DNA from: Candidatus Pollutiaquabacter sp.
Lineage (GTDB): Bacteria; Bacteroidota; Bacteroidia; AKYH767-A; 2013-40CM-41-45
NCBI GenBank assembly: GCA_947465495.1
Contig: CANIAS010000001.1
Location: 1-64,000 of the forward strand
Reading direction: 5' to 3'
DNA: 64,000 nt
The notes beneath the pieces are model-generated. The model was not told the origin of the DNA. It saw nothing but the letters and a program-made list of their open reading frames with translations, and made no database searches. This document shows positions 1 to 64,000 of this stretch, piece by piece; position 1 is the first letter of the stretch, and each line of letters begins with the position of its first letter. Made by a program: the position numbers and the translations under genes.

Positions 1-346
1 GCTTCAAGAAATCGGACAACACAGCATCGGAAGGTAAGTCATCGATGCTGGTAATGCGTCCGAGGTTCCCCATAGCTGTACCTCCATGATTTTTAGGCAC
101 TTCCAACGAATTGGCAGTGCCTATCAACAATTTATATTTCCAAAATCCAAAGACGGCATGTGACTTAAAGGCAGCCATGGTGGCCAACAATCCATTGTAC
201 TCAAATGCAATGAAGCCCCATTTTATGGTTTCTTCAACATCCGGACACGCTTTGTGCACTAACCGACGAAGCTTACGGAGAATTGGGCGTGCGAATGGGG
301 CGGCATCGTCAATATATTCATCGACCCGATTGTCCTTTTTTACCAT
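1..346 (-). CDS. DUF1801 / YdhG-like domain protein (C-terminus runs off the window)
   Basis: Reverse-strand translation from ATG at 346: MVKKDNRVDEYIDDAAPFARPILRKLRRLVHKACPDVEETIKWGFIAFEYNGLLATMAAFKSHAVFGFWK; the 'VEETIKWG...F.YNG.LA.MAAFK' pattern is DUF1801-like. Missing from the ORF track because it is open at the edge. Confidence 0.8.
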   Translation of the reverse strand, partial: MVKKDNRVDEYIDDAAPFARPILRKLRRLVHKACPDVEETIKWGFIAFEYNGLLATMAAFKSHAVFGFWKYKLLIGTANSLEVPKNHGGTAMGNLGRITSIDDLPSDAVLSDFLK

Positions 347-459
347 TGCCGGAGATAATTGAGAATGGGCGAAAATCTGAATTATCAGCCGAAAATCACC
401 AATTTTTTGCATAAAATGCTGATAGGGAGCGAAATTGACCCGTATTCCTGTAGAAAAGG

Positions 460-490
460 TTGGCAGTAAATGGATAAATTCCTACCTTTG
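460..490 (+). promoter_or_regulatory. Bacteroidota-type promoter TTG-N20-TACCTTTG for the DUF177-rpmF transcript
   Basis: TTG at 460-462, 20-nt spacer, TACCTTTG at 483-490 (perfect TAnnTTTG); 24 nt upstream of ATG 515. Confidence 0.65.
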
Positions 491-514
491 TCCCCCCTTA
501 AAAAATTGGTTAAA

Positions 515-1045
515 ATGACGGGAAGATCAAGGGATTATGTCATCGAATTCGGTTCGTTGCCCCTGGGTGAACACGAGTTTGAATTCGAGACGGATGATTC
601 GTTCTTTCAACAGTTTGAAAACTCCATCATTCAACATGGATCGGTGGATGTGCTCGTAGTACTGGAAAAGAAATCCAATATGTTATTGTTGGATTTCACC
701 CTGGAAGGAAGCGTGATGGTGACGTGTGATCGTTGCTTGGACGACCTTGAGTTACACCTTCAGGGCTACAGCGAGCTCATCGTGAAGTTGGGCGAAGCAG
801 CAGCCGAAGAATCAGAAGATGTCATCGTGATTCCTTCGACTGAACATCGGTTGGATTTGGCGCAATTGATCTACGAATACACTAGCATCATTATTCCGAT
901 GCGCAACGTGCATCCGGATGATGAAAATGGTGTTTCGACGTGTAATCCAGAAATTCTCCGGGACATAGAACGGCACCAGCATGCTGAACCGACGGATGAA
1001 ACCGATCCACGCTGGGAAATGTTGAAGAAGATTAATTTAAACTAA
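515..1045 (+). CDS. DUF177 / YceD family protein
   Basis: ORF 470-1045; CxxC 'CDRCLDDL' motif typical of YceD and immediately upstream of rpmF. Start moved to ATG 515 because the promoter -7 box overlaps the 470 start. Confidence 0.85.
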   Translation: MTGRSRDYVIEFGSLPLGEHEFEFETDDSFFQQFENSIIQHGSVDVLVVLEKKSNMLLLDFTLEGSVMVTCDRCLDDLELHLQGYSELIVKLGEAAAEESEDVIVIPSTEHRLDLAQLIYEYTSIIIPMRNVHPDDENGVSTCNPEILRDIERHQHAEPTDETDPRWEMLKKINLN

Positions 1046-1122
1046 TGCGAAAGCGAAACAAAAGAGTGAAGAATACCATTGAAACGAACTTAAAAACAAT
1101 AACACTATAATACCATCTAGTC

Positions 1123-1314
1123 ATGCCAAATCCTAAACACCGCCATTCCAAATCACGCCGAGATAAGCGCCGTACTCACTGGAAAGCTGAAGTGCCTACC
1201 GTTGCTGTCGATCCGACTACCGGTCAGCCGCACCTTTTTCACCGTGCTCACTGGTACGAAGGCAAGCTCTACTATAAGGGCCGTGTAATCATGGAAAAAG
1301 AAGGCGCTCTCTAA
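1123..1314 (+). CDS. rpmF: 50S ribosomal protein L32
   Basis: [26 protein letters not shown], a classic L32 N-terminus; located after DUF177. Confidence 0.95.
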
Positions 1315-1338
1315 ACCCTTCTCTACAGATTGACATTT

Positions 1339-1383
1339 AACAGTTGACAAGTTGAGTTCTGACTTGCCAACTGTTTTTCTTTT
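1339..1383 (+). terminator. Intrinsic terminator-like hairpin between rpmF and plsX
   Basis: AACAGTTGaCAAGT / ACTTGcCAACTGTT, 13 pairs plus one mismatch, followed by a T-rich tail TTTTTCTTTT. Confidence 0.7.
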
Positions 1384-1419
1384 AGGGCTATTTTTAACCT
1401 ATCACTGTAAAGGCATTAC

Positions 1420-2373
1420 ATGAAAATAGGAGTTGACATCATGGGGGGTGATTTCGCCCCGGTTGAAACCATCGCTGGAGTTGTATTGGCTCAACGCGAA
1501 TTGCCGGCTAACATCCGTATCGTTTTGATCGGCGATAAGCCGGTTATGGAATCGGAATTGAAGCGTCAGGGTGTTTCATTGAGCGACTTCGAGCTAGTTC
1601 ATGCACCGGAAGTGATTGGAATGGGCGAGCATCCAACGAAAGCCTTTCAACAAAAACCGGCTTCAAGTATCGCAGTTGGTTTTCATCTGTTGAAAGAAAA
1701 TCAAATTGATTCATTTGCTTCTGCTGGAAATACGGGAGCCATGCTCGTTGGGTCCATGTTCACCGTGAAAGCTATTCAGGGAATTCTTCGTCCTGCCATT
1801 GCCACACTACTTCCCAAGGAAAGCGGCGGATGGGGATTGATGTTGGACGTTGGTGTGAATGCAGATTGTAAACCAGAAGTATTGCAGCAATTCGCCGTAC
1901 TAGGAGCCTTGTATGCTAAACACATTCTACATATTGACAACCCGAAAATCGGGCTCATGAGCATCGGTGAAGAAGCGGAGAAAGGTAATTTGCTAGTCAA
2001 GGAGACCCATACTTTACTGAAAGAGATGTCAGACATCCATTTCATAGGCAACGTGGAAGGTCGCGACCTTTTTAACGACAAGGCTGACGTGGTCGTATGC
2101 GACGGCTTCACTGGCAACGTGATGCTCAAAGAAGCGGAATCGTTTTATGCACTGATTAAAAAACGTGGCATCAACGACCCGTACTTCGAACGCTTTAACT
2201 ACGAAGATTACGGCGGCACTCCGATTCTTGGTGTCAATGGAACCGTTATTATTGCACACGGCATTTCCAAAGCAAAGGCGATTAAGAATATGGTGTTACT
2301 TTCACACGAAGTGTTGAGCGCTAAGCTATCTGATCGTATCGCGGCCGCTTTTTCCAAAGAAGTGCTGCAGTAA
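1420..2373 (+). CDS. plsX: Phosphate acyltransferase PlsX
   Basis: MKIGVDIMGGDFAP...; 'GEEAEKGN', 'CDGFTGNV' motifs; between rpmF and fabH. Confidence 0.95.
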   Translation: MKIGVDIMGGDFAPVETIAGVVLAQRELPANIRIVLIGDKPVMESELKRQGVSLSDFELVHAPEVIGMGEHPTKAFQQKPASSIAVGFHLLKENQIDSFASAGNTGAMLVGSMFTVKAIQGILRPAIATLLPKESGGWGLMLDVGVNADCKPEVLQQFAVLGALYAKHILHIDNPKIGLMSIGEEAEKGNLLVKETHTLLKEMSDIHFIGNVEGRDLFNDKADVVVCDGFTGNVMLKEAESFYALIKKRGINDPYFERFNYEDYGGTPILGVNGTVIIAHGISKAKAIKNMVLLSHEVLSAKLSDRIAAAFSKEVLQ

Positions 2374-2410
2374 AGACGTGATTTGGTCCGTCTAGCTACC
2401 GTATATTTTT

Positions 2411-2418
2411 TACATTTG
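2411..2418 (+). promoter_or_regulatory. Candidate -7 box TACATTTG upstream of fabH
   Basis: Perfect TAnnTTTG 19 nt before ATG 2438; nearest upstream TTG (2383-2385) is 25 nt away, longer than the usual spacer. Confidence 0.4.
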
Positions 2419-2437
2419 TCGCTCTTAGAAAAAGCGC

Positions 2438-3427
2438 ATGAGCAAAATCACAGCTGCCATCACCGCAGTAGGCGGTTACGTTCCAGATTTCGTACTGTCC
2501 AACAAGGAACTTGAAAAAATGGTTGATACCACCGACGAGTGGATCATATCACGAACCGGTATTAAAGAACGACGTATTCTAAAAGGCGAAGGATTAGGCA
2601 CCTCCGATCTTGGTGCTCCTGCTGTACTGGAACTGTGTAAGAAACGCGGCATTGATCCGATGGAGATTGAATTGCTGATTTGTGCAACTACGACTCCTGA
2701 TTTCGTGTTTCCTGCCACAGCAAATGTTATTTGTGATAAAATCGGTGCGAAGAAAGCATTCGGTTTCGATATTTCTGCAGCCTGTTCTGGCTTCCTCTAT
2801 TCCTTAGTAACAGGCTCGAAGTACATAGAATCCGGTCAATATAAAAAAGTCGTGGTCGTTGGCGCAGATAAAATGTCCAGCATCATCGATTATTCTGACC
2901 GAGCTACCTGCGTAATTTTCGGCGACGGTGCAGGCGCCGTGTTGCTGGAACCTAATACGGATGGATTTGGCGTGATGGACTCTATACTTCGTAGCGATGG
3001 ATCAGGCCGAGTATACCTGCATCAAAAAGCAGGTGGTTCTGTGAAACCAGCATCGCATGCTACTGTTGACGCTAAGGAACATTATGTTTTTCAGGACGGC
3101 CAACCAGTATTCAAATTTGCGGTCACCAATATGGCCGATGTCTCCGCTGAAATACTCGAGCGCAATCGAATGACCGGTGACGACGTAGCATGGCTAGTTC
3201 CGCATCAGGCCAACAAACGAATCATTGACGCTACCGCTAACCGGATGAATGTCGGTCCGGAAAAAGTGATGCTCAACATCCAGAAATACGGAAATACCAC
3301 TAGCGGCACTATTCCACTGTGCCTTTGGGATTACGAAAAGCAATTGAATAAAGGAGACAACCTCATCCTTGCAGCCTTTGGTGGTGGATTTACCTGGGGC
3401 AGTGTGTGGCTGAAGTGGGCCTATTAA
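2438..3427 (+). CDS. fabH: 3-oxoacyl-ACP synthase III
   Basis: '[17 protein letters not shown]', '[10 protein letters not shown]', '[10 protein letters not shown]', '[11 protein letters not shown]' motifs. Confidence 0.95.
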
Positions 3428-3648
3428 TAAGTAGTATTACCGGTTGATGATTCGATACAGCCCTTTGGCTTAACAGGCTGTGGACGTCCCCTTGCCTGAT
3501 TCCGTTTTTTCGTGTAGGTTTGACGAATAGAAAGCACTGAAAGGCCGATTTTAGGTCAATTTTCAGGGTTTTGCCAAACCGCAACTACGTGAAAAGCAAA
3601 AAATCAACCACCAAAGCGACAGCACCAGCTGCTGCTACTGCTTCTACC

Positions 3649-4125
3649 ATGAATTTAAAAGAAATTGAAAGCCTCATTCAGTTCGTTCAAAAAAGCGGAG
3701 TGAGCGAAGTAAGTCTGGAGCAAAAAGATTTTCGGATTATCATCAAAACATCTCACGGTCAGGCTACTGCCGCGCCAGTCATGATGGCTCCACCAGTCAT
3801 TCATGCCGCTCCGGCTGCTGCTGCACCGGCCCCTGTCAGTGCTCCAAAGGCATCTGAAGCTCCAAAGGCATCTGACGACTCAAAACTCGTGACCATCAAG
3901 TCGCCGATGATTGGTACTTTCTACCGCTCTTCAACGCCTGAAAAACCTTCCTTCGTGAATGTTGGAGATGAAATCAAAGCCGGTAAAGTTTTGTGTATCA
4001 TCGAAGCGATGAAACTATTCAACGAAATCGAATCAGAGGTTTCCGGTCGTATCGTGAAAGTATTGGTCGACAATGCTTCACCCGTCGAATACGATCAACC
4101 ACTCTTCCTGGTAGACCCAAGCTGA
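3649..4125 (+). CDS. accB: Acetyl-CoA carboxylase biotin carboxyl carrier protein
   Basis: [16 protein letters not shown]...; biotinylation motif [13 protein letters not shown]; Pro/Ala linker. The track's TTG start at 3571 adds 26 residues. Confidence 0.93.
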
Positions 4126-4201
4126 TCCGACTGTAGTCACATTCACCTTGCTTGCACGCCGACACTTATGTACCGACGTGCAGTTATCCAATTACGACAA
4201 C

Positions 4202-5539
4202 ATGTTCAAGAAGATTCTCATAGCGAACCGCGGAGAAATTGCGCTTCGTATCATCCGTACCTGCAAGGAGATGAACATCCGCACGGTAGCCGTTTATTCC
4301 ACTGCTGACAAAGACAGTTTACACGTGCGCTTCGCCGATGAAGCTGTCTGTATCGGGCCTCCACCAAGCCGTGATTCTTACTTAAACATACCGCGAATCA
4401 TTGCAGCCGCTGAAATCACAAACGCAGATGCAATCCATCCGGGCTATGGTTTCCTTTCCGAAAACTCCAAGTTTTCGGCTATTTGTGCTGAACATGGTAT
4501 CAAATTCATCGGCGCTACACCCGAACAAATTGACTCGATGGGCGATAAGTCCAATGCCAAGGACACGATGAAAAAGGCCGGTGTACCTACGATTCCGGGT
4601 AGCGACGGCCTTCTGACCGATTTAAAAACAGGACTCAAGATTGCCAAGCAAATTGGTTATCCAGTCATCCTGAAAGCTACTGCCGGTGGTGGTGGACGTG
4701 GTATGCGAATTGTTTGGAAGCCAGAAGATTTTGAAGGACTTTGGGAATCTGCTCGTCAAGAAGCGGGAGCTGCATTCGGTAACGACGGTATGTATTTGGA
4801 AAAATACATTGAAGAGCCACGTCACATCGAAATACAAATAGCCGGTGACCAATTCGGAACAGCTTGCCACTTAAGTGAACGTGATTGTTCTGTACAACGC
4901 CGCCATCAAAAACTTTGTGAAGAGACCCCTTCTCCATTCATGACTCCCGAATTGCGCGAGAAAATGGGAGAAGCTGCTATTAAAGCAGCCTTGGCTGTAC
5001 AATATGAAGGTGTAGGCACGGTTGAGTTTTTAGTTGACAAGCACCGCAACTTCTACTTCATGGAAATGAATACTCGTATTCAGGTAGAACATCCCGTGAC
5101 GGAAGAGGTGATCAATTATGACTTAATAAAAGAACAAATTAAGATCGCCGCCGGCATTCCGATCAGTGGTAAAAATTATTTTCCTTCCATGTGCGCCATT
5201 GAGTGCCGTATCAATGCGGAAGATCCATATAACGGGTTCCGTCCTTCTCCTGGAAAGATTACCGTCCTCCACGTTCCCGGAGGTCACGGTGTGCGTGTGG
5301 ACTCACACATTTACGCAGGCTATGTCATTCCTCCGAATTACGACTCCATGATTGCCAAGTTGATCACCATCGCACAAACACGTGAAGAGGCGATCAACAC
5401 CATGGAGCGTGCATTGAGCGAATTTGTTGTAGAGGGCGTAAAGACTACGATTCCATTCCATCAACAACTGATGCGCAACGAAGATTTCCGTAAAGGAAAC
5501 TACACCACTAAGTTTCTGGAAACATTTGAAATGGAATAA
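4202..5539 (+). CDS. accC: Acetyl-CoA carboxylase biotin carboxylase
   Basis: [24 protein letters not shown]..., '[12 protein letters not shown]', '[15 protein letters not shown]'. Confidence 0.97.
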
Positions 5540-5582
5540 TCGCTTTCACTAGCGTACCAATCAATATACATCGGCTATACTC

Positions 5583-7418
5583 TCAGTACTTCAAGTATTC
5601 ATCGTACTGTTGCTGCATGAATGCGCGTGCGCGTATCGTTTCAGTATCATTATCCGAAACCTTCCACCCTTTCGAATGCTCGACGATTCTTTTTTGTTGT
5701 ACACTCCAAAGCAACCATCCTTTTTCACAAACCCATCCCAGGTATGTCTCGATAGGCAGATAAGCTGAAGAAGGTGCTGCTTGGTCTAATAAATTTTTAC
5801 TCCAACCATACCCGTCAATGGGCCATGACAATTGCTTGAGCAAAGTAACGGGAAGATCTTGATGGCCGCCCAATTTAGAGCAGCGAGTACCTTGAAAACT
5901 CGCGGACAAAGCAGGGCCGTAAAACAGCAACGGAATTCTTCGGCCCTCTGGATAAATGATATTCTTATGTTGAGGTAATTCGTGAGCGTGATCAGCCACC
6001 AAGACAAACAAGGTATTCTTAAACCAATTCTTTTTAGCGGCTTGCTCAAAATAAATTCCCAAAGAAGCATCCGTATAAGCCGCCGCATTCCTAAATTTTG
6101 AAGACTGGTCTTCGCCGGAAAAACGCACAGGAGGGGGCACATCAAACGGCTCGTGATTACTGAGTGTAACCACAGTACTGAAGAACGGCTGATGAAGTTT
6201 ATCCAAGTCGTCGAGTTGACGCAATAATACAGCTTGGTCGTGCACTCCCCATTGCCCACGCGCTGCAGCATCATCGAAGAATGAACCATCCACCAATGTT
6301 TGAAAGCCTTGTGCTCGTACGTATGAATTTAAGTTGGAAAAATTACTTTCCCCGCCATAATAGAATGTTGTGGAATATCCGTTTTTAGAAAACGTCTGAC
6401 CGATTGATGGAAGCCGACTGCACTTATCTTCAGAGCGGATGATAGAATGAAATGGCGTGGCAGGCCAACCGTTCAAAACGCTGACTATTCCCTGGTCCGT
6501 GCGAAAACCAGTGGAATAGATGTTTTCGAAAAGCAATCCATGCTGAATCAAGGAGTCGAGGTTGGGTGTGATGCCTGATTCACCGCCCAATCCAGCAACG
6601 ATATCGGCAGTAAAACTCTCCAAGATGATAACAACTACGTTCGGACGATTAATTGTCAGAATTTTAGGGAAACTATCCGATTGTTGATTTCGCCACGCTG
6701 TCATTTCAGCTGCGGCTATCTTCGGATCCATTGTTGTGAACGGATTATCATTCTTATCCAATGCCATACGCGCATCGTAAGCAAGGTGCCACACCGGATT
6801 AACGGATGCATAGTTTAATACCGGTTTTTCACTGTAATAAACCAGGCTTTCGTTGATTGGCAACTTTTGCCAACCACCGCGAATTCCGAGCAATAAAAAC
6901 AACGGAAGAAACCCCAAAAACACCCACGTATACTTTGTGGAGGGTATCGACACAGGAAGTGGAACATACAACTTCCTCATTAACCGTATGGTGACAAACA
7001 GCACTAGCGCCAGTGCCAAAATCAACAAAATGATTTGTCCCGTACTTACCGATGAAAGCACTTCCTTCGGCTGACTCAAGTAGGTAATCGCCCGATAATT
7101 CAATAAGATTCCCCAGTAGTGAAAGATGATTAGATTGCCAAAAAGCATCAGGGTGGACACTATTAATATTGTCCAGTGATAAAATGTGGCAATCTTCGAG
7201 GGAAATGATTTTGACGCAAGTTGTGATACGGCCTGAAAAATCCAAATTGGCAAAACGATATAGCCAATCACAGAAATATCCATTCGGGCGCCGTGTAACA
7301 AGGAAGGCCATGCATCTGCTACATCTCCTGTTCGATCAAAGAGAAACAAGAAAAAAATCCGCCATATCGCAAAGAAGGCGAGATAATGAAAAAGTAGCCG
7401 GAGGTAATAACGGAGCAC
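5583..7418 (-). CDS. LTA synthase / sulfatase-like (alkaline phosphatase superfamily) membrane phosphoglycerol transferase-type protein
   Basis: N-terminal TM helices followed by 'PNVVVIILESF..', 'STGFRTDQGIVSVLNG', 'FVLVADHAHELP' of LtaS-like enzymes; GTG start. Confidence 0.85.
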   Translation of the reverse strand: MLRYYLRLLFHYLAFFAIWRIFFLFLFDRTGDVADAWPSLLHGARMDISVIGYIVLPIWIFQAVSQLASKSFPSKIATFYHWTILIVSTLMLFGNLIIFHYWGILLNYRAITYLSQPKEVLSSVSTGQIILLILALALVLFVTIRLMRKLYVPLPVSIPSTKYTWVFLGFLPLFLLLGIRGGWQKLPINESLVYYSEKPVLNYASVNPVWHLAYDARMALDKNDNPFTTMDPKIAAAEMTAWRNQQSDSFPKILTINRPNVVVIILESFTADIVAGLGGESGITPNLDSLIQHGLLFENIYSTGFRTDQGIVSVLNGWPATPFHSIIRSEDKCSRLPSIGQTFSKNGYSTTFYYGGESNFSNLNSYVRAQGFQTLVDGSFFDDAAARGQWGVHDQAVLLRQLDDLDKLHQPFFSTVVTLSNHEPFDVPPPVRFSGEDQSSKFRNAAAYTDASLGIYFEQAAKKNWFKNTLFVLVADHAHELPQHKNIIYPEGRRIPLLFYGPALSASFQGTRCSKLGGHQDLPVTLLKQLSWPIDGYGWSKNLLDQAAPSSAYLPIETYLGWVCEKGWLLWSVQQKRIVEHSKGWKVSDNDTETIRARAFMQQQYDEYLKY

Positions 7419-7442
7419 AGTCTATTGAACTATCTGAAGCTA

Positions 7443-7450
7443 CAAAAGTA
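7443..7450 (-). promoter_or_regulatory. Candidate -7 box TACTTTTG upstream of the LtaS-like gene
   Basis: Perfect TAnnTTTG 24 nt upstream of the GTG start; no clear -33 TTG. Confidence 0.35.
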
Positions 7451-7504
7451 GAAAATAAGAAATCAGAGAGGCGAACTAAACCGCCAGGGAATAAATAGGA
7501 GCAA

Positions 7505-9424
7505 TTAGGCCAACACGCTCTCACCGACATGTTGTCGGACCGCCTGTTTAATTGCAGCTACATCGAAATGGCATTCGGCGTATAATTCTTTCTGCTCACC
7601 GTGTTCAATGAAGTTATCTGGAATTCCCAAACGAGTGATGGATGCTGAATAATTATGATCGAGCATGAATTCGGCTACAGCTGTTCCAAAACCACCTTGA
7701 AGGCAACCATCTTCAACAGTGATGATTTTTTTAAAACTAGAAAAAACTTCGTGCAGCAAATCGGCGTCCAGCGGCTTCACGAAACGCATATCGTAATGAG
7801 CCGGGTTCAACCCTTCTGCATTGAGTTCTTGACAGGCTTTCACGGCGAAATTACCAGGATGCCCAATGGTTAGTATGGCTACTTCTTCCCCATCACAAAT
7901 TTTACGTCCCTTGCCAATTACGAGTTGTTGCATTGGTTTACGCCAATCGATCATGACACCATTACCACGCGGATAGCGAATGGAGAAAGGAGCACCGGTC
8001 TCCGGTAACGATGCAGTATACATTAGATTTCGCAACTCTTCTTCGTTCATCGGAGCGGAAACGACCATGTTGGGGATGCAACGGAAATACGCTAAATCGA
8101 AAGCTCCATGATGGGTAGGTCCATCAGCGCCGGCCAAACCTCCGCGATCCAGACAAAAGACAACGTGGAGATTCTGAAGTGCGACGTCGTGTACCACCTG
8201 GTCATAGGCACGCTGCATAAAGGACGAATAGATATTACAAAATGGAATCATGCCTTGTGTGGCCATGCCAGCAGAGAATGTCACTGCATGCTGTTCGGCA
8301 ATACCTACATCAAACGCACGCTCCGGAATCGCTTTCATCATGATGTTCATAGAACTGCCGGAAGGCATGGCAGGCGTGACTCCAATGATTTTTTCATTAT
8401 GCTCTGCCAGTTCCACAAGAGTATGGCCAAACACATCTTGATACCGAGGCGGCTGAGGTGCTTCCACCTTTGGCTTAAAGATTTCACCGGTAATCTTATC
8501 AAATAATCCGGGTGCATGCCACTTGGTCTGGTCCTTTTCCGCCAATTCATATCCTTTCCCTTTTACGGTGAGGCAATGGAGAATCTTAGGTCCGGGAATA
8601 TCGCGGAGGTCTTTCATCACTTTGACCAAACGGTTAACATCGTGTCCATCGACCGGTCCGAAATAGCGAAAGCGTAGCGACTCGAACAAATTGCTCTGCT
8701 GCAACAAGGTGGTTTTAATGCCGTTCTCCACTTTCGCAACGATCTCCTGTGCATTTGGACCGAACTTGGAGATTTTCCCAAGGAGCTTCCACACCTCGTC
8801 CTTCACCTTATTATAGGTATGGGACGTAGTGATATCAGTCAAGTATTCTTTTAATGCACCAACATTTGGGTCGATGCTCATGCAATTATCATTGAGGATG
8901 ACGAGCACATTTGAATTCTCTACACCGGCGTGATTGAGTGCTTCAAATGCAAGGCCTGCAGTCATAGCGCCATCACCAATAATGGCCACGTGCTGACGAT
9001 CTTTTTCCCCTTTAAGACGGGAAGCTACGGCCATGCCTAATGCAGCGGAAATTGATGTGGAGGAATGGCCTACACCAAACGTATCATAGGGACTCTCACT
9101 GCGTTTAGGAAAACCACTGATGCCTTTATAAATTCGATTGGTATGAAAAACGTCTTTGCGACCCGTGAGTATTTTATGGCCATATGCCTGATGCCCGACG
9201 TCCCAAACTAATTGATCATACGGAGTATTGAAAACATAGTGAAGCGCAACTGTCAATTCAACCACACCGAGGGATGCACCAAAGTGACCACCATTAACAG
9301 AAACAATGTCTATGATATAATCACGGAGTTCCTGGGAAACCTGCTCCAGGTCACGCTCCGGTAATTTCCGAAGATCTTCCGGGAATTTAATTCCCCTCAA
9401 TAGGTTTCCTGTTGATTGCTCCAT
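7505..9424 (-). CDS. dxs: 1-deoxy-D-xylulose-5-phosphate synthase
   Basis: 'LVWDVGHQAYGHKILTGR', 'GDGAMTAGLAFEALNHAG', 'GLAGADGPTHHGAFDLAY'. ATG at 9424 (the track start 9430 is TTG). Confidence 0.97.
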   Translation of the reverse strand: MEQSTGNLLRGIKFPEDLRKLPERDLEQVSQELRDYIIDIVSVNGGHFGASLGVVELTVALHYVFNTPYDQLVWDVGHQAYGHKILTGRKDVFHTNRIYKGISGFPKRSESPYDTFGVGHSSTSISAALGMAVASRLKGEKDRQHVAIIGDGAMTAGLAFEALNHAGVENSNVLVILNDNCMSIDPNVGALKEYLTDITTSHTYNKVKDEVWKLLGKISKFGPNAQEIVAKVENGIKTTLLQQSNLFESLRFRYFGPVDGHDVNRLVKVMKDLRDIPGPKILHCLTVKGKGYELAEKDQTKWHAPGLFDKITGEIFKPKVEAPQPPRYQDVFGHTLVELAEHNEKIIGVTPAMPSGSSMNIMMKAIPERAFDVGIAEQHAVTFSAGMATQGMIPFCNIYSSFMQRAYDQVVHDVALQNLHVVFCLDRGGLAGADGPTHHGAFDLAYFRCIPNMVVSAPMNEEELRNLMYTASLPETGAPFSIRYPRGNGVMIDWRKPMQQLVIGKGRKICDGEEVAILTIGHPGNFAVKACQELNAEGLNPAHYDMRFVKPLDADLLHEVFSSFKKIITVEDGCLQGGFGTAVAEFMLDHNYSASITRLGIPDNFIEHGEQKELYAECHFDVAAIKQAVRQHVGESVLA

Positions 9425-9440
9425 GTCCAAAGGTCTCGTA

Positions 9441-9466
9441 CAAATATAGCCAATTCCAAAGGAATT
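9441..9466 (-). promoter_or_regulatory. -7 box TATATTTG with adjoining palindrome AATTCC-AAA-GGAATT upstream of dxs
   Basis: TATATTTG on the minus strand (9441-9448) and a perfect 6+3+6 inverted repeat at 9452-9466. Confidence 0.4.
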
Positions 9467-9664
9467 TAGGCGCTAATTGGCGTTTTAAAGCGGGTTTTTG
9501 AATCAAAATGAGCGTTCGCCAATTAATTAACGAACCACCTCGTAGCTGCGCGTGTTAACGAACGAAATTGATCGGCTATTTTAGGTAACTGAAATTATCT
9601 AACAAGTAAACGCCTAAAAAGTTCGAAGACGATTTTACCTAGAAATTCACCCGGGATTTCTACG

Positions 9665-10087
9665 TTAGATCGAGCCTTCTTTAATCAGCCTTTTAATCAG
9701 ACGCCAATAAGCTTGCCCATAATCCACATAGATCTCTTCACCAGCTTTCAACTTACGCGTACACTTGATGTAACACTTTAATCCACGAGTGATGTACTCC
9801 GAATTATTGCGTGCTCCTTCCAGACGAGTTAATCCACGGGCATCATTTGCATAGCGACCTTTTGCGCGGAGGGTTCGTAGCCCATCAATTGCCCATATTC
9901 GATTGACCTTGAAGATGTAGGCATTATAACCATCTTCCTCTTTCATGTCACGCCACCGCCCAAGTTTGCCTTTGTATTCACAAACTAGCCCTCCTTTGGG
10001 AATTTCAACGGTGGTAAACAATCCTTTTCCGGCACCGGGAATTTTGGAGCGTTTTATCTTTAAAAATCGGTCGTAGGTCTTAATCAT
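9665..10087 (-). CDS. SET domain protein (putative protein-lysine methyltransferase)
   Basis: 'IPGAGKGLFTTVEIPKG', 'GRYANDARG', 'NNSEY', 'AGEEIYVDYG' SET-domain motifs in a 140-aa protein. Confidence 0.85.
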   Translation of the reverse strand: MIKTYDRFLKIKRSKIPGAGKGLFTTVEIPKGGLVCEYKGKLGRWRDMKEEDGYNAYIFKVNRIWAIDGLRTLRAKGRYANDARGLTRLEGARNNSEYITRGLKCYIKCTRKLKAGEEIYVDYGQAYWRLIKRLIKEGSI

Positions 10088-10136
10088 ACTTTGAATTGAA
10101 ATTAGGTGATTCCCGCAAAGCGGGATGCAAAGAAAA

Positions 10137-12155
10137 TCAATATGGACGTAAAATTATCATCGCTCCTCCACCTGGAGCCATCCAACATTGAAATTCATCG
10201 GTTGGTTGGACTACACCCGTCTGGATAGAATAGCTTTCTGGTTGTTGCTCAAAGTGCGACAACGGTGTGTCTAAGCATGCTTCCACTCGATATCGTTTTC
10301 CTGCCTCCAGAAAATCCAACTTCAACGTAAGTTCACGTGAATGTTCATCCGTGATTGCGGCTATGTACCAGTCATTGCCTCTTCGTCTCGCAATCACCAC
10401 GTACTCCCCAATGGAAGCGGATAAGACCTTCATTTCATCCCAGGTAGTTGGCAATGCCTCGATGAATCGGAAAGCAGGATGTCCTTCGTAATTATCAGGT
10501 AAATCGGCAGCCATCTGCATCGGACTGTAGTTGATGACCAATAATGCCAATTGATTGGACAATGTGCTGTGAACCGCACTCTTTCCAATGTCTTCGCCAT
10601 TCCATTTCACTCGTTTCGACGAGAACGCATCACATAGCACATCGAAAATTCCAGGAGTGTAATCCATCGGACCAGCCAAACCACGGGTGAATGGAAGTGT
10701 GCAAGTATGACTCGGCGGGTTGCCGGAACTCCAGGCATTCCATTCCATACCACGCACTCCCTCGAAGGTCATCAGGTTCGGATACGTTCGTCCCCAACCT
10801 GTAGGAATAACCGGTTCGTGTACATCCAACATGAGCTGATACCTAGCGGCGGTCTTCATCACCCGGTTGAAATGACGAACCATGTATTGACCGTGATGTG
10901 ATTCGGTGGAAGGATTTACCGGTCCGGCATATCCAGTTTTTACATAATCAATACCCAATTTTCTGTACAATGCAAACGCACTATCCATGCGAGATTCGTA
11001 TGCCATGATATCACCTCCTGTTTCGTGATGACCAATCAATTTGACGTTTCGTGTGTTTGCATAACTCGCTATGTCTTCCAAATCAAAATCAGAAAAGGGT
11101 GTCGTGAAATCGAAGGCGTCTTTTTCTCCCCACCTTTCCCAACCGGTGTTCCAGCCTTCCACGAGAACCCCTTCTATGCCATGCTCAGCAGCGAAATCAA
11201 TGTATCGTTTGGCATTAGTAGTAGTAGCACCGTGACGTCCTCCATCCTTTTTCCAAGTCGATAGCCCCAAATGCATTTCCCACCAAATGCCAACATAACG
11301 TATTGGTTTCACCCAGGAGAAATCACCTTGCGGAGGACTATTAAGGTTCCAAAGCAAGGTGGACGAAAGTAATCCTGCTGGATCAGGCGCCACTTGAATA
11401 ACACGCCAGGGAGAATGGAATGGTCCATCGGATTTTACGGCAACCCCATCAGACCAGGGAACCAAATTGACGACCAATGACAAAGAATCTAATTCGGATT
11501 TCTTTAACGTCATGGTTGTATAATCATCAATCGCAGCTTCAAGAATAGAAACACAAACACCGCTATCAGTCTGTGCGGTGAATGGGGCGGCGAAATGACT
11601 AACAGCGGAAACACGACCAACCTGATACGTTTTTTCAAGCGTGTTGTAATCCGCCCATGACCACCAGCAACGTGCGTCTTTGTTAAAATTAAATGCGGTC
11701 AATTCTGACAACAGCTCCGCACCTACTATGCTGTCCGGAAATACATACCTGAAGGCGACACCATCATCGTATGCCCTGACATCCATTTCCATGTGACGGC
11801 TACCGGATTTTGTCTGGAGCGTCAAACGCAAGAAACGGTAGTTATTTCTAATCCTGGATTTTACACCCCAAAGTGGAAACCAATCTTCATCTACACGACC
11901 CGAATCAACGGACACACACACGAATTGACGAAGCGTGTCTGCTGCTGCGAACACGACACCCAATTGCGAAGATCGAAGCAACGTATCTTGAAGGTAACGA
12001 AGTTGATAGTACAGTCCGGAATCTTGAATACTGACTGTTAGCAATAGTTCATTATCCGGAGACTTAATCTCATAGTTTTGCGCAGTACCCCAGCGAGGAA
12101 ACAAAAGAATCCATCCAAGGAAGAATCGTTGCAGGAAAAGTTTCTTCGGATTCAT
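10137..12155 (-). CDS. Glycoside hydrolase family 97 (SusB-like)
   Basis: 'VLVEGWNTGWERW', 'HHETGG', 'VKTGYAG', 'DVHEPVIPTGWGRTYPN', 'FTRGLAGPMDYTPGIFD'; signal peptide; ATG 12155 preferred over TTG 12191. Confidence 0.92.
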   Translation of the reverse strand: MNPKKLFLQRFFLGWILLFPRWGTAQNYEIKSPDNELLLTVSIQDSGLYYQLRYLQDTLLRSSQLGVVFAAADTLRQFVCVSVDSGRVDEDWFPLWGVKSRIRNNYRFLRLTLQTKSGSRHMEMDVRAYDDGVAFRYVFPDSIVGAELLSELTAFNFNKDARCWWSWADYNTLEKTYQVGRVSAVSHFAAPFTAQTDSGVCVSILEAAIDDYTTMTLKKSELDSLSLVVNLVPWSDGVAVKSDGPFHSPWRVIQVAPDPAGLLSSTLLWNLNSPPQGDFSWVKPIRYVGIWWEMHLGLSTWKKDGGRHGATTTNAKRYIDFAAEHGIEGVLVEGWNTGWERWGEKDAFDFTTPFSDFDLEDIASYANTRNVKLIGHHETGGDIMAYESRMDSAFALYRKLGIDYVKTGYAGPVNPSTESHHGQYMVRHFNRVMKTAARYQLMLDVHEPVIPTGWGRTYPNLMTFEGVRGMEWNAWSSGNPPSHTCTLPFTRGLAGPMDYTPGIFDVLCDAFSSKRVKWNGEDIGKSAVHSTLSNQLALLVINYSPMQMAADLPDNYEGHPAFRFIEALPTTWDEMKVLSASIGEYVVIARRRGNDWYIAAITDEHSRELTLKLDFLEAGKRYRVEACLDTPLSHFEQQPESYSIQTGVVQPTDEFQCWMAPGGGAMIILRPY

Positions 12156-12169
12156 GTTACTTATTGGGG

Positions 12170-13030
12170 TCATCCCTGCAGGTATACCCAATCTTTAATC
12201 GGCTCGAACAACTTGAAACTTTCGATGGCCGATGGATGTTGCAGGGTAGATTCGACAGAAACTTCCGGAATTAATTTCTCTCCCATAGAATCCTTGACGA
12301 AAATAAGATTATGTCCGTAGTCATTAGCCCCAACCAATCGGTATCCTTTACGTTTGGCTAGATTAGTCATGGCCACTGGTGATGCTCCATGATAGACTGG
12401 ATGTTTTCCAGGAAAAGTATACGCAGGATCATAAGGAACAACAATGTTGTTCATGCCAAACTCGACATGCGTTTCGATGATAACAACGCGCGGCTGAACA
12501 ATTTCAAGTGCATCCCAAATCCAGTAATCATACCCATCCAGGTCAATTGATAGCAAATCAATCGATCCTTTGAAGCCCGCATTTTCGATCAGCTCATTGA
12601 TATTTTCACGCGTCACCTTTGCGCAGACAAAAGTTGGATGATAATCCCACGGATCGGGATTACGCCGGTAGAAACGACGGCCGCGTTCCACACAAGTCTT
12701 ATCAGCATCGATAAAGAGTCCGTGCCAGCCGAAGTTAAGTGCAAGATTTGAGCAGTTACTATTAACTCCATCGTTGGAGCCGATTTCAACGAACCGCTTC
12801 CCTCCCATCCCGATGCATGCGAAGATGAACAACAACAATCCATCTTCCTCGTGCTGGGAGAAAACTTTCACTCCTGTATCTTTTAATGCAGGTGGATTAC
12901 CTGCAGCAGCCCTCTCTTGATAATATAAAAATAATTGCCGCAACGATGCTTGAGCGGCCGGACTGAACTTATCCCTTACGCGCAAAATGAGAAAATATTT
13001 TTTTATAAATTTTTTTATCAAGTTCGTCAT
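12170..13030 (-). CDS. FkbM-like SAM-dependent methyltransferase-type protein
   Basis: 'RFVEIGSNDGVNSNC' SAM-binding-like motif, 'IDLLSIDLDGYDYWIWDAL', 'VVIIETHVEFG'. Confidence 0.65.
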   Translation of the reverse strand: MTNLIKKFIKKYFLILRVRDKFSPAAQASLRQLFLYYQERAAAGNPPALKDTGVKVFSQHEEDGLLLFIFACIGMGGKRFVEIGSNDGVNSNCSNLALNFGWHGLFIDADKTCVERGRRFYRRNPDPWDYHPTFVCAKVTRENINELIENAGFKGSIDLLSIDLDGYDYWIWDALEIVQPRVVIIETHVEFGMNNIVVPYDPAYTFPGKHPVYHGASPVAMTNLAKRKGYRLVGANDYGHNLIFVKDSMGEKLIPEVSVESTLQHPSAIESFKLFEPIKDWVYLQG

Positions 13031-13104
13031 TGCGATTAGGTCAATCCGTGTGAATGGTCATTAACAGTGAATCCAACCATAAATTATACTGTCTGTTTTT
13101 TGAA

Positions 13105-13968
13105 CTACCGCTGATAAGATGGCATGAGCCCGCGAAGTCCCATATCTACCACACTTTCAACACCACCCAATGAGGCATCCCAATGTCCATTACCATTGGT
13201 ATCGATCCATTCGAAACTGTTATTAATGGACAAGGACATGGTAGCAACGATGTCTTTTGTTTCAGTACCGTCAATGACTAATGGCGAAGAGAACTGGCCG
13301 GTTACAACACAAGATCCCTGGGGAATTGGCGACGTGGCAAAGATTGGATTGGGAACTGTTGTAGCTCCAGCAGGTGCTTGTCCGGAAGTTAAATTACCCA
13401 GACTTTCAAACGCCCAGTATCCTTGCAGTTTATTTTCATTAACGGTATCCGTCTGCGATTTTACGACATAATTGGTGATGTAGGTATTGTAGCCAACAAA
13501 GCTTGCTACCGTACCAGTATAAGGATTGTTGTTGTAATAAAAAGTTACGTCATAATTTTGGTAGGACAGCGAAAGTCTCACCCATTCATAAGATCCGTGT
13601 GCAATTTGTTTGAGCGGAATTTGTAGGAATATATCTCCGGAATTAACCACTTTGGATTTTGAAAAATCGATTGCCGTGGCGCCTCCAGTTGTCGTTTCAT
13701 CAGCGTGATACAATACGACGCCGCCACCCAGCGGTGTGTAGGCTGTAGGATCGAGTTCCATGTAGTGAGCAGCGATTTTGTTGAACCTAGGATTTTGACC
13801 TGCATGACCAGTAGGCATCGGAGCAGGAAGACCTGTGTTTCCCAATCTGACTTGGGTGGAGTCCACCTTCAGCTTCACAATTAACATGGGTTCGTTGGCA
13901 GGCACTTCCTCCTTTTTACAGGCGAACAACCCCAGGATGCAGCAAGCAATCAAAAAGTACTTTTTCAT
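13105..13968 (-). CDS. Putative lipoprotein of unknown function
   Basis: Signal peptide with lipobox-like LFAC (MKKYFLIACCILGLFACKKEE); no characterised domain recognised. Confidence 0.75.
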   Translation of the reverse strand: MKKYFLIACCILGLFACKKEEVPANEPMLIVKLKVDSTQVRLGNTGLPAPMPTGHAGQNPRFNKIAAHYMELDPTAYTPLGGGVVLYHADETTTGGATAIDFSKSKVVNSGDIFLQIPLKQIAHGSYEWVRLSLSYQNYDVTFYYNNNPYTGTVASFVGYNTYITNYVVKSQTDTVNENKLQGYWAFESLGNLTSGQAPAGATTVPNPIFATSPIPQGSCVVTGQFSSPLVIDGTETKDIVATMSLSINNSFEWIDTNGNGHWDASLGGVESVVDMGLRGLMPSYQR

Positions 13969-14168
13969 ATAATCTTCTTGTTGGATTCGAAAGATAAAAA
14001 AGGTTAGGGGTATCCCCTAAAATCCTTCACGGATTTTTCATATTAACAGTCTTTCGACGGTAATTCAACACAAATAGTGTCAGAAACAGTGGTTTTTTGT
14101 GAATCAACGTTCGCTTAATTATGAAAGTCTCTTTTTTTATTCTCAAATTTGGGCCCTTAACAATTCCT

Positions 14169-15437
14169 ATGAAAAAGAACCTACTACTACTACTATTAAG
14201 CGTAATCGTGGCTTTACCAACTATCGCCCAGCATAACCGCAGTTGCGGCACACATGATCGCTATTTGAGTGCTGTCGCTAATGATCCGGCTATTCTTCAG
14301 CGCCGTGCTGCACTGGAGCAACAAGTGCAAGCATGGATTGCAAAAAATGGTATCAAGAAAACAAACGGTACTAACACCATCTTGGTAACAGTGCCCGTAG
14401 TTGCGCACGTGCTGTATTACAATGCCGCGCAGAATATTTCTGATGCACAGATTCTGTCGCAAATCGAAGTTCTCAATCAGGATTATGGTCTGAGAAATCC
14501 GGACACCTCGCTCACGCCAAGCGTTTTTAAACCGCTGATGGCAGATGTTCAGATTCAATTCTGCATGGCAACCACCGATCCGGCTGGTAATCCCACCACA
14601 GGCATCGAGCGCCGTGCGGTCACTGTCACGCGCATTGGCAATGGAAACAAATATTACAATTACAGTCAAGGAGGATTAGCCATTTGGGATGCGAACAACT
14701 ACCTGAATTTCTGGATTTGTGATATCGATGGCGGCGGCACGTTAGGATATACTTATTTGCCTGGAACAATTAGTGCCAATAAAGATGGAATCGTGATTGA
14801 TCCGCAGTATTTTGGAAATACAGGTACCGTTTCCGCTCCCTACGACTTAGGACGCACCCTCACGCATGAGGTAGGCCACTGGTTTAATCTGGAACACATT
14901 TGGGCCGATGAATCAGCGTGTGCAGCAGACGACTATGTATCGGATACTCCGCAGCAAAAAGGAGAAAATTATGGCTGTCCTTCCTATCCTCAAACAACAC
15001 AATCAGGCGGACGCTGCAGCACCACCGACCCTAGTTCTATGTACATGAATTACATGGACTATACCGACGATGCCTGCATGGTCATGTTCACTGCGGGACA
15101 GGCGGCGCGTATGCAAGCTGCTCTCACGCAATACCGCAGCGGCCTCTTTTCGTCGCTTGGTTGTAGCACACAAACAGGAGTTCAACAACTCACTAATTCT
15201 CTACACGCCTCTATTTATCCTAATCCATCCGAAGGTATTTTTGAATTCGACCTTTCAGACCGCAGTGCTTTAGCCATTTTGACTGTGACGGATATTAGCG
15301 GCCGCGTAGTCTTTGAAAAATCATACCGTTCCGGCGATCGTAAAGTGTTTGACTTAACGGCCTACGAGAATGGCGTTTACCTGGCGCACATACAAGCTAA
15401 TAACAGCGAAACTACCTTGAGAGTAGTTAACTACTAA
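14169..15437 (+). CDS. M43 (pappalysin-like) metalloprotease with T9SS C-terminal sorting domain
   Basis: 'THEVGHWFNLEHIW' zinc motif, 'MNYMDYTDDACMVMFT', C-terminal 'IYPNPSEGIFEF...GVYLAHI'; signal peptide begins at ATG 14169. Confidence 0.92.
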   Translation: MKKNLLLLLLSVIVALPTIAQHNRSCGTHDRYLSAVANDPAILQRRAALEQQVQAWIAKNGIKKTNGTNTILVTVPVVAHVLYYNAAQNISDAQILSQIEVLNQDYGLRNPDTSLTPSVFKPLMADVQIQFCMATTDPAGNPTTGIERRAVTVTRIGNGNKYYNYSQGGLAIWDANNYLNFWICDIDGGGTLGYTYLPGTISANKDGIVIDPQYFGNTGTVSAPYDLGRTLTHEVGHWFNLEHIWADESACAADDYVSDTPQQKGENYGCPSYPQTTQSGGRCSTTDPSSMYMNYMDYTDDACMVMFTAGQAARMQAALTQYRSGLFSSLGCSTQTGVQQLTNSLHASIYPNPSEGIFEFDLSDRSALAILTVTDISGRVVFEKSYRSGDRKVFDLTAYENGVYLAHIQANNSETTLRVVNY

Positions 15438-15457
15438 TACCATCTTGGAGCAGTAAC

Positions 15458-15484
15458 GCCGGGCTATTCAGTCCGGCTTTTTTT
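15458..15484 (+). terminator. Intrinsic terminator
   Basis: GCCGGGCT-ATTC-AGTCCGGC followed by T7; overlaps the stop of the convergent MOSC gene. Confidence 0.85.
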
Positions 15485-16334
15485 ATGTCCGGGCATTGCT
15501 ACTCGATTTCATTACCAAGTCTTTACAATGCATCAACTTCCCGATGGATAATTCGTCTGTAACACAACCCACGGAAAGGAAATAGAAGTGTCCGTATTTT
15601 TCAAGAGATGAGTTTAATGGCAATGTCGACTTACGAAAATCAGAAAATTGCTTTTGGAATCCCGTCCACACTTCGCCTGTTAAAGGATGTCGAGAAGGTA
15701 CTACGCATCGTGGAACCGGCTTACTAATACTGGCTGTAACGGCACCTATGCGAATTGTTCGATGACTGAAGTCTGAGGAAATAAAATCATCTTCCCAGAA
15801 AGCCGGAACATGTTCGATTTCTAAATTGATACGGAATCTGCGGCGACATTCATCCAAATCCATATCATCAAATTGCTCTGCCACTGCTTGAAGACTTTCT
15901 GCTGAGATCATGGTAAATTGGTTTTTTCTGGGGTCATCCTGAAGTTGGCCATTCCCATCTTCTTTGAGAAAAACCGGCTGCAGAAAAAATTCAGAAAGAT
16001 ACTCCTCAAGGTGTGTGCGGTTATCCTGCAAGTGAAAGGATGATTTATGTCCGCCGTTTACAGCTACTGTCACAACTTCAATAGCTGGATCGAAACTCGT
16101 CCTTAGCTCATGAATTTTGGGTGTTGATTTACCATTGATCAAATTCCCCGCTAGGTTAAACAGCGCATAACGACGGTCGTTTCGCAGTGAGCCCCCTGGT
16201 CCGATTTCCGCTGCCGATACTTGGATGCCATCCAGTGACTTGATGGGATATAGGGTAATACGAGAAAGTTGGGGCTGATTCACCCTGCGAAAGTAGGAAA
16301 ACGAACTCCAATGCGGATTACAAAGTATATTCAT
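15483..16334 (-). CDS. MOSC domain-containing protein
   Basis: 'LSRITLYPIKSLDGIQV' MOSC N-terminal domain, 'DECRRRFRINLEIE...FWEDDF', 'VPRCVVPSRHPLTGE'. Confidence 0.85.
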   Translation of the reverse strand: MNILCNPHWSSFSYFRRVNQPQLSRITLYPIKSLDGIQVSAAEIGPGGSLRNDRRYALFNLAGNLINGKSTPKIHELRTSFDPAIEVVTVAVNGGHKSSFHLQDNRTHLEEYLSEFFLQPVFLKEDGNGQLQDDPRKNQFTMISAESLQAVAEQFDDMDLDECRRRFRINLEIEHVPAFWEDDFISSDFSHRTIRIGAVTASISKPVPRCVVPSRHPLTGEVWTGFQKQFSDFRKSTLPLNSSLEKYGHFYFLSVGCVTDELSIGKLMHCKDLVMKSSSNART

Positions 16335-16398
16335 CCATCAATATTCACTTGCCGAACCCCCTTAAATTCCGTTTTTTTGTAATTCTAAAATATATCCC

Positions 16399-17781
16399 AT
16401 GATTACCGCCCGCGTCGCAGCATTATTAAATACCGAAGGAAAAGGCCAAGAAATTGAAGTACGTGGATGGGTTCGCACCCGCCGTGGCAACAAACAAGTG
16501 GCCTTTATCGCTGTGAACGATGGTTCCATCATTCACAGTATCCAGGTGGTGGCAGACATGACCCGGTTTTCGGAAGATTCAATTAAAAAAGTAACGACTG
16601 GCGCTTGTATTGCGGTGAAAGGTAAATTGGTTCCGTCGCAAGGTCAAGGACAGGCCGTCGAGATTCAAGCTGACGAGATTCATGTTCTGGGTGAAGCGGA
16701 TGAAACATTCCCTCTTCAGAAGAAAGGCCATTCCCTCGAATTCCTGCGTGAAATTGCTCACCTGCGTCCTCGCACCAATACGTTTGGCGCAGTGTTTCGC
16801 ATTCGCCATCACATGGCATTCGCCGTTCATAAATATTTCAACGATCGTGGGTTTTATAATTTGCATACTCCGATTATCACCGGCTCCGATGCCGAAGGCG
16901 CAGGAGAAATGTTCCAGGTGACCACGCTTGATCTTCACAACCTGCCCAAAAACCCAGACGGCTCTATCAACCACAAAGAAGATTTCTTCGGTAAAGCCAC
17001 GAACCTCACCGTTTCAGGTCAGTTGGAAGGAGAATTAGGTGCGATGGCACTTGGACTCATTTACACGTTTGGGCCAACGTTCCGTGCGGAAAACTCGAAC
17101 ACACCTCGTCACCTTGCAGAATTCTGGATGATCGAACCGGAAATGGCATTCTACACTATCCAGGACAATATGGATTTGGCAGAAGACTTCCTGAAATACC
17201 TGGTCAAGTATGCTCTTGATACTTGCAAGGACGATCTCGAGTTCCTAAACAATCTCTATGACAAGGAATTGATAGGACGACTGCAATCGGTGGTTGATCA
17301 GCCGTTTGAACGTCTTTCCTATACCAAGGCAATAGAAGTACTGGAAACATGTGGACAAAAATTCGAGTTCCCAGTTTCTTGGGGAACTGACTTACAAAAA
17401 GAGCATGAGAACTTCCTGGTAGAACATTTCAAGCGTCCTGTGATTTTGACGGATTATCCTATGGCCATCAAAGCATTCTATATGAAGCAAAATGACGACG
17501 GGAAAACCGTCAGAGCGATGGATATTTTGTTCCCGTGGATTGGTGAAATCATTGGCGGCTCACAACGCGAAGAGAACTACGACAAACTGATTCAACGGGT
17601 ACGTGACATGGGAATTCCTGAGCACGAAATATCGTGGTACCTTGACACCCGTCGATTCGGCACTTGCGAGCACGCCGGTTTCGGATTGGGTTTCGAACGA
17701 CTGATACTTTTCATTACGGGCATGAGTAACATCCGAGACGTGATTCCATTCCCACGTACGCCTAAAAACGCTGAGTTTTAA
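16399..17781 (+). CDS. asnS: Asparaginyl-tRNA synthetase
   Basis: OB anticodon domain '[24 protein letters not shown]' plus class II core '[25 protein letters not shown]', '[15 protein letters not shown]'. Confidence 0.96.
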
Positions 17782-17787
17782 TATCGG

Positions 17788-18774
17788 TCAATGACCTTCG
17801 TTGTAAATTACCTCAAGTAATGTTTGTCCAACCGCTTTCAAGGTGAGCGGATCAATAATGGACAAAGAATCCTGATGCGTATGCCAATGCGGGGCAAAGC
17901 CACTGCGCGTTGTCTTGTCGCTGTTGATGATATCTATCGATGGGATTCCATATCTAATGACATAGACGTGATCATCGGTAACATATCCCCCTTGTTCAAG
18001 GAGAAAATAATTAGAATAACCCAACGCAGCGGCACTCTTCCAGATTTTGTCAACGACGTACAACGCTTGCTCACTGGAAAATCCTTCCAAACGGAATTGA
18101 GCGTTTCGAGCACCAACCATGTCTAATAAAATACCATAGTTGGCAGTGTAATTGGCAATATGTGGTTGTCGGGTCCAGTATTGCGTTCCCAATGCATAGC
18201 TGTCTTCGCTTTCAGGGCCTCCACCTTTTGCACCCCAATCTTCCGCATCAAAGAATGCGATATCAACTCCAATAGCTGGTGCTTTAGCAGAAAGTTGGCG
18301 TGCGATTTCAAGCAGCACACCGACTCCGCTAGCGCCATCATCTGCACCATCAATAGGTTCTCGTTCGCGATCCGAATCCTGGTCGGCCCACGGACGGGTA
18401 TCCCAGTGCGCAAACAGCAGCACTCGGTTTTTCTTATCAGGATTGAATGAAGCGATGTAATTACGAATATTCAGTCTGACGTCGTCATAGGTAGTGACCA
18501 CGCCCTTCTGTTCTACCACATTCGGCGTAGACGCTTTTAGTTTGTCAAAGAGATATTGCGCACAAGCTACATGTTCCTTGCTATTTGGAACCCGTGGTCC
18601 AAATGCGACCTGTTGACGAATATATTCATAGGCTGAATCGGCATTGAAGGATGGTGCAATCACTTTTACTGGCGAAGGAGCCGGGGGCTGTTGCACCGTT
18701 TGCTGGGGACCGCAAGCCCAAAGCAGCACTAGTAGCAGAAAAAGTAAACGAGTCCTGTTATACATGGTTGACAA
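17788..18774 (-). CDS. M28 family peptidase (glutaminyl-cyclase-like)
   Basis: 'VLLFAHWDTRPWADQD', 'DGADDGASGVGVLLE', 'FDAEDWG'; lipoprotein-like N-terminus. Confidence 0.88.
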   Translation of the reverse strand: MSTMYNRTRLLFLLLVLLWACGPQQTVQQPPAPSPVKVIAPSFNADSAYEYIRQQVAFGPRVPNSKEHVACAQYLFDKLKASTPNVVEQKGVVTTYDDVRLNIRNYIASFNPDKKNRVLLFAHWDTRPWADQDSDREREPIDGADDGASGVGVLLEIARQLSAKAPAIGVDIAFFDAEDWGAKGGGPESEDSYALGTQYWTRQPHIANYTANYGILLDMVGARNAQFRLEGFSSEQALYVVDKIWKSAAALGYSNYFLLEQGGYVTDDHVYVIRYGIPSIDIINSDKTTRSGFAPHWHTHQDSLSIIDPLTLKAVGQTLLEVIYNEGH

Positions 18775-18777
18775 TGA

Positions 18778-20256
18778 CTAGTCCTTCATCCAAGTTGTTC
18801 CAGACTTTTCATCTTTAATCTTGAAGCCGATGGCAGCGAGTTCATCACGGATTTTATCGGAAGTAGCGAAATCCTTGTTGGCCTTTGCATCTGTGCGCAC
18901 CTTGATGATCATCTGCATAAGAGCATCCAAGTCTGAATCACCTGAAGCCTGTTCTGCTTTCAAGCCGAGTATATCAAATACAAATTGATTGAAAAACACT
19001 GTCAATGTATTTAGATCAACCGGCGAAATTGTTTCCGTTCCAGCATGAACAGAATTGATAACACGTGCACATTCGAACAGGTGAGAAAGCACGATGGCGG
19101 TATTCATATCATCATCCATGGCTTCGTAACACGATTTCTTCAATGCATTCACATCCGTGGTAGTAGTAGTTCCAGGAACAAGACGCTGCAACGTTTGTGC
19201 GGCATTAAGCAATCTGGACAACCCTTTCTCAGCTGCTTTCAACCCTTCATTACTGAAATCGACCGGACTACGATAATGTGCTTGCAAAATGAAGAAGCGG
19301 ATCGTCATCGGACCGTATGCTTGGTCCAATAACTTATGCGAGCCATTGAAGAACTCTTCCAGATTGATGAAGTTGCCCAGCGACTTGCCCATCTTCTGAC
19401 CATTGATGGTAATCATGTTATTGTGCATCCAGTATCGGACAGGCGCTTTTCCGCATGCGCCTTTGGATTGGGCGATTTCACTTTCGTGGTGTGGAAACAA
19501 AAGGTCCATCCCTCCACCGTGAATATCAAATGTTTCTCCCAGGTATTTTGTACTCATGGCCGAACACTCAATGTGCCAACCAGGAAAACCATCACCCCAA
19601 GGCGAAGGCCAGCGCATGATGTGTTCTGGTGATGCTTTTTTCCAGAGCGCAAAGTCTGTAGGACTTTTCTTTTCCTCTTGGCCTTCAAGTTCACGGCGCT
19701 CGTTTCCGGCACCGGCGATAAGTTCATCGATGACACGGCCGCTTAATTTTCCGTAATCATGTGATTTACTATAATTAATTACATCAAAGTAAACAGATCC
19801 ATTTGATTCGTAAGCCCAACCATTGTGCATGATTGTCTTGATCATCTCAATCTGTTCAATAATGTGTCCGGAAGCACGCGGCTCAATGTTGACAGGCAAA
19901 TTATTCAATTGCTGCATCGCTTCGTGAAACTTCTGCGTGTAGAGCTCAACGATTTCCATCGGCTCCAATTGTTCGAGACGAGCTTTCTTGGCAATTTTAT
20001 CTTCGCCAGCATCGGCATCATTCTCGAGATGTCCAACATCTGTGATATTACGCACGTACCGCACTTTGTATCCAAGATGTGTCAGGTAGCGGTATAACAC
20101 ATCAAAGGTGATGTATGGACGAGCGTGACCCAGGTGCGGATGTCCGTACACTGTAGGTCCGCAGACATACATGCCGACACGACCAGAGACCAGGGATTCG
20201 AAGCGTTCTTTTTTACGCGTCAGCGAATTCGTGATATGAAGTTGGTGAGTGACCAT
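18778..20256 (-). CDS. cysS: Cysteinyl-tRNA synthetase
   Basis: '[25 protein letters not shown]', '[10 protein letters not shown]', 'KMGKSLGNF'. Confidence 0.97.
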
Positions 20257-20331
20257 AGGGAAAAGAATGGATGCCGTCTACGTAAATTGGCGCTTTGGTA
20301 AAAACTACTTTTATAAATACAACTGGTTCCG

Positions 20332-21282
20332 TCAACCTGCAATTGGCTGATGCAAATGCAATAGCATGTCATCGGTCATTTTGACTAGATCAAACTCATG
20401 CTTCCAACCCCAATCGGTGCGCGCTGAAGAATCATCAAAACTCTGCGGCCAGGAATCAGCGATTTGTTGGCGGCTGTCAGGGTGATAAGAGATTGAAAAA
20501 TCAGGTATGTGTTTGCTGATTTCCGCTGCAATCTCACGCGGTGTGAAACTCATGGCTGCGACGTTGTAACTAGAACGAATTTTAACTCGCTCTGCGTCCA
20601 CATCCATGATGCCGATGGTAGCTCGCAATGCGTCGGGCATATACATCATGGGCAACAAGGTGTCAGCTGATAAGAACGATACATACTTATGGGAACGAAT
20701 CGCTTCGTGAAAGATGTGTACAGCATAATCTGTAGTTCCTCCGCCCGGTTCCGACTTCCAACCGATCAATCCTGGATAACGGAGGCTACGTACATCCACC
20801 CCGAATTTTTGGTGGTAATATTCGCACCAGCGCTCTCCGGCAAGCTTGCTGATTCCATAAACCGTATTCGGCTCTGTAATGGTGAATTGTGGAGTGTTGA
20901 CGCGTGGTGTTGTAGGGCCAAAAACTGCAATCGAACTTGGCCAAAAAAGTTTTACGCCTTCCTCGCGAGCAATATCTAGGATACCTAATAATCCATCCAT
21001 GTTCAATCGCCATGCAGACTTTACTTTCTGTTCGCACGTAGCAGATAATAATGCGGCCAACAGGTAAATCTGCTTCACATTATTTTTTCGTACGATATCA
21101 GCGACTGCATGAGTGTCCAGTACATCTACCTGATAAAAGGGCCCGGTACCTAGCAACAAAGGATGAGCCTCCTTGATATCAGTAGCAATGACATTACTTT
21201 CACCATATTGACGGCGGAGTTCTGTAACCAATTCTGTACCGATTTGTCCGTTGGAACCGATGACAAGGATGGACTCTTTCAT
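20332..21282 (-). CDS. NAD-dependent epimerase/dehydratase family, likely L-threonine 3-dehydrogenase
   Basis: 'ILVIGSNGQIGTELV' Rossmann motif, 'YGISKLAGE', 'GTTDYAVHIFHEA' typical of short-chain TDH. Confidence 0.8.
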   Translation of the reverse strand: MKESILVIGSNGQIGTELVTELRRQYGESNVIATDIKEAHPLLLGTGPFYQVDVLDTHAVADIVRKNNVKQIYLLAALLSATCEQKVKSAWRLNMDGLLGILDIAREEGVKLFWPSSIAVFGPTTPRVNTPQFTITEPNTVYGISKLAGERWCEYYHQKFGVDVRSLRYPGLIGWKSEPGGGTTDYAVHIFHEAIRSHKYVSFLSADTLLPMMYMPDALRATIGIMDVDAERVKIRSSYNVAAMSFTPREIAAEISKHIPDFSISYHPDSRQQIADSWPQSFDDSSARTDWGWKHEFDLVKMTDDMLLHLHQPIAG

Positions 21283-21377
21283 GGAAGTCAATTATAGTGT
21301 AAAAGTACGAATTCTTGCCTTATTTAGAACGCAAGAAACCGCGTGTTATTGCAGGTAAATTATCATGGCACTCGCTT

Positions 21378-22949
21378 TCATTGTGTTTTTGCAAATCGAT
21401 TCACTAAGGATGAACCGGCGTCATTTTTTTGGAACAACAAATAGGTGCCGGCAGGAAGCCCAGATACATCTAGAACTCCGGCACCGGTTATTTGTGCGTC
21501 AAGAATTTGACGACCAACTAAATCAGTTACGAATAACGTAGCCGTTCTACCGTCTTCAAAACGAACATGCAGTTGATCCTCGACGGGATTTGGGTAGACC
21601 TCCGACCATGCAGCATTGATATTGTCCTGGACATTGGTTGATGACAGACACAGTACATTGGGATTCACGCTACCAGCTGAACCGATAATGGTTGGCACAG
21701 GTTGTCCAGTGTTGGTCAGACTACCAACGTACGTCGAGACGGATGAAGGAGCAATGGGATTGGCCATAGCCACTGTTGGGGAAATTGACACCTGGTTACA
21801 ACCGCTTTGTCCTTGCGCATCGGTTTTCACGACATACACGTCAAAATCCGAGTACTGTCCGCTACGATCATATTGTCCCACCATCGCATATCCGCCATCA
21901 GCAGTAGGAATGATTGTACCGGCTTCGTGATATGCTCCGTTTGAAACACTGTACTGATTGCTCCAAACAACCGCACCGCTCGCATCTACTTCCATCGCTG
22001 TTAAGTACGATGGTCCATTCATCGAGGTAGAGAGTCCGAACAAGATATAATTACCATTGGCTGCGCGTATTAATTCGCGAGGAGCATCATCATTGCCGGT
22101 TGAATATTTCTTCTGCAATGAGGCTGTGCCAGCGACATTGGTACGGACTAAACCGAAAGCTCCTCCCATCAACCCTGACACACTAGAAAGTGTGGTAAAA
22201 TCACCATTCGGTTCTTCGATCGCACCCACACTAAATCCAGAGCCGAAGCCGAGTGGGATATTCGCAATATAACCGCCAACCGAATCCACCAGTAATAGCA
22301 TGGTGGAATAGGTGTAAATTATTCCGTAGCGATTATTAGACAATCGAACGCATTCAAAGAATGGACAAGCAAGTCCATCTGCGAAATACGATTCATACCG
22401 CAGACTTCCATCACTTTTCAGTTTAAGGATTCCCATACGGCGTTGGCCACCAAATGAAAAAGACCCACCAATCACAAAGCCGCCGTCTTCTGACTGAAAG
22501 ATGCTGTTGCCATCGTTTCCAGCAGTACCACCATACGTACGTGTCCAAAGTGTATCACCGAAAGCATCTGTACGGATTAAAAAAACCTTCGGATTCCCCA
22601 CTCCGAAACTGCTGGTTGTTCCCAACATCAGGTAGCCACCTTCACTCGCTTCGATGACTCGGTAATTATGAAAAAGGTCTGAGCCATTCGTATATCCTCC
22701 GCTATAGGTTTTATTCCACTGCACAGCCCCATCAGCATCCAGCTTGAGCAGAAATGCCAGTTGTGTGCTGGTAGCAGGAACGAACTGAAGTCCTGAAACA
22801 ATATACCCCCCATCGGAGGTCTGCTTGATATCGCTGGCATTTTCAGATGCGCCAAGGTCGATAGCGGTTTGAAATTGCGTCTGAGAGAAGACATTGAGTG
22901 CACAGAGCACTATCAAGGCTAAGAGCGCTAAGGGGGTGTGTTTTTTCAT
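21378..22949 (-). CDS. T9SS-sorted secreted protein with beta-propeller-like repeats
   Basis: Signal peptide; repeated 'TSDGGYIVSG', 'EGGYLMLG', 'EDGGFVIGG', 'ADGGYAMVG'; C-terminal 'VYPNPVEDQLHV...LPAGTYLLF'. Confidence 0.88.
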   Translation of the reverse strand: MKKHTPLALLALIVLCALNVFSQTQFQTAIDLGASENASDIKQTSDGGYIVSGLQFVPATSTQLAFLLKLDADGAVQWNKTYSGGYTNGSDLFHNYRVIEASEGGYLMLGTTSSFGVGNPKVFLIRTDAFGDTLWTRTYGGTAGNDGNSIFQSEDGGFVIGGSFSFGGQRRMGILKLKSDGSLRYESYFADGLACPFFECVRLSNNRYGIIYTYSTMLLLVDSVGGYIANIPLGFGSGFSVGAIEEPNGDFTTLSSVSGLMGGAFGLVRTNVAGTASLQKKYSTGNDDAPRELIRAANGNYILFGLSTSMNGPSYLTAMEVDASGAVVWSNQYSVSNGAYHEAGTIIPTADGGYAMVGQYDRSGQYSDFDVYVVKTDAQGQSGCNQVSISPTVAMANPIAPSSVSTYVGSLTNTGQPVPTIIGSAGSVNPNVLCLSSTNVQDNINAAWSEVYPNPVEDQLHVRFEDGRTATLFVTDLVGRQILDAQITGAGVLDVSGLPAGTYLLFQKNDAGSSLVNRFAKTQ

Positions 22950-23124
22950 GGATGTAGCTTCTGGTTATTGGCGCTAAATGTAGTTTTTTTCTCCCCTTAA
23001 CAGCATGTTACGATTCCGCTTTTTTGAATTTTTCAGCCATATTCTTTGTTAACTTCGTGACGGAAGTTGTTTGTTCGGACAATACCGACTTTGACGGTCC
23101 GTTTCTAGACAATCCAGAACCACC

Positions 23125-25494
23125 ATGACCCTTCGACTCTCCTTCGCCATTGGGCTTTTGCTAACGTTTATAGGGATTTCTGCCCGGCAGTCTGCCGTTG
23201 CACAAGGCCTCCCAGTTTCCATAGGCAACTGGCGCGATCATATTCCTTATGTTAAAGCCATCGCCGTAGCCGATGCCGGCGATCGCATCTATTGTGCTAG
23301 TCGTTTCGGGCTTTTCAGTTACCTGAAAAGTGAAGGCACACTTGACCGATTCTCACGGTTGAGCGGATTGTCCGATTTTGAAATCGCAGGGATTCGTTTT
23401 GATCCTGTTACCGGAATCCTGTTAATCAGCTACGAAAATTCCAACATTGACCTCTTGTACACCAACGATTTTAGCATCGCAAACATCTCCGATCTCAAGC
23501 GAAAGAACATTGTTGGCGGCAAACGTATTAACAGCGTACTTTTCATTGAACGAAAAGCTTACCTAGGAACCGATTTCGGCATCGTCGTAATCGATCTAGA
23601 TCGCAAAGAAGTAAAAGACACCTATTACATCGGTCCTGGTGGATCAAACGTGATCGTTAAAGGACTTGCCTACAATGGCACAAAGTTGTTGGCCGCTACC
23701 AATGTAGGTCTGCGAAGCGCGAACTTCAACGATCCGAACATTTTCAATTACACAGGATGGAGCCTTGAAACCATCGGTCTTTCAGAACCTACAGCCAACT
23801 ACTCCTCCGCCACTTCATTCCATGGGAATTTCTTTGCTGTAAAATCCGCCGATAATGCCTCCGCTGACACGGTGCTTCACCTCGTCAATGGCAGTTGGTC
23901 GCCCATCTTAAACGATTATACACGAGGAGGTCATGTGGATTCATCCGGTGGTTCCTTAGTATATTATAATGTCTTCAAAGCGTCCTCCTACGATGCAAAT
24001 CTCAACCTGCTTCATTTTGCTGATGGCACAGTCTACTATCCATTACAAATACAGAATGCCTGTTGGGACATCGATGGGAGATTTTGGTTGGCCGATATCA
24101 TTCGAGGGCTAGCACAAGTTACTTTCAATCCTACACGGGTTTCTTTTTCAGCACCTACAGGACCTGCTTCTGAGGCGGTATATGCTATGGATTCAAGAGG
24201 CGGAACCTTGTGGGTAGCCTCAGGGTCATTGTCTGGTTTCGCACCATTGTACGATGCAAAAAACGGATGTTATGTACTGAATGATAACGATTGGAATTCG
24301 TTCAACTTCAGCAATGACACGTTGTATGAACGCATGAATCTTCCAGCGATGGTAGCTGTGGCCTCTGACCCTTCGGACCCGTCCAGGGCTTATTTCGGCA
24401 ATTGGCGTGGAGGTGTAATTGAATACGGATTAAACGGTGGTATCAAACAATACACGGAGTCGAACAGTTCGTTACAATCAAAAAGCGGACTTACGAATTA
24501 TATACTTGCCGGAGGCATCACGTTTGATGCCGATGGTGTAATGTGGGTAGCTGCAGGGGGCACTACTTCACCCGTGAATGCACGTTACACAGACGGAACC
24601 TGGAAGTCTTTCCAAATTCCTGACGCATCCGTTTCAAGCTTGTGGCTATTTCAAATTTTAGTGGATGATAACAATAACAAATGGATCATTGCTTACGATG
24701 GACCAAGTGTAGGCGCCGGCATTATTGTTTTCAATGAAAATGATCCTGCAAATCCAAATGATGACGATTACATTCGATTAACAGATCGCATCGGAAATGG
24801 AGCGTTGTCCGATTTATTCGTTCGGTCGATGGCAAAGGATAAAGATGGTTCTATTTGGGTAGGTACCAACAAAGGAGTTTGTGTATTTTACAATCCTTCG
24901 GAAATATTCAGCGGCAGCAATTTCGATGCACAAAAAATCATCATCGAACAAGATGGCTACGCTCAATACCTGTTGGAATCTGAGTATGTGACATCAGTGG
25001 TCGTGGACGGCGCTAACCGGAAATGGTTTGGCACCTACGGAGGCGGCGTATTCCTCCTCTCAAAAGACGGCACGAAGCAGCTACTTAATTTCAATACTGA
25101 TAATTCACCAATTCCTTCCAATACCGTACTCTGTATGACCTTGGATGACGTCACCGGTGAATTATTCATCGGAACCGACAAAGGCATCGTATCCTACCGC
25201 AGCGACGCAACCACTGGCGGTGAATTTTGTGAGAATTATTATGCCTTCCCAAATCCTGTGAAACATGATTATACCGGACCCATCGCTGTGCGCGGACTGG
25301 TAGATGATGCTGACGTCAAGATCACCGATACTGCAGGAAACCTGGTGTATCATACTGTTGCTTTGGGCGGTCAAGCCATCTGGAACGGCAATGATTTTTC
25401 TGGTCGACGTGCTGCCACTGGTGTCTACTTTGTGTACATCACCAATGCAGACGGATCCGCTACCTGCGTGACTAAAATCCTGATGGCGAACTGA
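23125..25494 (+). CDS. porZ: PorZ-like type IX secretion system protein (beta-propeller)
   Basis: 'IGNWRDHIPYVKAIAVADAGDRIYCASRFGLFSY', propeller repeats, C-terminal 'AFPNPVKHDYTGPIAVRGL'; directly upstream of recO. Confidence 0.85.
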   Translation: MTLRLSFAIGLLLTFIGISARQSAVAQGLPVSIGNWRDHIPYVKAIAVADAGDRIYCASRFGLFSYLKSEGTLDRFSRLSGLSDFEIAGIRFDPVTGILLISYENSNIDLLYTNDFSIANISDLKRKNIVGGKRINSVLFIERKAYLGTDFGIVVIDLDRKEVKDTYYIGPGGSNVIVKGLAYNGTKLLAATNVGLRSANFNDPNIFNYTGWSLETIGLSEPTANYSSATSFHGNFFAVKSADNASADTVLHLVNGSWSPILNDYTRGGHVDSSGGSLVYYNVFKASSYDANLNLLHFADGTVYYPLQIQNACWDIDGRFWLADIIRGLAQVTFNPTRVSFSAPTGPASEAVYAMDSRGGTLWVASGSLSGFAPLYDAKNGCYVLNDNDWNSFNFSNDTLYERMNLPAMVAVASDPSDPSRAYFGNWRGGVIEYGLNGGIKQYTESNSSLQSKSGLTNYILAGGITFDADGVMWVAAGGTTSPVNARYTDGTWKSFQIPDASVSSLWLFQILVDDNNNKWIIAYDGPSVGAGIIVFNENDPANPNDDDYIRLTDRIGNGALSDLFVRSMAKDKDGSIWVGTNKGVCVFYNPSEIFSGSNFDAQKIIIEQDGYAQYLLESEYVTSVVVDGANRKWFGTYGGGVFLLSKDGTKQLLNFNTDNSPIPSNTVLCMTLDDVTGELFIGTDKGIVSYRSDATTGGEFCENYYAFPNPVKHDYTGPIAVRGLVDDADVKITDTAGNLVYHTVALGGQAIWNGNDFSGRRAATGVYFVYITNADGSATCVTKILMAN

Positions 25495-26219
25495 TGTTGC
25501 ACAAAACCCGCGGCATTGTTTTTCATACGACCGACTACTCTGAAACGAGCATTGTCGCAAAGATTTACACCGAAATGTTTGGTGTGCAATCGTACTTAGT
25601 CAATAGTGTCCGTAAAAAAAATGCCAAGACCCGTTCCAACATCTTTCAACCATTGTCACTCGTGGAAATGGTTGTCTACCATAAAGAGCGGGGCGGACTG
25701 CAACGTATTTCCGAAATCCGAAACACACCACAATATCGTTCCATTCCTTTCGACGTCAGCAAATCGTCCATACTACTCTTCCTTCACGAAGTCTTATACC
25801 GCGCTATTCGAGAAGAGGATAGCAATCCTACGCTTTTCGAATACTTATTCAGCGCACTGCAACTTCTGGATGTTCAATCGGAAAGCAATCCAAATTTTCA
25901 TCTTTTGTTTCTTCTTCGATTGACCCGTTTATTGGGGTTTTATCCGCACGGTGAATACAGCCAGGATTCGCCCATTTTCAATTTGCAGGAAGGCGTGTAT
26001 CAATCTCAATTCCCTCCACATCCTTTCTACCTCACTACCCCACTCAGTAGTCGATTCGGGGAATTAGTGAATGCCTGTGGCGACCTAACAGCGCATTGTT
26101 CTTTGAGCTCCGAAGAAAAACGGATCCTGATCGATCGGTTGCTGGAATATTACCGGCTACACATTGACGGATTTGGTGAAGTACGCTCCCACAGAGTACT
26201 GGAGCAAGTGTGGGCGTAA
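25494..26219 (+). CDS. recO: DNA repair protein RecO
   Basis: 'KTRGIVFHTTDYSETSIVAKIYTEMFGVQSYLVNSVR' typical RecO N-terminus. Confidence 0.92.
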   Translation: MLHKTRGIVFHTTDYSETSIVAKIYTEMFGVQSYLVNSVRKKNAKTRSNIFQPLSLVEMVVYHKERGGLQRISEIRNTPQYRSIPFDVSKSSILLFLHEVLYRAIREEDSNPTLFEYLFSALQLLDVQSESNPNFHLLFLLRLTRLLGFYPHGEYSQDSPIFNLQEGVYQSQFPPHPFYLTTPLSSRFGELVNACGDLTAHCSLSSEEKRILIDRLLEYYRLHIDGFGEVRSHRVLEQVWA

Positions 26220-26228
26220 TTACACCGA

Positions 26229-27311
26229 TCAAAGGATGTCTTGCACCTTGGCCGCCTCTGCGCGACTAAACCGTCGTCTGATCCAACGTGGAAGTAAAAT
26301 GGCACCAATGAACAAGTATGGGTAATAACTGATCAGTCGCCATAACAAACCAAGGGTTGCGGAAAGTCCATAAGGAATGAATTCGCTGAGAAAATCAGAG
26401 AACATGAATTCCGCCAATCCGCTACCGCCCGGTGTAGGACTCAACAAGATGATAATGCCCATGACCACCTGTCGGGCGAAAACCACGAAGTTATCGATAC
26501 TCGTTTGATGAAATGCGAGAATCAGGCAATTGACAATGGTATAACGTGCGGTCCACGAGGCGAACGTTCCAAAGAAGGAATTCACCCAGAATTTACGTTG
26601 TTTGTTTTTTAATCCTTTGGAAGCGATGACCAATTGATTCCCTGTTTCGAGCGCACTGTGTTTCCAACGGCGAAGAATTGGAAATGAAAATAGCCGTAAT
26701 AAAATATACTTGATGAATCTTGGATTAATAAAAAGAGCATAGGCGACAAACACCTTATAAGCAAGAATGATAAAATAAACGGCCCAGAAAGTATAGTAAA
26801 AGCCTTTGCTCAATGGCACCAGCGCCGCATCCGTTAACGATGAGAACAGCCGTTCTTTCCCAATCGTGAAATAAACGAAGGGCGCCATGATGGCCAGAAA
26901 GACACCATCTTGGAAAGAAGACACCATCACCGCAGTGATGCTCTTTCCCATATTTATTTTTTCACGGTTTAGAATGAATATGGCAAAGATAAATCCGCCA
27001 CCAATCATACCTGGTGCGAGTGCAGAAGCAAATTCCCAGAGCATAATGACGTTGAATGCATTGCGCCAGTTCAGTTCATTATCTGTCAAAGCTCGGATAC
27101 GAACCATATAAGCCCAATCGCGAATCACCATCATGACAAAGGCCATGGCAATCCAGAATGTACTCTTCCAGGTCCAAGTGATTTTTTGAAAGGCGACTGG
27201 ATCAAAACTGCGCAATAGCAGAAATGTGGCTGCTCCCAGACCTAAGAGAACTGGCAAAAGTATCCGGGATGGCCGGAAGGTTCGTAGCAGTTGCCTGGAG
27301 TCGGGTTGCAT
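26229..27311 (-). CDS. Lysylphosphatidylglycerol synthase TM region / UPF0104-type membrane protein
   Basis: Multiple TM helices; 'SALAPGMIGGGFIFAIFILNREK', 'PTPGGSGLAEFMF'. Confidence 0.82.
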   Translation of the reverse strand: MQPDSRQLLRTFRPSRILLPVLLGLGAATFLLLRSFDPVAFQKITWTWKSTFWIAMAFVMMVIRDWAYMVRIRALTDNELNWRNAFNVIMLWEFASALAPGMIGGGFIFAIFILNREKINMGKSITAVMVSSFQDGVFLAIMAPFVYFTIGKERLFSSLTDAALVPLSKGFYYTFWAVYFIILAYKVFVAYALFINPRFIKYILLRLFSFPILRRWKHSALETGNQLVIASKGLKNKQRKFWVNSFFGTFASWTARYTIVNCLILAFHQTSIDNFVVFARQVVMGIIILLSPTPGGSGLAEFMFSDFLSEFIPYGLSATLGLLWRLISYYPYLFIGAILLPRWIRRRFSRAEAAKVQDIL

Positions 27312-27330
27312 GCCAGATGCCGAATAGGGA

Positions 27331-28083
27331 TCAAGCGATCACTGCTTCGGGTTCGCTCAACCAAAAATTATTAAAACCAATTCCTAACGTGATACTGACC
27401 AATTGCTCCTGCAATAATTCGAGCACGGCCAAAAACGTGAAGATCGCTTGCACTTTATTCTCGCAAGCAGTTATCACATCGGTAAAGGCAAGTTTACGAT
27501 GAGCACGTATGCGCTCACGCAGCGACGATTTTTCGCCGGCTATGGTATAGGGATATTGAACAACTTTATGTTTGACGCGTTTGCTTTCCGTTTCAAAACG
27601 AGTCACCACCTTGTTGAAGCTATTCAACAACTGATACAACGTAAGATTCATCAGCTCTTCTGTGTGAGCGTTCTGCATAGCGATGTCCGCAAGTTCACGC
27701 TGAATGTTTCCGCGCGCAGCCTTCAACGAACGATCTTCTTCCATTGTACGGAAGTCTTCGCAGGCCTCTTTAAATTGCTTGTACTGAAGTATGCGTTCCA
27801 CCAAATCTTTGCGTGGATCAATCTCGTTTCCTTCATCATCCAGTTCTGGCCGTGGCAACAACATCTTCGCCTTGATACGCATCAATGTTGCGGCGACCAG
27901 AATGAATTCACTGGCAAGCTCAATGTTGAGCTCATTCATCTGTCGGATGTACTCCAGGAAATCATTGGTAATATTGGAAATTGGAATATTGTGAACGTCG
28001 ATCTCATCCCGTTCAATGAAGAACAGAAGCAGGTCGAAAGGCCCTTCAAACTGGGGCAAACGGACTTCAAATGCTTTTTCCAC
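27331..28083 (-). CDS. scpA: Segregation and condensation protein A
   Basis: 'FEVRLPQFEGPFDLLLFFIERDEIDVHNIPISNIT', 'ASEFILVAATLMRIKAKMLLP'; GTG start. Confidence 0.95.
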   Translation of the reverse strand: MEKAFEVRLPQFEGPFDLLLFFIERDEIDVHNIPISNITNDFLEYIRQMNELNIELASEFILVAATLMRIKAKMLLPRPELDDEGNEIDPRKDLVERILQYKQFKEACEDFRTMEEDRSLKAARGNIQRELADIAMQNAHTEELMNLTLYQLLNSFNKVVTRFETESKRVKHKVVQYPYTIAGEKSSLRERIRAHRKLAFTDVITACENKVQAIFTFLAVLELLQEQLVSITLGIGFNNFWLSEPEAVIA

Positions 28084-28102
28084 AGAAATTTCGGTAAGTA
28101 TT

Positions 28103-28110
28103 CAAATCTA
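28103..28110 (-). promoter_or_regulatory. Candidate -7 box TAGATTTG upstream of scpA
   Basis: Perfect TAnnTTTG on the minus strand 19 nt upstream of the GTG start; no clear -33 TTG. Confidence 0.35.
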
Positions 28111-28241
28111 CGAAAAATCATGGAGAGTGCCGTACTATGCGTAAATGCCACTTGAACGGAGACCTCAATGCATTGATTATTAAATTTTTAACATTAATGG
28201 CGGTGGTTCAATGCCTAAAATTGATCCCTTCAACTACGAAG

Positions 28242-28811
28242 TCAACGCTTTCGAAGCACCCAATACAATCCTTTCACGTTCGTCTTCCATTCCTTCAGCA
28301 GCACAACCAACACAATCTCTTCCAGTAACTCGAGCGTAGTGACCAATGCCGCACCATAAAAAAGTGGCAGAAAAGGACTATCCATAAAAAACAACAGAAT
28401 TAAAAAAGTTCCTTGCAAGATGGCAGCAGACTTTGCCAATAGGGTGTGAAAGCTAGTGATGCGGCCATACCGAAAAAAAGCCAGGATCGTTTGCGTCATG
28501 AACAATAGCAGCATCGTGCCGATAATCAATCGTTGCTCGATTAAAAATTCTCTTTTAAAAAACCAAGCTCCCGCTATACCTGCCAGAATCGTTAGGTCGT
28601 CACCTATAGAATCAAGCCTTGTCCCATGCTCCGTTTCTACCCGCCATTTACGAGCTAAATATCCATCCGTTAGATCCGTCAAGAAACAAAGTCCCAACAC
28701 CCACGCAAAAACATGAATAGTATTGACGGCAATCAACACCATGAGCAATGGGAAGCTAATGATGCGAAACCAGGTGATGGCATTCACAAGATTATAACGG
28801 TAGGAGTTCAT
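28242..28811 (-). CDS. CDP-alcohol phosphatidyltransferase family protein
   Basis: 'NAITWFRIISFPLLM...DLTDGYLARKWRVETEHGTRLDSIGDDLT', matching D-G-x-x-A-R...G-x-x-x-D-x-x-x-D. Confidence 0.88.
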   Translation of the reverse strand: MNSYRYNLVNAITWFRIISFPLLMVLIAVNTIHVFAWVLGLCFLTDLTDGYLARKWRVETEHGTRLDSIGDDLTILAGIAGAWFFKREFLIEQRLIIGTMLLLFMTQTILAFFRYGRITSFHTLLAKSAAILQGTFLILLFFMDSPFLPLFYGAALVTTLELLEEIVLVVLLKEWKTNVKGLYWVLRKR

Positions 28812-28902
28812 ACGCTACTGCGAAAATACTGCTCACAGTCAGCGTAAACACTGACGCTGGTCATGCATCCTGGCTGGTTGATCGATCTACCTTGGCATCA
28901 CG

Positions 28903-31284
28903 ATGACCTACTGTAGCTCTTTCAACCAAATACGCCTTGCTGATATCGGAGATTTCGGCGGCAAGAACGCCTCGCTTGGCGAGATGACGCAACAACTATC
29001 TTCTAAAGGCATACGAGTCCCGGAGGGATTCGCATTGAATGCATATGCCTTCCGTCAAACGTTATCAGAAAACGGCATCATCGAAGAATTAACAGCGGCG
29101 ATGGCACAAATACGACAGGCCGACTTGAACGGTATTGAAAAAGCCAGTGAAACCTGTGGTCGACTAATCGACCGCGTGGTGATCCCTTCGCAAATTCTGC
29201 AAGAAGTCTATGAATGGTACAAAAAAATAGGATCACCATCGGTTGCTGTTCGTAGCAGTGCAACCGCGGAAGATCTTCCAGATGCCAGCTTTGCCGGTCA
29301 ACACGAATCATTTCTAAATGTCTCTGGTGAAAAAGAATTAGAGATTGCGATCCGAAACTGTTACCGTTCGCTCTACTCAGAGCGTGCCATTAAATACCGT
29401 ATAGATCATGGCTTTGATCATGAGAGCGTAGCACTATCTGTAGGAATACAAAAAATGGTGCGTAGTGATCGAGGAGCCGCGGGAGTAGCATTCACCATAG
29501 ATCCTGAAACTGGATTTGACAACGTCATTTATATCACCGGAGCATGGGGCCTGGGCGAACTGGTAGTTCAAGGTGCCGTAAACCCCGATGAGTTCATTGT
29601 CTTCAAACCAAGAATCGAGCTCGGCAAGAATGGGCTCTTGCAAAAAAAACTAGGGTCGAAACCTGAAAAGATTGTGTTTGCAGCGGCGGGGCTGGAAAAA
29701 ACAAAACTCGTATCTACCACTCCTGCTGAACGCGATCAATTTGTATTGAATGATCTAGAGATTCAACAATTAGCAGCGTGGTGCCTCAGCATTGAAAAGC
29801 ACTATGGCTCAGCGATGGATATTGAATGGGCAAAAGATGGTGAATCCGGCGACGTCTACATCGTACAAGCTCGACCAGAGACCGTGCACAGTCGTCCCGC
29901 AAAACCAGTGATTCGTGAATACAGTTTAAAAGAACGTTCCCGAGTTTTGTGTACCGGAGAAGCCGTAGGCCATTCGATCATTAGTGGTCCGGCAAGAATC
30001 GTACGCACGATGGCAGATTCAAACCGTGTAAAAAATGGGGATATTATTGTAGCGGAGATAACACATCCTGACTGGAACAACCTGTTGCGTAAGGCCGTCT
30101 GCATTATTACCGACAAAGGTGGTAGGACGAGTCATGCCAGTATCATTGCGCGAGAACTAGGTATCAGCGCGGTGGTCGGAACTGGGAATTCGACACGCGT
30201 GTTGCGGGACGGCCAGCTAATTACGGTGAACACAGCAGAGGGGTCCAACGGAATCATCTACGATGGCGCATTGCCATGGTCGGTACACGAGACTGTGCTT
30301 AGTTCCGTGCCACACACACACGTACAGCCGATGCTGATACTTGCCGATCCTTCGCGCGCTTTTCGATTTGCAAATTATCCAGCCGCAGGCATAGGTCTGC
30401 TTCGAATGGAATTCATTATTGCTAACGTTATTCGCATTCATCCAATGGCGGTCTTATTTCCAGATCAGGTAGAAGACGCAGGGGAACGCAAACTATTGGA
30501 AGAAATTACCCGACAATATCCCGATAAGCGTACCTACTTTATTGACCAACTCGCTTCTTCTCTTGCCATCATGGCGGCAGCATTCTATCCCAAGGAGGTC
30601 ATCGTCCGGATGAGTGATTTCAAGACGAATGAATATGCGGATTTAATTGGAGGAAAATACTTCGAACCACACGAAGAGAATCCAATGCTGGGATGGCGCG
30701 GCGCTTCCCGGTATTATCGGAAAGAATATAAAGCCGGATTCGGATTGGAATGCGCTGCGATACGCAGGGTCCGCGACACCATGGGATTTACAAATATTAA
30801 GGTGATGATTCCTTTTTGCCGGACGCCAGAGGAAGGTCAGCTGGTATTGGATACAATGAAAGAATTCGGACTTAAGCAACACGAAAACGGACTGGAGGTA
30901 TATGTAATGGCAGAGCTGCCAAGCAACGTATTGCTTGCAAAAGAATTTGCACAAATTTTTGATGGCTTCTCCATCGGCTCCAACGACCTAACTCAATTGG
31001 TGTTAGGAGTAGATCGTGACGCAGAAAACATCCGCGACCTGTTCAATGAAAACAATCTGGCGGTAAAGATGATGCTACGAAAAGTAATCCGCGATGTAAA
31101 AGCGACTGGAAAGAAAATAGGATTATGCGGACAAGCACCAAGTGACCATGTTGCCTTCGCTAAGTTCCTGGTGGAATGTGGCATTGATAGTATCAGTTTT
31201 AATCCAGACGCGCTGATTAAAGGCATCGATAACATTGCCGCAGCCGAAAAAAAACCATTATTACTTGAGCCGTTTAAACAATAA
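28903..31284 (+). CDS. ppsA: Phosphoenolpyruvate synthase
   Basis: 'GGKNASLGEM', 'AVRSSATAEDLPDASFAGQHESFLNV', 'TDKGGRTSHASIIARELGI', 'FSIGSNDLTQLVLGVDRD'. Confidence 0.96.
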   Translation: MTYCSSFNQIRLADIGDFGGKNASLGEMTQQLSSKGIRVPEGFALNAYAFRQTLSENGIIEELTAAMAQIRQADLNGIEKASETCGRLIDRVVIPSQILQEVYEWYKKIGSPSVAVRSSATAEDLPDASFAGQHESFLNVSGEKELEIAIRNCYRSLYSERAIKYRIDHGFDHESVALSVGIQKMVRSDRGAAGVAFTIDPETGFDNVIYITGAWGLGELVVQGAVNPDEFIVFKPRIELGKNGLLQKKLGSKPEKIVFAAAGLEKTKLVSTTPAERDQFVLNDLEIQQLAAWCLSIEKHYGSAMDIEWAKDGESGDVYIVQARPETVHSRPAKPVIREYSLKERSRVLCTGEAVGHSIISGPARIVRTMADSNRVKNGDIIVAEITHPDWNNLLRKAVCIITDKGGRTSHASIIARELGISAVVGTGNSTRVLRDGQLITVNTAEGSNGIIYDGALPWSVHETVLSSVPHTHVQPMLILADPSRAFRFANYPAAGIGLLRMEFIIANVIRIHPMAVLFPDQVEDAGERKLLEEITRQYPDKRTYFIDQLASSLAIMAAAFYPKEVIVRMSDFKTNEYADLIGGKYFEPHEENPMLGWRGASRYYRKEYKAGFGLECAAIRRVRDTMGFTNIKVMIPFCRTPEEGQLVLDTMKEFGLKQHENGLEVYVMAELPSNVLLAKEFAQIFDGFSIGSNDLTQLVLGVDRDAENIRDLFNENNLAVKMMLRKVIRDVKATGKKIGLCGQAPSDHVAFAKFLVECGIDSISFNPDALIKGIDNIAAAEKKPLLLEPFKQ

Positions 31285-32017
31285 ATCCGTCATCATCACC
31301 GGAGCTGCCGGCGGTATGGGAAAAGCAGAAGCGCTCTTGTTTGCCCGAGAAGGCGCATGTGTCATCGCTACTGACAAAGACGAGGAACGTTTATCAAAAT
31401 GGGTAACCGCCGCCAGAAACAAAGGACTTTTCATAGAAGCCATGAAACACGATGTGACTTCATCGTCCGATTGGGAGGCTGTCGCAAAAAGGTGTGAACA
31501 ATCCTTTCGCAAAATTGATGCGCTGGTGAACAATGCCGGTGTTTACCCTCCTGCCAAAACCTGTGAAACAACATCGCTGGAAGAATGGATATACGTGCTG
31601 AACATTAATTTAACTGGTGCCTTTATCGGTTGTAAGACCGTGTTGCCATACCTACGTAAAAATGGAGGCGGATCAATTGTCAATGTAGCATCGATTGCAG
31701 GATTGGTTGGCGGCAATGGTCCTGCCTACTCTGCCTCCAAAGGTGGATTACGGCTATTGACAAAAGATTTAGCCGTTGAGTTTGCCCCATTTCATATTCG
31801 TGTGAATACACTTGACCCCGGAGGTGTGTTAACGCCAATGACCGAAGGCCTTATGAAAGCACCTGGAATGGACGCAATAATACGAACCATGAGCCCACAA
31901 GGCAGAATGGCCAATCCCGATGAATTGGCCTATGGCGCTTTATTTATTGTCAGTGATGAATCATCGTTCATGACTGGCACTGACTTAGTCATGGACGGTG
32001 GTGCAATAGCGCGATAA
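31265..32017 (+). CDS. SDR family oxidoreductase
   Basis: 'VIITGAAGGMGKAEALLFAREGA', 'NNAGVYPP', 'YSASKGGLRLLTK'; TTG 31265 minimises overlap with ppsA (track start 31235 is also TTG). Confidence 0.88.
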   Translation: MSRLNNKSVIITGAAGGMGKAEALLFAREGACVIATDKDEERLSKWVTAARNKGLFIEAMKHDVTSSSDWEAVAKRCEQSFRKIDALVNNAGVYPPAKTCETTSLEEWIYVLNINLTGAFIGCKTVLPYLRKNGGGSIVNVASIAGLVGGNGPAYSASKGGLRLLTKDLAVEFAPFHIRVNTLDPGGVLTPMTEGLMKAPGMDAIIRTMSPQGRMANPDELAYGALFIVSDESSFMTGTDLVMDGGAIAR

Positions 32018-32109
32018 TCTCTGCCCATTTTTCAATCTTAGCGCTCTTTACATGTTCGCATTTTCTGCGGCTAGTTCCCCGCGCCAAGTTCTCAGGTAGA
32101 CCAAATCAT

Positions 32110-32117
32110 TATCTTTG
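32110..32117 (+). promoter_or_regulatory. -7 box TATCTTTG, 6 nt before the ATG
   Basis: Perfect TAnnTTTG ending at 32117; ATG at 32124. Confidence 0.5.
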
Positions 32118-32123
32118 CGGCGT

Positions 32124-32474
32124 ATGCAGAAGATCTTTCATTTATCATCATGCTCCACTTGTCAGAGGATCATCCGGGAGCTTCAGCCAACGAGTACGGT
32201 GATTCTTCAAGACATCAAGTCGGAAAGTATCACGCCAATACAACTGGATAAAATGAAGACGTTGGCAGGCAGTTACGAAGCGCTGTTCAGTCGTAAGGCC
32301 ATAAAATACCGCACGCTTGGATTACATGAAAAGCAGCTGCAGGAATCTGACTACCGACAATTGATCTTGGACGAATACACGTTTCTTAAGCGCCCAGTCG
32401 TACTTACTGAATCAGCTATTTTCATTGGCAATGCTGCGGCTACGGTCGCTGCCGCTAAAGCCGCATTGAAATAA
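32124..32474 (+). CDS. ArsC/Spx-family thioredoxin-fold protein
   Basis: 'QKIFHLSSCSTCQRIIREL', 'LFSRKAIKYR', 'KRPVVLTESAIFIGN'. Confidence 0.85.
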   Translation: MQKIFHLSSCSTCQRIIRELQPTSTVILQDIKSESITPIQLDKMKTLAGSYEALFSRKAIKYRTLGLHEKQLQESDYRQLILDEYTFLKRPVVLTESAIFIGNAAATVAAAKAALK

Positions 32475-33388
32475 TGTCGACCCGTACACGAGCGCACTTC
32501 GCCATCCTGACTGCCAATCTTATTTATGGCGCCAATTTCAGTATTGCTAAAGTGGCCATGCCTGCTTTTATTCAGCCACAAGGATTCATTTTGCTCCGAG
32601 TAGTATTTGCCTTCCTGCTTTTTTATTTGTTCAGCAGATTGAATGCAAAAGGCCAACAGGTGGAAGCGAAGGATCACGTATTGCTGTTCATGATGGGCCT
32701 GTTTGGGGTAGCAATCAATCAAATGTTATTTTTCGAAGGTCTTTCTAGGACTTCAAACATCAATGCTGCGTTAATAATGACCTCCAATCCGATCATGGTC
32801 ATGGCAGCCGCTAGCTTATTGTACAAGGAGCGATTGACATGGGCAAAGATTCTTGGTATCCTACTTGGCGTCGGAGGAGCCGCTAGTTTAATTCTGGCAC
32901 GAAAAGATGTTCATGGAACAGCGACGTGGCAAGGTGATCTGATGGTGTTCATTAATGCGGCTTCGTATGCTGTTTTCATCGTAGGCGTAAAACCATTGAT
33001 GAAAAAGTACTCGCCCTGGTTGGTCATTCGCTGGACTTTCTTCTACGGTTTACTGTTGGTCATTCCATTTGGCTACGGACAAGTGCGCCAGATTCAATGG
33101 GAAACCTTTACGCCAGCAGTTTGGATGGCGATGGTGTATGTAATTATCGCCACGACTTTCTTTGCATACTGGTTCAACACCTATGGATTACAGCATCTGA
33201 GTTCATCCGTAGTGAGTTTTTACATTTACCTGCAACCCGTTTTTGCAACCATCATCTCTCTATTGATTACACATGAATTGGTAACATTAACCCAAGTAAT
33301 TGCCTGCCTATTGATTTTCACCGGCGTTTACCTTGTAAACAGAAAATCAGTCCTTCCGAATGCGAATGTAAGTGCGCGCTCCAAATAG
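32474..33388 (+). CDS. EamA/DMT family transporter
   Basis: About 10 TM helices in two EamA repeats; 'LIYGANFSIAKVAMP', 'INAALIMTSNPIMVMAAASLLYKERL'; TAATG overlap with the previous gene. Confidence 0.9.
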   Translation: MSTRTRAHFAILTANLIYGANFSIAKVAMPAFIQPQGFILLRVVFAFLLFYLFSRLNAKGQQVEAKDHVLLFMMGLFGVAINQMLFFEGLSRTSNINAALIMTSNPIMVMAAASLLYKERLTWAKILGILLGVGGAASLILARKDVHGTATWQGDLMVFINAASYAVFIVGVKPLMKKYSPWLVIRWTFFYGLLLVIPFGYGQVRQIQWETFTPAVWMAMVYVIIATTFFAYWFNTYGLQHLSSSVVSFYIYLQPVFATIISLLITHELVTLTQVIACLLIFTGVYLVNRKSVLPNANVSARSK

Positions 33389-33440
33389 CGATATATCCAA
33401 CAAATGGACTAATTTTGGGGCTTACATCAATAAACATCGT

Positions 33441-34316
33441 ATGATCCGTTCCATGACCGGCTTTGGCAGTGGTTCCGTGCAAGTGGGAAATAAAACCATT
33501 ATCGCGGAAATAAAATCTGTCAACAGTAAGTTCTTCGACCTTTCATTGAGATTGCCTTCGATGTTCCGGGAGAAGGAGCTGGAACTTCGAACCGAACTCA
33601 ACCGCTCCATCGAGCGGGGAAAAGTAGAGTGCACAGTATCGGTCGAATCGCCGGAAGCCCAACGTAAATCCTCTTTTAACATAGACTTACTGAAGGAATA
33701 TCATCGCGAATTACGTGACGTCCAAAAAGAGCTTGGAATTGAGGAAGCTCCTGATATGTTCAGGACCTTAATTAACATGCCGGATGTCCTTGTAACCGAA
33801 CGAAACGGAATGACCCCTGACGAATGGCAAGCGCTTCAAGAAGCCATCCGTATGGCCGTAAAAACATTTGATGAATTTCGTCAGAAAGAAGGCAACACCC
33901 TAAGCAAAGATCTTGAAATGCGTATTGTGGCTATTGTTAACGGCATGAAACGTTTGGCGCCTTTTGAAAGCGTACGCATCGAACAAGTTCGTAAAAAGTT
34001 GCAAGCCAGTTTGGATGAATTCATCAACGTGAACAACATTGACCGCAATCGTTTTGAGCAAGAATTGATTTATTATTTAGAAAAGCTGGATGTGACCGAA
34101 GAAAAAGTACGTCTGACCAGTCATTGCGATTTCTTTTTGAAGACATTAAAAGAAGAGGCGTCATCGGGAAAGAAACTTTCATTCATCGCCCAGGAAATTG
34201 GTCGTGAAATCAATACAATGGGGTCGAAGTCGAACGATGCCGACATGCAACGCATTGTTGTTGAAATGAAGGATGAATTAGAGAAAATTAAAGAACAAGT
34301 ATTGAACATCATTTAA
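33441..34316 (+). CDS. YicC family endoribonuclease-like protein
   Basis: MIRSMTGFGSG...; 'SVNSKFFDLSLRLP', 'MGSKSNDADMQRIVVEMKDELEKIKEQVLNI'. Confidence 0.93.
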   Translation: MIRSMTGFGSGSVQVGNKTIIAEIKSVNSKFFDLSLRLPSMFREKELELRTELNRSIERGKVECTVSVESPEAQRKSSFNIDLLKEYHRELRDVQKELGIEEAPDMFRTLINMPDVLVTERNGMTPDEWQALQEAIRMAVKTFDEFRQKEGNTLSKDLEMRIVAIVNGMKRLAPFESVRIEQVRKKLQASLDEFINVNNIDRNRFEQELIYYLEKLDVTEEKVRLTSHCDFFLKTLKEEASSGKKLSFIAQEIGREINTMGSKSNDADMQRIVVEMKDELEKIKEQVLNII

Positions 34317-34317
34317 C

Positions 34318-34884
34318 ATGCAAGGCAAGCTGCTCCTTTTCTGCGGACCCTCCGGCAGTGGCAAAACCACCATCGTGCACCACTTGCTGAAGAACAACCC
34401 TCGACTTGCCTTTTCGGTATCAGCAACAACGCGTCCAATTCGCGCCAACGAAAAGGATGGGGAAGATTATCATTTCCTGACTGTAGAGGATTTCAAGAAA
34501 AAGATTCAAGCGGAGGAATTTGTAGAGTGGGAAGAAGTCTATGCCGATCGTTTTTACGGAACGTTGAAAGCAGAAATTGAAAAGATCTGGTCGGCCAACA
34601 AAGTAGCCGTCTTCGATGTGGACGTAGAGGGTGGATTAAAAATAAAAAAAATCTTTGGCGATTTGCTGCTGGCTATATTTGTCATGCCCCCCTCTGTCGA
34701 TGAGCTACGCAGGCGACTACACGCACGGAATTCTGAAACTGCGGATTCCTACCAAACGCGAATCAGTAAGGCCGAGCATGAATTGACCTATGCGTTCAAA
34801 TTCGACCGGACCATCGTTAACGATTCGCTGGAACACGCGCTGGAAGAAACCGCCACTACGGTGGATGAATTCCTTAAAGGATGA
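34318..34884 (+). CDS. gmk: Guanylate kinase
   Basis: 'LLFCGPSGSGKTTIVHHLL', 'SVSATTRPIRANEKDGEDYHFLT'. Confidence 0.95.
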   Translation: MQGKLLLFCGPSGSGKTTIVHHLLKNNPRLAFSVSATTRPIRANEKDGEDYHFLTVEDFKKKIQAEEFVEWEEVYADRFYGTLKAEIEKIWSANKVAVFDVDVEGGLKIKKIFGDLLLAIFVMPPSVDELRRRLHARNSETADSYQTRISKAEHELTYAFKFDRTIVNDSLEHALEETATTVDEFLKG

Positions 34885-34890
34885 CCTGAC

Positions 34891-35466
34891 ATGAAAATCG
34901 GTTTATTTTTTGGCTCATTCAATCCGGTACACAATGGCCACATGGTTATTGCGTCCTACATGGCCGAATACACCGACCTGGAACAGGTATGGTTCGTGGT
35001 TTCGCCTCACAACCCGTTGAAGGAGAAAGACTCGTTGTTGGCCGATCATCATCGACTTCAATTGGTCAAAATTGCTATTGGCGATTATCGAAAACTAAAA
35101 GCTTCCGACATTGAGTTCTCATTGCCGAAGCCAAGTTACACCATTCATACGCTTACCTACTTGTTTGAAAAGCATCCTTCACATCAATTTGTATTGATCA
35201 TGGGAGCTGATAACTTGGAGACCTTTCATAAATGGAAAAATTGGGAACAGATTCTTGAATCCGTAGAACTTTACGTCTATCCAAGGAAAGACAATCAGGG
35301 CGGCAATTTATTACACCACCCAAGGGTGAAAGTGGTTGCCGCTCCGCAGATGGAAATATCCGCCACGTTCATACGAAAGGCCATCAAGACGAGTAAAGAT
35401 GTGCGGTATATGCTTCCTCAATACGTGTGGGAGTACATCCAGGAAATGCATTTCTACGAACGCTGA
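34891..35466 (+). CDS. nadD: Nicotinate-nucleotide adenylyltransferase
   Basis: 'IGLFFGSFNPVHNGHMVIASYM', 'FVVSPHNPLKEKDSL', 'ISATFIRKAIK'. Confidence 0.94.
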   Translation: MKIGLFFGSFNPVHNGHMVIASYMAEYTDLEQVWFVVSPHNPLKEKDSLLADHHRLQLVKIAIGDYRKLKASDIEFSLPKPSYTIHTLTYLFEKHPSHQFVLIMGADNLETFHKWKNWEQILESVELYVYPRKDNQGGNLLHHPRVKVVAAPQMEISATFIRKAIKTSKDVRYMLPQYVWEYIQEMHFYER

Positions 35467-35549
35467 TTACGCTTTAGGAATTTTTCGGCGAGCTTACCGC
35501 CTCCACGGCCGAAAGAGATACCAACACCCAACGATTACGCCTCATTTTG

Positions 35550-35557
35550 TATTTTTG
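35550..35557 (+). promoter_or_regulatory. -7 box TATTTTTG, 4 nt before the ATG
   Basis: Perfect TAnnTTTG ending at 35557; ATG 35562. Confidence 0.45.
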
Positions 35558-35561
35558 CCCC

Positions 35562-36437
35562 ATGCAGGTACTCAGCGCTATCCTTTATCACCTAATCATT
35601 CTTCCTATTTCGTTGCTGCCTTTTCCGTTGCTATATCTTTTTTCTGACTTCCTTTTTGTGGTTTTTTATTTTGTATTTCCCTACCGTAAAAAACTAGTGC
35701 TGGAAAATTTGCGTCGCTCATTTCCAGAAAAAAAGGAAAAGGAATTACAGAGCATTCGCAAAGAATTCTATCGCCATTTCTGTGACCTTGTAGTGGAAAG
35801 TTTAAAAACCTTCACTGCCTCACCAACAGCCATTCAGAAAAGAGTCGAACTGGTCAACCTGGAACTACTAGAGCGTTTTCACCGGGAAGGCCGCAGTGTA
35901 ATTCTGGTCACCGGACATTATGCGAATTGGGAATGGCCGGCCATCACCTTGCCGTTCCATAGTTCACATATTGCGACTGGCATTTACAAAAAACTATCGA
36001 ACAAGTTTTTTGATACTGCCCTGCAACGTTCGCGTTCAAGATTTGGATTAAAACTGATGTCGACAAAAGAAGTGCAGCAGTTCTTCGTGCAACACGAGCG
36101 CGAATTATGCACGTATGGATTCATCAACGACCAAAGTCCTGGCGATCCACGACGTGGACATTGGATGACCTTTCTGAACCAGGATACCTGCATGTTATTG
36201 GGTGTTGAATCGTACGCGGTGAAGTATAATCTACCGATTGCGTATGCCATTATTACGAAAATAAGTCGGGGGCATTACCGGTATGAATACAAATTGATAA
36301 CGGAGCATCCGACGACGATGGAAAAATTTGCTATCACCGAAGCGTGCGCGCGGATGAACGAATCAATTATCCAACAGGCGCCGGCTTATTGGCTTTGGAC
36401 GCATCGTCGCTGGAAGCACAAGCGCCGTCGCGACTAA
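35562..36437 (+). CDS. LpxL/HtrB-type lysophospholipid acyltransferase family protein
   Basis: 'RKKLVLENLRRSFPEKKEKE', 'ILVTGHYANWEWPAITLP', 'GFINDQSPGDPRRGHWMTFLNQDT', 'QAPAYWLWTHRRWK'. Confidence 0.9.
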   Translation: MQVLSAILYHLIILPISLLPFPLLYLFSDFLFVVFYFVFPYRKKLVLENLRRSFPEKKEKELQSIRKEFYRHFCDLVVESLKTFTASPTAIQKRVELVNLELLERFHREGRSVILVTGHYANWEWPAITLPFHSSHIATGIYKKLSNKFFDTALQRSRSRFGLKLMSTKEVQQFFVQHERELCTYGFINDQSPGDPRRGHWMTFLNQDTCMLLGVESYAVKYNLPIAYAIITKISRGHYRYEYKLITEHPTTMEKFAITEACARMNESIIQQAPAYWLWTHRRWKHKRRRD

Positions 36438-36480
36438 CTCGCTTCACCAAACACTACTTGGACTCTCCGTTTGTAGAGCG

Positions 36481-36509
36481 TTGGCTTTGCTTTCAAACTG
36501 CTATCTTCG
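36481..36509 (+). promoter_or_regulatory. Promoter TTG-N18-TATCTTCG, 4 nt before the ATG
   Basis: TTG 36481-36483, N18, TATCTTCG 36502-36509 (one mismatch to TAnnTTTG); ATG 36514. Confidence 0.45.
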
Positions 36510-36513
36510 CAGT

Positions 36514-37668
36514 ATGTCTTCAGAGCACCTACACTTTGGCACACGTGCCATACATGCCGGTCAGGAACCGGATCCATCTACCGGAGCCATCATGACTCCG
36601 ATTTATCAGACTTCTACCTACGTTCAGGAGCGCCCGGGTAAACACAAGGGGTATGCTTATGCACGTGGTAAAAACCCGACACGTGTCGCCTTGGAGAAGT
36701 GCATCGCTTCCTTGGAAAACGCAAAACATGGACTTTGTTTTTCATCCGGACAAGGCGCCGAAGATGCCATCATTAAATTATTGCGTCCCGGTGACGAAGT
36801 AATTGCAACCGACGACCTCTATGGCGGTTCTTACCGTATGTTCACCAAGATCTTCGAGCATTTTGGAATCATTTTCCACTTCGTTGATATGGGTGATGCT
36901 CAGCATATACGTCAACACATCACGCCAAAAACAAAAATGATCTGGGTGGAAACGCCAACCAACCCAATCATGAAAATCATCGACATCGAAGCAACTGCCG
37001 CCATTGCCAAGGAACATCAACTCATCTTGGTAGTCGATAACACCTTTGCTTCGCCGTACCTTCAAAATCCACTCGATTTAGGAGCCTCTATTGTCATGCA
37101 TTCAGCCACCAAGTACCTCGGTGGTCACTCCGACGTGGTCATGGGTGCCGCCTGCACCAACGATGATAAACTGTATGAAGAACTCGCCTTCATCGCCAAC
37201 TCGTGTGGAGCTACGCCGGGGCCTATGGACAGCTTCCTTGTGCTAAGAGGTTTGAAAACCCTGCATGTGCGCATGGATCGCCACTGCCAGAATGGAAAAT
37301 TAATCGCCGAATTCCTTCGACAGCACCCAAAAGTAGACAAGGTCTATTGGCCGGGATTTCCGGAGCATCCAAATCACGCTATTGCTAAAAAACAAATGCG
37401 CGGTTTTGGCGGAATGATTTCCTTCACATTAAAAGGCAACTCCATGGAAGAAGCGTTTGACCTGGCCTCTCGAACAAAAGTATTCTCCCTGGCCGAGTCT
37501 CTTGGCGGTGTGGAATCCTTGATAGGGCATCCTGCTACCATGACCCATGCTTCCATTCCCAAAGAGGTTCGGGAAAAGGCAGGGGTCGTTGATTCATTAC
37601 TTCGCCTCAGTGTAGGAATTGAGGACGCGGAGGATTTGATAGCCGACCTTAAGCAGGCCTTGATTTGA
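36514..37668 (+). CDS. Cystathionine gamma-synthase/lyase family PLP enzyme
   Basis: 'FGTRAIHAGQEPDPSTGAIMTPIYQTSTY', 'NTFASPYLQNPLDLGASIVMHSATKYLGGHSDVVMG' (PLP lysine). Confidence 0.93.
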   Translation: MSSEHLHFGTRAIHAGQEPDPSTGAIMTPIYQTSTYVQERPGKHKGYAYARGKNPTRVALEKCIASLENAKHGLCFSSGQGAEDAIIKLLRPGDEVIATDDLYGGSYRMFTKIFEHFGIIFHFVDMGDAQHIRQHITPKTKMIWVETPTNPIMKIIDIEATAAIAKEHQLILVVDNTFASPYLQNPLDLGASIVMHSATKYLGGHSDVVMGAACTNDDKLYEELAFIANSCGATPGPMDSFLVLRGLKTLHVRMDRHCQNGKLIAEFLRQHPKVDKVYWPGFPEHPNHAIAKKQMRGFGGMISFTLKGNSMEEAFDLASRTKVFSLAESLGGVESLIGHPATMTHASIPKEVREKAGVVDSLLRLSVGIEDAEDLIADLKQALI

Positions 37669-37691
37669 AATCGCACTATTTTTATTCCCTA

Positions 37692-37721
37692 AAAAAGCCC
37701 GTAATTCGTTATGGGCTTTTT
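37692..37721 (+). terminator. Intrinsic terminator with UUCG tetraloop
   Basis: AAAAAGCCCGTAA-TTCG-TTATGGGCTTTTT: 13-bp stem (one G.T pair), UUCG loop, T5 within the 3' arm. Confidence 0.9.
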
Positions 37722-37877
37722 AATTAACTGATATTCATTATTTTAATTTTAGACAAAACACCTGTCACAGCAATGTAAGAGAATCCTGAACTATAGGGTA
37801 ATTTGAGCGTTATTCAGTAATTTGGCACTCTTGTCTATTAACCACCCAACCCAACGAATCTCGACTACCTTATTCCA

Positions 37878-39950
37878 ATGAAAAAACAACTACTGTTACT
37901 TGCGGCTTTTGCCTGCTCTTTAATGAGTATGACGGCGCAACCTGTCGAACGCCCACGATGTTTTACCGACGAGCACTACCGGGAAGCCATTGCCACGAAT
38001 CCCGAAATCTTGCGCACGCAGGCAGAACTGGAAAGTTTCACACGTCAATTTGTAAGTCAGGCGAAAGTGAAACGTTCTCAAGGTGGAACAGCTCCTACCT
38101 ATATTATTCCAGTAGTTTTTCACGTCCTGCATGAATATGGCAACGAGAACATTTCCGATGCTCAAATCCAGGATTGCATCGACCACATGAACCAGGATTT
38201 TCGCAAGTTGAATGCGGATACGATTAACATTGTTCCCTCTTTCATATCATTGGCGGCAGATTGTCAAATCGAGTTCCGACTGGCTACCATTGATCCTAAT
38301 GGAAATTGCACCAACGGTATCGAGCGTATTTACACCAACAAAACCAACCTCGCTAACGACCAATCAAAGCTAAATCCTTGGCCCAACAACAAGTACCTGA
38401 ACATCTGGACAGCTAAGACTTTAGAAAATACAGGGGCTGCGGCTTACTCACAATATCCTGGCTCTACCACCCCTACCACTGACGGTATCATGTCTTTGTA
38501 TACTTATGTAGGAACCATTGGGGCAGGCGGTCCGTCTGGAGCACATACGATTTCACACGAAGCAGGGCATTACCTGAACCTGCAGCATCCTTGGGGTTCC
38601 ACCAACAGTCCGGGTGTTTCTTGTGGTGACGATAACGTACAAGACACTCCTGAAACACAAGGTTGGACTAGCTGTAACCTGGCGGGTTCTGTTTGCAATC
38701 CTCCGATCATCGAGAATGTGCAAAATTTCATGGAGTATTCCTACTGCGACAACATGTTCACCTACGATCAGCGCGACCGTATGCATGCCGCTTTGAATTC
38801 TCCCGTTTCAGGTCGCAACAATCTCTGGACAAATACCAACTTAATCGCTACTGGCACCTTGAATCCTTCTACCACGGTTTGTACGCCGGTCGCTGAATTC
38901 TGGGCAACTCCGCAATCCATTTGCGAGGGCCGTAGCGTTACTTTCAAAGATTTTTCCTGGAATGGCAAACCGACTTCCTGGAATTGGCTGTTCCCAGGCG
39001 GAACTCCTGCTACTTCGACGGATTCCAATCCAACCATCGTTTACAATACCGCTGGTATTTATGACGTAACCTTGTTTGCTACGAATTCAACAGGAACTGA
39101 TTCAATGATGCGCACTTCCTTTATTCGTGTTAACAATACTGCCGGGAACACAACCCCCTTCTTGAATTCACTTGATCTCTCCACCGACTTTCCTGGTACC
39201 AATGGCTGGGTGAACAATCCGGATGCAGGCACTACCACCTGGACCAGGATCACCACGACAGGTGCAAACGGCACAAGTTCTTGCCTTAGAATGAATAATT
39301 ACACCAATACATCCGGACAAACTGACGAATGGATCACTCCTCCTTACGATGTTTCCAACCTAACGGGTGCAGCCTTCCGTTTCTACATGGCTAACGCTCA
39401 GCGGAACAGCACCTCCGAAGATCTCCTCCGCGTCTATTTAAGTACCAACTGCGGCGAAACATGGACGGTGAAATACAACAAACAAGGTGCAACATTGGCT
39501 ACGGCTGGTGTAATTGCGACGAGTTTCACTCCGACTGCTACCCAATGGCGCCAGGAGTCTTTCAACCTGACGGGTTTTGCTCCTCGCACCAACGTCCGCT
39601 TCAAGTTCCAAAATGTGAGCGACCGCGGTAACAATACCTACGTCGATGAAATTGAAATCATTGGCACACCAAACAACGCCGACGAAATCGACCAAGTAAC
39701 CACCGGCTTCGGACTATATCCGAACCCTACCTCCGGAGCGACCAACATTTCATTCAAGCTTAACAGCACTCAGCGTGTACGTATCGAAGTACGTGATATG
39801 GCGGGACGTACGGTACAGCAGGTCATGGATCAAACCTTGCAAGCCGATCTTCACGAAGTTCCTGTGACCATCCAAACTCCAGGCATCTACATGATTGACC
39901 TGGTGACCAATGGCAAACACCACGTCCGCCGATTGGTAGTCGCTGAATAA
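37878..39950 (+). CDS. M43 metalloprotease with PKD-like domain and T9SS C-terminal sorting domain
   Basis: 'SHEAGHYLNLQHPW', 'FMEYSYCDNMFTYDQRDRM', PKD-like 'PTSWNWLFPGGTPATSTDSNPTIVYNTAGIYDVTL', C-term 'LYPNPTSGATNISF'. Confidence 0.92.
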   Translation: MKKQLLLLAAFACSLMSMTAQPVERPRCFTDEHYREAIATNPEILRTQAELESFTRQFVSQAKVKRSQGGTAPTYIIPVVFHVLHEYGNENISDAQIQDCIDHMNQDFRKLNADTINIVPSFISLAADCQIEFRLATIDPNGNCTNGIERIYTNKTNLANDQSKLNPWPNNKYLNIWTAKTLENTGAAAYSQYPGSTTPTTDGIMSLYTYVGTIGAGGPSGAHTISHEAGHYLNLQHPWGSTNSPGVSCGDDNVQDTPETQGWTSCNLAGSVCNPPIIENVQNFMEYSYCDNMFTYDQRDRMHAALNSPVSGRNNLWTNTNLIATGTLNPSTTVCTPVAEFWATPQSICEGRSVTFKDFSWNGKPTSWNWLFPGGTPATSTDSNPTIVYNTAGIYDVTLFATNSTGTDSMMRTSFIRVNNTAGNTTPFLNSLDLSTDFPGTNGWVNNPDAGTTTWTRITTTGANGTSSCLRMNNYTNTSGQTDEWITPPYDVSNLTGAAFRFYMANAQRNSTSEDLLRVYLSTNCGETWTVKYNKQGATLATAGVIATSFTPTATQWRQESFNLTGFAPRTNVRFKFQNVSDRGNNTYVDEIEIIGTPNNADEIDQVTTGFGLYPNPTSGATNISFKLNSTQRVRIEVRDMAGRTVQQVMDQTLQADLHEVPVTIQTPGIYMIDLVTNGKHHVRRLVVAE

Positions 39951-39970
39951 TTGTTCATTTAACTATTCAT

Positions 39971-40006
39971 AAAACGTCCCGGCAATACACCGGGACGTTT
40001 TCTTTT
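39971..40006 (+). terminator. Intrinsic terminator after the M43 protease gene
   Basis: Perfect 12-bp stem AAAACGTCCCGG-CAATACA-CCGGGACGTTTT followed by CTTTT; abuts ATG 40007. Confidence 0.88.
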
Positions 40007-40717
40007 ATGAATACTTTTTTGAAGATTTGTCGTAGAAATACCGTGGTCAACTTCCGCTTCTTTACCTTCTTCCTTTCCTTGTCGCTGTTTGCCATGATTT
40101 CACATGCGCAGGACACCGAAGTGCGTCGTAAAAAGAACGCCATCAATACCAATCTGACCCTCAGCGCCACAAACGAGTTCAACATCGGCATAGAACGATA
40201 TTTCTCCCCTCGAAAGAGTATTGAAATCAACGGTGGATTCGTTCGGGCCAATCCATTTCTTTCTGACTTGACTAAATCCTGGAGCAATACACAGTACTTC
40301 TATGAAAGCGGCTATACCTTTCGGCTTGGACTGAAATTTTATAAAAAGCGCCCCGAAGAATCAAAGTGGCAAGATTATATTTCACCGGTCCTATTATACA
40401 AATACCTGTTTTTCGACCCGCAGTGGTTCGAAAATCCGATTGAAAATAGCGACTATTCGGAGTGCATCTACCAAAAACGTCAGCGCTCAAAATACGGCTT
40501 CGAATTCCTGTGGGGGAAAGTATATTCCCTCAACAACTCTTTCGACTTTGAACTTTATTACGGTGTTGGCATACGTGCAGCGATGGTCGAGCGGACCGAC
40601 ATCTCCAAGCAAGACACGTGCGGTGTTTCACCGATCCGTCAGCTCGATTTTGTAGATAACAGCTTCTACGTGCGGCCTTCCATCCATGGCGGCGCAAAAT
40701 TCCGATTCAACTTCTGA
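40007..40717 (+). CDS. Putative secreted/outer-membrane protein of unknown function
   Basis: Signal peptide (FFTFFLSLSLFAMISHAQ); alternating aromatic strands 'YTFRLGLKFYKK', 'FDFELYYGVGIRAAM' and C-terminal 'GGAKFRFNF' suggest a beta-barrel. Confidence 0.65.
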   Translation: MNTFLKICRRNTVVNFRFFTFFLSLSLFAMISHAQDTEVRRKKNAINTNLTLSATNEFNIGIERYFSPRKSIEINGGFVRANPFLSDLTKSWSNTQYFYESGYTFRLGLKFYKKRPEESKWQDYISPVLLYKYLFFDPQWFENPIENSDYSECIYQKRQRSKYGFEFLWGKVYSLNNSFDFELYYGVGIRAAMVERTDISKQDTCGVSPIRQLDFVDNSFYVRPSIHGGAKFRFNF

Positions 40718-41216
40718 TCGCTTGCGTGTCCTTCCCAACGTAGTTATATTTCTGTTTTGTATTAGTCCGCTTCTTGGAATTGCGCAACAAAACAAAAAAC
40801 ACGCAACGCATTCTGCCGTTGAATGCGATACCACTTTATGGAATCATGTTTGGAATCCTGATAGGCTAGAAATAATTTCTTCCTGTGTCACCGTAACTGG
40901 TCGAATCACCGAATCGCACAAGGAATCTGACGGCGATCTTCATTTGTTACTTAAACCAGATGGGGCCTTTGCTAACACAGTAAATGCAGTCAACACCAAG
41001 GAGAAAAACGGCTGCCTCGTCATTGAAGTGATCTGTGTAGGTAAGTCGAAAGAAACAAAGGAAAAGATTGCATGCGACGATTACAAAAACCATGTGTATG
41101 TGCCACACAAGGGCGAACGCGTGCGGATCACGGGAAGTCTGGTGAAAGACCTTCATCACGGATGGAATGAAATCCACCCAGTAACCAAGATAAAACGTAT
41201 TGATCCAAAAGGATAA
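40686..41216 (+). CDS. Secreted OB-fold-like protein of unknown function
   Basis: 'HVWNPDRLEIISSCVTVTGRITESHKESDGDLHLLLKPD...VRITGSLVKDLHHGWNEIHPVTKIKRI'; signal-peptide-like N-terminus; may start at TTG 40722, which would remove the overlap. Confidence 0.65.
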   Translation: MAAQNSDSTSDRLRVLPNVVIFLFCISPLLGIAQQNKKHATHSAVECDTTLWNHVWNPDRLEIISSCVTVTGRITESHKESDGDLHLLLKPDGAFANTVNAVNTKEKNGCLVIEVICVGKSKETKEKIACDDYKNHVYVPHKGERVRITGSLVKDLHHGWNEIHPVTKIKRIDPKG

Positions 41217-41220
41217 TCGA

Positions 41221-44049
41221 TCAGTGTGCTTCCAACCAGTTGGCACCTGACCCCATCCCTACTTCGATCGGCACCTTCAGTGTCAACGCATGTTTCATGC
41301 GGTCCCCAACCAAACTTTTCATCTCGTCTAATTCAGGACGATGTACATCGAAAACCAATTCGTCATGCACTTGCAGTACCATTTTCGACTTCAAGTTTCG
41401 ATCGATAATATCCTGGTGAATTCTCACCATAGCAATCTTGATCATATCGGCAGCACTGCCCTGAATAGGAGCATTAATGGCATTTCGTTCGGCAAATCCT
41501 CGAACGGTAGCATTTGCTGAATTAATATCACGAAGATAACGACGGCGACCAAGAACTGTCTCCACATAACCCTTCTTACGCGCCTGCTCTACACTTTCAT
41601 CCATGTAATCCTTGATGGCAGGATATTGTTTGAAATAATTTTCAATGATCCCTTTGGCTTCTGTGCGTGAAATATTCAATCGATCTGCCAATCCGAAGGC
41701 AGAGATTCCATAAATGATTCCGAAGTTCACCATCTTGGCACTTCGGCGCATGTCGCTGGTGACTTCCGCAATTGGAACACCGTAAACTTTAGCAGCAGTA
41801 GCCGCATGAATATCTTCGCCGCTATTGAACGCTTCCAACATTCCCGTGTCACCGCTAAGCTCTGCAATTATGCGTAGCTCGATTTGAGAATAGTCGGCAG
41901 AGAGCAATACATACTCTTCACTCCTCGGAACAAAGGCTTTACGGATTTCACGGCCACGTGCTGTCCGAATCGGTATATTCTGTAAGTTAGGATTGTCAGA
42001 ACTTAAACGACCAGTAACTGCTACCACTTGATTAAAGGTGGAGTGAATCCGTCCTGTACGCGGATTGATCAATTGTGGCAACACATCAACATAGGTATTC
42101 TTCAACTTAACTAGTTCACGGTAGTCAAGGATCAAGCGTACAATCGGGTGCTTATTCTCCAATTTACTCAAGACGTCCTCTGCCGTAGAATACTGTCCGG
42201 TCTTGGTCTTCGACGGCTTATCGACAATCTTCAATTGCTCAAACAAGACTTCACCTACCTGTTTAGGTGAGGAGACATTGAATTTCTTACCTGCTAATTC
42301 TTGAATTTCTTTTTCAACGGATGCAATATCCACGGTCAACTCACGGGACAATTGTTGCAAGGCCAACGGATCAAGAGTAATTCCTTCCTGTTCCATATCT
42401 GCCAATACCGGGACCAACGGCATTTCTACCTCGTTGAAAAGCTTCTCCGTACCTGCTGCTTGAAGTTTAGGTGCGAAAACTTTTTGCAGTTGCATCGTGA
42501 TGTCAGCATCTTCTGCAGCATACTCGGCCACTTGCTCCACAGGAACATCACGCATAGAAAGCTGGTCCTTACCGCGTTTTCCGATCAATGATGAAATCGA
42601 AACAGGAGAATACTGCAAATAGGTTTCAGACAATGCATCCATACTGTGACGCATCTCAGGATGCAATAGAAAATGTGCAATCATAGTATCGAACAGGATG
42701 CCCTTTAGTTCAACACCGTATGAGCGAAGAATCGTAAGATCGTATTTAAGATTTTGTGCAACCTTGGTGATGCGTTCATCCGAAAAAATGGCTTTAAATT
42801 CATCCACTATTCCTTGCGCCGATTGGCGATCGTCAGGAACAGGTACATACCACCCTTGATTCGATGCGATAGAAAATGACATGCCCACTAATTCCGCTTC
42901 CATGGCATCGAGCCCGGTAGTTTCGGTATCAAAGCATAGCATCGTCGATTGAGATAACGTATGAATGAGTTCCTTGCGTTTCGCTTCTGAATCAACCAAA
43001 ACGTAAGTGTGTGGCGTATCGTGTATCGTTTTTAACTCGGTAGGCACAGGAAGCTCCGCTATCACTTCCGGTTGCTCTTCCGCATCGTCGCCGAATAAAG
43101 TCCCTTGTCCGGAAGGAGCTTTGGCCGTAGCCGGCTTTTTTGCCACAGTAGCTGTAGCTACCGTGGTAGCAGCAACCAAACCAAGTTGTTCGGAAAGTCG
43201 GCGAAATTCCAATTCAGCGAACAGATCTCGTAATACATCCTTATTCCATTCTTTACGCACCAATCCGTCCGGCACTGTTTGAACAGGTACATCAATTTGA
43301 ATGGTCGCCAATCGCTTCGACTGTACAGCCAGGTCTTTGTTGTTCTCGACCTTCTCCTTTAACTTTCCCTTTAGTTGGTCTGTACTGACTATTAAATTTT
43401 CAAGCGACCCAAATTGTTTGATCAACGCAATGGCGGTCTTTTCACCTACACCAGGGATACCGGGGATATTATCCACGCTGTCACCCATCAATCCTAAAAT
43501 ATCCTTTACTTGATCGACGCGCTCGATTTCCCAGCGCTCACAGATTTCTTTAATGCCTAATACTTCTGGCTTTCCGCCACCGCGTGGTGGTTTATAAATG
43601 AAGGTGTGTTCGTCCACTAATTGTCCATAATCTTTATCGGGTGTCATCATGTAGGTCTCAAACCCTTGAGCCTCTGCCTGACGGGCTAACGTGCCGATAA
43701 TATCGTCCGCCTCATACCCATCCATGGCCAGAACAGGAATGTTGAATCCTTCACACAACTGAACAACGAAAGGAATACTGGCAGCAAGATCCTCCGGAAT
43801 TTCCTGGCGATTCGCCTTATAGTCTGCAAATTCTTCGTGTCGGCTGGTTGGTGCGGCAGTATCAAAAACGACCGCAATGTGGGAGGGATCTTCCTTCTTT
43901 AATACTTCCAACAGTGTATTGGTAAAACCGAAAATGGCCGACGTATTCTGCCCTTTTGAATTAATGCGATGGTTATTACTAAAAGCGAAATAAGCTCTGT
44001 AGACAAGAGCCATCGCATCCAACAAAAAGAGTTTTTTGGAATCAGCCAT
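41221..44049 (-). CDS. polA: DNA polymerase I
   Basis: 5'-3' exo 'LFLLDAMALVYRAYFAF', 3'-5' exo 'LCFDTETTGLDAMEAELVG', polymerase 'LLSADYSQIELRIIAELSGD', 'QVHDELVFDV'; ATG 44049 preferred. Confidence 0.97.
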   Translation of the reverse strand: MADSKKLFLLDAMALVYRAYFAFSNNHRINSKGQNTSAIFGFTNTLLEVLKKEDPSHIAVVFDTAAPTSRHEEFADYKANRQEIPEDLAASIPFVVQLCEGFNIPVLAMDGYEADDIIGTLARQAEAQGFETYMMTPDKDYGQLVDEHTFIYKPPRGGGKPEVLGIKEICERWEIERVDQVKDILGLMGDSVDNIPGIPGVGEKTAIALIKQFGSLENLIVSTDQLKGKLKEKVENNKDLAVQSKRLATIQIDVPVQTVPDGLVRKEWNKDVLRDLFAELEFRRLSEQLGLVAATTVATATVAKKPATAKAPSGQGTLFGDDAEEQPEVIAELPVPTELKTIHDTPHTYVLVDSEAKRKELIHTLSQSTMLCFDTETTGLDAMEAELVGMSFSIASNQGWYVPVPDDRQSAQGIVDEFKAIFSDERITKVAQNLKYDLTILRSYGVELKGILFDTMIAHFLLHPEMRHSMDALSETYLQYSPVSISSLIGKRGKDQLSMRDVPVEQVAEYAAEDADITMQLQKVFAPKLQAAGTEKLFNEVEMPLVPVLADMEQEGITLDPLALQQLSRELTVDIASVEKEIQELAGKKFNVSSPKQVGEVLFEQLKIVDKPSKTKTGQYSTAEDVLSKLENKHPIVRLILDYRELVKLKNTYVDVLPQLINPRTGRIHSTFNQVVAVTGRLSSDNPNLQNIPIRTARGREIRKAFVPRSEEYVLLSADYSQIELRIIAELSGDTGMLEAFNSGEDIHAATAAKVYGVPIAEVTSDMRRSAKMVNFGIIYGISAFGLADRLNISRTEAKGIIENYFKQYPAIKDYMDESVEQARKKGYVETVLGRRRYLRDINSANATVRGFAERNAINAPIQGSAADMIKIAMVRIHQDIIDRNLKSKMVLQVHDELVFDVHRPELDEMKSLVGDRMKHALTLKVPIEVGMGSGANWLEAH

Positions 44050-44091
44050 GAGTTGGGAAATCTGGGCTGTAAGGTCGGCATTTATCTTCAA

Positions 44092-46593
44092 TCATCGGCG
44101 TCCGCCACCCATCATTCCGCCACCTTCCATGCCATCACCTCCGCCATCTTTAAGGTCATCGTTCTTAATGTTCTTCTTCTTGGAGCTGGAGAATTCCATT
44201 TTTCCAAAACGGTAATCCAAACTAATCCTAGCCCCCAAGAATAAGATCTTATTATCTCCATCAAAAGTGAATCCTTCCCCGGAGTAATTATTCCTGAAAT
44301 GCATGTACCAGGTGGCGAAATTATCCAGTCCCAAACCAATGCCACCTTTGCCATTTTTAAACTCCCTTCGCGCACTCAAGTTGTAATACCAAAAGGAAGT
44401 CGAAGTCCCTTGGATACTGATCTTAGGGCCATTGAAATTACCAAAAGCCATGATGCCCCACTGTTTGGTAAATTTATACGATCCAAAAAGATTAAAATTG
44501 TAATTGATGCCATCGTTAGTCAACGGCTGAGCAAAATCCGTAGTCTTTACCTTGTAATAATAGAGATTAGCATTGGCTCCGCAGAAAATTTTCATTTGCC
44601 ACATGATGTTGACACCAACACTGACACCAGTCGTGTAGTTTTTACCAATATTATCATACGTCGTAACATAGATGTCATCAGTATTCACAAATCGGATGCT
44701 TTCAATGGAATTTTTTGTAAAGCGATGATAGGCGCTTGCATTGATACTTCCGAATTTTTTGAACGTATTATAGCCCAATTCGAATCCGTGACTGATTTCA
44801 GGTTCCAACTCTGGATTCCCATAAGTAATGTTCAACGAATCACTTTGATTGACCCATGGGTTTAGGTAAGTCATTCCTGGCCGTTGGATTCGCTGGGTAT
44901 AGCTAAGTTTAACTGTATATTTTCCAGGATTAGCATATGAGAAGGTAGCACTTGGAACAAAATTATCATAATCATTTTGGAAGGCGGTGCTGTCAGCTTC
45001 GAGTCGTCCGTTCACATGGGTCAATTCATAACGCAGGCCCGTTTTAATTCCAAACTTGCCGATGGTCCAGGTGCCTTGCCCATACCCTGCATAAACATTC
45101 TGGGTATAATCAAAAATATTGCTTCGGGTATTATCGCGCACATAGGTTGACGTGGTGAAATCATAAACGTCGTAATCATAATCGCTTGTCACACCGCGAA
45201 GAATTGTCTTAGCTCCAGTTTCTAAAAGAAATTTCTTTCCAAATGGTTGTGCGTAATCCGCCTGCAAAGTTTTTTCACTATTCAAATTACGATTAAGGCT
45301 AGTCTCTTTATAATAAGAAACATCGCTATCATTCAATCGGTCCACGTCATAGTGTGTCTTGCGATCATTGTCCGAAAGCTGCGCGGAAATAGTCAGTTCC
45401 TGCTCTTTCTTTTTAAATGAACGTTTGTAATCTACACTTGCATCGTAACTCAATCCATTGGTGACGGTTTTATAGTCGTTGGTAAAAAGCTGTTTGTAGT
45501 TCGTTCCATCAAAAGAAAAATCGTTCGAAATTTTACCCGAAGAACCATTGTTAAAATCATTCATCTTGAAGGACCCACTGAGTGAACTCTTACTGGTCAG
45601 GTCGACATCGGCATTTAGTTGTGCATACGGACCGAAACCAAAGTTTCGATTATCGCCAGTCTGAAGCAAGTAAGTAGGCAACGAAGCATTGGGCGAAATA
45701 GATGAGCGGGTGTTTGTCAGCTCTCCCATTCCCTGATATCCGAAGCCACCAAGGTTTACACCTGTACCCCAACGACCTTTACGGAAGTTCAGGTTGGAAA
45801 AAAGATTACTGGAACGAGTACCGGCACCAGCATTCACGGAACCACTGATGCCTTCAATATTTTTTTTCTTCGTAATAATGTTGATAATGCCCCCAGTTCC
45901 TTCGGCGTCATATTTGGCAGATGGACTAGTAATCACTTCCACCTTTTCAATTTCATCAGCTGGAATCATTTTCAATGCATCAGCTACGGATGCTGCCATG
46001 AGGGATGATGGTTTATCATTGATAAGAATTTTTACATTCTGTGTTCCCTGCAGCATCACATTTCCATCCAAATCCACGGATACCATAGGCACCTTACGAA
46101 GCACATCTGCCGAATTCCCTCCTTTCACACTGATGTCTTTATCCGCATTATACACCAGCTTATCCACCTTCAATTCAATCAGCGACTTCTCTCCTTCCAC
46201 AACGGCTTCTTTCAGCATGGTGGCAGAAGGCGGCAAAAGAAGAGTGCCTAATTCTATGGATGGATCTTTATCAGAAATAACAATCGAGTCAATGAAAAGC
46301 GTAGTGTAGCCCAGGAATGAAATACTTAATCGATATTTCCCATTCTTCAAATTTTTAATTTTAAAAAAACCGTCTTCGTTTGCCACCTCGCCGTTGACTG
46401 GCTTAACACTGCCTTTTTCAAATAAAGAAATCGTGCAATATGCAACGGGTGTTCCTTTCAGGGAGTCAATTACGGTGCCTATTATTTTCCCGTCATACAC
46501 TTTGGGCGCGCCACCTCCCATTCCGCCCATGAACTGCGCATTCACGGAAAAACAACATACAATCAATAGACAGCAAGTAATCAAACGTAACAT
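44092..46593 (-). CDS. Outer membrane beta-barrel protein with carboxypeptidase-regulatory-like and TonB-plug-like domains
   Basis: 'GKIIGTVIDSLKGTPVAYCTISLF', plug-like 'GGNSADVLRKVPMVSVDLDGNVMLQGTQNVKILINDKPSSL...GGIINIITKK', many beta strands; Gly/Met-rich tail. Confidence 0.88.
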   Translation of the reverse strand: MLRLITCCLLIVCCFSVNAQFMGGMGGGAPKVYDGKIIGTVIDSLKGTPVAYCTISLFEKGSVKPVNGEVANEDGFFKIKNLKNGKYRLSISFLGYTTLFIDSIVISDKDPSIELGTLLLPPSATMLKEAVVEGEKSLIELKVDKLVYNADKDISVKGGNSADVLRKVPMVSVDLDGNVMLQGTQNVKILINDKPSSLMAASVADALKMIPADEIEKVEVITSPSAKYDAEGTGGIINIITKKKNIEGISGSVNAGAGTRSSNLFSNLNFRKGRWGTGVNLGGFGYQGMGELTNTRSSISPNASLPTYLLQTGDNRNFGFGPYAQLNADVDLTSKSSLSGSFKMNDFNNGSSGKISNDFSFDGTNYKQLFTNDYKTVTNGLSYDASVDYKRSFKKKEQELTISAQLSDNDRKTHYDVDRLNDSDVSYYKETSLNRNLNSEKTLQADYAQPFGKKFLLETGAKTILRGVTSDYDYDVYDFTTSTYVRDNTRSNIFDYTQNVYAGYGQGTWTIGKFGIKTGLRYELTHVNGRLEADSTAFQNDYDNFVPSATFSYANPGKYTVKLSYTQRIQRPGMTYLNPWVNQSDSLNITYGNPELEPEISHGFELGYNTFKKFGSINASAYHRFTKNSIESIRFVNTDDIYVTTYDNIGKNYTTGVSVGVNIMWQMKIFCGANANLYYYKVKTTDFAQPLTNDGINYNFNLFGSYKFTKQWGIMAFGNFNGPKISIQGTSTSFWYYNLSARREFKNGKGGIGLGLDNFATWYMHFRNNYSGEGFTFDGDNKILFLGARISLDYRFGKMEFSSSKKKNIKNDDLKDGGGDGMEGGGMMGGGRR

Positions 46594-46653
46594 AGCAAGG
46601 GATTTAACGTGCAATTTACAGCGACTTCCTAAACAATTTTAATCCCTTAACGT

Positions 46654-47895
46654 TCATTCTTCCACATAATCCATAGGCTTGCCATACGTGTCCTTGATGG
46701 AAAAAGAAGCATACAGTGCCGGCACAAATACCAGTATGCCCACCAGGACCAAGCTGTGTAGTAATGAGAATCCAAAGGTATGTTGCAACCACATGCGCAA
46801 TGGAATTAACAGGGTAATAGCGCCTCGCATAAAATTAGTCACAGTGGCCACCACGGTGACACGTAAATTGGTGCCAAATGATTCAGCGGTGGTGGTCACG
46901 AAAATAGACATGAAACCACAACCAAATCCTACCAAAAAAGCGGTAGCGACAATCCATGTAAACCCGAGCATAAAATAAAATCCAGCGAAATAGGATGCCA
47001 CTGCTACAAATGCTCCCAGCATGAAAGCAATAAGAATCTTCTTTCGTGTCTTTAAGCGCTGACTCAACAATCCGCTACTCAAATCGCCGGATGCAATTCC
47101 CACCTGAAATAACATAAAACAGGTTACCGGACGAATCCCTTCGATGCCATAAACTTGTGCTAATTCCGGTGAAAGATTGATCAACATGCCTACACAATAC
47201 CAGACAGGTACACCAATTAGAATAAAACCGATATACCGCAGCGTCCGTTCTTTTGTAGCAAAAAGCAATGTAAAGGATCCGCGTTTTACATTCGGAGCAG
47301 CCTTTACTTTTCGATACATTCCAGGATCTAAGGAGGTCATTCGAAAGAAAAGTAAGATCAGCCCGGCAATTCCGGCTATAATGTAGGTGGTACGCCAAGG
47401 AAGAAAATCTCCCGCCATTCCGGCAGCAATAGCTCCCAGGGCACCCAATACCGCGACAAGAATAGTTCCGTAACCACGACGCTCAATGGTCATGCTCTCA
47501 CTGACCAACGTAATGCCAGCCCCTAATTCACCCGCTAATCCTAGTCCAGCCAAAAATCGGATTACAGCATACGTTTCCACATCTGTCACCCATGCATTCG
47601 CAAGATTGGCGAGTGAATACAATAAGATGCTGCCATATAATACAGAAATGCGCCCGCGGCGATCGCCCATCATGCCGCTGATAATTCCACCGACAATCAT
47701 TCCAAGCATTTGCATTGAAAGCAAGAACTCTCCTGATCTGGTCAGCTGATCGCCAGTCAATCCTAAATCTTTCAGACTTGGGATACGCAATACATTAAAC
47801 AATAAGAGATCGAATGCATCGACGAAAAAACCAAGCCCGGCAATGACCACCGCTTTATTGAGGGGGTGAGTGTATAATTTCTCTTGCAGTTCCAT
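46654..47895 (-). CDS. MFS transporter
   Basis: 'FFVDAFDLLLFNVLRIPSLKDLGLTG', 'GMMGDRRGRISVLYGSIL', 'RFLAGLGLAGELGAGITLVSE'. Confidence 0.92.
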   Translation of the reverse strand: MELQEKLYTHPLNKAVVIAGLGFFVDAFDLLLFNVLRIPSLKDLGLTGDQLTRSGEFLLSMQMLGMIVGGIISGMMGDRRGRISVLYGSILLYSLANLANAWVTDVETYAVIRFLAGLGLAGELGAGITLVSESMTIERRGYGTILVAVLGALGAIAAGMAGDFLPWRTTYIIAGIAGLILLFFRMTSLDPGMYRKVKAAPNVKRGSFTLLFATKERTLRYIGFILIGVPVWYCVGMLINLSPELAQVYGIEGIRPVTCFMLFQVGIASGDLSSGLLSQRLKTRKKILIAFMLGAFVAVASYFAGFYFMLGFTWIVATAFLVGFGCGFMSIFVTTTAESFGTNLRVTVVATVTNFMRGAITLLIPLRMWLQHTFGFSLLHSLVLVGILVFVPALYASFSIKDTYGKPMDYVEE

Positions 47896-47903
47896 AGTAA
47901 CTA

Positions 47904-48812
47904 TTACTGGTTATACGCGACAGCGATCATCGCACCAAGGCGCGAGTTGTTTTTAACGAGTTCTATGTTTGCCGTGAGACTTTCGCCCGCCGTCCGCTCG
48001 GCAATGTACTTCAGCAGAAATGGTGTAATGGATTTTCCTCGAACATCGTTCTCTTCAGCAGCCGACAATGCTTTTTGTATATGTTGCTCCATTACCACAT
48101 ACGACACCTCGTGCTCTTCAGGAACTGGGTTTGCAATCAACACGGATCCGTTTAATTGCAACTGCCATTTTGTGCTGATTAAAGCAGCAATATCGGCCGG
48201 TGTATCCAGTCGAAGTGGCGTTTTGAAACCGCTTTGACGGGAGTAAAAACTAGGGAATTCATCGCTGCCAAACGTGACCACAGGAATCCCTAATGTTTCT
48301 AATTTCTCCAATGTGAGTCCGATATCAAGTATTGATTTGATGCCAGCTGAAACAACAACGACATTGGTTTGTGCCATCTCGGTAAGATCCGCGGACACAT
48401 CCATAGACTGTGCTGCACCTCGATGCACCCCGCCGATTCCACCGGTGACGAAGACGTGGATCCCTGCCATCGATGCGATGCGCATGGTAGCGGCAACTGT
48501 CGTTGCCCCATCCAATCGTTGAGATACAACATACGGCATATCGCGCAAACTCACCTTCCATACATTTTCGGCATGGCCGAGGTAATCTAATTGCGCGTCA
48601 TTCAAACCGACGTGCAATTTGCCTCCAAGAATTGCAATGGTAGCCGGAATTGCACCATGATCACGAACGATTTGTTCCACTTGCCGCGCCGTCGATACAT
48701 TTTGCGGATATGGCATTCCATGAGCAATGATTGTCGACTCCAATGCTACGATTGGCTGATTGTTTTTTAAGGCTTCCAATACTTCGGAAGAAAAGTGTAG
48801 TAGTTCTTTCAT
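47904..48812 (-). CDS. psuG: Pseudouridine-5'-phosphate glycosidase
   Basis: 'IVALESTIIAHGMPYPQNVSTARQVEQIVRDHGAIPATIAILGGKLHVGL', 'VFVTGGIGGVHRGAAQSMDVSADLTEMAQTNVVVVSAGIKSILDIG'. Confidence 0.95.
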   Translation of the reverse strand: MKELLHFSSEVLEALKNNQPIVALESTIIAHGMPYPQNVSTARQVEQIVRDHGAIPATIAILGGKLHVGLNDAQLDYLGHAENVWKVSLRDMPYVVSQRLDGATTVAATMRIASMAGIHVFVTGGIGGVHRGAAQSMDVSADLTEMAQTNVVVVSAGIKSILDIGLTLEKLETLGIPVVTFGSDEFPSFYSRQSGFKTPLRLDTPADIAALISTKWQLQLNGSVLIANPVPEEHEVSYVVMEQHIQKALSAAEENDVRGKSITPFLLKYIAERTAGESLTANIELVKNNSRLGAMIAVAYNQ

Positions 48813-48815
48813 CCT

Positions 48816-49739
48816 TCAATTCATGCGTTGTTCCAACAGTGTCGGAGAGAAATCACTACGAACAGCCCCAACCACTTCCAACAAGCAAGCGGCAGCAGCA
48901 TGACCGTACTTGACACACGTCAGTCCATCGTTGCCATTCAACCATGCGTACACCCATCCTGCCAGGGAAGCATCGCCGGCGCCATTCACATCACGTACGT
49001 GCACTCGTGGAGCCGGAACTGGAACCATGGTAGTGCCATCGGAAAACAAAGAACCTTCTGCACCTCTGCTGAGCCAAACGTTCTTGAAGCCCAATGCATG
49101 CAAGTGCGCTATTTTCTCTTCAGGCGTAACATGTGAATCTTGTTCAAATACCGCCAACTCTTCACGATTCGGTTTCACCAACAATAATTTTCCAGGCAAC
49201 GCATCGCGTAAACGACGCGCCTTAGGGATAGAAACCGTTTCAACGATCAACGGGACATTGTGTTCATTGCAAAAACGCATGAGCCAACGTAACGCTTCGA
49301 CCGAAAGATTACAATCGGCAATGACCACGGATGCGTTACGAAATACATCCGAACGCTGCGTAAAGAAATCAATGGTAAATAAGCGATCAGACTCCGAGGT
49401 GACAGCTCCAATGTGTAAATCACCGGAAGGGGTCGCAATGGAAGCGAAAGTCCCGGTCAATTCTGCGGATATAAATGTATGCTCCAATCCGATTCCTGCG
49501 TCAGTACATTGTCGGGCAAGCCACTGCCCATCTGGATCATTACCGAAGATGGTCACCAATTCCACAGGAACATTCAACAACGCGAGATGATGGGCAATAT
49601 TTCGCACCACGCCACCAGGACTTCGATGCATGCGTGATGGATTGGATGTAAATGGTACCGGCTCTTGCTCACACCGGAAGGTCAAATCGACCAACGACGC
49701 TCCAACACAAACTACCGAACCTGGATAGGCTTTCTTCAT
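48816..49739 (-). CDS. psuK: PfkB-family carbohydrate kinase, likely pseudouridine kinase
   Basis: 'GGVVRNIAHHLALLNVPVELVTIFGNDPDG', 'VRDVNGAGDASLAGWVYA'; 3 bp upstream of psuG. Confidence 0.88.
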   Translation of the reverse strand: MKKAYPGSVVCVGASLVDLTFRCEQEPVPFTSNPSRMHRSPGGVVRNIAHHLALLNVPVELVTIFGNDPDGQWLARQCTDAGIGLEHTFISAELTGTFASIATPSGDLHIGAVTSESDRLFTIDFFTQRSDVFRNASVVIADCNLSVEALRWLMRFCNEHNVPLIVETVSIPKARRLRDALPGKLLLVKPNREELAVFEQDSHVTPEEKIAHLHALGFKNVWLSRGAEGSLFSDGTTMVPVPAPRVHVRDVNGAGDASLAGWVYAWLNGNDGLTCVKYGHAAAACLLEVVGAVRSDFSPTLLEQRMN

Positions 49740-49857
49740 AGATTGTAAATATCGTATTTCCCCCTCAATATCCGATACTAGCCGCGCGAAGCTTTCAATT
49801 GGCCAAATGACTGGATAAATACAATCATTTCAACGTATAAAATATGTAATTTTAATC

Positions 49858-51216
49858 ATGGCTTTTCGAGTACTTAAAATCGCGGCACTATTCACCCTTT
49901 CACTTACTTGGCAGTTGATCGCCCAGCCTCAACTGTTGCGTCGATCAAATGATTCACCAGTGATACAGCTTGATCCACGGGGACCTCGTCCTACTTACTA
50001 TAATACCCCATTGCCGTATCAAACAGCAGAGGCGCTGAATCCTTGTGTACGCGATGATGCAACGTATGCTGATTATTACTACTGGCAACATGAATCGGGC
50101 TGGGTGTTGGACCATCGAGTGATCAGGGAGAAGGACGCATCCGGAAAAGTCATACACGAAACTATTTTAGAGAAAACATTAGCGGAACCTATATCGAGCA
50201 TTGAATACCTATACGATGCATCATCTCGACTGATCGAAGTTCGAAAAATGGATCGCCCTAAACACATATCGTTGAGTTTAACCACCATACGAACTTTACA
50301 GTACGATGATCAAACCAGTATCATTCTGAAGGATTGCACGATGGTGCAAGAAGATAACCAATGGAAGGTTCAAGTCGTTCGAAAAACAAATTTGGAAAAA
50401 TCAGAGGATGGACGTTTGTGTTCCTCCCAATGCACCACTATCGATTTAAACGGTGAAAGCGAGCCGATGTTAAGCCGCTATGAATATTCTCAAGGTCGTA
50501 TTTCAACCATTACTCAATTTTCTATGAATCGATTCAGTAATCAATGGACACCTGCTTTTCGTTTTGATTTATTTACATATTCAAACACCTCCTCAACAGA
50601 AATAGTCGGATATCGCTCATCGTACCGTAAAAATGAACATTGGGAAGCATTTAGAAATGATACTAGTTTTTTTATCGGAACCAATCAACACATCTACATG
50701 GGAACACTTCCTGGAAATGGAACCCTGACAGCTATTCACAAAAATGAAATCCGACTTGATGAGCAAGGCAACATTTTTCAAATCACCCAAGCGGGCGGTC
50801 ATCAGGGGGTCGATGAATTGCAAGACATATCGTCCATGCGTTTCGACATCACGTATGTATCCGGTAGCAATCAACCTCAACAAGTAATCGGAATGTACAT
50901 GGATTCCATGGGGATATTCAGAAATTCCGTACTCGTGAAGTACGATGCTGGCGATAACCACCAAAATAACTTGTTGACATTGTATCCAAATCCTGCCAAT
51001 AAAAGCATCCATGTAAACGATGAACTCCTTCGCGCTTCCTCCTCGTTGCTAGAGGTTTTCAATACGCCAGGAAACTTAGTGATGGAAATGAAAATTCCGC
51101 TACAAACCGACGGACATATAACCGTCGAAACAGGAATGCTATCGCCAGGAAGTTACACGCTGCAGTTGACCGGCATTGCAACGATTCATCGAACTCCACT
51201 GGTTATCGTCCGCTGA
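49858..51216 (+). CDS. T9SS-sorted secreted protein, function unknown
   Basis: Signal peptide; C-terminal 'LYPNPANKSIHVND...LSPGSYTLQL'. Confidence 0.75.
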   Translation: MAFRVLKIAALFTLSLTWQLIAQPQLLRRSNDSPVIQLDPRGPRPTYYNTPLPYQTAEALNPCVRDDATYADYYYWQHESGWVLDHRVIREKDASGKVIHETILEKTLAEPISSIEYLYDASSRLIEVRKMDRPKHISLSLTTIRTLQYDDQTSIILKDCTMVQEDNQWKVQVVRKTNLEKSEDGRLCSSQCTTIDLNGESEPMLSRYEYSQGRISTITQFSMNRFSNQWTPAFRFDLFTYSNTSSTEIVGYRSSYRKNEHWEAFRNDTSFFIGTNQHIYMGTLPGNGTLTAIHKNEIRLDEQGNIFQITQAGGHQGVDELQDISSMRFDITYVSGSNQPQQVIGMYMDSMGIFRNSVLVKYDAGDNHQNNLLTLYPNPANKSIHVNDELLRASSSLLEVFNTPGNLVMEMKIPLQTDGHITVETGMLSPGSYTLQLTGIATIHRTPLVIVR

Positions 51217-51222
51217 AAGAGG

Positions 51223-53712
51223 TCAGTCCTTTATTAATCGAATGGTGTACGATTTATCGTTAGCATAAATCCTTCCGATATAACTACCTGCCATCAATTC
51301 TTCGCCGACAATATTTTTTCCGGCAATTAACAATTGTCGAATCAATAATCGACCCTGCTGATCAAAAACAAAAAGTTCGCCGGAATCATCCACGTCGATG
51401 ACAGCAGTATGGTGGAAAGGATTAGGGTACGATATCACTGATCCGATAAACTCTTCCGTGATACCCGCACAAACCGCGAATGTAACCACGACCGTATCCT
51501 TATTAATACAACCTTGCGGTGTAGTGACGGTGATACGAATACTAAAGGCGCCTACTCCACGACCTGTAGTATCGATGGTTAGGGTTTGAGTTGTGGCACC
51601 GGTAGACCATGCATAGGATGATCCTGTATTACCCGCATTGAGCAGGATGGAATTTCCCGCACAAAGTGTTGTGTCCGGACCTAGGGCAACGGTAGGTGCC
51701 GGATTGACAATCAAAGATTGAGTGGCAGTGGCGGTGCAGCCAAAAGGACTTGTATACGTATAAATAATGTTGTGTGTTCCCACACCTGCAATTGCCGTAT
51801 AAAAAGTAGACCCGCCAACACCTGGACCAGAATAGGTACCACCTGCCGGTGAGCCGCCGGTAAGCGCCAACGGCCCTCCATTTACACAACGGGCAGGAAA
51901 AGATGATACTGTAACGACGGGCAACGGATTCACCCGAATAATGGCAGAATCTCTGGAAGTGCATCCATTGTTATCTATGTATTGATAATAAATCATGGTA
52001 GATCCAGTATCAACTAAAGCAGGATTAAACACGTTGGCAGCAATGCCATTTCCAGTATATGTTCCGCCGGAAGGCGTGCCGGTATTAAGTTGTAAGGGAG
52101 CTGCATTTTCGCATAGCGACGGCGGAGAAACGAGATCCACGATTGGAGCCGCATTCACTACAATCGTATCGATGTCCATACCAGCACAACCGTTCACATC
52201 TATATAATCGTACATAATCGCAAATCTTCCCGATCCTGATGCAGTAGGATTAAAACGACCTGCTGTCACATAATTACCGCTATAAACTCCACCTGAAGGT
52301 GTGCCACCCGACAATAGTACAGATGGGCCATTGTTACATAACGAGGCAGGAGGTGCGAAGTTGACAGTCGGTGAATTATACACTACCAAGGTAGAGACCG
52401 CCAAATTGGAACAGCCATTTCCATCGGTATATAAATAGTTGATGGGAAAACTACCTGGACCTGTAACTGCTGGATCAAACTGTCCTCCGCTTACTCCTGA
52501 CCCAGAGTAAGTACCTCCGATTGGGGATCCGCCTGACAAGACAAATGCATTAGACTCTGGGCAGACGCTTGGCAGTGATGTCAAATTGACTTGCGGTAAA
52601 GCCAACACCAACAAGTTGGCAGTATCAGAATTCTGACATCCGTTAGGAGCAAAGTAAGTATAGATGATTGATTTAGTTCCAACACCAACCAGCGAAGGTG
52701 TAAAAATACCGCCGGCAACACCAGGACCGCTATATGCGCCACCAACAGGAATACCACCGGTCAATGGAAATGGAGCCGTGTTGGCACAAACAGGTGCAAA
52801 CGTAGCTAAAGCGACGTTAGGAACATTATTCACATTAATATATGCCGTTGCCGAATTAGAACATCCCGATGGATTGGTGTATGTATAAACAATGGTATCC
52901 AACCCTATCCCAGCAGTATTGGGATAAAAGATCCCAGCCAAAACATGTGCCCCGCTATAACTTCCGCCAACCGGAAGTCCGCCTGTCAAGGTGTAAGGTG
53001 CACTATTGATGCATACATCCGATAAACCAGAAAGCGATACAGAAGGCTTCGGATTCACAACCACTTGTATCGAAGCAGTAGCCGTACAACCGTTAGGGGC
53101 AGTTGCAGTCACACTATACGTCGTTGTTAAGATTGGGAAAACCAGTGCGATTGAATCTACAAAACTCACCAAAGCGGTAGTTGGATTCCAGATGTAAGTA
53201 TTGGGATCGCTACTCTGCGCACTGAGAATGCTAGTGTCACCTTGACAAATTGTTGTACGCGTAGCTGAAACGGAGACCACAGTGCCTAACACGATTTCGC
53301 TGATGGTTGGAAATACAGAAATCAAATAGTTGGCAGCAACTCCATTACCGTTGTATTCAAATACAGCTACGTAATACGTAAGCCCACCCGTCAAACCCGT
53401 AACCGTGGTGTTCGTTCCACTGTTGGCAGAAACCACAAACGTTCCGCCACCCAAATTAGACCCTGACCCGAATTGAGTGCTAGCTGTATATCCTACACCA
53501 TCTGCGGGATAATTCGTAATAGGGTTTTCGGATACAACCACCAGGTGTTGTGATCCATCACCAATTGACCAAACAATTTCCAGCTCATTGCAATTCGTAT
53601 TGAAGATGGTCAAATTGCCAGCCGGTATTGTCGGTTCATTCGCTGCCGTAGCAACACCGGACATCAGCAATGCTATAGCAAAAAACAGGTGGAAGATGGT
53701 GCGTTGAAACAT
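51223..53712 (-). CDS. Large T9SS-sorted secreted repeat protein with N-terminal FN3-like region
   Basis: Signal peptide; six tandem 75-aa units; C-terminal 'SYPNPFHHTAVIDV...LMAGSYIGRIY'. Confidence 0.88.
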   Translation of the reverse strand: MFQRTIFHLFFAIALLMSGVATAANEPTIPAGNLTIFNTNCNELEIVWSIGDGSQHLVVVSENPITNYPADGVGYTASTQFGSGSNLGGGTFVVSANSGTNTTVTGLTGGLTYYVAVFEYNGNGVAANYLISVFPTISEIVLGTVVSVSATRTTICQGDTSILSAQSSDPNTYIWNPTTALVSFVDSIALVFPILTTTYSVTATAPNGCTATASIQVVVNPKPSVSLSGLSDVCINSAPYTLTGGLPVGGSYSGAHVLAGIFYPNTAGIGLDTIVYTYTNPSGCSNSATAYINVNNVPNVALATFAPVCANTAPFPLTGGIPVGGAYSGPGVAGGIFTPSLVGVGTKSIIYTYFAPNGCQNSDTANLLVLALPQVNLTSLPSVCPESNAFVLSGGSPIGGTYSGSGVSGGQFDPAVTGPGSFPINYLYTDGNGCSNLAVSTLVVYNSPTVNFAPPASLCNNGPSVLLSGGTPSGGVYSGNYVTAGRFNPTASGSGRFAIMYDYIDVNGCAGMDIDTIVVNAAPIVDLVSPPSLCENAAPLQLNTGTPSGGTYTGNGIAANVFNPALVDTGSTMIYYQYIDNNGCTSRDSAIIRVNPLPVVTVSSFPARCVNGGPLALTGGSPAGGTYSGPGVGGSTFYTAIAGVGTHNIIYTYTSPFGCTATATQSLIVNPAPTVALGPDTTLCAGNSILLNAGNTGSSYAWSTGATTQTLTIDTTGRGVGAFSIRITVTTPQGCINKDTVVVTFAVCAGITEEFIGSVISYPNPFHHTAVIDVDDSGELFVFDQQGRLLIRQLLIAGKNIVGEELMAGSYIGRIYANDKSYTIRLIKD
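51700..53049 (-). repeat. Six in-frame 225-bp (75-aa) repeats inside the 51223-53712 gene
   Basis: Residues 222-671 divide exactly into 6 x 75 aa, each with C at position 13, a G-G/Y-[ST]-G block and C at position 63. Confidence 0.92.
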
Positions 53713-53754
53713 GACATATATCGGATAAGATGAATAAACGTTGAATCGAAATGG

Positions 53755-54195
53755 TCAGGCAGTTTCGATGATCTCGATGCGTTCGATGGTGTCACCCGCA
53801 CGGATTGCGTCAATCACTTCCAAGCCTTCGACGACTTTACCGAAACAAGTATGGTTACGATCCAGGTGAGCCGTGTTGCGTCGACTGTGACAAATGAAGA
53901 ATTGAGAGCCGCCTGTATTACGACCTGCATGCGCCATTGACAGTACCCCACGATCGTGAAATTGATTGCCTCCCGTAAGTTCGCAGTCGATTTTGTAGCC
54001 TGGGCCGCCCGTACCGGTGCCATTGGGACACCCGCCTTGAATGACGAAATCAGGAATGACTCGATGAAAAGTCAATCCGTCATAAAATCCTTTTTGGGCA
54101 AGATCACAGAAGTTCTTGACCGTGTTGGGCGCGTCGTTTTCGTAAAAATCGACTTTCATCGCTCCTTTTTCAGTGTGTATTATGGCTGTTTTCAT
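53755..54195 (-). CDS. Cyclophilin-type peptidyl-prolyl cis-trans isomerase
   Basis: '[41 protein letters not shown]', '[12 protein letters not shown]'. Confidence 0.95.
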
Positions 54196-54364
54196 AGTTT
54201 AGTTAGTTGGCTAAGATACATCGGAGTAAATGGAAAGTAAAATTTAAAACTATTAATCAACGTCCAATTTATGAGCAATTCAGGATTGACAAATAAGCAA
54301 TTTTAAGTAATCGAGCCCGTTAGGGTCCAAAACACTTTTATTCCCGGAAATAAAATAAGGATAG

Positions 54365-55396
54365 CTACTTGCTATAAATAGACTTAGAGTACTCTTGCCA
54401 CGATTTCTCCTTATAGATGTTATCGCCATAAAAGTGTGACACATCGTGCAAGAAACGCGAAGGCATAAAACTAGGCACGGCATCGAGAATCACATTGTTC
54501 TCATCCAAAACTACCAGCATGGGTAAAACCAAGTTATTGCGGCATAGTTCCATCGATAAGCTGTTGAATGGAATTTGCTCATTGTAAGACCCGGCATATA
54601 TTTTTCCGCCATAATAAAAAGTGTCGGCAGAAATCGAATTCAATTCGACCAAATCATAGGTAGCACTTAGGTACTTTAAATTACTGGTATCTGAAAACGA
54701 TGAGCGACGCATCACCTTACAAGCGTTGCACCATTCGCTATCAATGAGTACCAGTGTTTTCTTTTTCTTTTGAAATGTCGGGGTGAAAAAAACTTTTGAA
54801 TTCAGCCACTTCAAACTATCCATCCGCACCTGATTCGTAGAATCAAAAAACGCTTTCTCGTAATGTGCATTGAAATCGTCAAAATTGGAATTCCGCGAAG
54901 CGTTCTCTAAAACAAAAATTAAAATAGGTTCGATCTTGCGAGTTTCTAAATAACCTGCCGCACTCAAACTCATATTGAATTTATTATTCGCTTTGTCATA
55001 TCCGTTCAAGAAAATGGTACTGGGATAAGACAACTTTCCCTGAAGCATTTCTATGGCGAACTCATGTGGTCGTCGTGGATCAGGAGATGTCGGTTTGTAG
55101 ATTTTACCAAGATACTCAATGGTGTCTTTTCCTTCTGCATCGAATTGTACCGGATAAAAATTCTGATTGATGTATTGCGCCAGCCCTGGATCAGCATACG
55201 TGGTCTTCATCATGTGCTTACACCATCCACACCATTCCGTATAAAAATCCAGAATAATCGGTCGAGGAGCCGTCTGCACCATTTCCATGGCCTCTTGCAA
55301 GGTCATCCATTTAACAAGACTACCCTGATGATCCGCTTGTGCCGAAGCAAATTGGCAAAGCAGAAATAAAATGGCAGTTAAGAGACTTTTTTTCAT
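54365..55396 (-). CDS. Exported protein with two thioredoxin-like domains
   Basis: Signal peptide MKKSLLTAILFLLCQFASAQ; two CxxC sites, 'FYTEWCGWCKHMMK' and 'IDSEWCNACKVMRR'. Start moved from 55435 to ATG 55396. Confidence 0.85.
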   Translation of the reverse strand: MKKSLLTAILFLLCQFASAQADHQGSLVKWMTLQEAMEMVQTAPRPIILDFYTEWCGWCKHMMKTTYADPGLAQYINQNFYPVQFDAEGKDTIEYLGKIYKPTSPDPRRPHEFAIEMLQGKLSYPSTIFLNGYDKANNKFNMSLSAAGYLETRKIEPILIFVLENASRNSNFDDFNAHYEKAFFDSTNQVRMDSLKWLNSKVFFTPTFQKKKKTLVLIDSEWCNACKVMRRSSFSDTSNLKYLSATYDLVELNSISADTFYYGGKIYAGSYNEQIPFNSLSMELCRNNLVLPMLVVLDENNVILDAVPSFMPSRFLHDVSHFYGDNIYKEKSWQEYSKSIYSK

Positions 55397-55401
55397 GTAG
55401 T

Positions 55402-55441
55402 AGTATAAAAAAGAGGAGCGGCACAATCGTACCACTCCTCT
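55402..55441 (-). terminator. Intrinsic terminator of the 55482-58238 gene
   Basis: Minus-strand AGAGGAG...CTCCTCT stem (extended by GGTAC/GTGCC) then TTTTTATA. Confidence 0.7.
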
Positions 55442-55481
55442 AAATTACTTCAATAAAGATGAATTTGCAATTAGGCAGGGG

Positions 55482-58238
55482 CTACTGTATCAACACCTTT
55501 TGAGTTGCATCACCAGTAATACTGCCCCGTAGTTGCAGGTAGTAGGTACCTGAAGGCAACGCTTTATCAATAGAGAACCGATGGTCGCCAATACCCTGGT
55601 ATTGATTGCAAATCACAACTACCATCTTGCCTTGTGCATCCAATAGCGATGCGGTCATATGCTGAGAAGATTGCAACGAATACCGCACCGTGAATTGCCC
55701 CGAAGAAGGATTAGGGAATGTCGTCAGTTGCAATGCATACGGATCAATGACGGTGACTCCTGCTGCCAACGAATCGAAAATAATCTGCGTGTCCATCGAG
55801 AACATGCCGCTTCCATGGGTTGCAATTGCGACATACCCATCGGAGTTTCGAACATCCATCATCCCAACCACGGTGTAACCAATTTCATTCGGAGAAAGAT
55901 TGGTCCATACAGTTGTCAAGCCATTCAACAGGTTGGTGCCGTATAATCCAGTACTCGTTCCAGCCAGGTAAACATTACCATTGGCAAGTGGCACAATGGA
56001 AATCCAACGCACAGAAGGACCTGAACCATTGCCGGATGCTGTACCTTCAAGATTACCCGAAACCCTGTCCCACGTTGCACCACCATCATTGGATGCAAAA
56101 ATGCTATAGACACGGTAATTCGAAAAAGACACGACGATGTGATCTCCATTGTTCGGATCCACTGCTATAGAACTAATGTTGGAAGCCGCTGGGAAGAGGG
56201 TTGTATTCGTAATATTAGTCAAGGTAGGACTTTGCGTATCTGCATTATCCAAACGAAATAATTGACTATTGTTATATCCATAGTACACCCTGTTCGCAGG
56301 AGAACTGCATACAGCCAGCGCACTGATCTTGGCACCGGCCACCGAATCCGGCAGCATGAACCAACCTGTACTGATACTGTCCCACTGGCCTGTCAATGGA
56401 ATCAGATCGAGGCTATCATTGCGCCACAAACGACTTCCTGCAGGAAGATACATTCGGTTGTTATTATTCGGATCAAGGGCAAACGGCGTAATGAACTGGT
56501 AGTTGTCTCCTCCAATCGGATCAATGCGACGGAAAGACAACAAATTGCCGTTCGGGTCTAGTTGGTAACGCGCAATTTTACCTTCCTGGCGAGACATGTA
56601 ATAATAGGCATGTCCGTTTTCTATCGCACAATATCCCCCATCGCCAAATCCAGGCTGAACCCACGGTGCGGTATAATTATTCGTATTGGTAAACCAAGTG
56701 CCATTGTCCTGTGCACCACCTAATAAAATATCATTCGGCAGACTACCGTGATCAATCGCTACTGAATAAAACTGGCCAGTAACATAACCGCTGCTCATGG
56801 ACTGCCACTGAACCGAGGTGTCCATGTTGTTGTCGGTCCGATACAAACCACCATCATTCGCCTGGATCATTTTATCCGGATTCGATGGGTAGAATACTAA
56901 TTGATGCTGATCGGAGTGGTTGTTGAGATAATTTGAATAAAATGGAATGGTCGATAACGGGTTGTATCCTCCAATTAAGGTAATGTTATTCCCGGAAGTA
57001 AAGCCATCGGTAGAACGGAACAGATTAGTTCCACCGATGAAAACGGTATTTGAATCACCAGGGTGTACTTTGACCACCAAGTCGTATCCTCCTTGCGCAT
57101 TGAAGTTGCCTAATTGTAACGTGCTATCCTGAGGAATCGCAGCCGAAAGATCCTGCCACTGGCCGCCAGCGCCAGTACCATTTCCGCTGATATAAGTATA
57201 CTTCAATAAACTATTCCATTCTTCTTCTCCCTTATAGTTGGTGGAACGTTTACCATGCAATGGGGTTTGACCTAAAAAATAAACATTGTTCTCGTTCGAC
57301 GGATCAATGCCAATCACGATCCGATCAACTGTGGCTGTATCCAAATCGGGAGGAGTAATCTTTGCCCATCCAAGTATTTTGTCTTTGCGCCATATTCCTT
57401 TCGAAGGCCCGTCGCTGCTTAACGTAGCATAAACGACTCCTTGGGATGTAACAGCTACTTCAGTAAAATAAGAAAATGCCGATCCGCTGCTATTTCCGCG
57501 ATCTACTGTCCACGAAGTTCCACCATTTGCGCTGCGGTAGATAGCTCCATAGGTGGCTGCATACACTACACTATTGACTGTATCACTCGGATCCGTAACC
57601 ACTCGCCACTGCAAATCCCAAACATTGTCAAACACGTGAGGCGTATTGGAACTGGTGCTGGTCAATAAACTCCACGTGATCCCACCGTTCGTTGATTTAA
57701 ACATTCCACCACCCAGGTAATAAGCACCACTGGCACTGTGAGAGGCTCCATAACCTTCTCCTGTCGTACAGTACCAAGTATCTGTGTGTCCAGGACGAGT
57801 ATCTTGTGCAATGTGAGTGATGGAAGGATTCGTTGCCAACGAAGAAACACGTGTCCATGTAGCGCCACCATCCACTGAACGCCAGATGCCACCGTTGACA
57901 GTTCCGGCAATGATGATGTTTTCATCCGTCACATCAATCGCCACTGCACGCGTCCGACCGGCTAAGTTCCATGGACCACGTTTAGCGATATAACTATTCA
58001 TTCGGCTGGATGACGATGAGGTCGTTATCTTAGGAAGATGAATCGAAAACTCCAATTCTTCATTGCGAATACCAAACGGAATCTTACCGGTAGCCGGATC
58101 CGCCAAACATTGCACTTCCCATTCAGCACGCTCAATGGCGTCATCTTTGGAATCAAATGCAGCAGGAGAAAGAACATTGGATTGCTGCGCGCGTGCTGTG
58201 ACAGCCACCAAAAGCAGGAGTAGTAGTCGAGTTTTCAT
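55482..58238 (-). CDS. Large T9SS-sorted sortilin/VPS10-like beta-propeller protein
   Basis: Repeated 'SVDGGATWTRVSS', 'STNGGITWSLL', 'SANGGTSWTVD', 'SNDGGATWDRVSG' Asp-box-like motifs; C-terminal 'TFPNPSSGQFTVRY...LPSGTYYLQL'; ATG 58238 begins the signal peptide. Confidence 0.87.
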   Translation of the reverse strand: MKTRLLLLLLVAVTARAQQSNVLSPAAFDSKDDAIERAEWEVQCLADPATGKIPFGIRNEELEFSIHLPKITTSSSSSRMNSYIAKRGPWNLAGRTRAVAIDVTDENIIIAGTVNGGIWRSVDGGATWTRVSSLATNPSITHIAQDTRPGHTDTWYCTTGEGYGASHSASGAYYLGGGMFKSTNGGITWSLLTSTSSNTPHVFDNVWDLQWRVVTDPSDTVNSVVYAATYGAIYRSANGGTSWTVDRGNSSGSAFSYFTEVAVTSQGVVYATLSSDGPSKGIWRKDKILGWAKITPPDLDTATVDRIVIGIDPSNENNVYFLGQTPLHGKRSTNYKGEEEWNSLLKYTYISGNGTGAGGQWQDLSAAIPQDSTLQLGNFNAQGGYDLVVKVHPGDSNTVFIGGTNLFRSTDGFTSGNNITLIGGYNPLSTIPFYSNYLNNHSDQHQLVFYPSNPDKMIQANDGGLYRTDNNMDTSVQWQSMSSGYVTGQFYSVAIDHGSLPNDILLGGAQDNGTWFTNTNNYTAPWVQPGFGDGGYCAIENGHAYYYMSRQEGKIARYQLDPNGNLLSFRRIDPIGGDNYQFITPFALDPNNNNRMYLPAGSRLWRNDSLDLIPLTGQWDSISTGWFMLPDSVAGAKISALAVCSSPANRVYYGYNNSQLFRLDNADTQSPTLTNITNTTLFPAASNISSIAVDPNNGDHIVVSFSNYRVYSIFASNDGGATWDRVSGNLEGTASGNGSGPSVRWISIVPLANGNVYLAGTSTGLYGTNLLNGLTTVWTNLSPNEIGYTVVGMMDVRNSDGYVAIATHGSGMFSMDTQIIFDSLAAGVTVIDPYALQLTTFPNPSSGQFTVRYSLQSSQHMTASLLDAQGKMVVVICNQYQGIGDHRFSIDKALPSGTYYLQLRGSITGDATQKVLIQ

Positions 58239-58289
58239 CCCGTCAATATACAAAAGAGTTATTCGCTTTTTTACAGGCACAAAAACGGG

Positions 58290-58331
58290 TATAAACAAAA
58301 ACAGGCCGGAATCTATGAATTCCGGCCTGTT
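58290..58331 (-). terminator. Intrinsic terminator of the 58350-59714 gene
   Basis: Perfect 13-bp stem AACAGGCCGGAAT...ATTCCGGCCTGTT, minus-strand T-tract TTTTTGTTT. Confidence 0.88.
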
Positions 58332-58349
58332 GAAGAAATTACGTTTAGC

Positions 58350-59714
58350 TTACTTGGAAATAAGCTGGACTGCTTTGCCGTCTGGGTTTTCCACGGTAAG
58401 CACGTAGGTGCCTTTCGCCCACTGCGAAGTGGCAATCCGAAGCTCACGAGCGGCGTTAACACTTTCCAAATAGATAACTCGTCCAGCCTGATCCGCAACG
58501 ATCACGGTGAAGTCTGATTGTTGTTGCAAATCAATCATGAGGAAGTCTTGTACCGGATTAGGATACACCTTTAACTTCTCAAGCGAAACAGGAACTGAAA
58601 TCCCCACGGTAGAAAATGACTGACATGCAGAAGTGGTTGTACAACTTCCAGTACTCACCGTTACCGCATATGATCCGTTCGAGGTAGGAGTGTATGACTG
58701 TCCGGTTTCTCCAGGGATTGGTTGGTTACCATTGGAACAATCCAACCACTGATACGATGCACCGGCTTGCTGTGCAGTTAAGGTCGTACCGTCGTTATCT
58801 ACTGCATCATTGATACCCGATGATAGCGTGAGGCGAACCGTTGAGTCACAAAAGCTGGAGGAAAGATAGACCTGCGTGTAAACACCTGGTGCGGTCAAAG
58901 TCTGCGGACCAAACGCATAGGTTGAGCCTGGACAAATGAAGTCCGTAATATCGTTCACAGTAGCTACCCCAGTAACGAAATTAGATAAGGGACCATTCAA
59001 TCCGAAATTATTCATGGCTCCATTAATATTGCCTGTCTCATCATTCAAAGAACTGATTCCAGTATTATTCCCCGCTGCAATTCCCTGGTTGAATTTATAA
59101 TAAAGCTGCAATCCCGAGGAGGTTGGGGCCGTACCGAAATTAGCCAGACAACGGATTTCCGCTGGGGAAAGGTATCTATTCCACAATGTGACTTCATCAA
59201 CTTCGCCACTTAAGTAATAATTGAAAGTACCATAAGGCATCCCTCCAATGAATAGTGCTTCGGTAGCGTTGCTAATAGAACCATTCGCAACAGTAGTAGC
59301 TACAAATTGTCCGTTTTTATACAAGGTAAGTTCAGCCCCATTGTAGGTTAGCGCATAATGTTGCCATACACCTACTGAAACAGCTGTATCAATCACATCG
59401 AAATTCACTCCATTGGAATTTCTGAATCGTGCTTCCAGACGCGTTGGACCAAAATGAACCATGTAGAAATCCGCATCAGCATTGTTTCGAATACCAGCAA
59501 AGCCGTCGTAATCCGGAAAAGAAATATTGGCATTCATTGGTTTCACCCAACAGGTCAGGGTAATCTGATTGGATCCAGCAATTCTCGCAGAAGCTGCCGG
59601 AACGACCACTTCGTCGTCAATGTTATCAAAATTCAGCGCATTCTCAGTTTGAGCCATTACAACTGCTGGAACAAATAACCAGCAAAAGAGACTAAGTTTT
59701 TTCAAGTAGTTCAT
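58350..59714 (-). CDS. T9SS-sorted LamG/concanavalin-like domain protein
   Basis: 'ALNFDNIDDEVVVPAASARIAGSNQITLTCWVKP...WQHYALTYNGAELTLYKNGQFV...LFIGG...GEVDEVTLWNRYLS'; C-term 'VYPNPVQDFLMIDL'. Confidence 0.9.
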   Translation of the reverse strand: MNYLKKLSLFCWLFVPAVVMAQTENALNFDNIDDEVVVPAASARIAGSNQITLTCWVKPMNANISFPDYDGFAGIRNNADADFYMVHFGPTRLEARFRNSNGVNFDVIDTAVSVGVWQHYALTYNGAELTLYKNGQFVATTVANGSISNATEALFIGGMPYGTFNYYLSGEVDEVTLWNRYLSPAEIRCLANFGTAPTSSGLQLYYKFNQGIAAGNNTGISSLNDETGNINGAMNNFGLNGPLSNFVTGVATVNDITDFICPGSTYAFGPQTLTAPGVYTQVYLSSSFCDSTVRLTLSSGINDAVDNDGTTLTAQQAGASYQWLDCSNGNQPIPGETGQSYTPTSNGSYAVTVSTGSCTTTSACQSFSTVGISVPVSLEKLKVYPNPVQDFLMIDLQQQSDFTVIVADQAGRVIYLESVNAARELRIATSQWAKGTYVLTVENPDGKAVQLISK

Positions 59715-59763
59715 GGGAGGTATTTGAGTTTATAGTATAAGTATTGGTGAAAGTTCGTCGCTA

Positions 59764-59801
59764 CGAAAAAAGCGGGCGACGGAATCATCCGTCGCCCGCT
59801 T
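59764..59801 (-). terminator. Intrinsic terminator of the 59817-61490 gene
   Basis: Perfect 14-bp stem AAGCGGGCGACGGA-ATCA-TCCGTCGCCCGCTT with minus-strand T-tract. Confidence 0.9.
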
Positions 59802-59816
59802 CATTGAATGAATACA

Positions 59817-61490
59817 TTATTCAATGACCAATTTACCAGTACGCAACACCGCTGCGTCTGACGTAAGAATGGTATAGAAATAAATTCCATGCTGCAATTC
59901 GCGTACATCCAATTCCTGACCAGCTGCAACACGATCACGTTCGTAAACCAGTCGGCCAGACGCATCGGTCATGCGGATGGTCACGGTCTCAGAGATTTTA
60001 CCTGCAATCCGAATCTGTCCTTTGGATGGATTCGGAACAACCGTAACAAATGGCTTAGCATCAATGGTAGCAACTCCTGAAGTGTTATTGAATACCGTGA
60101 TGGTTTGCATAATACTATCTGTAAAACAGCCACCCGCACTGTACGCCAACAACATCACGTTGTACGTTCCTGGAACAGCATAATAGTGCAAGGTGTCAAA
60201 GGTGGAGTACCCAGCGGTGCCATCACCGAAATCCCAAAAACAACGGGAGTAATCAGTACTGCGGTTATCAAAATAAATTGTAGTACCCGTATCTGGAATA
60301 GCCAGATACGCTGCCGTAGGAGCCGCTACCACGCGGATTGTCACCGGAGTAGTCGTTACTTGAGTAGGGGTTCCATTATCCGTTCCAAGGAATTGGATTG
60401 TGTGGAATCCAGTATTATTGTTCGTAGCTGTCACAAAAACAGATGCAGAAGCAACAGATCCAGGAGTAACATTGGTAACCGTAGCATCTTGCATACTACC
60501 CAGATTGACCGAAGGTGTTGTCTGTTGATTGTTTTCAGGAGCAAGGAATTCAACACTGATCGTAGTGGTATCTCCCAAGCAAAGTACGATCGTATCGCAA
60601 GCAGATAAGGAACTAACTACAGGCGCAATGTTGAAATTATTAATGCAGGTATTAAATACAAACGACTGATTATCCAGGAAGCTAATTCCATCGGCGGCAC
60701 CATAAGGGCCATCGTATGTATTACCCGGAGCATCAAAACGGCCCATCTGGATGTAGTTGATTCCGTTTCCTTGGTTTACACCTACGGTAGCAGGAACTCC
60801 ACCAAAACCGTTCACACCTTGGGAAGCACTACCCGTAGTCCACTCCATGTTTTTATAGCAGAATCCTACGTTGTAACCGGAAGGCAACAACGGATCCAAT
60901 CCATCGGTAATAATGAGCTGGAATGCGTTGCGCATGTCATCCATGGAATTGAAATATCCAACAGAATCCCACTGCACTATCAAGTGGGTATTGGTCAATT
61001 CATAATACACCAATCCACTCAGCGCTCCACGAGTATCGACATCGGCCCAGAACGGAGCAATCATCACGAAATTCGTATTTGGGAAAGAGTCTGAACTGTA
61101 GGTGGCGTAAGGTGATCCAAAAGAAATATTTCCGTTGTTGTTAATGAACAACTTTCGAAGATACTGTCCATAAAAACAGAATGGAGATACCAACGAGATG
61201 GTATCGGTAGAGCCATCGTCATTGCGGTAATCAGGAGCGGTACCATTCGTAAATGGCGCTACCTGCCACGCGCGGTCACGCTCAACCCAACAATCACAGG
61301 AACTGATGGTGCGAGAAGCACCTTCAGGGGTATAAATAATTTGGGAATGTTCATTGCTGTTGCGAGCCATGTTAAGCGCCGGATCTTTTCCGGGAAAGAA
61401 TGTAGCGCCCACAGCTGATTGCTGGGCATCCACCGAAAGAGTTACCATTTGAAAAATGGCAAACACTGTAATTAGTAATTTTTTAGACAT
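59817..61490 (-). CDS. T9SS-sorted secreted protein with PKD domain
   Basis: PKD-like 'CFWDFGDGTAGYSTFDTLHYYAVPGTYNVMLLAYSAGGC'; C-term 'VVPNPSKGQIRIAG...LQHGIYFYTI'. Confidence 0.88.
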   Translation of the reverse strand: MSKKLLITVFAIFQMVTLSVDAQQSAVGATFFPGKDPALNMARNSNEHSQIIYTPEGASRTISSCDCWVERDRAWQVAPFTNGTAPDYRNDDGSTDTISLVSPFCFYGQYLRKLFINNNGNISFGSPYATYSSDSFPNTNFVMIAPFWADVDTRGALSGLVYYELTNTHLIVQWDSVGYFNSMDDMRNAFQLIITDGLDPLLPSGYNVGFCYKNMEWTTGSASQGVNGFGGVPATVGVNQGNGINYIQMGRFDAPGNTYDGPYGAADGISFLDNQSFVFNTCINNFNIAPVVSSLSACDTIVLCLGDTTTISVEFLAPENNQQTTPSVNLGSMQDATVTNVTPGSVASASVFVTATNNNTGFHTIQFLGTDNGTPTQVTTTPVTIRVVAAPTAAYLAIPDTGTTIYFDNRSTDYSRCFWDFGDGTAGYSTFDTLHYYAVPGTYNVMLLAYSAGGCFTDSIMQTITVFNNTSGVATIDAKPFVTVVPNPSKGQIRIAGKISETVTIRMTDASGRLVYERDRVAAGQELDVRELQHGIYFYTILTSDAAVLRTGKLVIE

Positions 61491-61521
61491 TGTAGCGTGG
61501 TGTGTTAGTTGATGATGTTTT

Positions 61522-61549
61522 CAAATTTAAGAATAATTTCTGCTATCAA
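61522..61549 (-). promoter_or_regulatory. Promoter TTG-N17-TAAATTTG for the 59817-61490 gene
   Basis: Minus strand: TTG (61549-61547), N17, TAAATTTG (61529-61522); ATG at 61490. Confidence 0.65.
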
Positions 61550-61680
61550 AAGTGCTGTTTTCAATTCGAAATAAACACAGTTTGTCTTTCAAAATTTAAC
61601 AAAACAAGCCTGAAATAGAACCCAACAGGTCGCTGCCTCCTTTCCGTTGACGATATTTGTCGCCCGAGCTATCCATACCA

Positions 61681-64000
61681 ATGCAAAAACTGCCGATATA
61701 CGAGGCCCTACCGGCACTTAAAAGCGCCCTAAATGCCCAAAATACGGTTATTTTAGAAGCTCCCCCTGGAGCCGGGAAAAGCACGGTCCTTCCGTTAGAA
61801 TTATTGCAGGAATCCTGGTTAGGGGGTAAAAAAATCCTGTTGCTTGAACCTAGGCGGCTCGCAGCCAAGGCAGTAGCCCGGCGTTTAGCCGAACAACTCA
61901 ACGAAGCACCTGGTCAAACGGTAGGTTACCGAATACGCTTTGAAACAAAAGTTTGTAGTGCCACCCGAATCGAAATTGTTACTGAAGGCATTTTGACACG
62001 GATGCTTCAACAGGATAACGCCCTGGAAGATACCGGCCTAGTAATTTTCGACGAATTCCATGAACGCAGCCTACACGCCGATTTGGCTTTAGCCCTCTGT
62101 CGTGAATCACAACAAGTGCTACGCAACGACCTCCGCATTCTCATCATGTCTGCCACTTTGGATAGCGATGAACTACTGAAAGCACTGCAACAACCTCCAC
62201 TCATCACCAGCCAAGGCCGGCAATACCCCATCGCTTATCATTACTTCGAACCAGACGATTCACTTCCACTGGTTAAAAATGTAAATCGCTTGGTCTTGAA
62301 AGCGCTGCGCGAAAACGAAGGCGACTTGTTGGTTTTTCTCCCTGGCAGCGGAGATATCCACCGAACTGCAAATGCGCTGGAAGAAGCAGGCGTATCCGCA
62401 AAAATATATCCGCTCTACGGCGACCTTCCACTGGAAGAACAACAACAAGCGTTGTTGCCAGATCCTAACGGTTATCGAAAAATTGTGCTTTCTACATCAA
62501 TCGCAGAAACCAGTCTTACGATACAAGGCATCCGCGTAGTCGTCGATAGTGGCTATTCACGCATTCCGCGGTACGACCTCAACACTGGTCTCACACGGTT
62601 GGAAACCGTTCGATCCTCCCTGGACACCGCCGATCAACGCGCAGGTCGTGCCGGACGGCTTGGTCCTGGCGTATGTTACCGCATGTGGCCAGAGAGAACC
62701 ACACAACATCTTGCCCCGAAACGCAAGCCAGAAATCTTACAAGCCGACCTTTCACAACTAATACTTGAATTAGCTGGCTGGGGACATTATGACCCTTCCG
62801 CCCTTTCCTGGATTACCGCACCACCTACTGCATCTGTTTCACAAGCCATTCAACTACTCTCACAACTCGGAGCTATAGCAGACCATAAAATCACAGCAGC
62901 AGGCAGAGCCATGCTGGATCTTCCAACTCACCCGCGCATCTCACACCTGCTACTGCAGGGAAAAAGTATCGGCTATGCCGCTGCTGCTGCGGACGTAGCG
63001 GCTCTGCTGGAAGAACGCGACCCATTAAAAGGCGAACAAGGCACTGATCTGTCGCTTCGAATCGAATTGCTTCACCGATGGCGGAACAAAGAACGCGTAA
63101 ACGCCGATCGCTTCCATTTAGAACGGATCGAAAAAATTGCCCGTCAATGGAGAACGGTACTCTCCACAACAATAGCCAAAGAAATAGTGCCGCAAGATAT
63201 TATCGGTGAATTGATTGCTGCGGCATTTCCAGAAAGAATAGCCAAGAAGGAAGACGTGCACGGACGCTACCGACTTGCCAATGGACGAGCGGCACGTCTC
63301 CCTGAAACCGATCCACTCATTCATGAACCATGGATTGCCGTTGCACACCTTGATGCAGGAATAAAAGAAGGAAAAATTTTTCTGGCGGCTTCTTTTGATC
63401 CAAAAAATCTGCTGTTAAACATCAAGCCCGTTGCTACCATTCACTGGGACGACAAATCAAATGCAATTGTCTCACGAAACGAATGGCGACTTGGTAGCTT
63501 ACTGGCTAAACAAGAGCCATTACGAAATCCTCCGCCCGATCATGTTGCAAATGTCGTTTGTTCATTCATTGCAAAAGAAGGTTTACATGTATTTGAACGA
63601 ACGGACGAAACAGATCAGTTACAGGCCCGTGTCAATTGCCTGAGAAAGTGGCGGCCGGAACTTGAACTTCCCGATTTTACTGATGACGGGCTGCTCTCTA
63701 CTACCGATATGTGGTGCTTACCATTTGTTGGTAGCATCAAGAAAAAAGAAGACCTGAAAAAACTAAAGTTTGAAGAACTTTTGCTTTCCGCACTCTCTTG
63801 GGAGCAGCAACAAAATTTGCAACGATTGACCCCGGAAAAATTCAACGTGCCGAGCGGCTCTGCTATTCGTATTAATTACCTTCAAGACGGCTCGTCACCG
63901 ATTCTGGCCGTTCGTTTGCAAGAAGTATTCGGACTTACCGAGTCTCCAACGGTCAACGATTCCAGAACACCAATGGTACTTCACCTGCTTTCTCCTGGAT
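61681..64000 (+). CDS. hrpB: ATP-dependent helicase HrpB (C-terminus beyond window)
   Basis: Open frame from ATG 61681: 'VILEAPPGAGKSTVLPLELL', 'LLEPRRLAAKAVARRLAEQL', 'VIFDEFHERSLHADLALAL', 'ILIMSATLD'. Missing from the ORF track because it is open at the edge. Confidence 0.93.
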   Translation, partial: MQKLPIYEALPALKSALNAQNTVILEAPPGAGKSTVLPLELLQESWLGGKKILLLEPRRLAAKAVARRLAEQLNEAPGQTVGYRIRFETKVCSATRIEIVTEGILTRMLQQDNALEDTGLVIFDEFHERSLHADLALALCRESQQVLRNDLRILIMSATLDSDELLKALQQPPLITSQGRQYPIAYHYFEPDDSLPLVKNVNRLVLKALRENEGDLLVFLPGSGDIHRTANALEEAGVSAKIYPLYGDLPLEEQQQALLPDPNGYRKIVLSTSIAETSLTIQGIRVVVDSGYSRIPRYDLNTGLTRLETVRSSLDTADQRAGRAGRLGPGVCYRMWPERTTQHLAPKRKPEILQADLSQLILELAGWGHYDPSALSWITAPPTASVSQAIQLLSQLGAIADHKITAAGRAMLDLPTHPRISHLLLQGKSIGYAAAAADVAALLEERDPLKGEQGTDLSLRIELLHRWRNKERVNADRFHLERIEKIARQWRTVLSTTIAKEIVPQDIIGELIAAAFPERIAKKEDVHGRYRLANGRAARLPETDPLIHEPWIAVAHLDAGIKEGKIFLAASFDPKNLLLNIKPVATIHWDDKSNAIVSRNEWRLGSLLAKQEPLRNPPPDHVANVVCSFIAKEGLHVFERTDETDQLQARVNCLRKWRPELELPDFTDDGLLSTTDMWCLPFVGSIKKKEDLKKLKFEELLLSALSWEQQQNLQRLTPEKFNVPSGSAIRINYLQDGSSPILAVRLQEVFGLTESPTVNDSRTPMVLHLLSPG

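Follow-up and report, generated by a model that had tools for sequence, protein, structure and literature searches.

Tandem Ig-like stalks are found everywhere in the surface proteins of Bacteroidota, where the usual annotation is PKD or Ig filler. The window considered here, a stretch of 64,000 nucleotides from Candidatus Pollutiaquabacter sp., encodes such a stalk: the ORF at 51223..53712 on the minus strand specifies an 829-aa predicted T9SS-exported Ig-like repeat protein with six consecutive 75-aa units, each carrying exactly two cysteines, at unit positions 13 and 63 (C13 and C63). The question raised by this locus is whether these cysteines close each domain or join it to its neighbours. 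If they staple neighbours rather than closing each domain, such stalks would be covalently locked rods.

Domain organisation of the protein

The six units occupy residues 222-671 (53049..51700, minus strand) without gaps, and C13 and C63 are present in 6/6, as the sequence-only reading had described. They are unit 1 (residues 222-296, C234 and C284; 52825..53049), unit 2 (297-371, C309 and C359; 52600..52824), unit 3 (372-446, C384 and C434; 52375..52599), unit 4 (447-521, C459 and C509; 52150..52374), unit 5 (522-596, C534 and C584; 51925..52149) and unit 6 (597-671, C609 and C659; 51700..51924), all on the minus strand. Pairwise identity among the units is 33-51% at the amino-acid level and 42-52% at the nucleotide level, and 18 of the 75 columns are invariant (P2, V4, C13, L21, G24, P26, G28, G29, Y31, G33, F41, G49, I53, Y55, Y57, G62, C63 and V73). 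At lag 75 the array has a self-identity of 0.44, whereas no other lag from 40 to 109 exceeds 0.12. Thus, the periodicity is beyond chance.

The array is longer than had first been noted, as divergent domains of the same kind are found on either side, at residues 148-221 and 672-747. The first (53050..53271, minus strand; C156 and C209) is matched by Pfam Ig_7 (PF19081, E 1.6e-6; 28.7 bits, cut-off 27.3). The second, an Ig/PKD-like domain (51472..51699, minus strand; C684 and C735), is found by the unit profile (E 2.5e-4), and scores 19.4 bits against PKD_4, under the cut-off of 27. Single cysteines flank the array: C41 (53590-53592, minus strand) before it and C748 (51469..51471, minus strand) after it, the latter a terminal cap cysteine 13 residues beyond the C63 equivalent.

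Residues 1-23 (53644..53712, minus strand) are a predicted signal peptide, recognised by inspection as a hydrophobic stretch ending in ATAA. The N-terminal domain that follows (residues 24-147; 53272..53643, minus strand), which includes the lone C41, has no Pfam match, and its AF2 confidence is partly low. At the other end, residues 762-829 (51226..51429, minus strand) form a T9SS type-A sorting domain (TIGR04183, E 6.1e-7). In a phmmer search of PDB with the whole protein, OspA was a weak match (E 0.41) and was ignored. With the window's Ig_7 domain as query, phmmer found spurious Kelch-like matches and nothing else.

Homology and distribution of the repeat unit

Searches with the six units hit no model in Pfam or NCBIfam, those for Ig_7 (PF19081) and PKD (PF18911 and PF00801) included, and PHROGs gave no match either. 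The units are homologous to Ig_7, though: profiles of two units and of two Ig_7-like domains align with 97.8% probability (E 1.1e-12, hhalign), and single-domain profiles of units and Ig_7-like domains with 95.9%. The cysteine positions are the same in both, whereas the core P.GG.Y[ST]G, F41 and YxY are the units' own. On profile comparison, then, the repeat unit is a new relative of Ig_7.

The unit is present in 11/11 genomes of the host's family, and in 32/297 sampled genomes of the phylum (E 1e-6). A search of the genome collection for related loci, with a three-row unit alignment as query, found it in 411 places, and the 80 loci that were kept belong to Bacteroidota and Ignavibacteria. There are up to 29 tandem copies per protein, as in a 2937-aa ORF from a member of Flavobacteriales UBA1986 (L146) that has 29 consecutive recognised units. 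Across the unit family, junction spacing is 75 in 223 cases, 74 in 103 and 76 in 101. The modal spacing is thus 75 family-wide, and the 75-aa length is no peculiarity of the window gene.

Cysteine co-occurrence across junctions and at array ends

Across junctions, the two cysteines of neighbouring domains occur together. C13 of one unit and C63 of the next are both present in 380/380 adjacent unit pairs. With Ig_7-like domains included, 616/618 pairs agree (615 with both cysteines, 1 with neither); the 2 discordant pairs involve PKD-type domains and are apparent misalignments. All 120 adjacent Ig_7-like pairs (120/120) obey the rule. The same comparison of C13 and C63 within one domain (618) gives 14 discordant cases and 0 without both. 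Each cysteine is kept in about 96% of the 520 family units and joint loss of the two inside one unit is seen in none of them, as sampled with a search profile that favours units with both.

Units lacking one cysteine lie at the array ends. Those without C63 begin arrays, a side of the rule represented by 5 units only; those without C13 end arrays and retain C63. In L116, the domain ahead of a C63-less unit has lost C13 too, so that both sides of a single junction are affected; this is the one pair with neither cysteine. For first units, statistics on upstream cysteines are too noisy to serve as a test, since the upstream domains vary in length. At the downstream end, presence of C13 in the unit that directly precedes the sorting domain was compared with presence of a cysteine at C63+13: 40 arrays have both, 9 have neither and 0 are mixed, and the nine last units without C13 span several orders. 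Counting L162 as well, there are 41 with both (Fisher 4e-10), but L162 is a masked artefact, hence the figure of 40; since the sequences share ancestry, P values are not strictly valid here and the Fisher test overstates independence. The cap cysteine at C63+13 is absent from 403/403 internal junctions. Where C13 is displaced 5-6 residues upstream, the downstream cysteine lies at +18 instead of +13 (6/6). Units with displaced C13 in L092, L093, L133 and L151 are followed by a common downstream domain, with a motif like LTDIRDNKQYPTVxIGxQCW and the cysteine at +18.

The flanking cysteines of the window protein are conserved, C41 in 5/5 aligned relatives covering that position and C748 in the relatives that cover it. 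When C13 is paired with the next C63, all 18 cysteines of the 829-aa protein find partners. The predicted staples are 41-209, 156-284, 234-359, 309-434, 384-509, 459-584, 534-659 and 609-735, with the cap 684-748. Covariation suggests that the cysteines paired in this way form disulfides.

Fold geometry

Mean-field DCA of 560 units places strand A parallel to strand G, with couplings 2-63, 4-67, 6-69, 9-71 and 11-74. C63 therefore lies beside residue 2, at the N-terminal pole of the unit by coevolution, and C13 beside residue 74, at the opposite, C-terminal pole. An AF2 model of units 2 and 3, built from 100 aligned sequences, is confident (pLDDT 97.8, pTM 0.83) and has a continuous strand 64-74, so that C13 and C63 within one unit would be separated by an estimated 30 A or so. 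The sequence-only reading had proposed one C13-C63 disulfide per unit; coevolution sets these two cysteines far apart, at opposite poles, and the junction and array-end statistics pair C13 with the next C63 or with the cap. That part of the earlier reading is thus not upheld.

The coupling 13-63 within a unit ranks 94/2556 (560 units), and the coupling 13-63' between units ranks 7/5610 (z 3.4, 386 concatenated unit pairs). Most couplings ranked above 13-63' are of the i-i' kind, which is expected from repeat duplication, and these were set aside. Among inter-unit couplings of differing positions, only 73-62' outranks 13-63'. Enrichment of the inter-unit block 9-17 x 58-67' is not significant, as about 10% of blocks score equally high. 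A full-length AF2 model, from a shallow alignment, has pTM 0.35, and was dropped as an argument for stiffness because of its high global uncertainty.

Age and selection

A syntenic ortholog is found in the same genus, in a MAG from lake Erken (L090/L170), and shares both its gene neighbours and its 1+6+1 array with the window protein. It is 55% identical over 842 aa, compared with 71-91% for the neighbouring enzymes. The 829-aa protein evolves faster than its enzyme neighbours. Each unit has its best match in the L170 unit at the same position, or one within 0.01 of the best (one near-tie), and same-position identities for units 1-6 are 0.55, 0.63, 0.64, 0.47, 0.52 and 0.64. As same-position units are the most alike between the orthologs, the six-unit array predates their split. 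Per unit, dN against the ortholog is 0.29-0.51 and synonymous sites are saturated. These values and the position-by-position matches bear out the earlier view of a fixed fold as opposed to recent duplication, and indicate that the fold is old.

The gene at 49858-51216 on the plus strand encodes another protein with a T9SS sorting domain. It is 28% identical to its syntenic counterpart, against the 71-91% of the adjacent enzymes, and on sequence identity its product is a fast-evolving surface protein. At 46654-49739 (minus strand), genes named by inspection as an MFS-like transporter, a pseudouridine-phosphate glycosidase-like protein and a PfkB-like kinase stand in a row that is syntenic in the Erken genome, and may form a pseudouridine salvage cluster.

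Export and a proposed model of the rod

Of the earlier proposal of a rigid T9SS-exported stalk, the export part is supported. The sorting domain scores 29.3 bits against TIGR04183, above the cut-off of 23 for T9SS type-A cargo (14.3 bits against Pfam PF18962, under its cut-off of 27), and SprA_N is found in the same genome (E 2.1e-161). The stalk itself is plausible. Three more T9SS cargos are encoded at 55482-61490 (minus strand): a BNR/sortilin-like propeller, a laminin-G-like protein and a nidogen-like PKD protein.

The sequence evidence makes it quite probable that the protein is a T9SS-exported rod of Ig-like domains in which a C13(n)-C63(n+1) disulfide closes each junction. From what is known of the family, it would be exported by the T9SS, with folding and oxidation taking place in the periplasm or on the cell surface. 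Behind the N-terminal domain, the rod would then consist of the Ig_7 domain, the six units and the PKD-like domain, in that order, with the cap 684-748 immediately ahead of the sorting domain. Each staple would link the C-terminal pole of domain n, where C13 lies, to the N-terminal pole of domain n+1, where C63 lies. Staples of this kind would be expected to stiffen the rod and to help it to resist unfolding and proteolysis. The rod would keep the N-terminal domain (24-147) at the tip, away from the cell, and may so serve as an adhesin or as a spacer; display of the rod at the surface, its stiffness and any adhesive role are likewise presumed.

Pairing across junctions, which takes the place of pairing within units, extends by the same sequence rule to adjacent Ig_7-like domains. 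If it is true, annotators and modellers would reassign many disulfides, and disulfide maps could be read from sequence. The mechanics of T9SS adhesins could be tested by simple cysteine replacement, and the array starts and ends predicted by the rule could be checked in existing cryo-EM maps. Such pairing would also offer a general means by which one polypeptide forms an extracellular rod held together by covalent stitches.

Alternative explanations

The alternative that survives best, which is nevertheless rather unlikely, accepts the pairing but regards the array as ordinary Ig_7/PKD filler, in which disulfides only stabilise small domains and it is the N-terminal domain that carries the function. 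Arrays like this abound: the unit occurs in every genome of the family and the host genome has 126 type-A sorting domains. However, pairing that crosses junctions restricts the geometry between domains, whatever else it does, and the Erken ortholog has retained both the number and the order of the units.

It is improbable that the cysteines are structural or metal-binding without forming disulfides, or that they cross-link neighbouring chains. Genes for VKOR and DsbB were not found in the host genome, nor was VKOR in the 11 genomes of the family, though all of these carry cysteine-paired arrays; this speaks for the possibility and counts against the staple model. Disulfides between different Bacteroidota envelope proteins are known (PMC12635249), a point in favour of interchain links. 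Against this, the strict one-to-one pairing at junctions and the single end cap fit intrachain pairs, and two cysteines per site are few for a metal site.

Least probable of all is a separate C13-C63 disulfide in each 75-aa unit, in the style of a classical Ig domain with peptide linkers alone joining the units, since the constant two cysteines per unit and their high retention, which it would account for, are outweighed by the parallel A and G strands that set C13 and C63 at opposite ends, by the conserved C41 and C748 that it leaves unpaired, and by its failure to explain the cysteine losses at array starts and ends, the 40:0:0:9 cap rule or the absence of units without both cysteines.

Comparison with known systems

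Disulfide staples between neighbouring domains would be a further way of making rigid stalks. In RTX adhesins (MpIBP, MhLap, AhLap and SiiE), the extender repeats are beta-sandwiches arranged in tandem as a stalk, and a bound feature rigidifies their junctions (PMC7493085). RTX adhesins carry calcium in their linkers and depend on type I secretion, whereas the window protein has cysteines and a T9SS sorting domain; a disulfide solution is not mentioned in that account of RTX stalks. For bacterial Ig arrays, no description of a disulfide chain running from domain to domain came up in literature searches, whose coverage did not extend to the GhpA structure paper.

The sole confident match of the unit profile among PDB sequences is Cis19 (All3314), from the thylakoid-anchored contractile injection system of Anabaena (PDB 7b5h; E 1.8e-9, or 2.6e-18 with two units). 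In the aligned repeats of Cis19 (residues ~930-1270), the first lacks C63, the last lacks C13 and the middle ones have both. Cis19 differs in being a cyanobacterial baseplate crown protein, and its upper flexible domains are absent from the structure model (PMC8894136). The repeat may have been shared horizontally with Bacteroidota.

Among two-domain folds in PDB, the two-unit model is matched best by GhpA (Grappling hook protein A) from Aureispira, a member of the same phylum (PDB 9flp and related entries; TMq 0.54). In the neck of GhpA, Ig_7-like repeats bearing the C..G and NGC motifs stand in a long tandem row (E 0). GhpA differs in being a 5898-aa hook protein, and its likeness is known here from the fold match and the sequence motifs; a sequence search of PDB with the units as query did not find it. 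A single daisy-chain rule, in which domain n is bonded to n+1, the ends are capped and there is no intradomain bond, is on balance slightly favoured for Ig-like arrays that carry cysteines, in Bacteroidota surface proteins as well as in Cis19 and GhpA. The GhpA structures may already show such inter-domain bonds.
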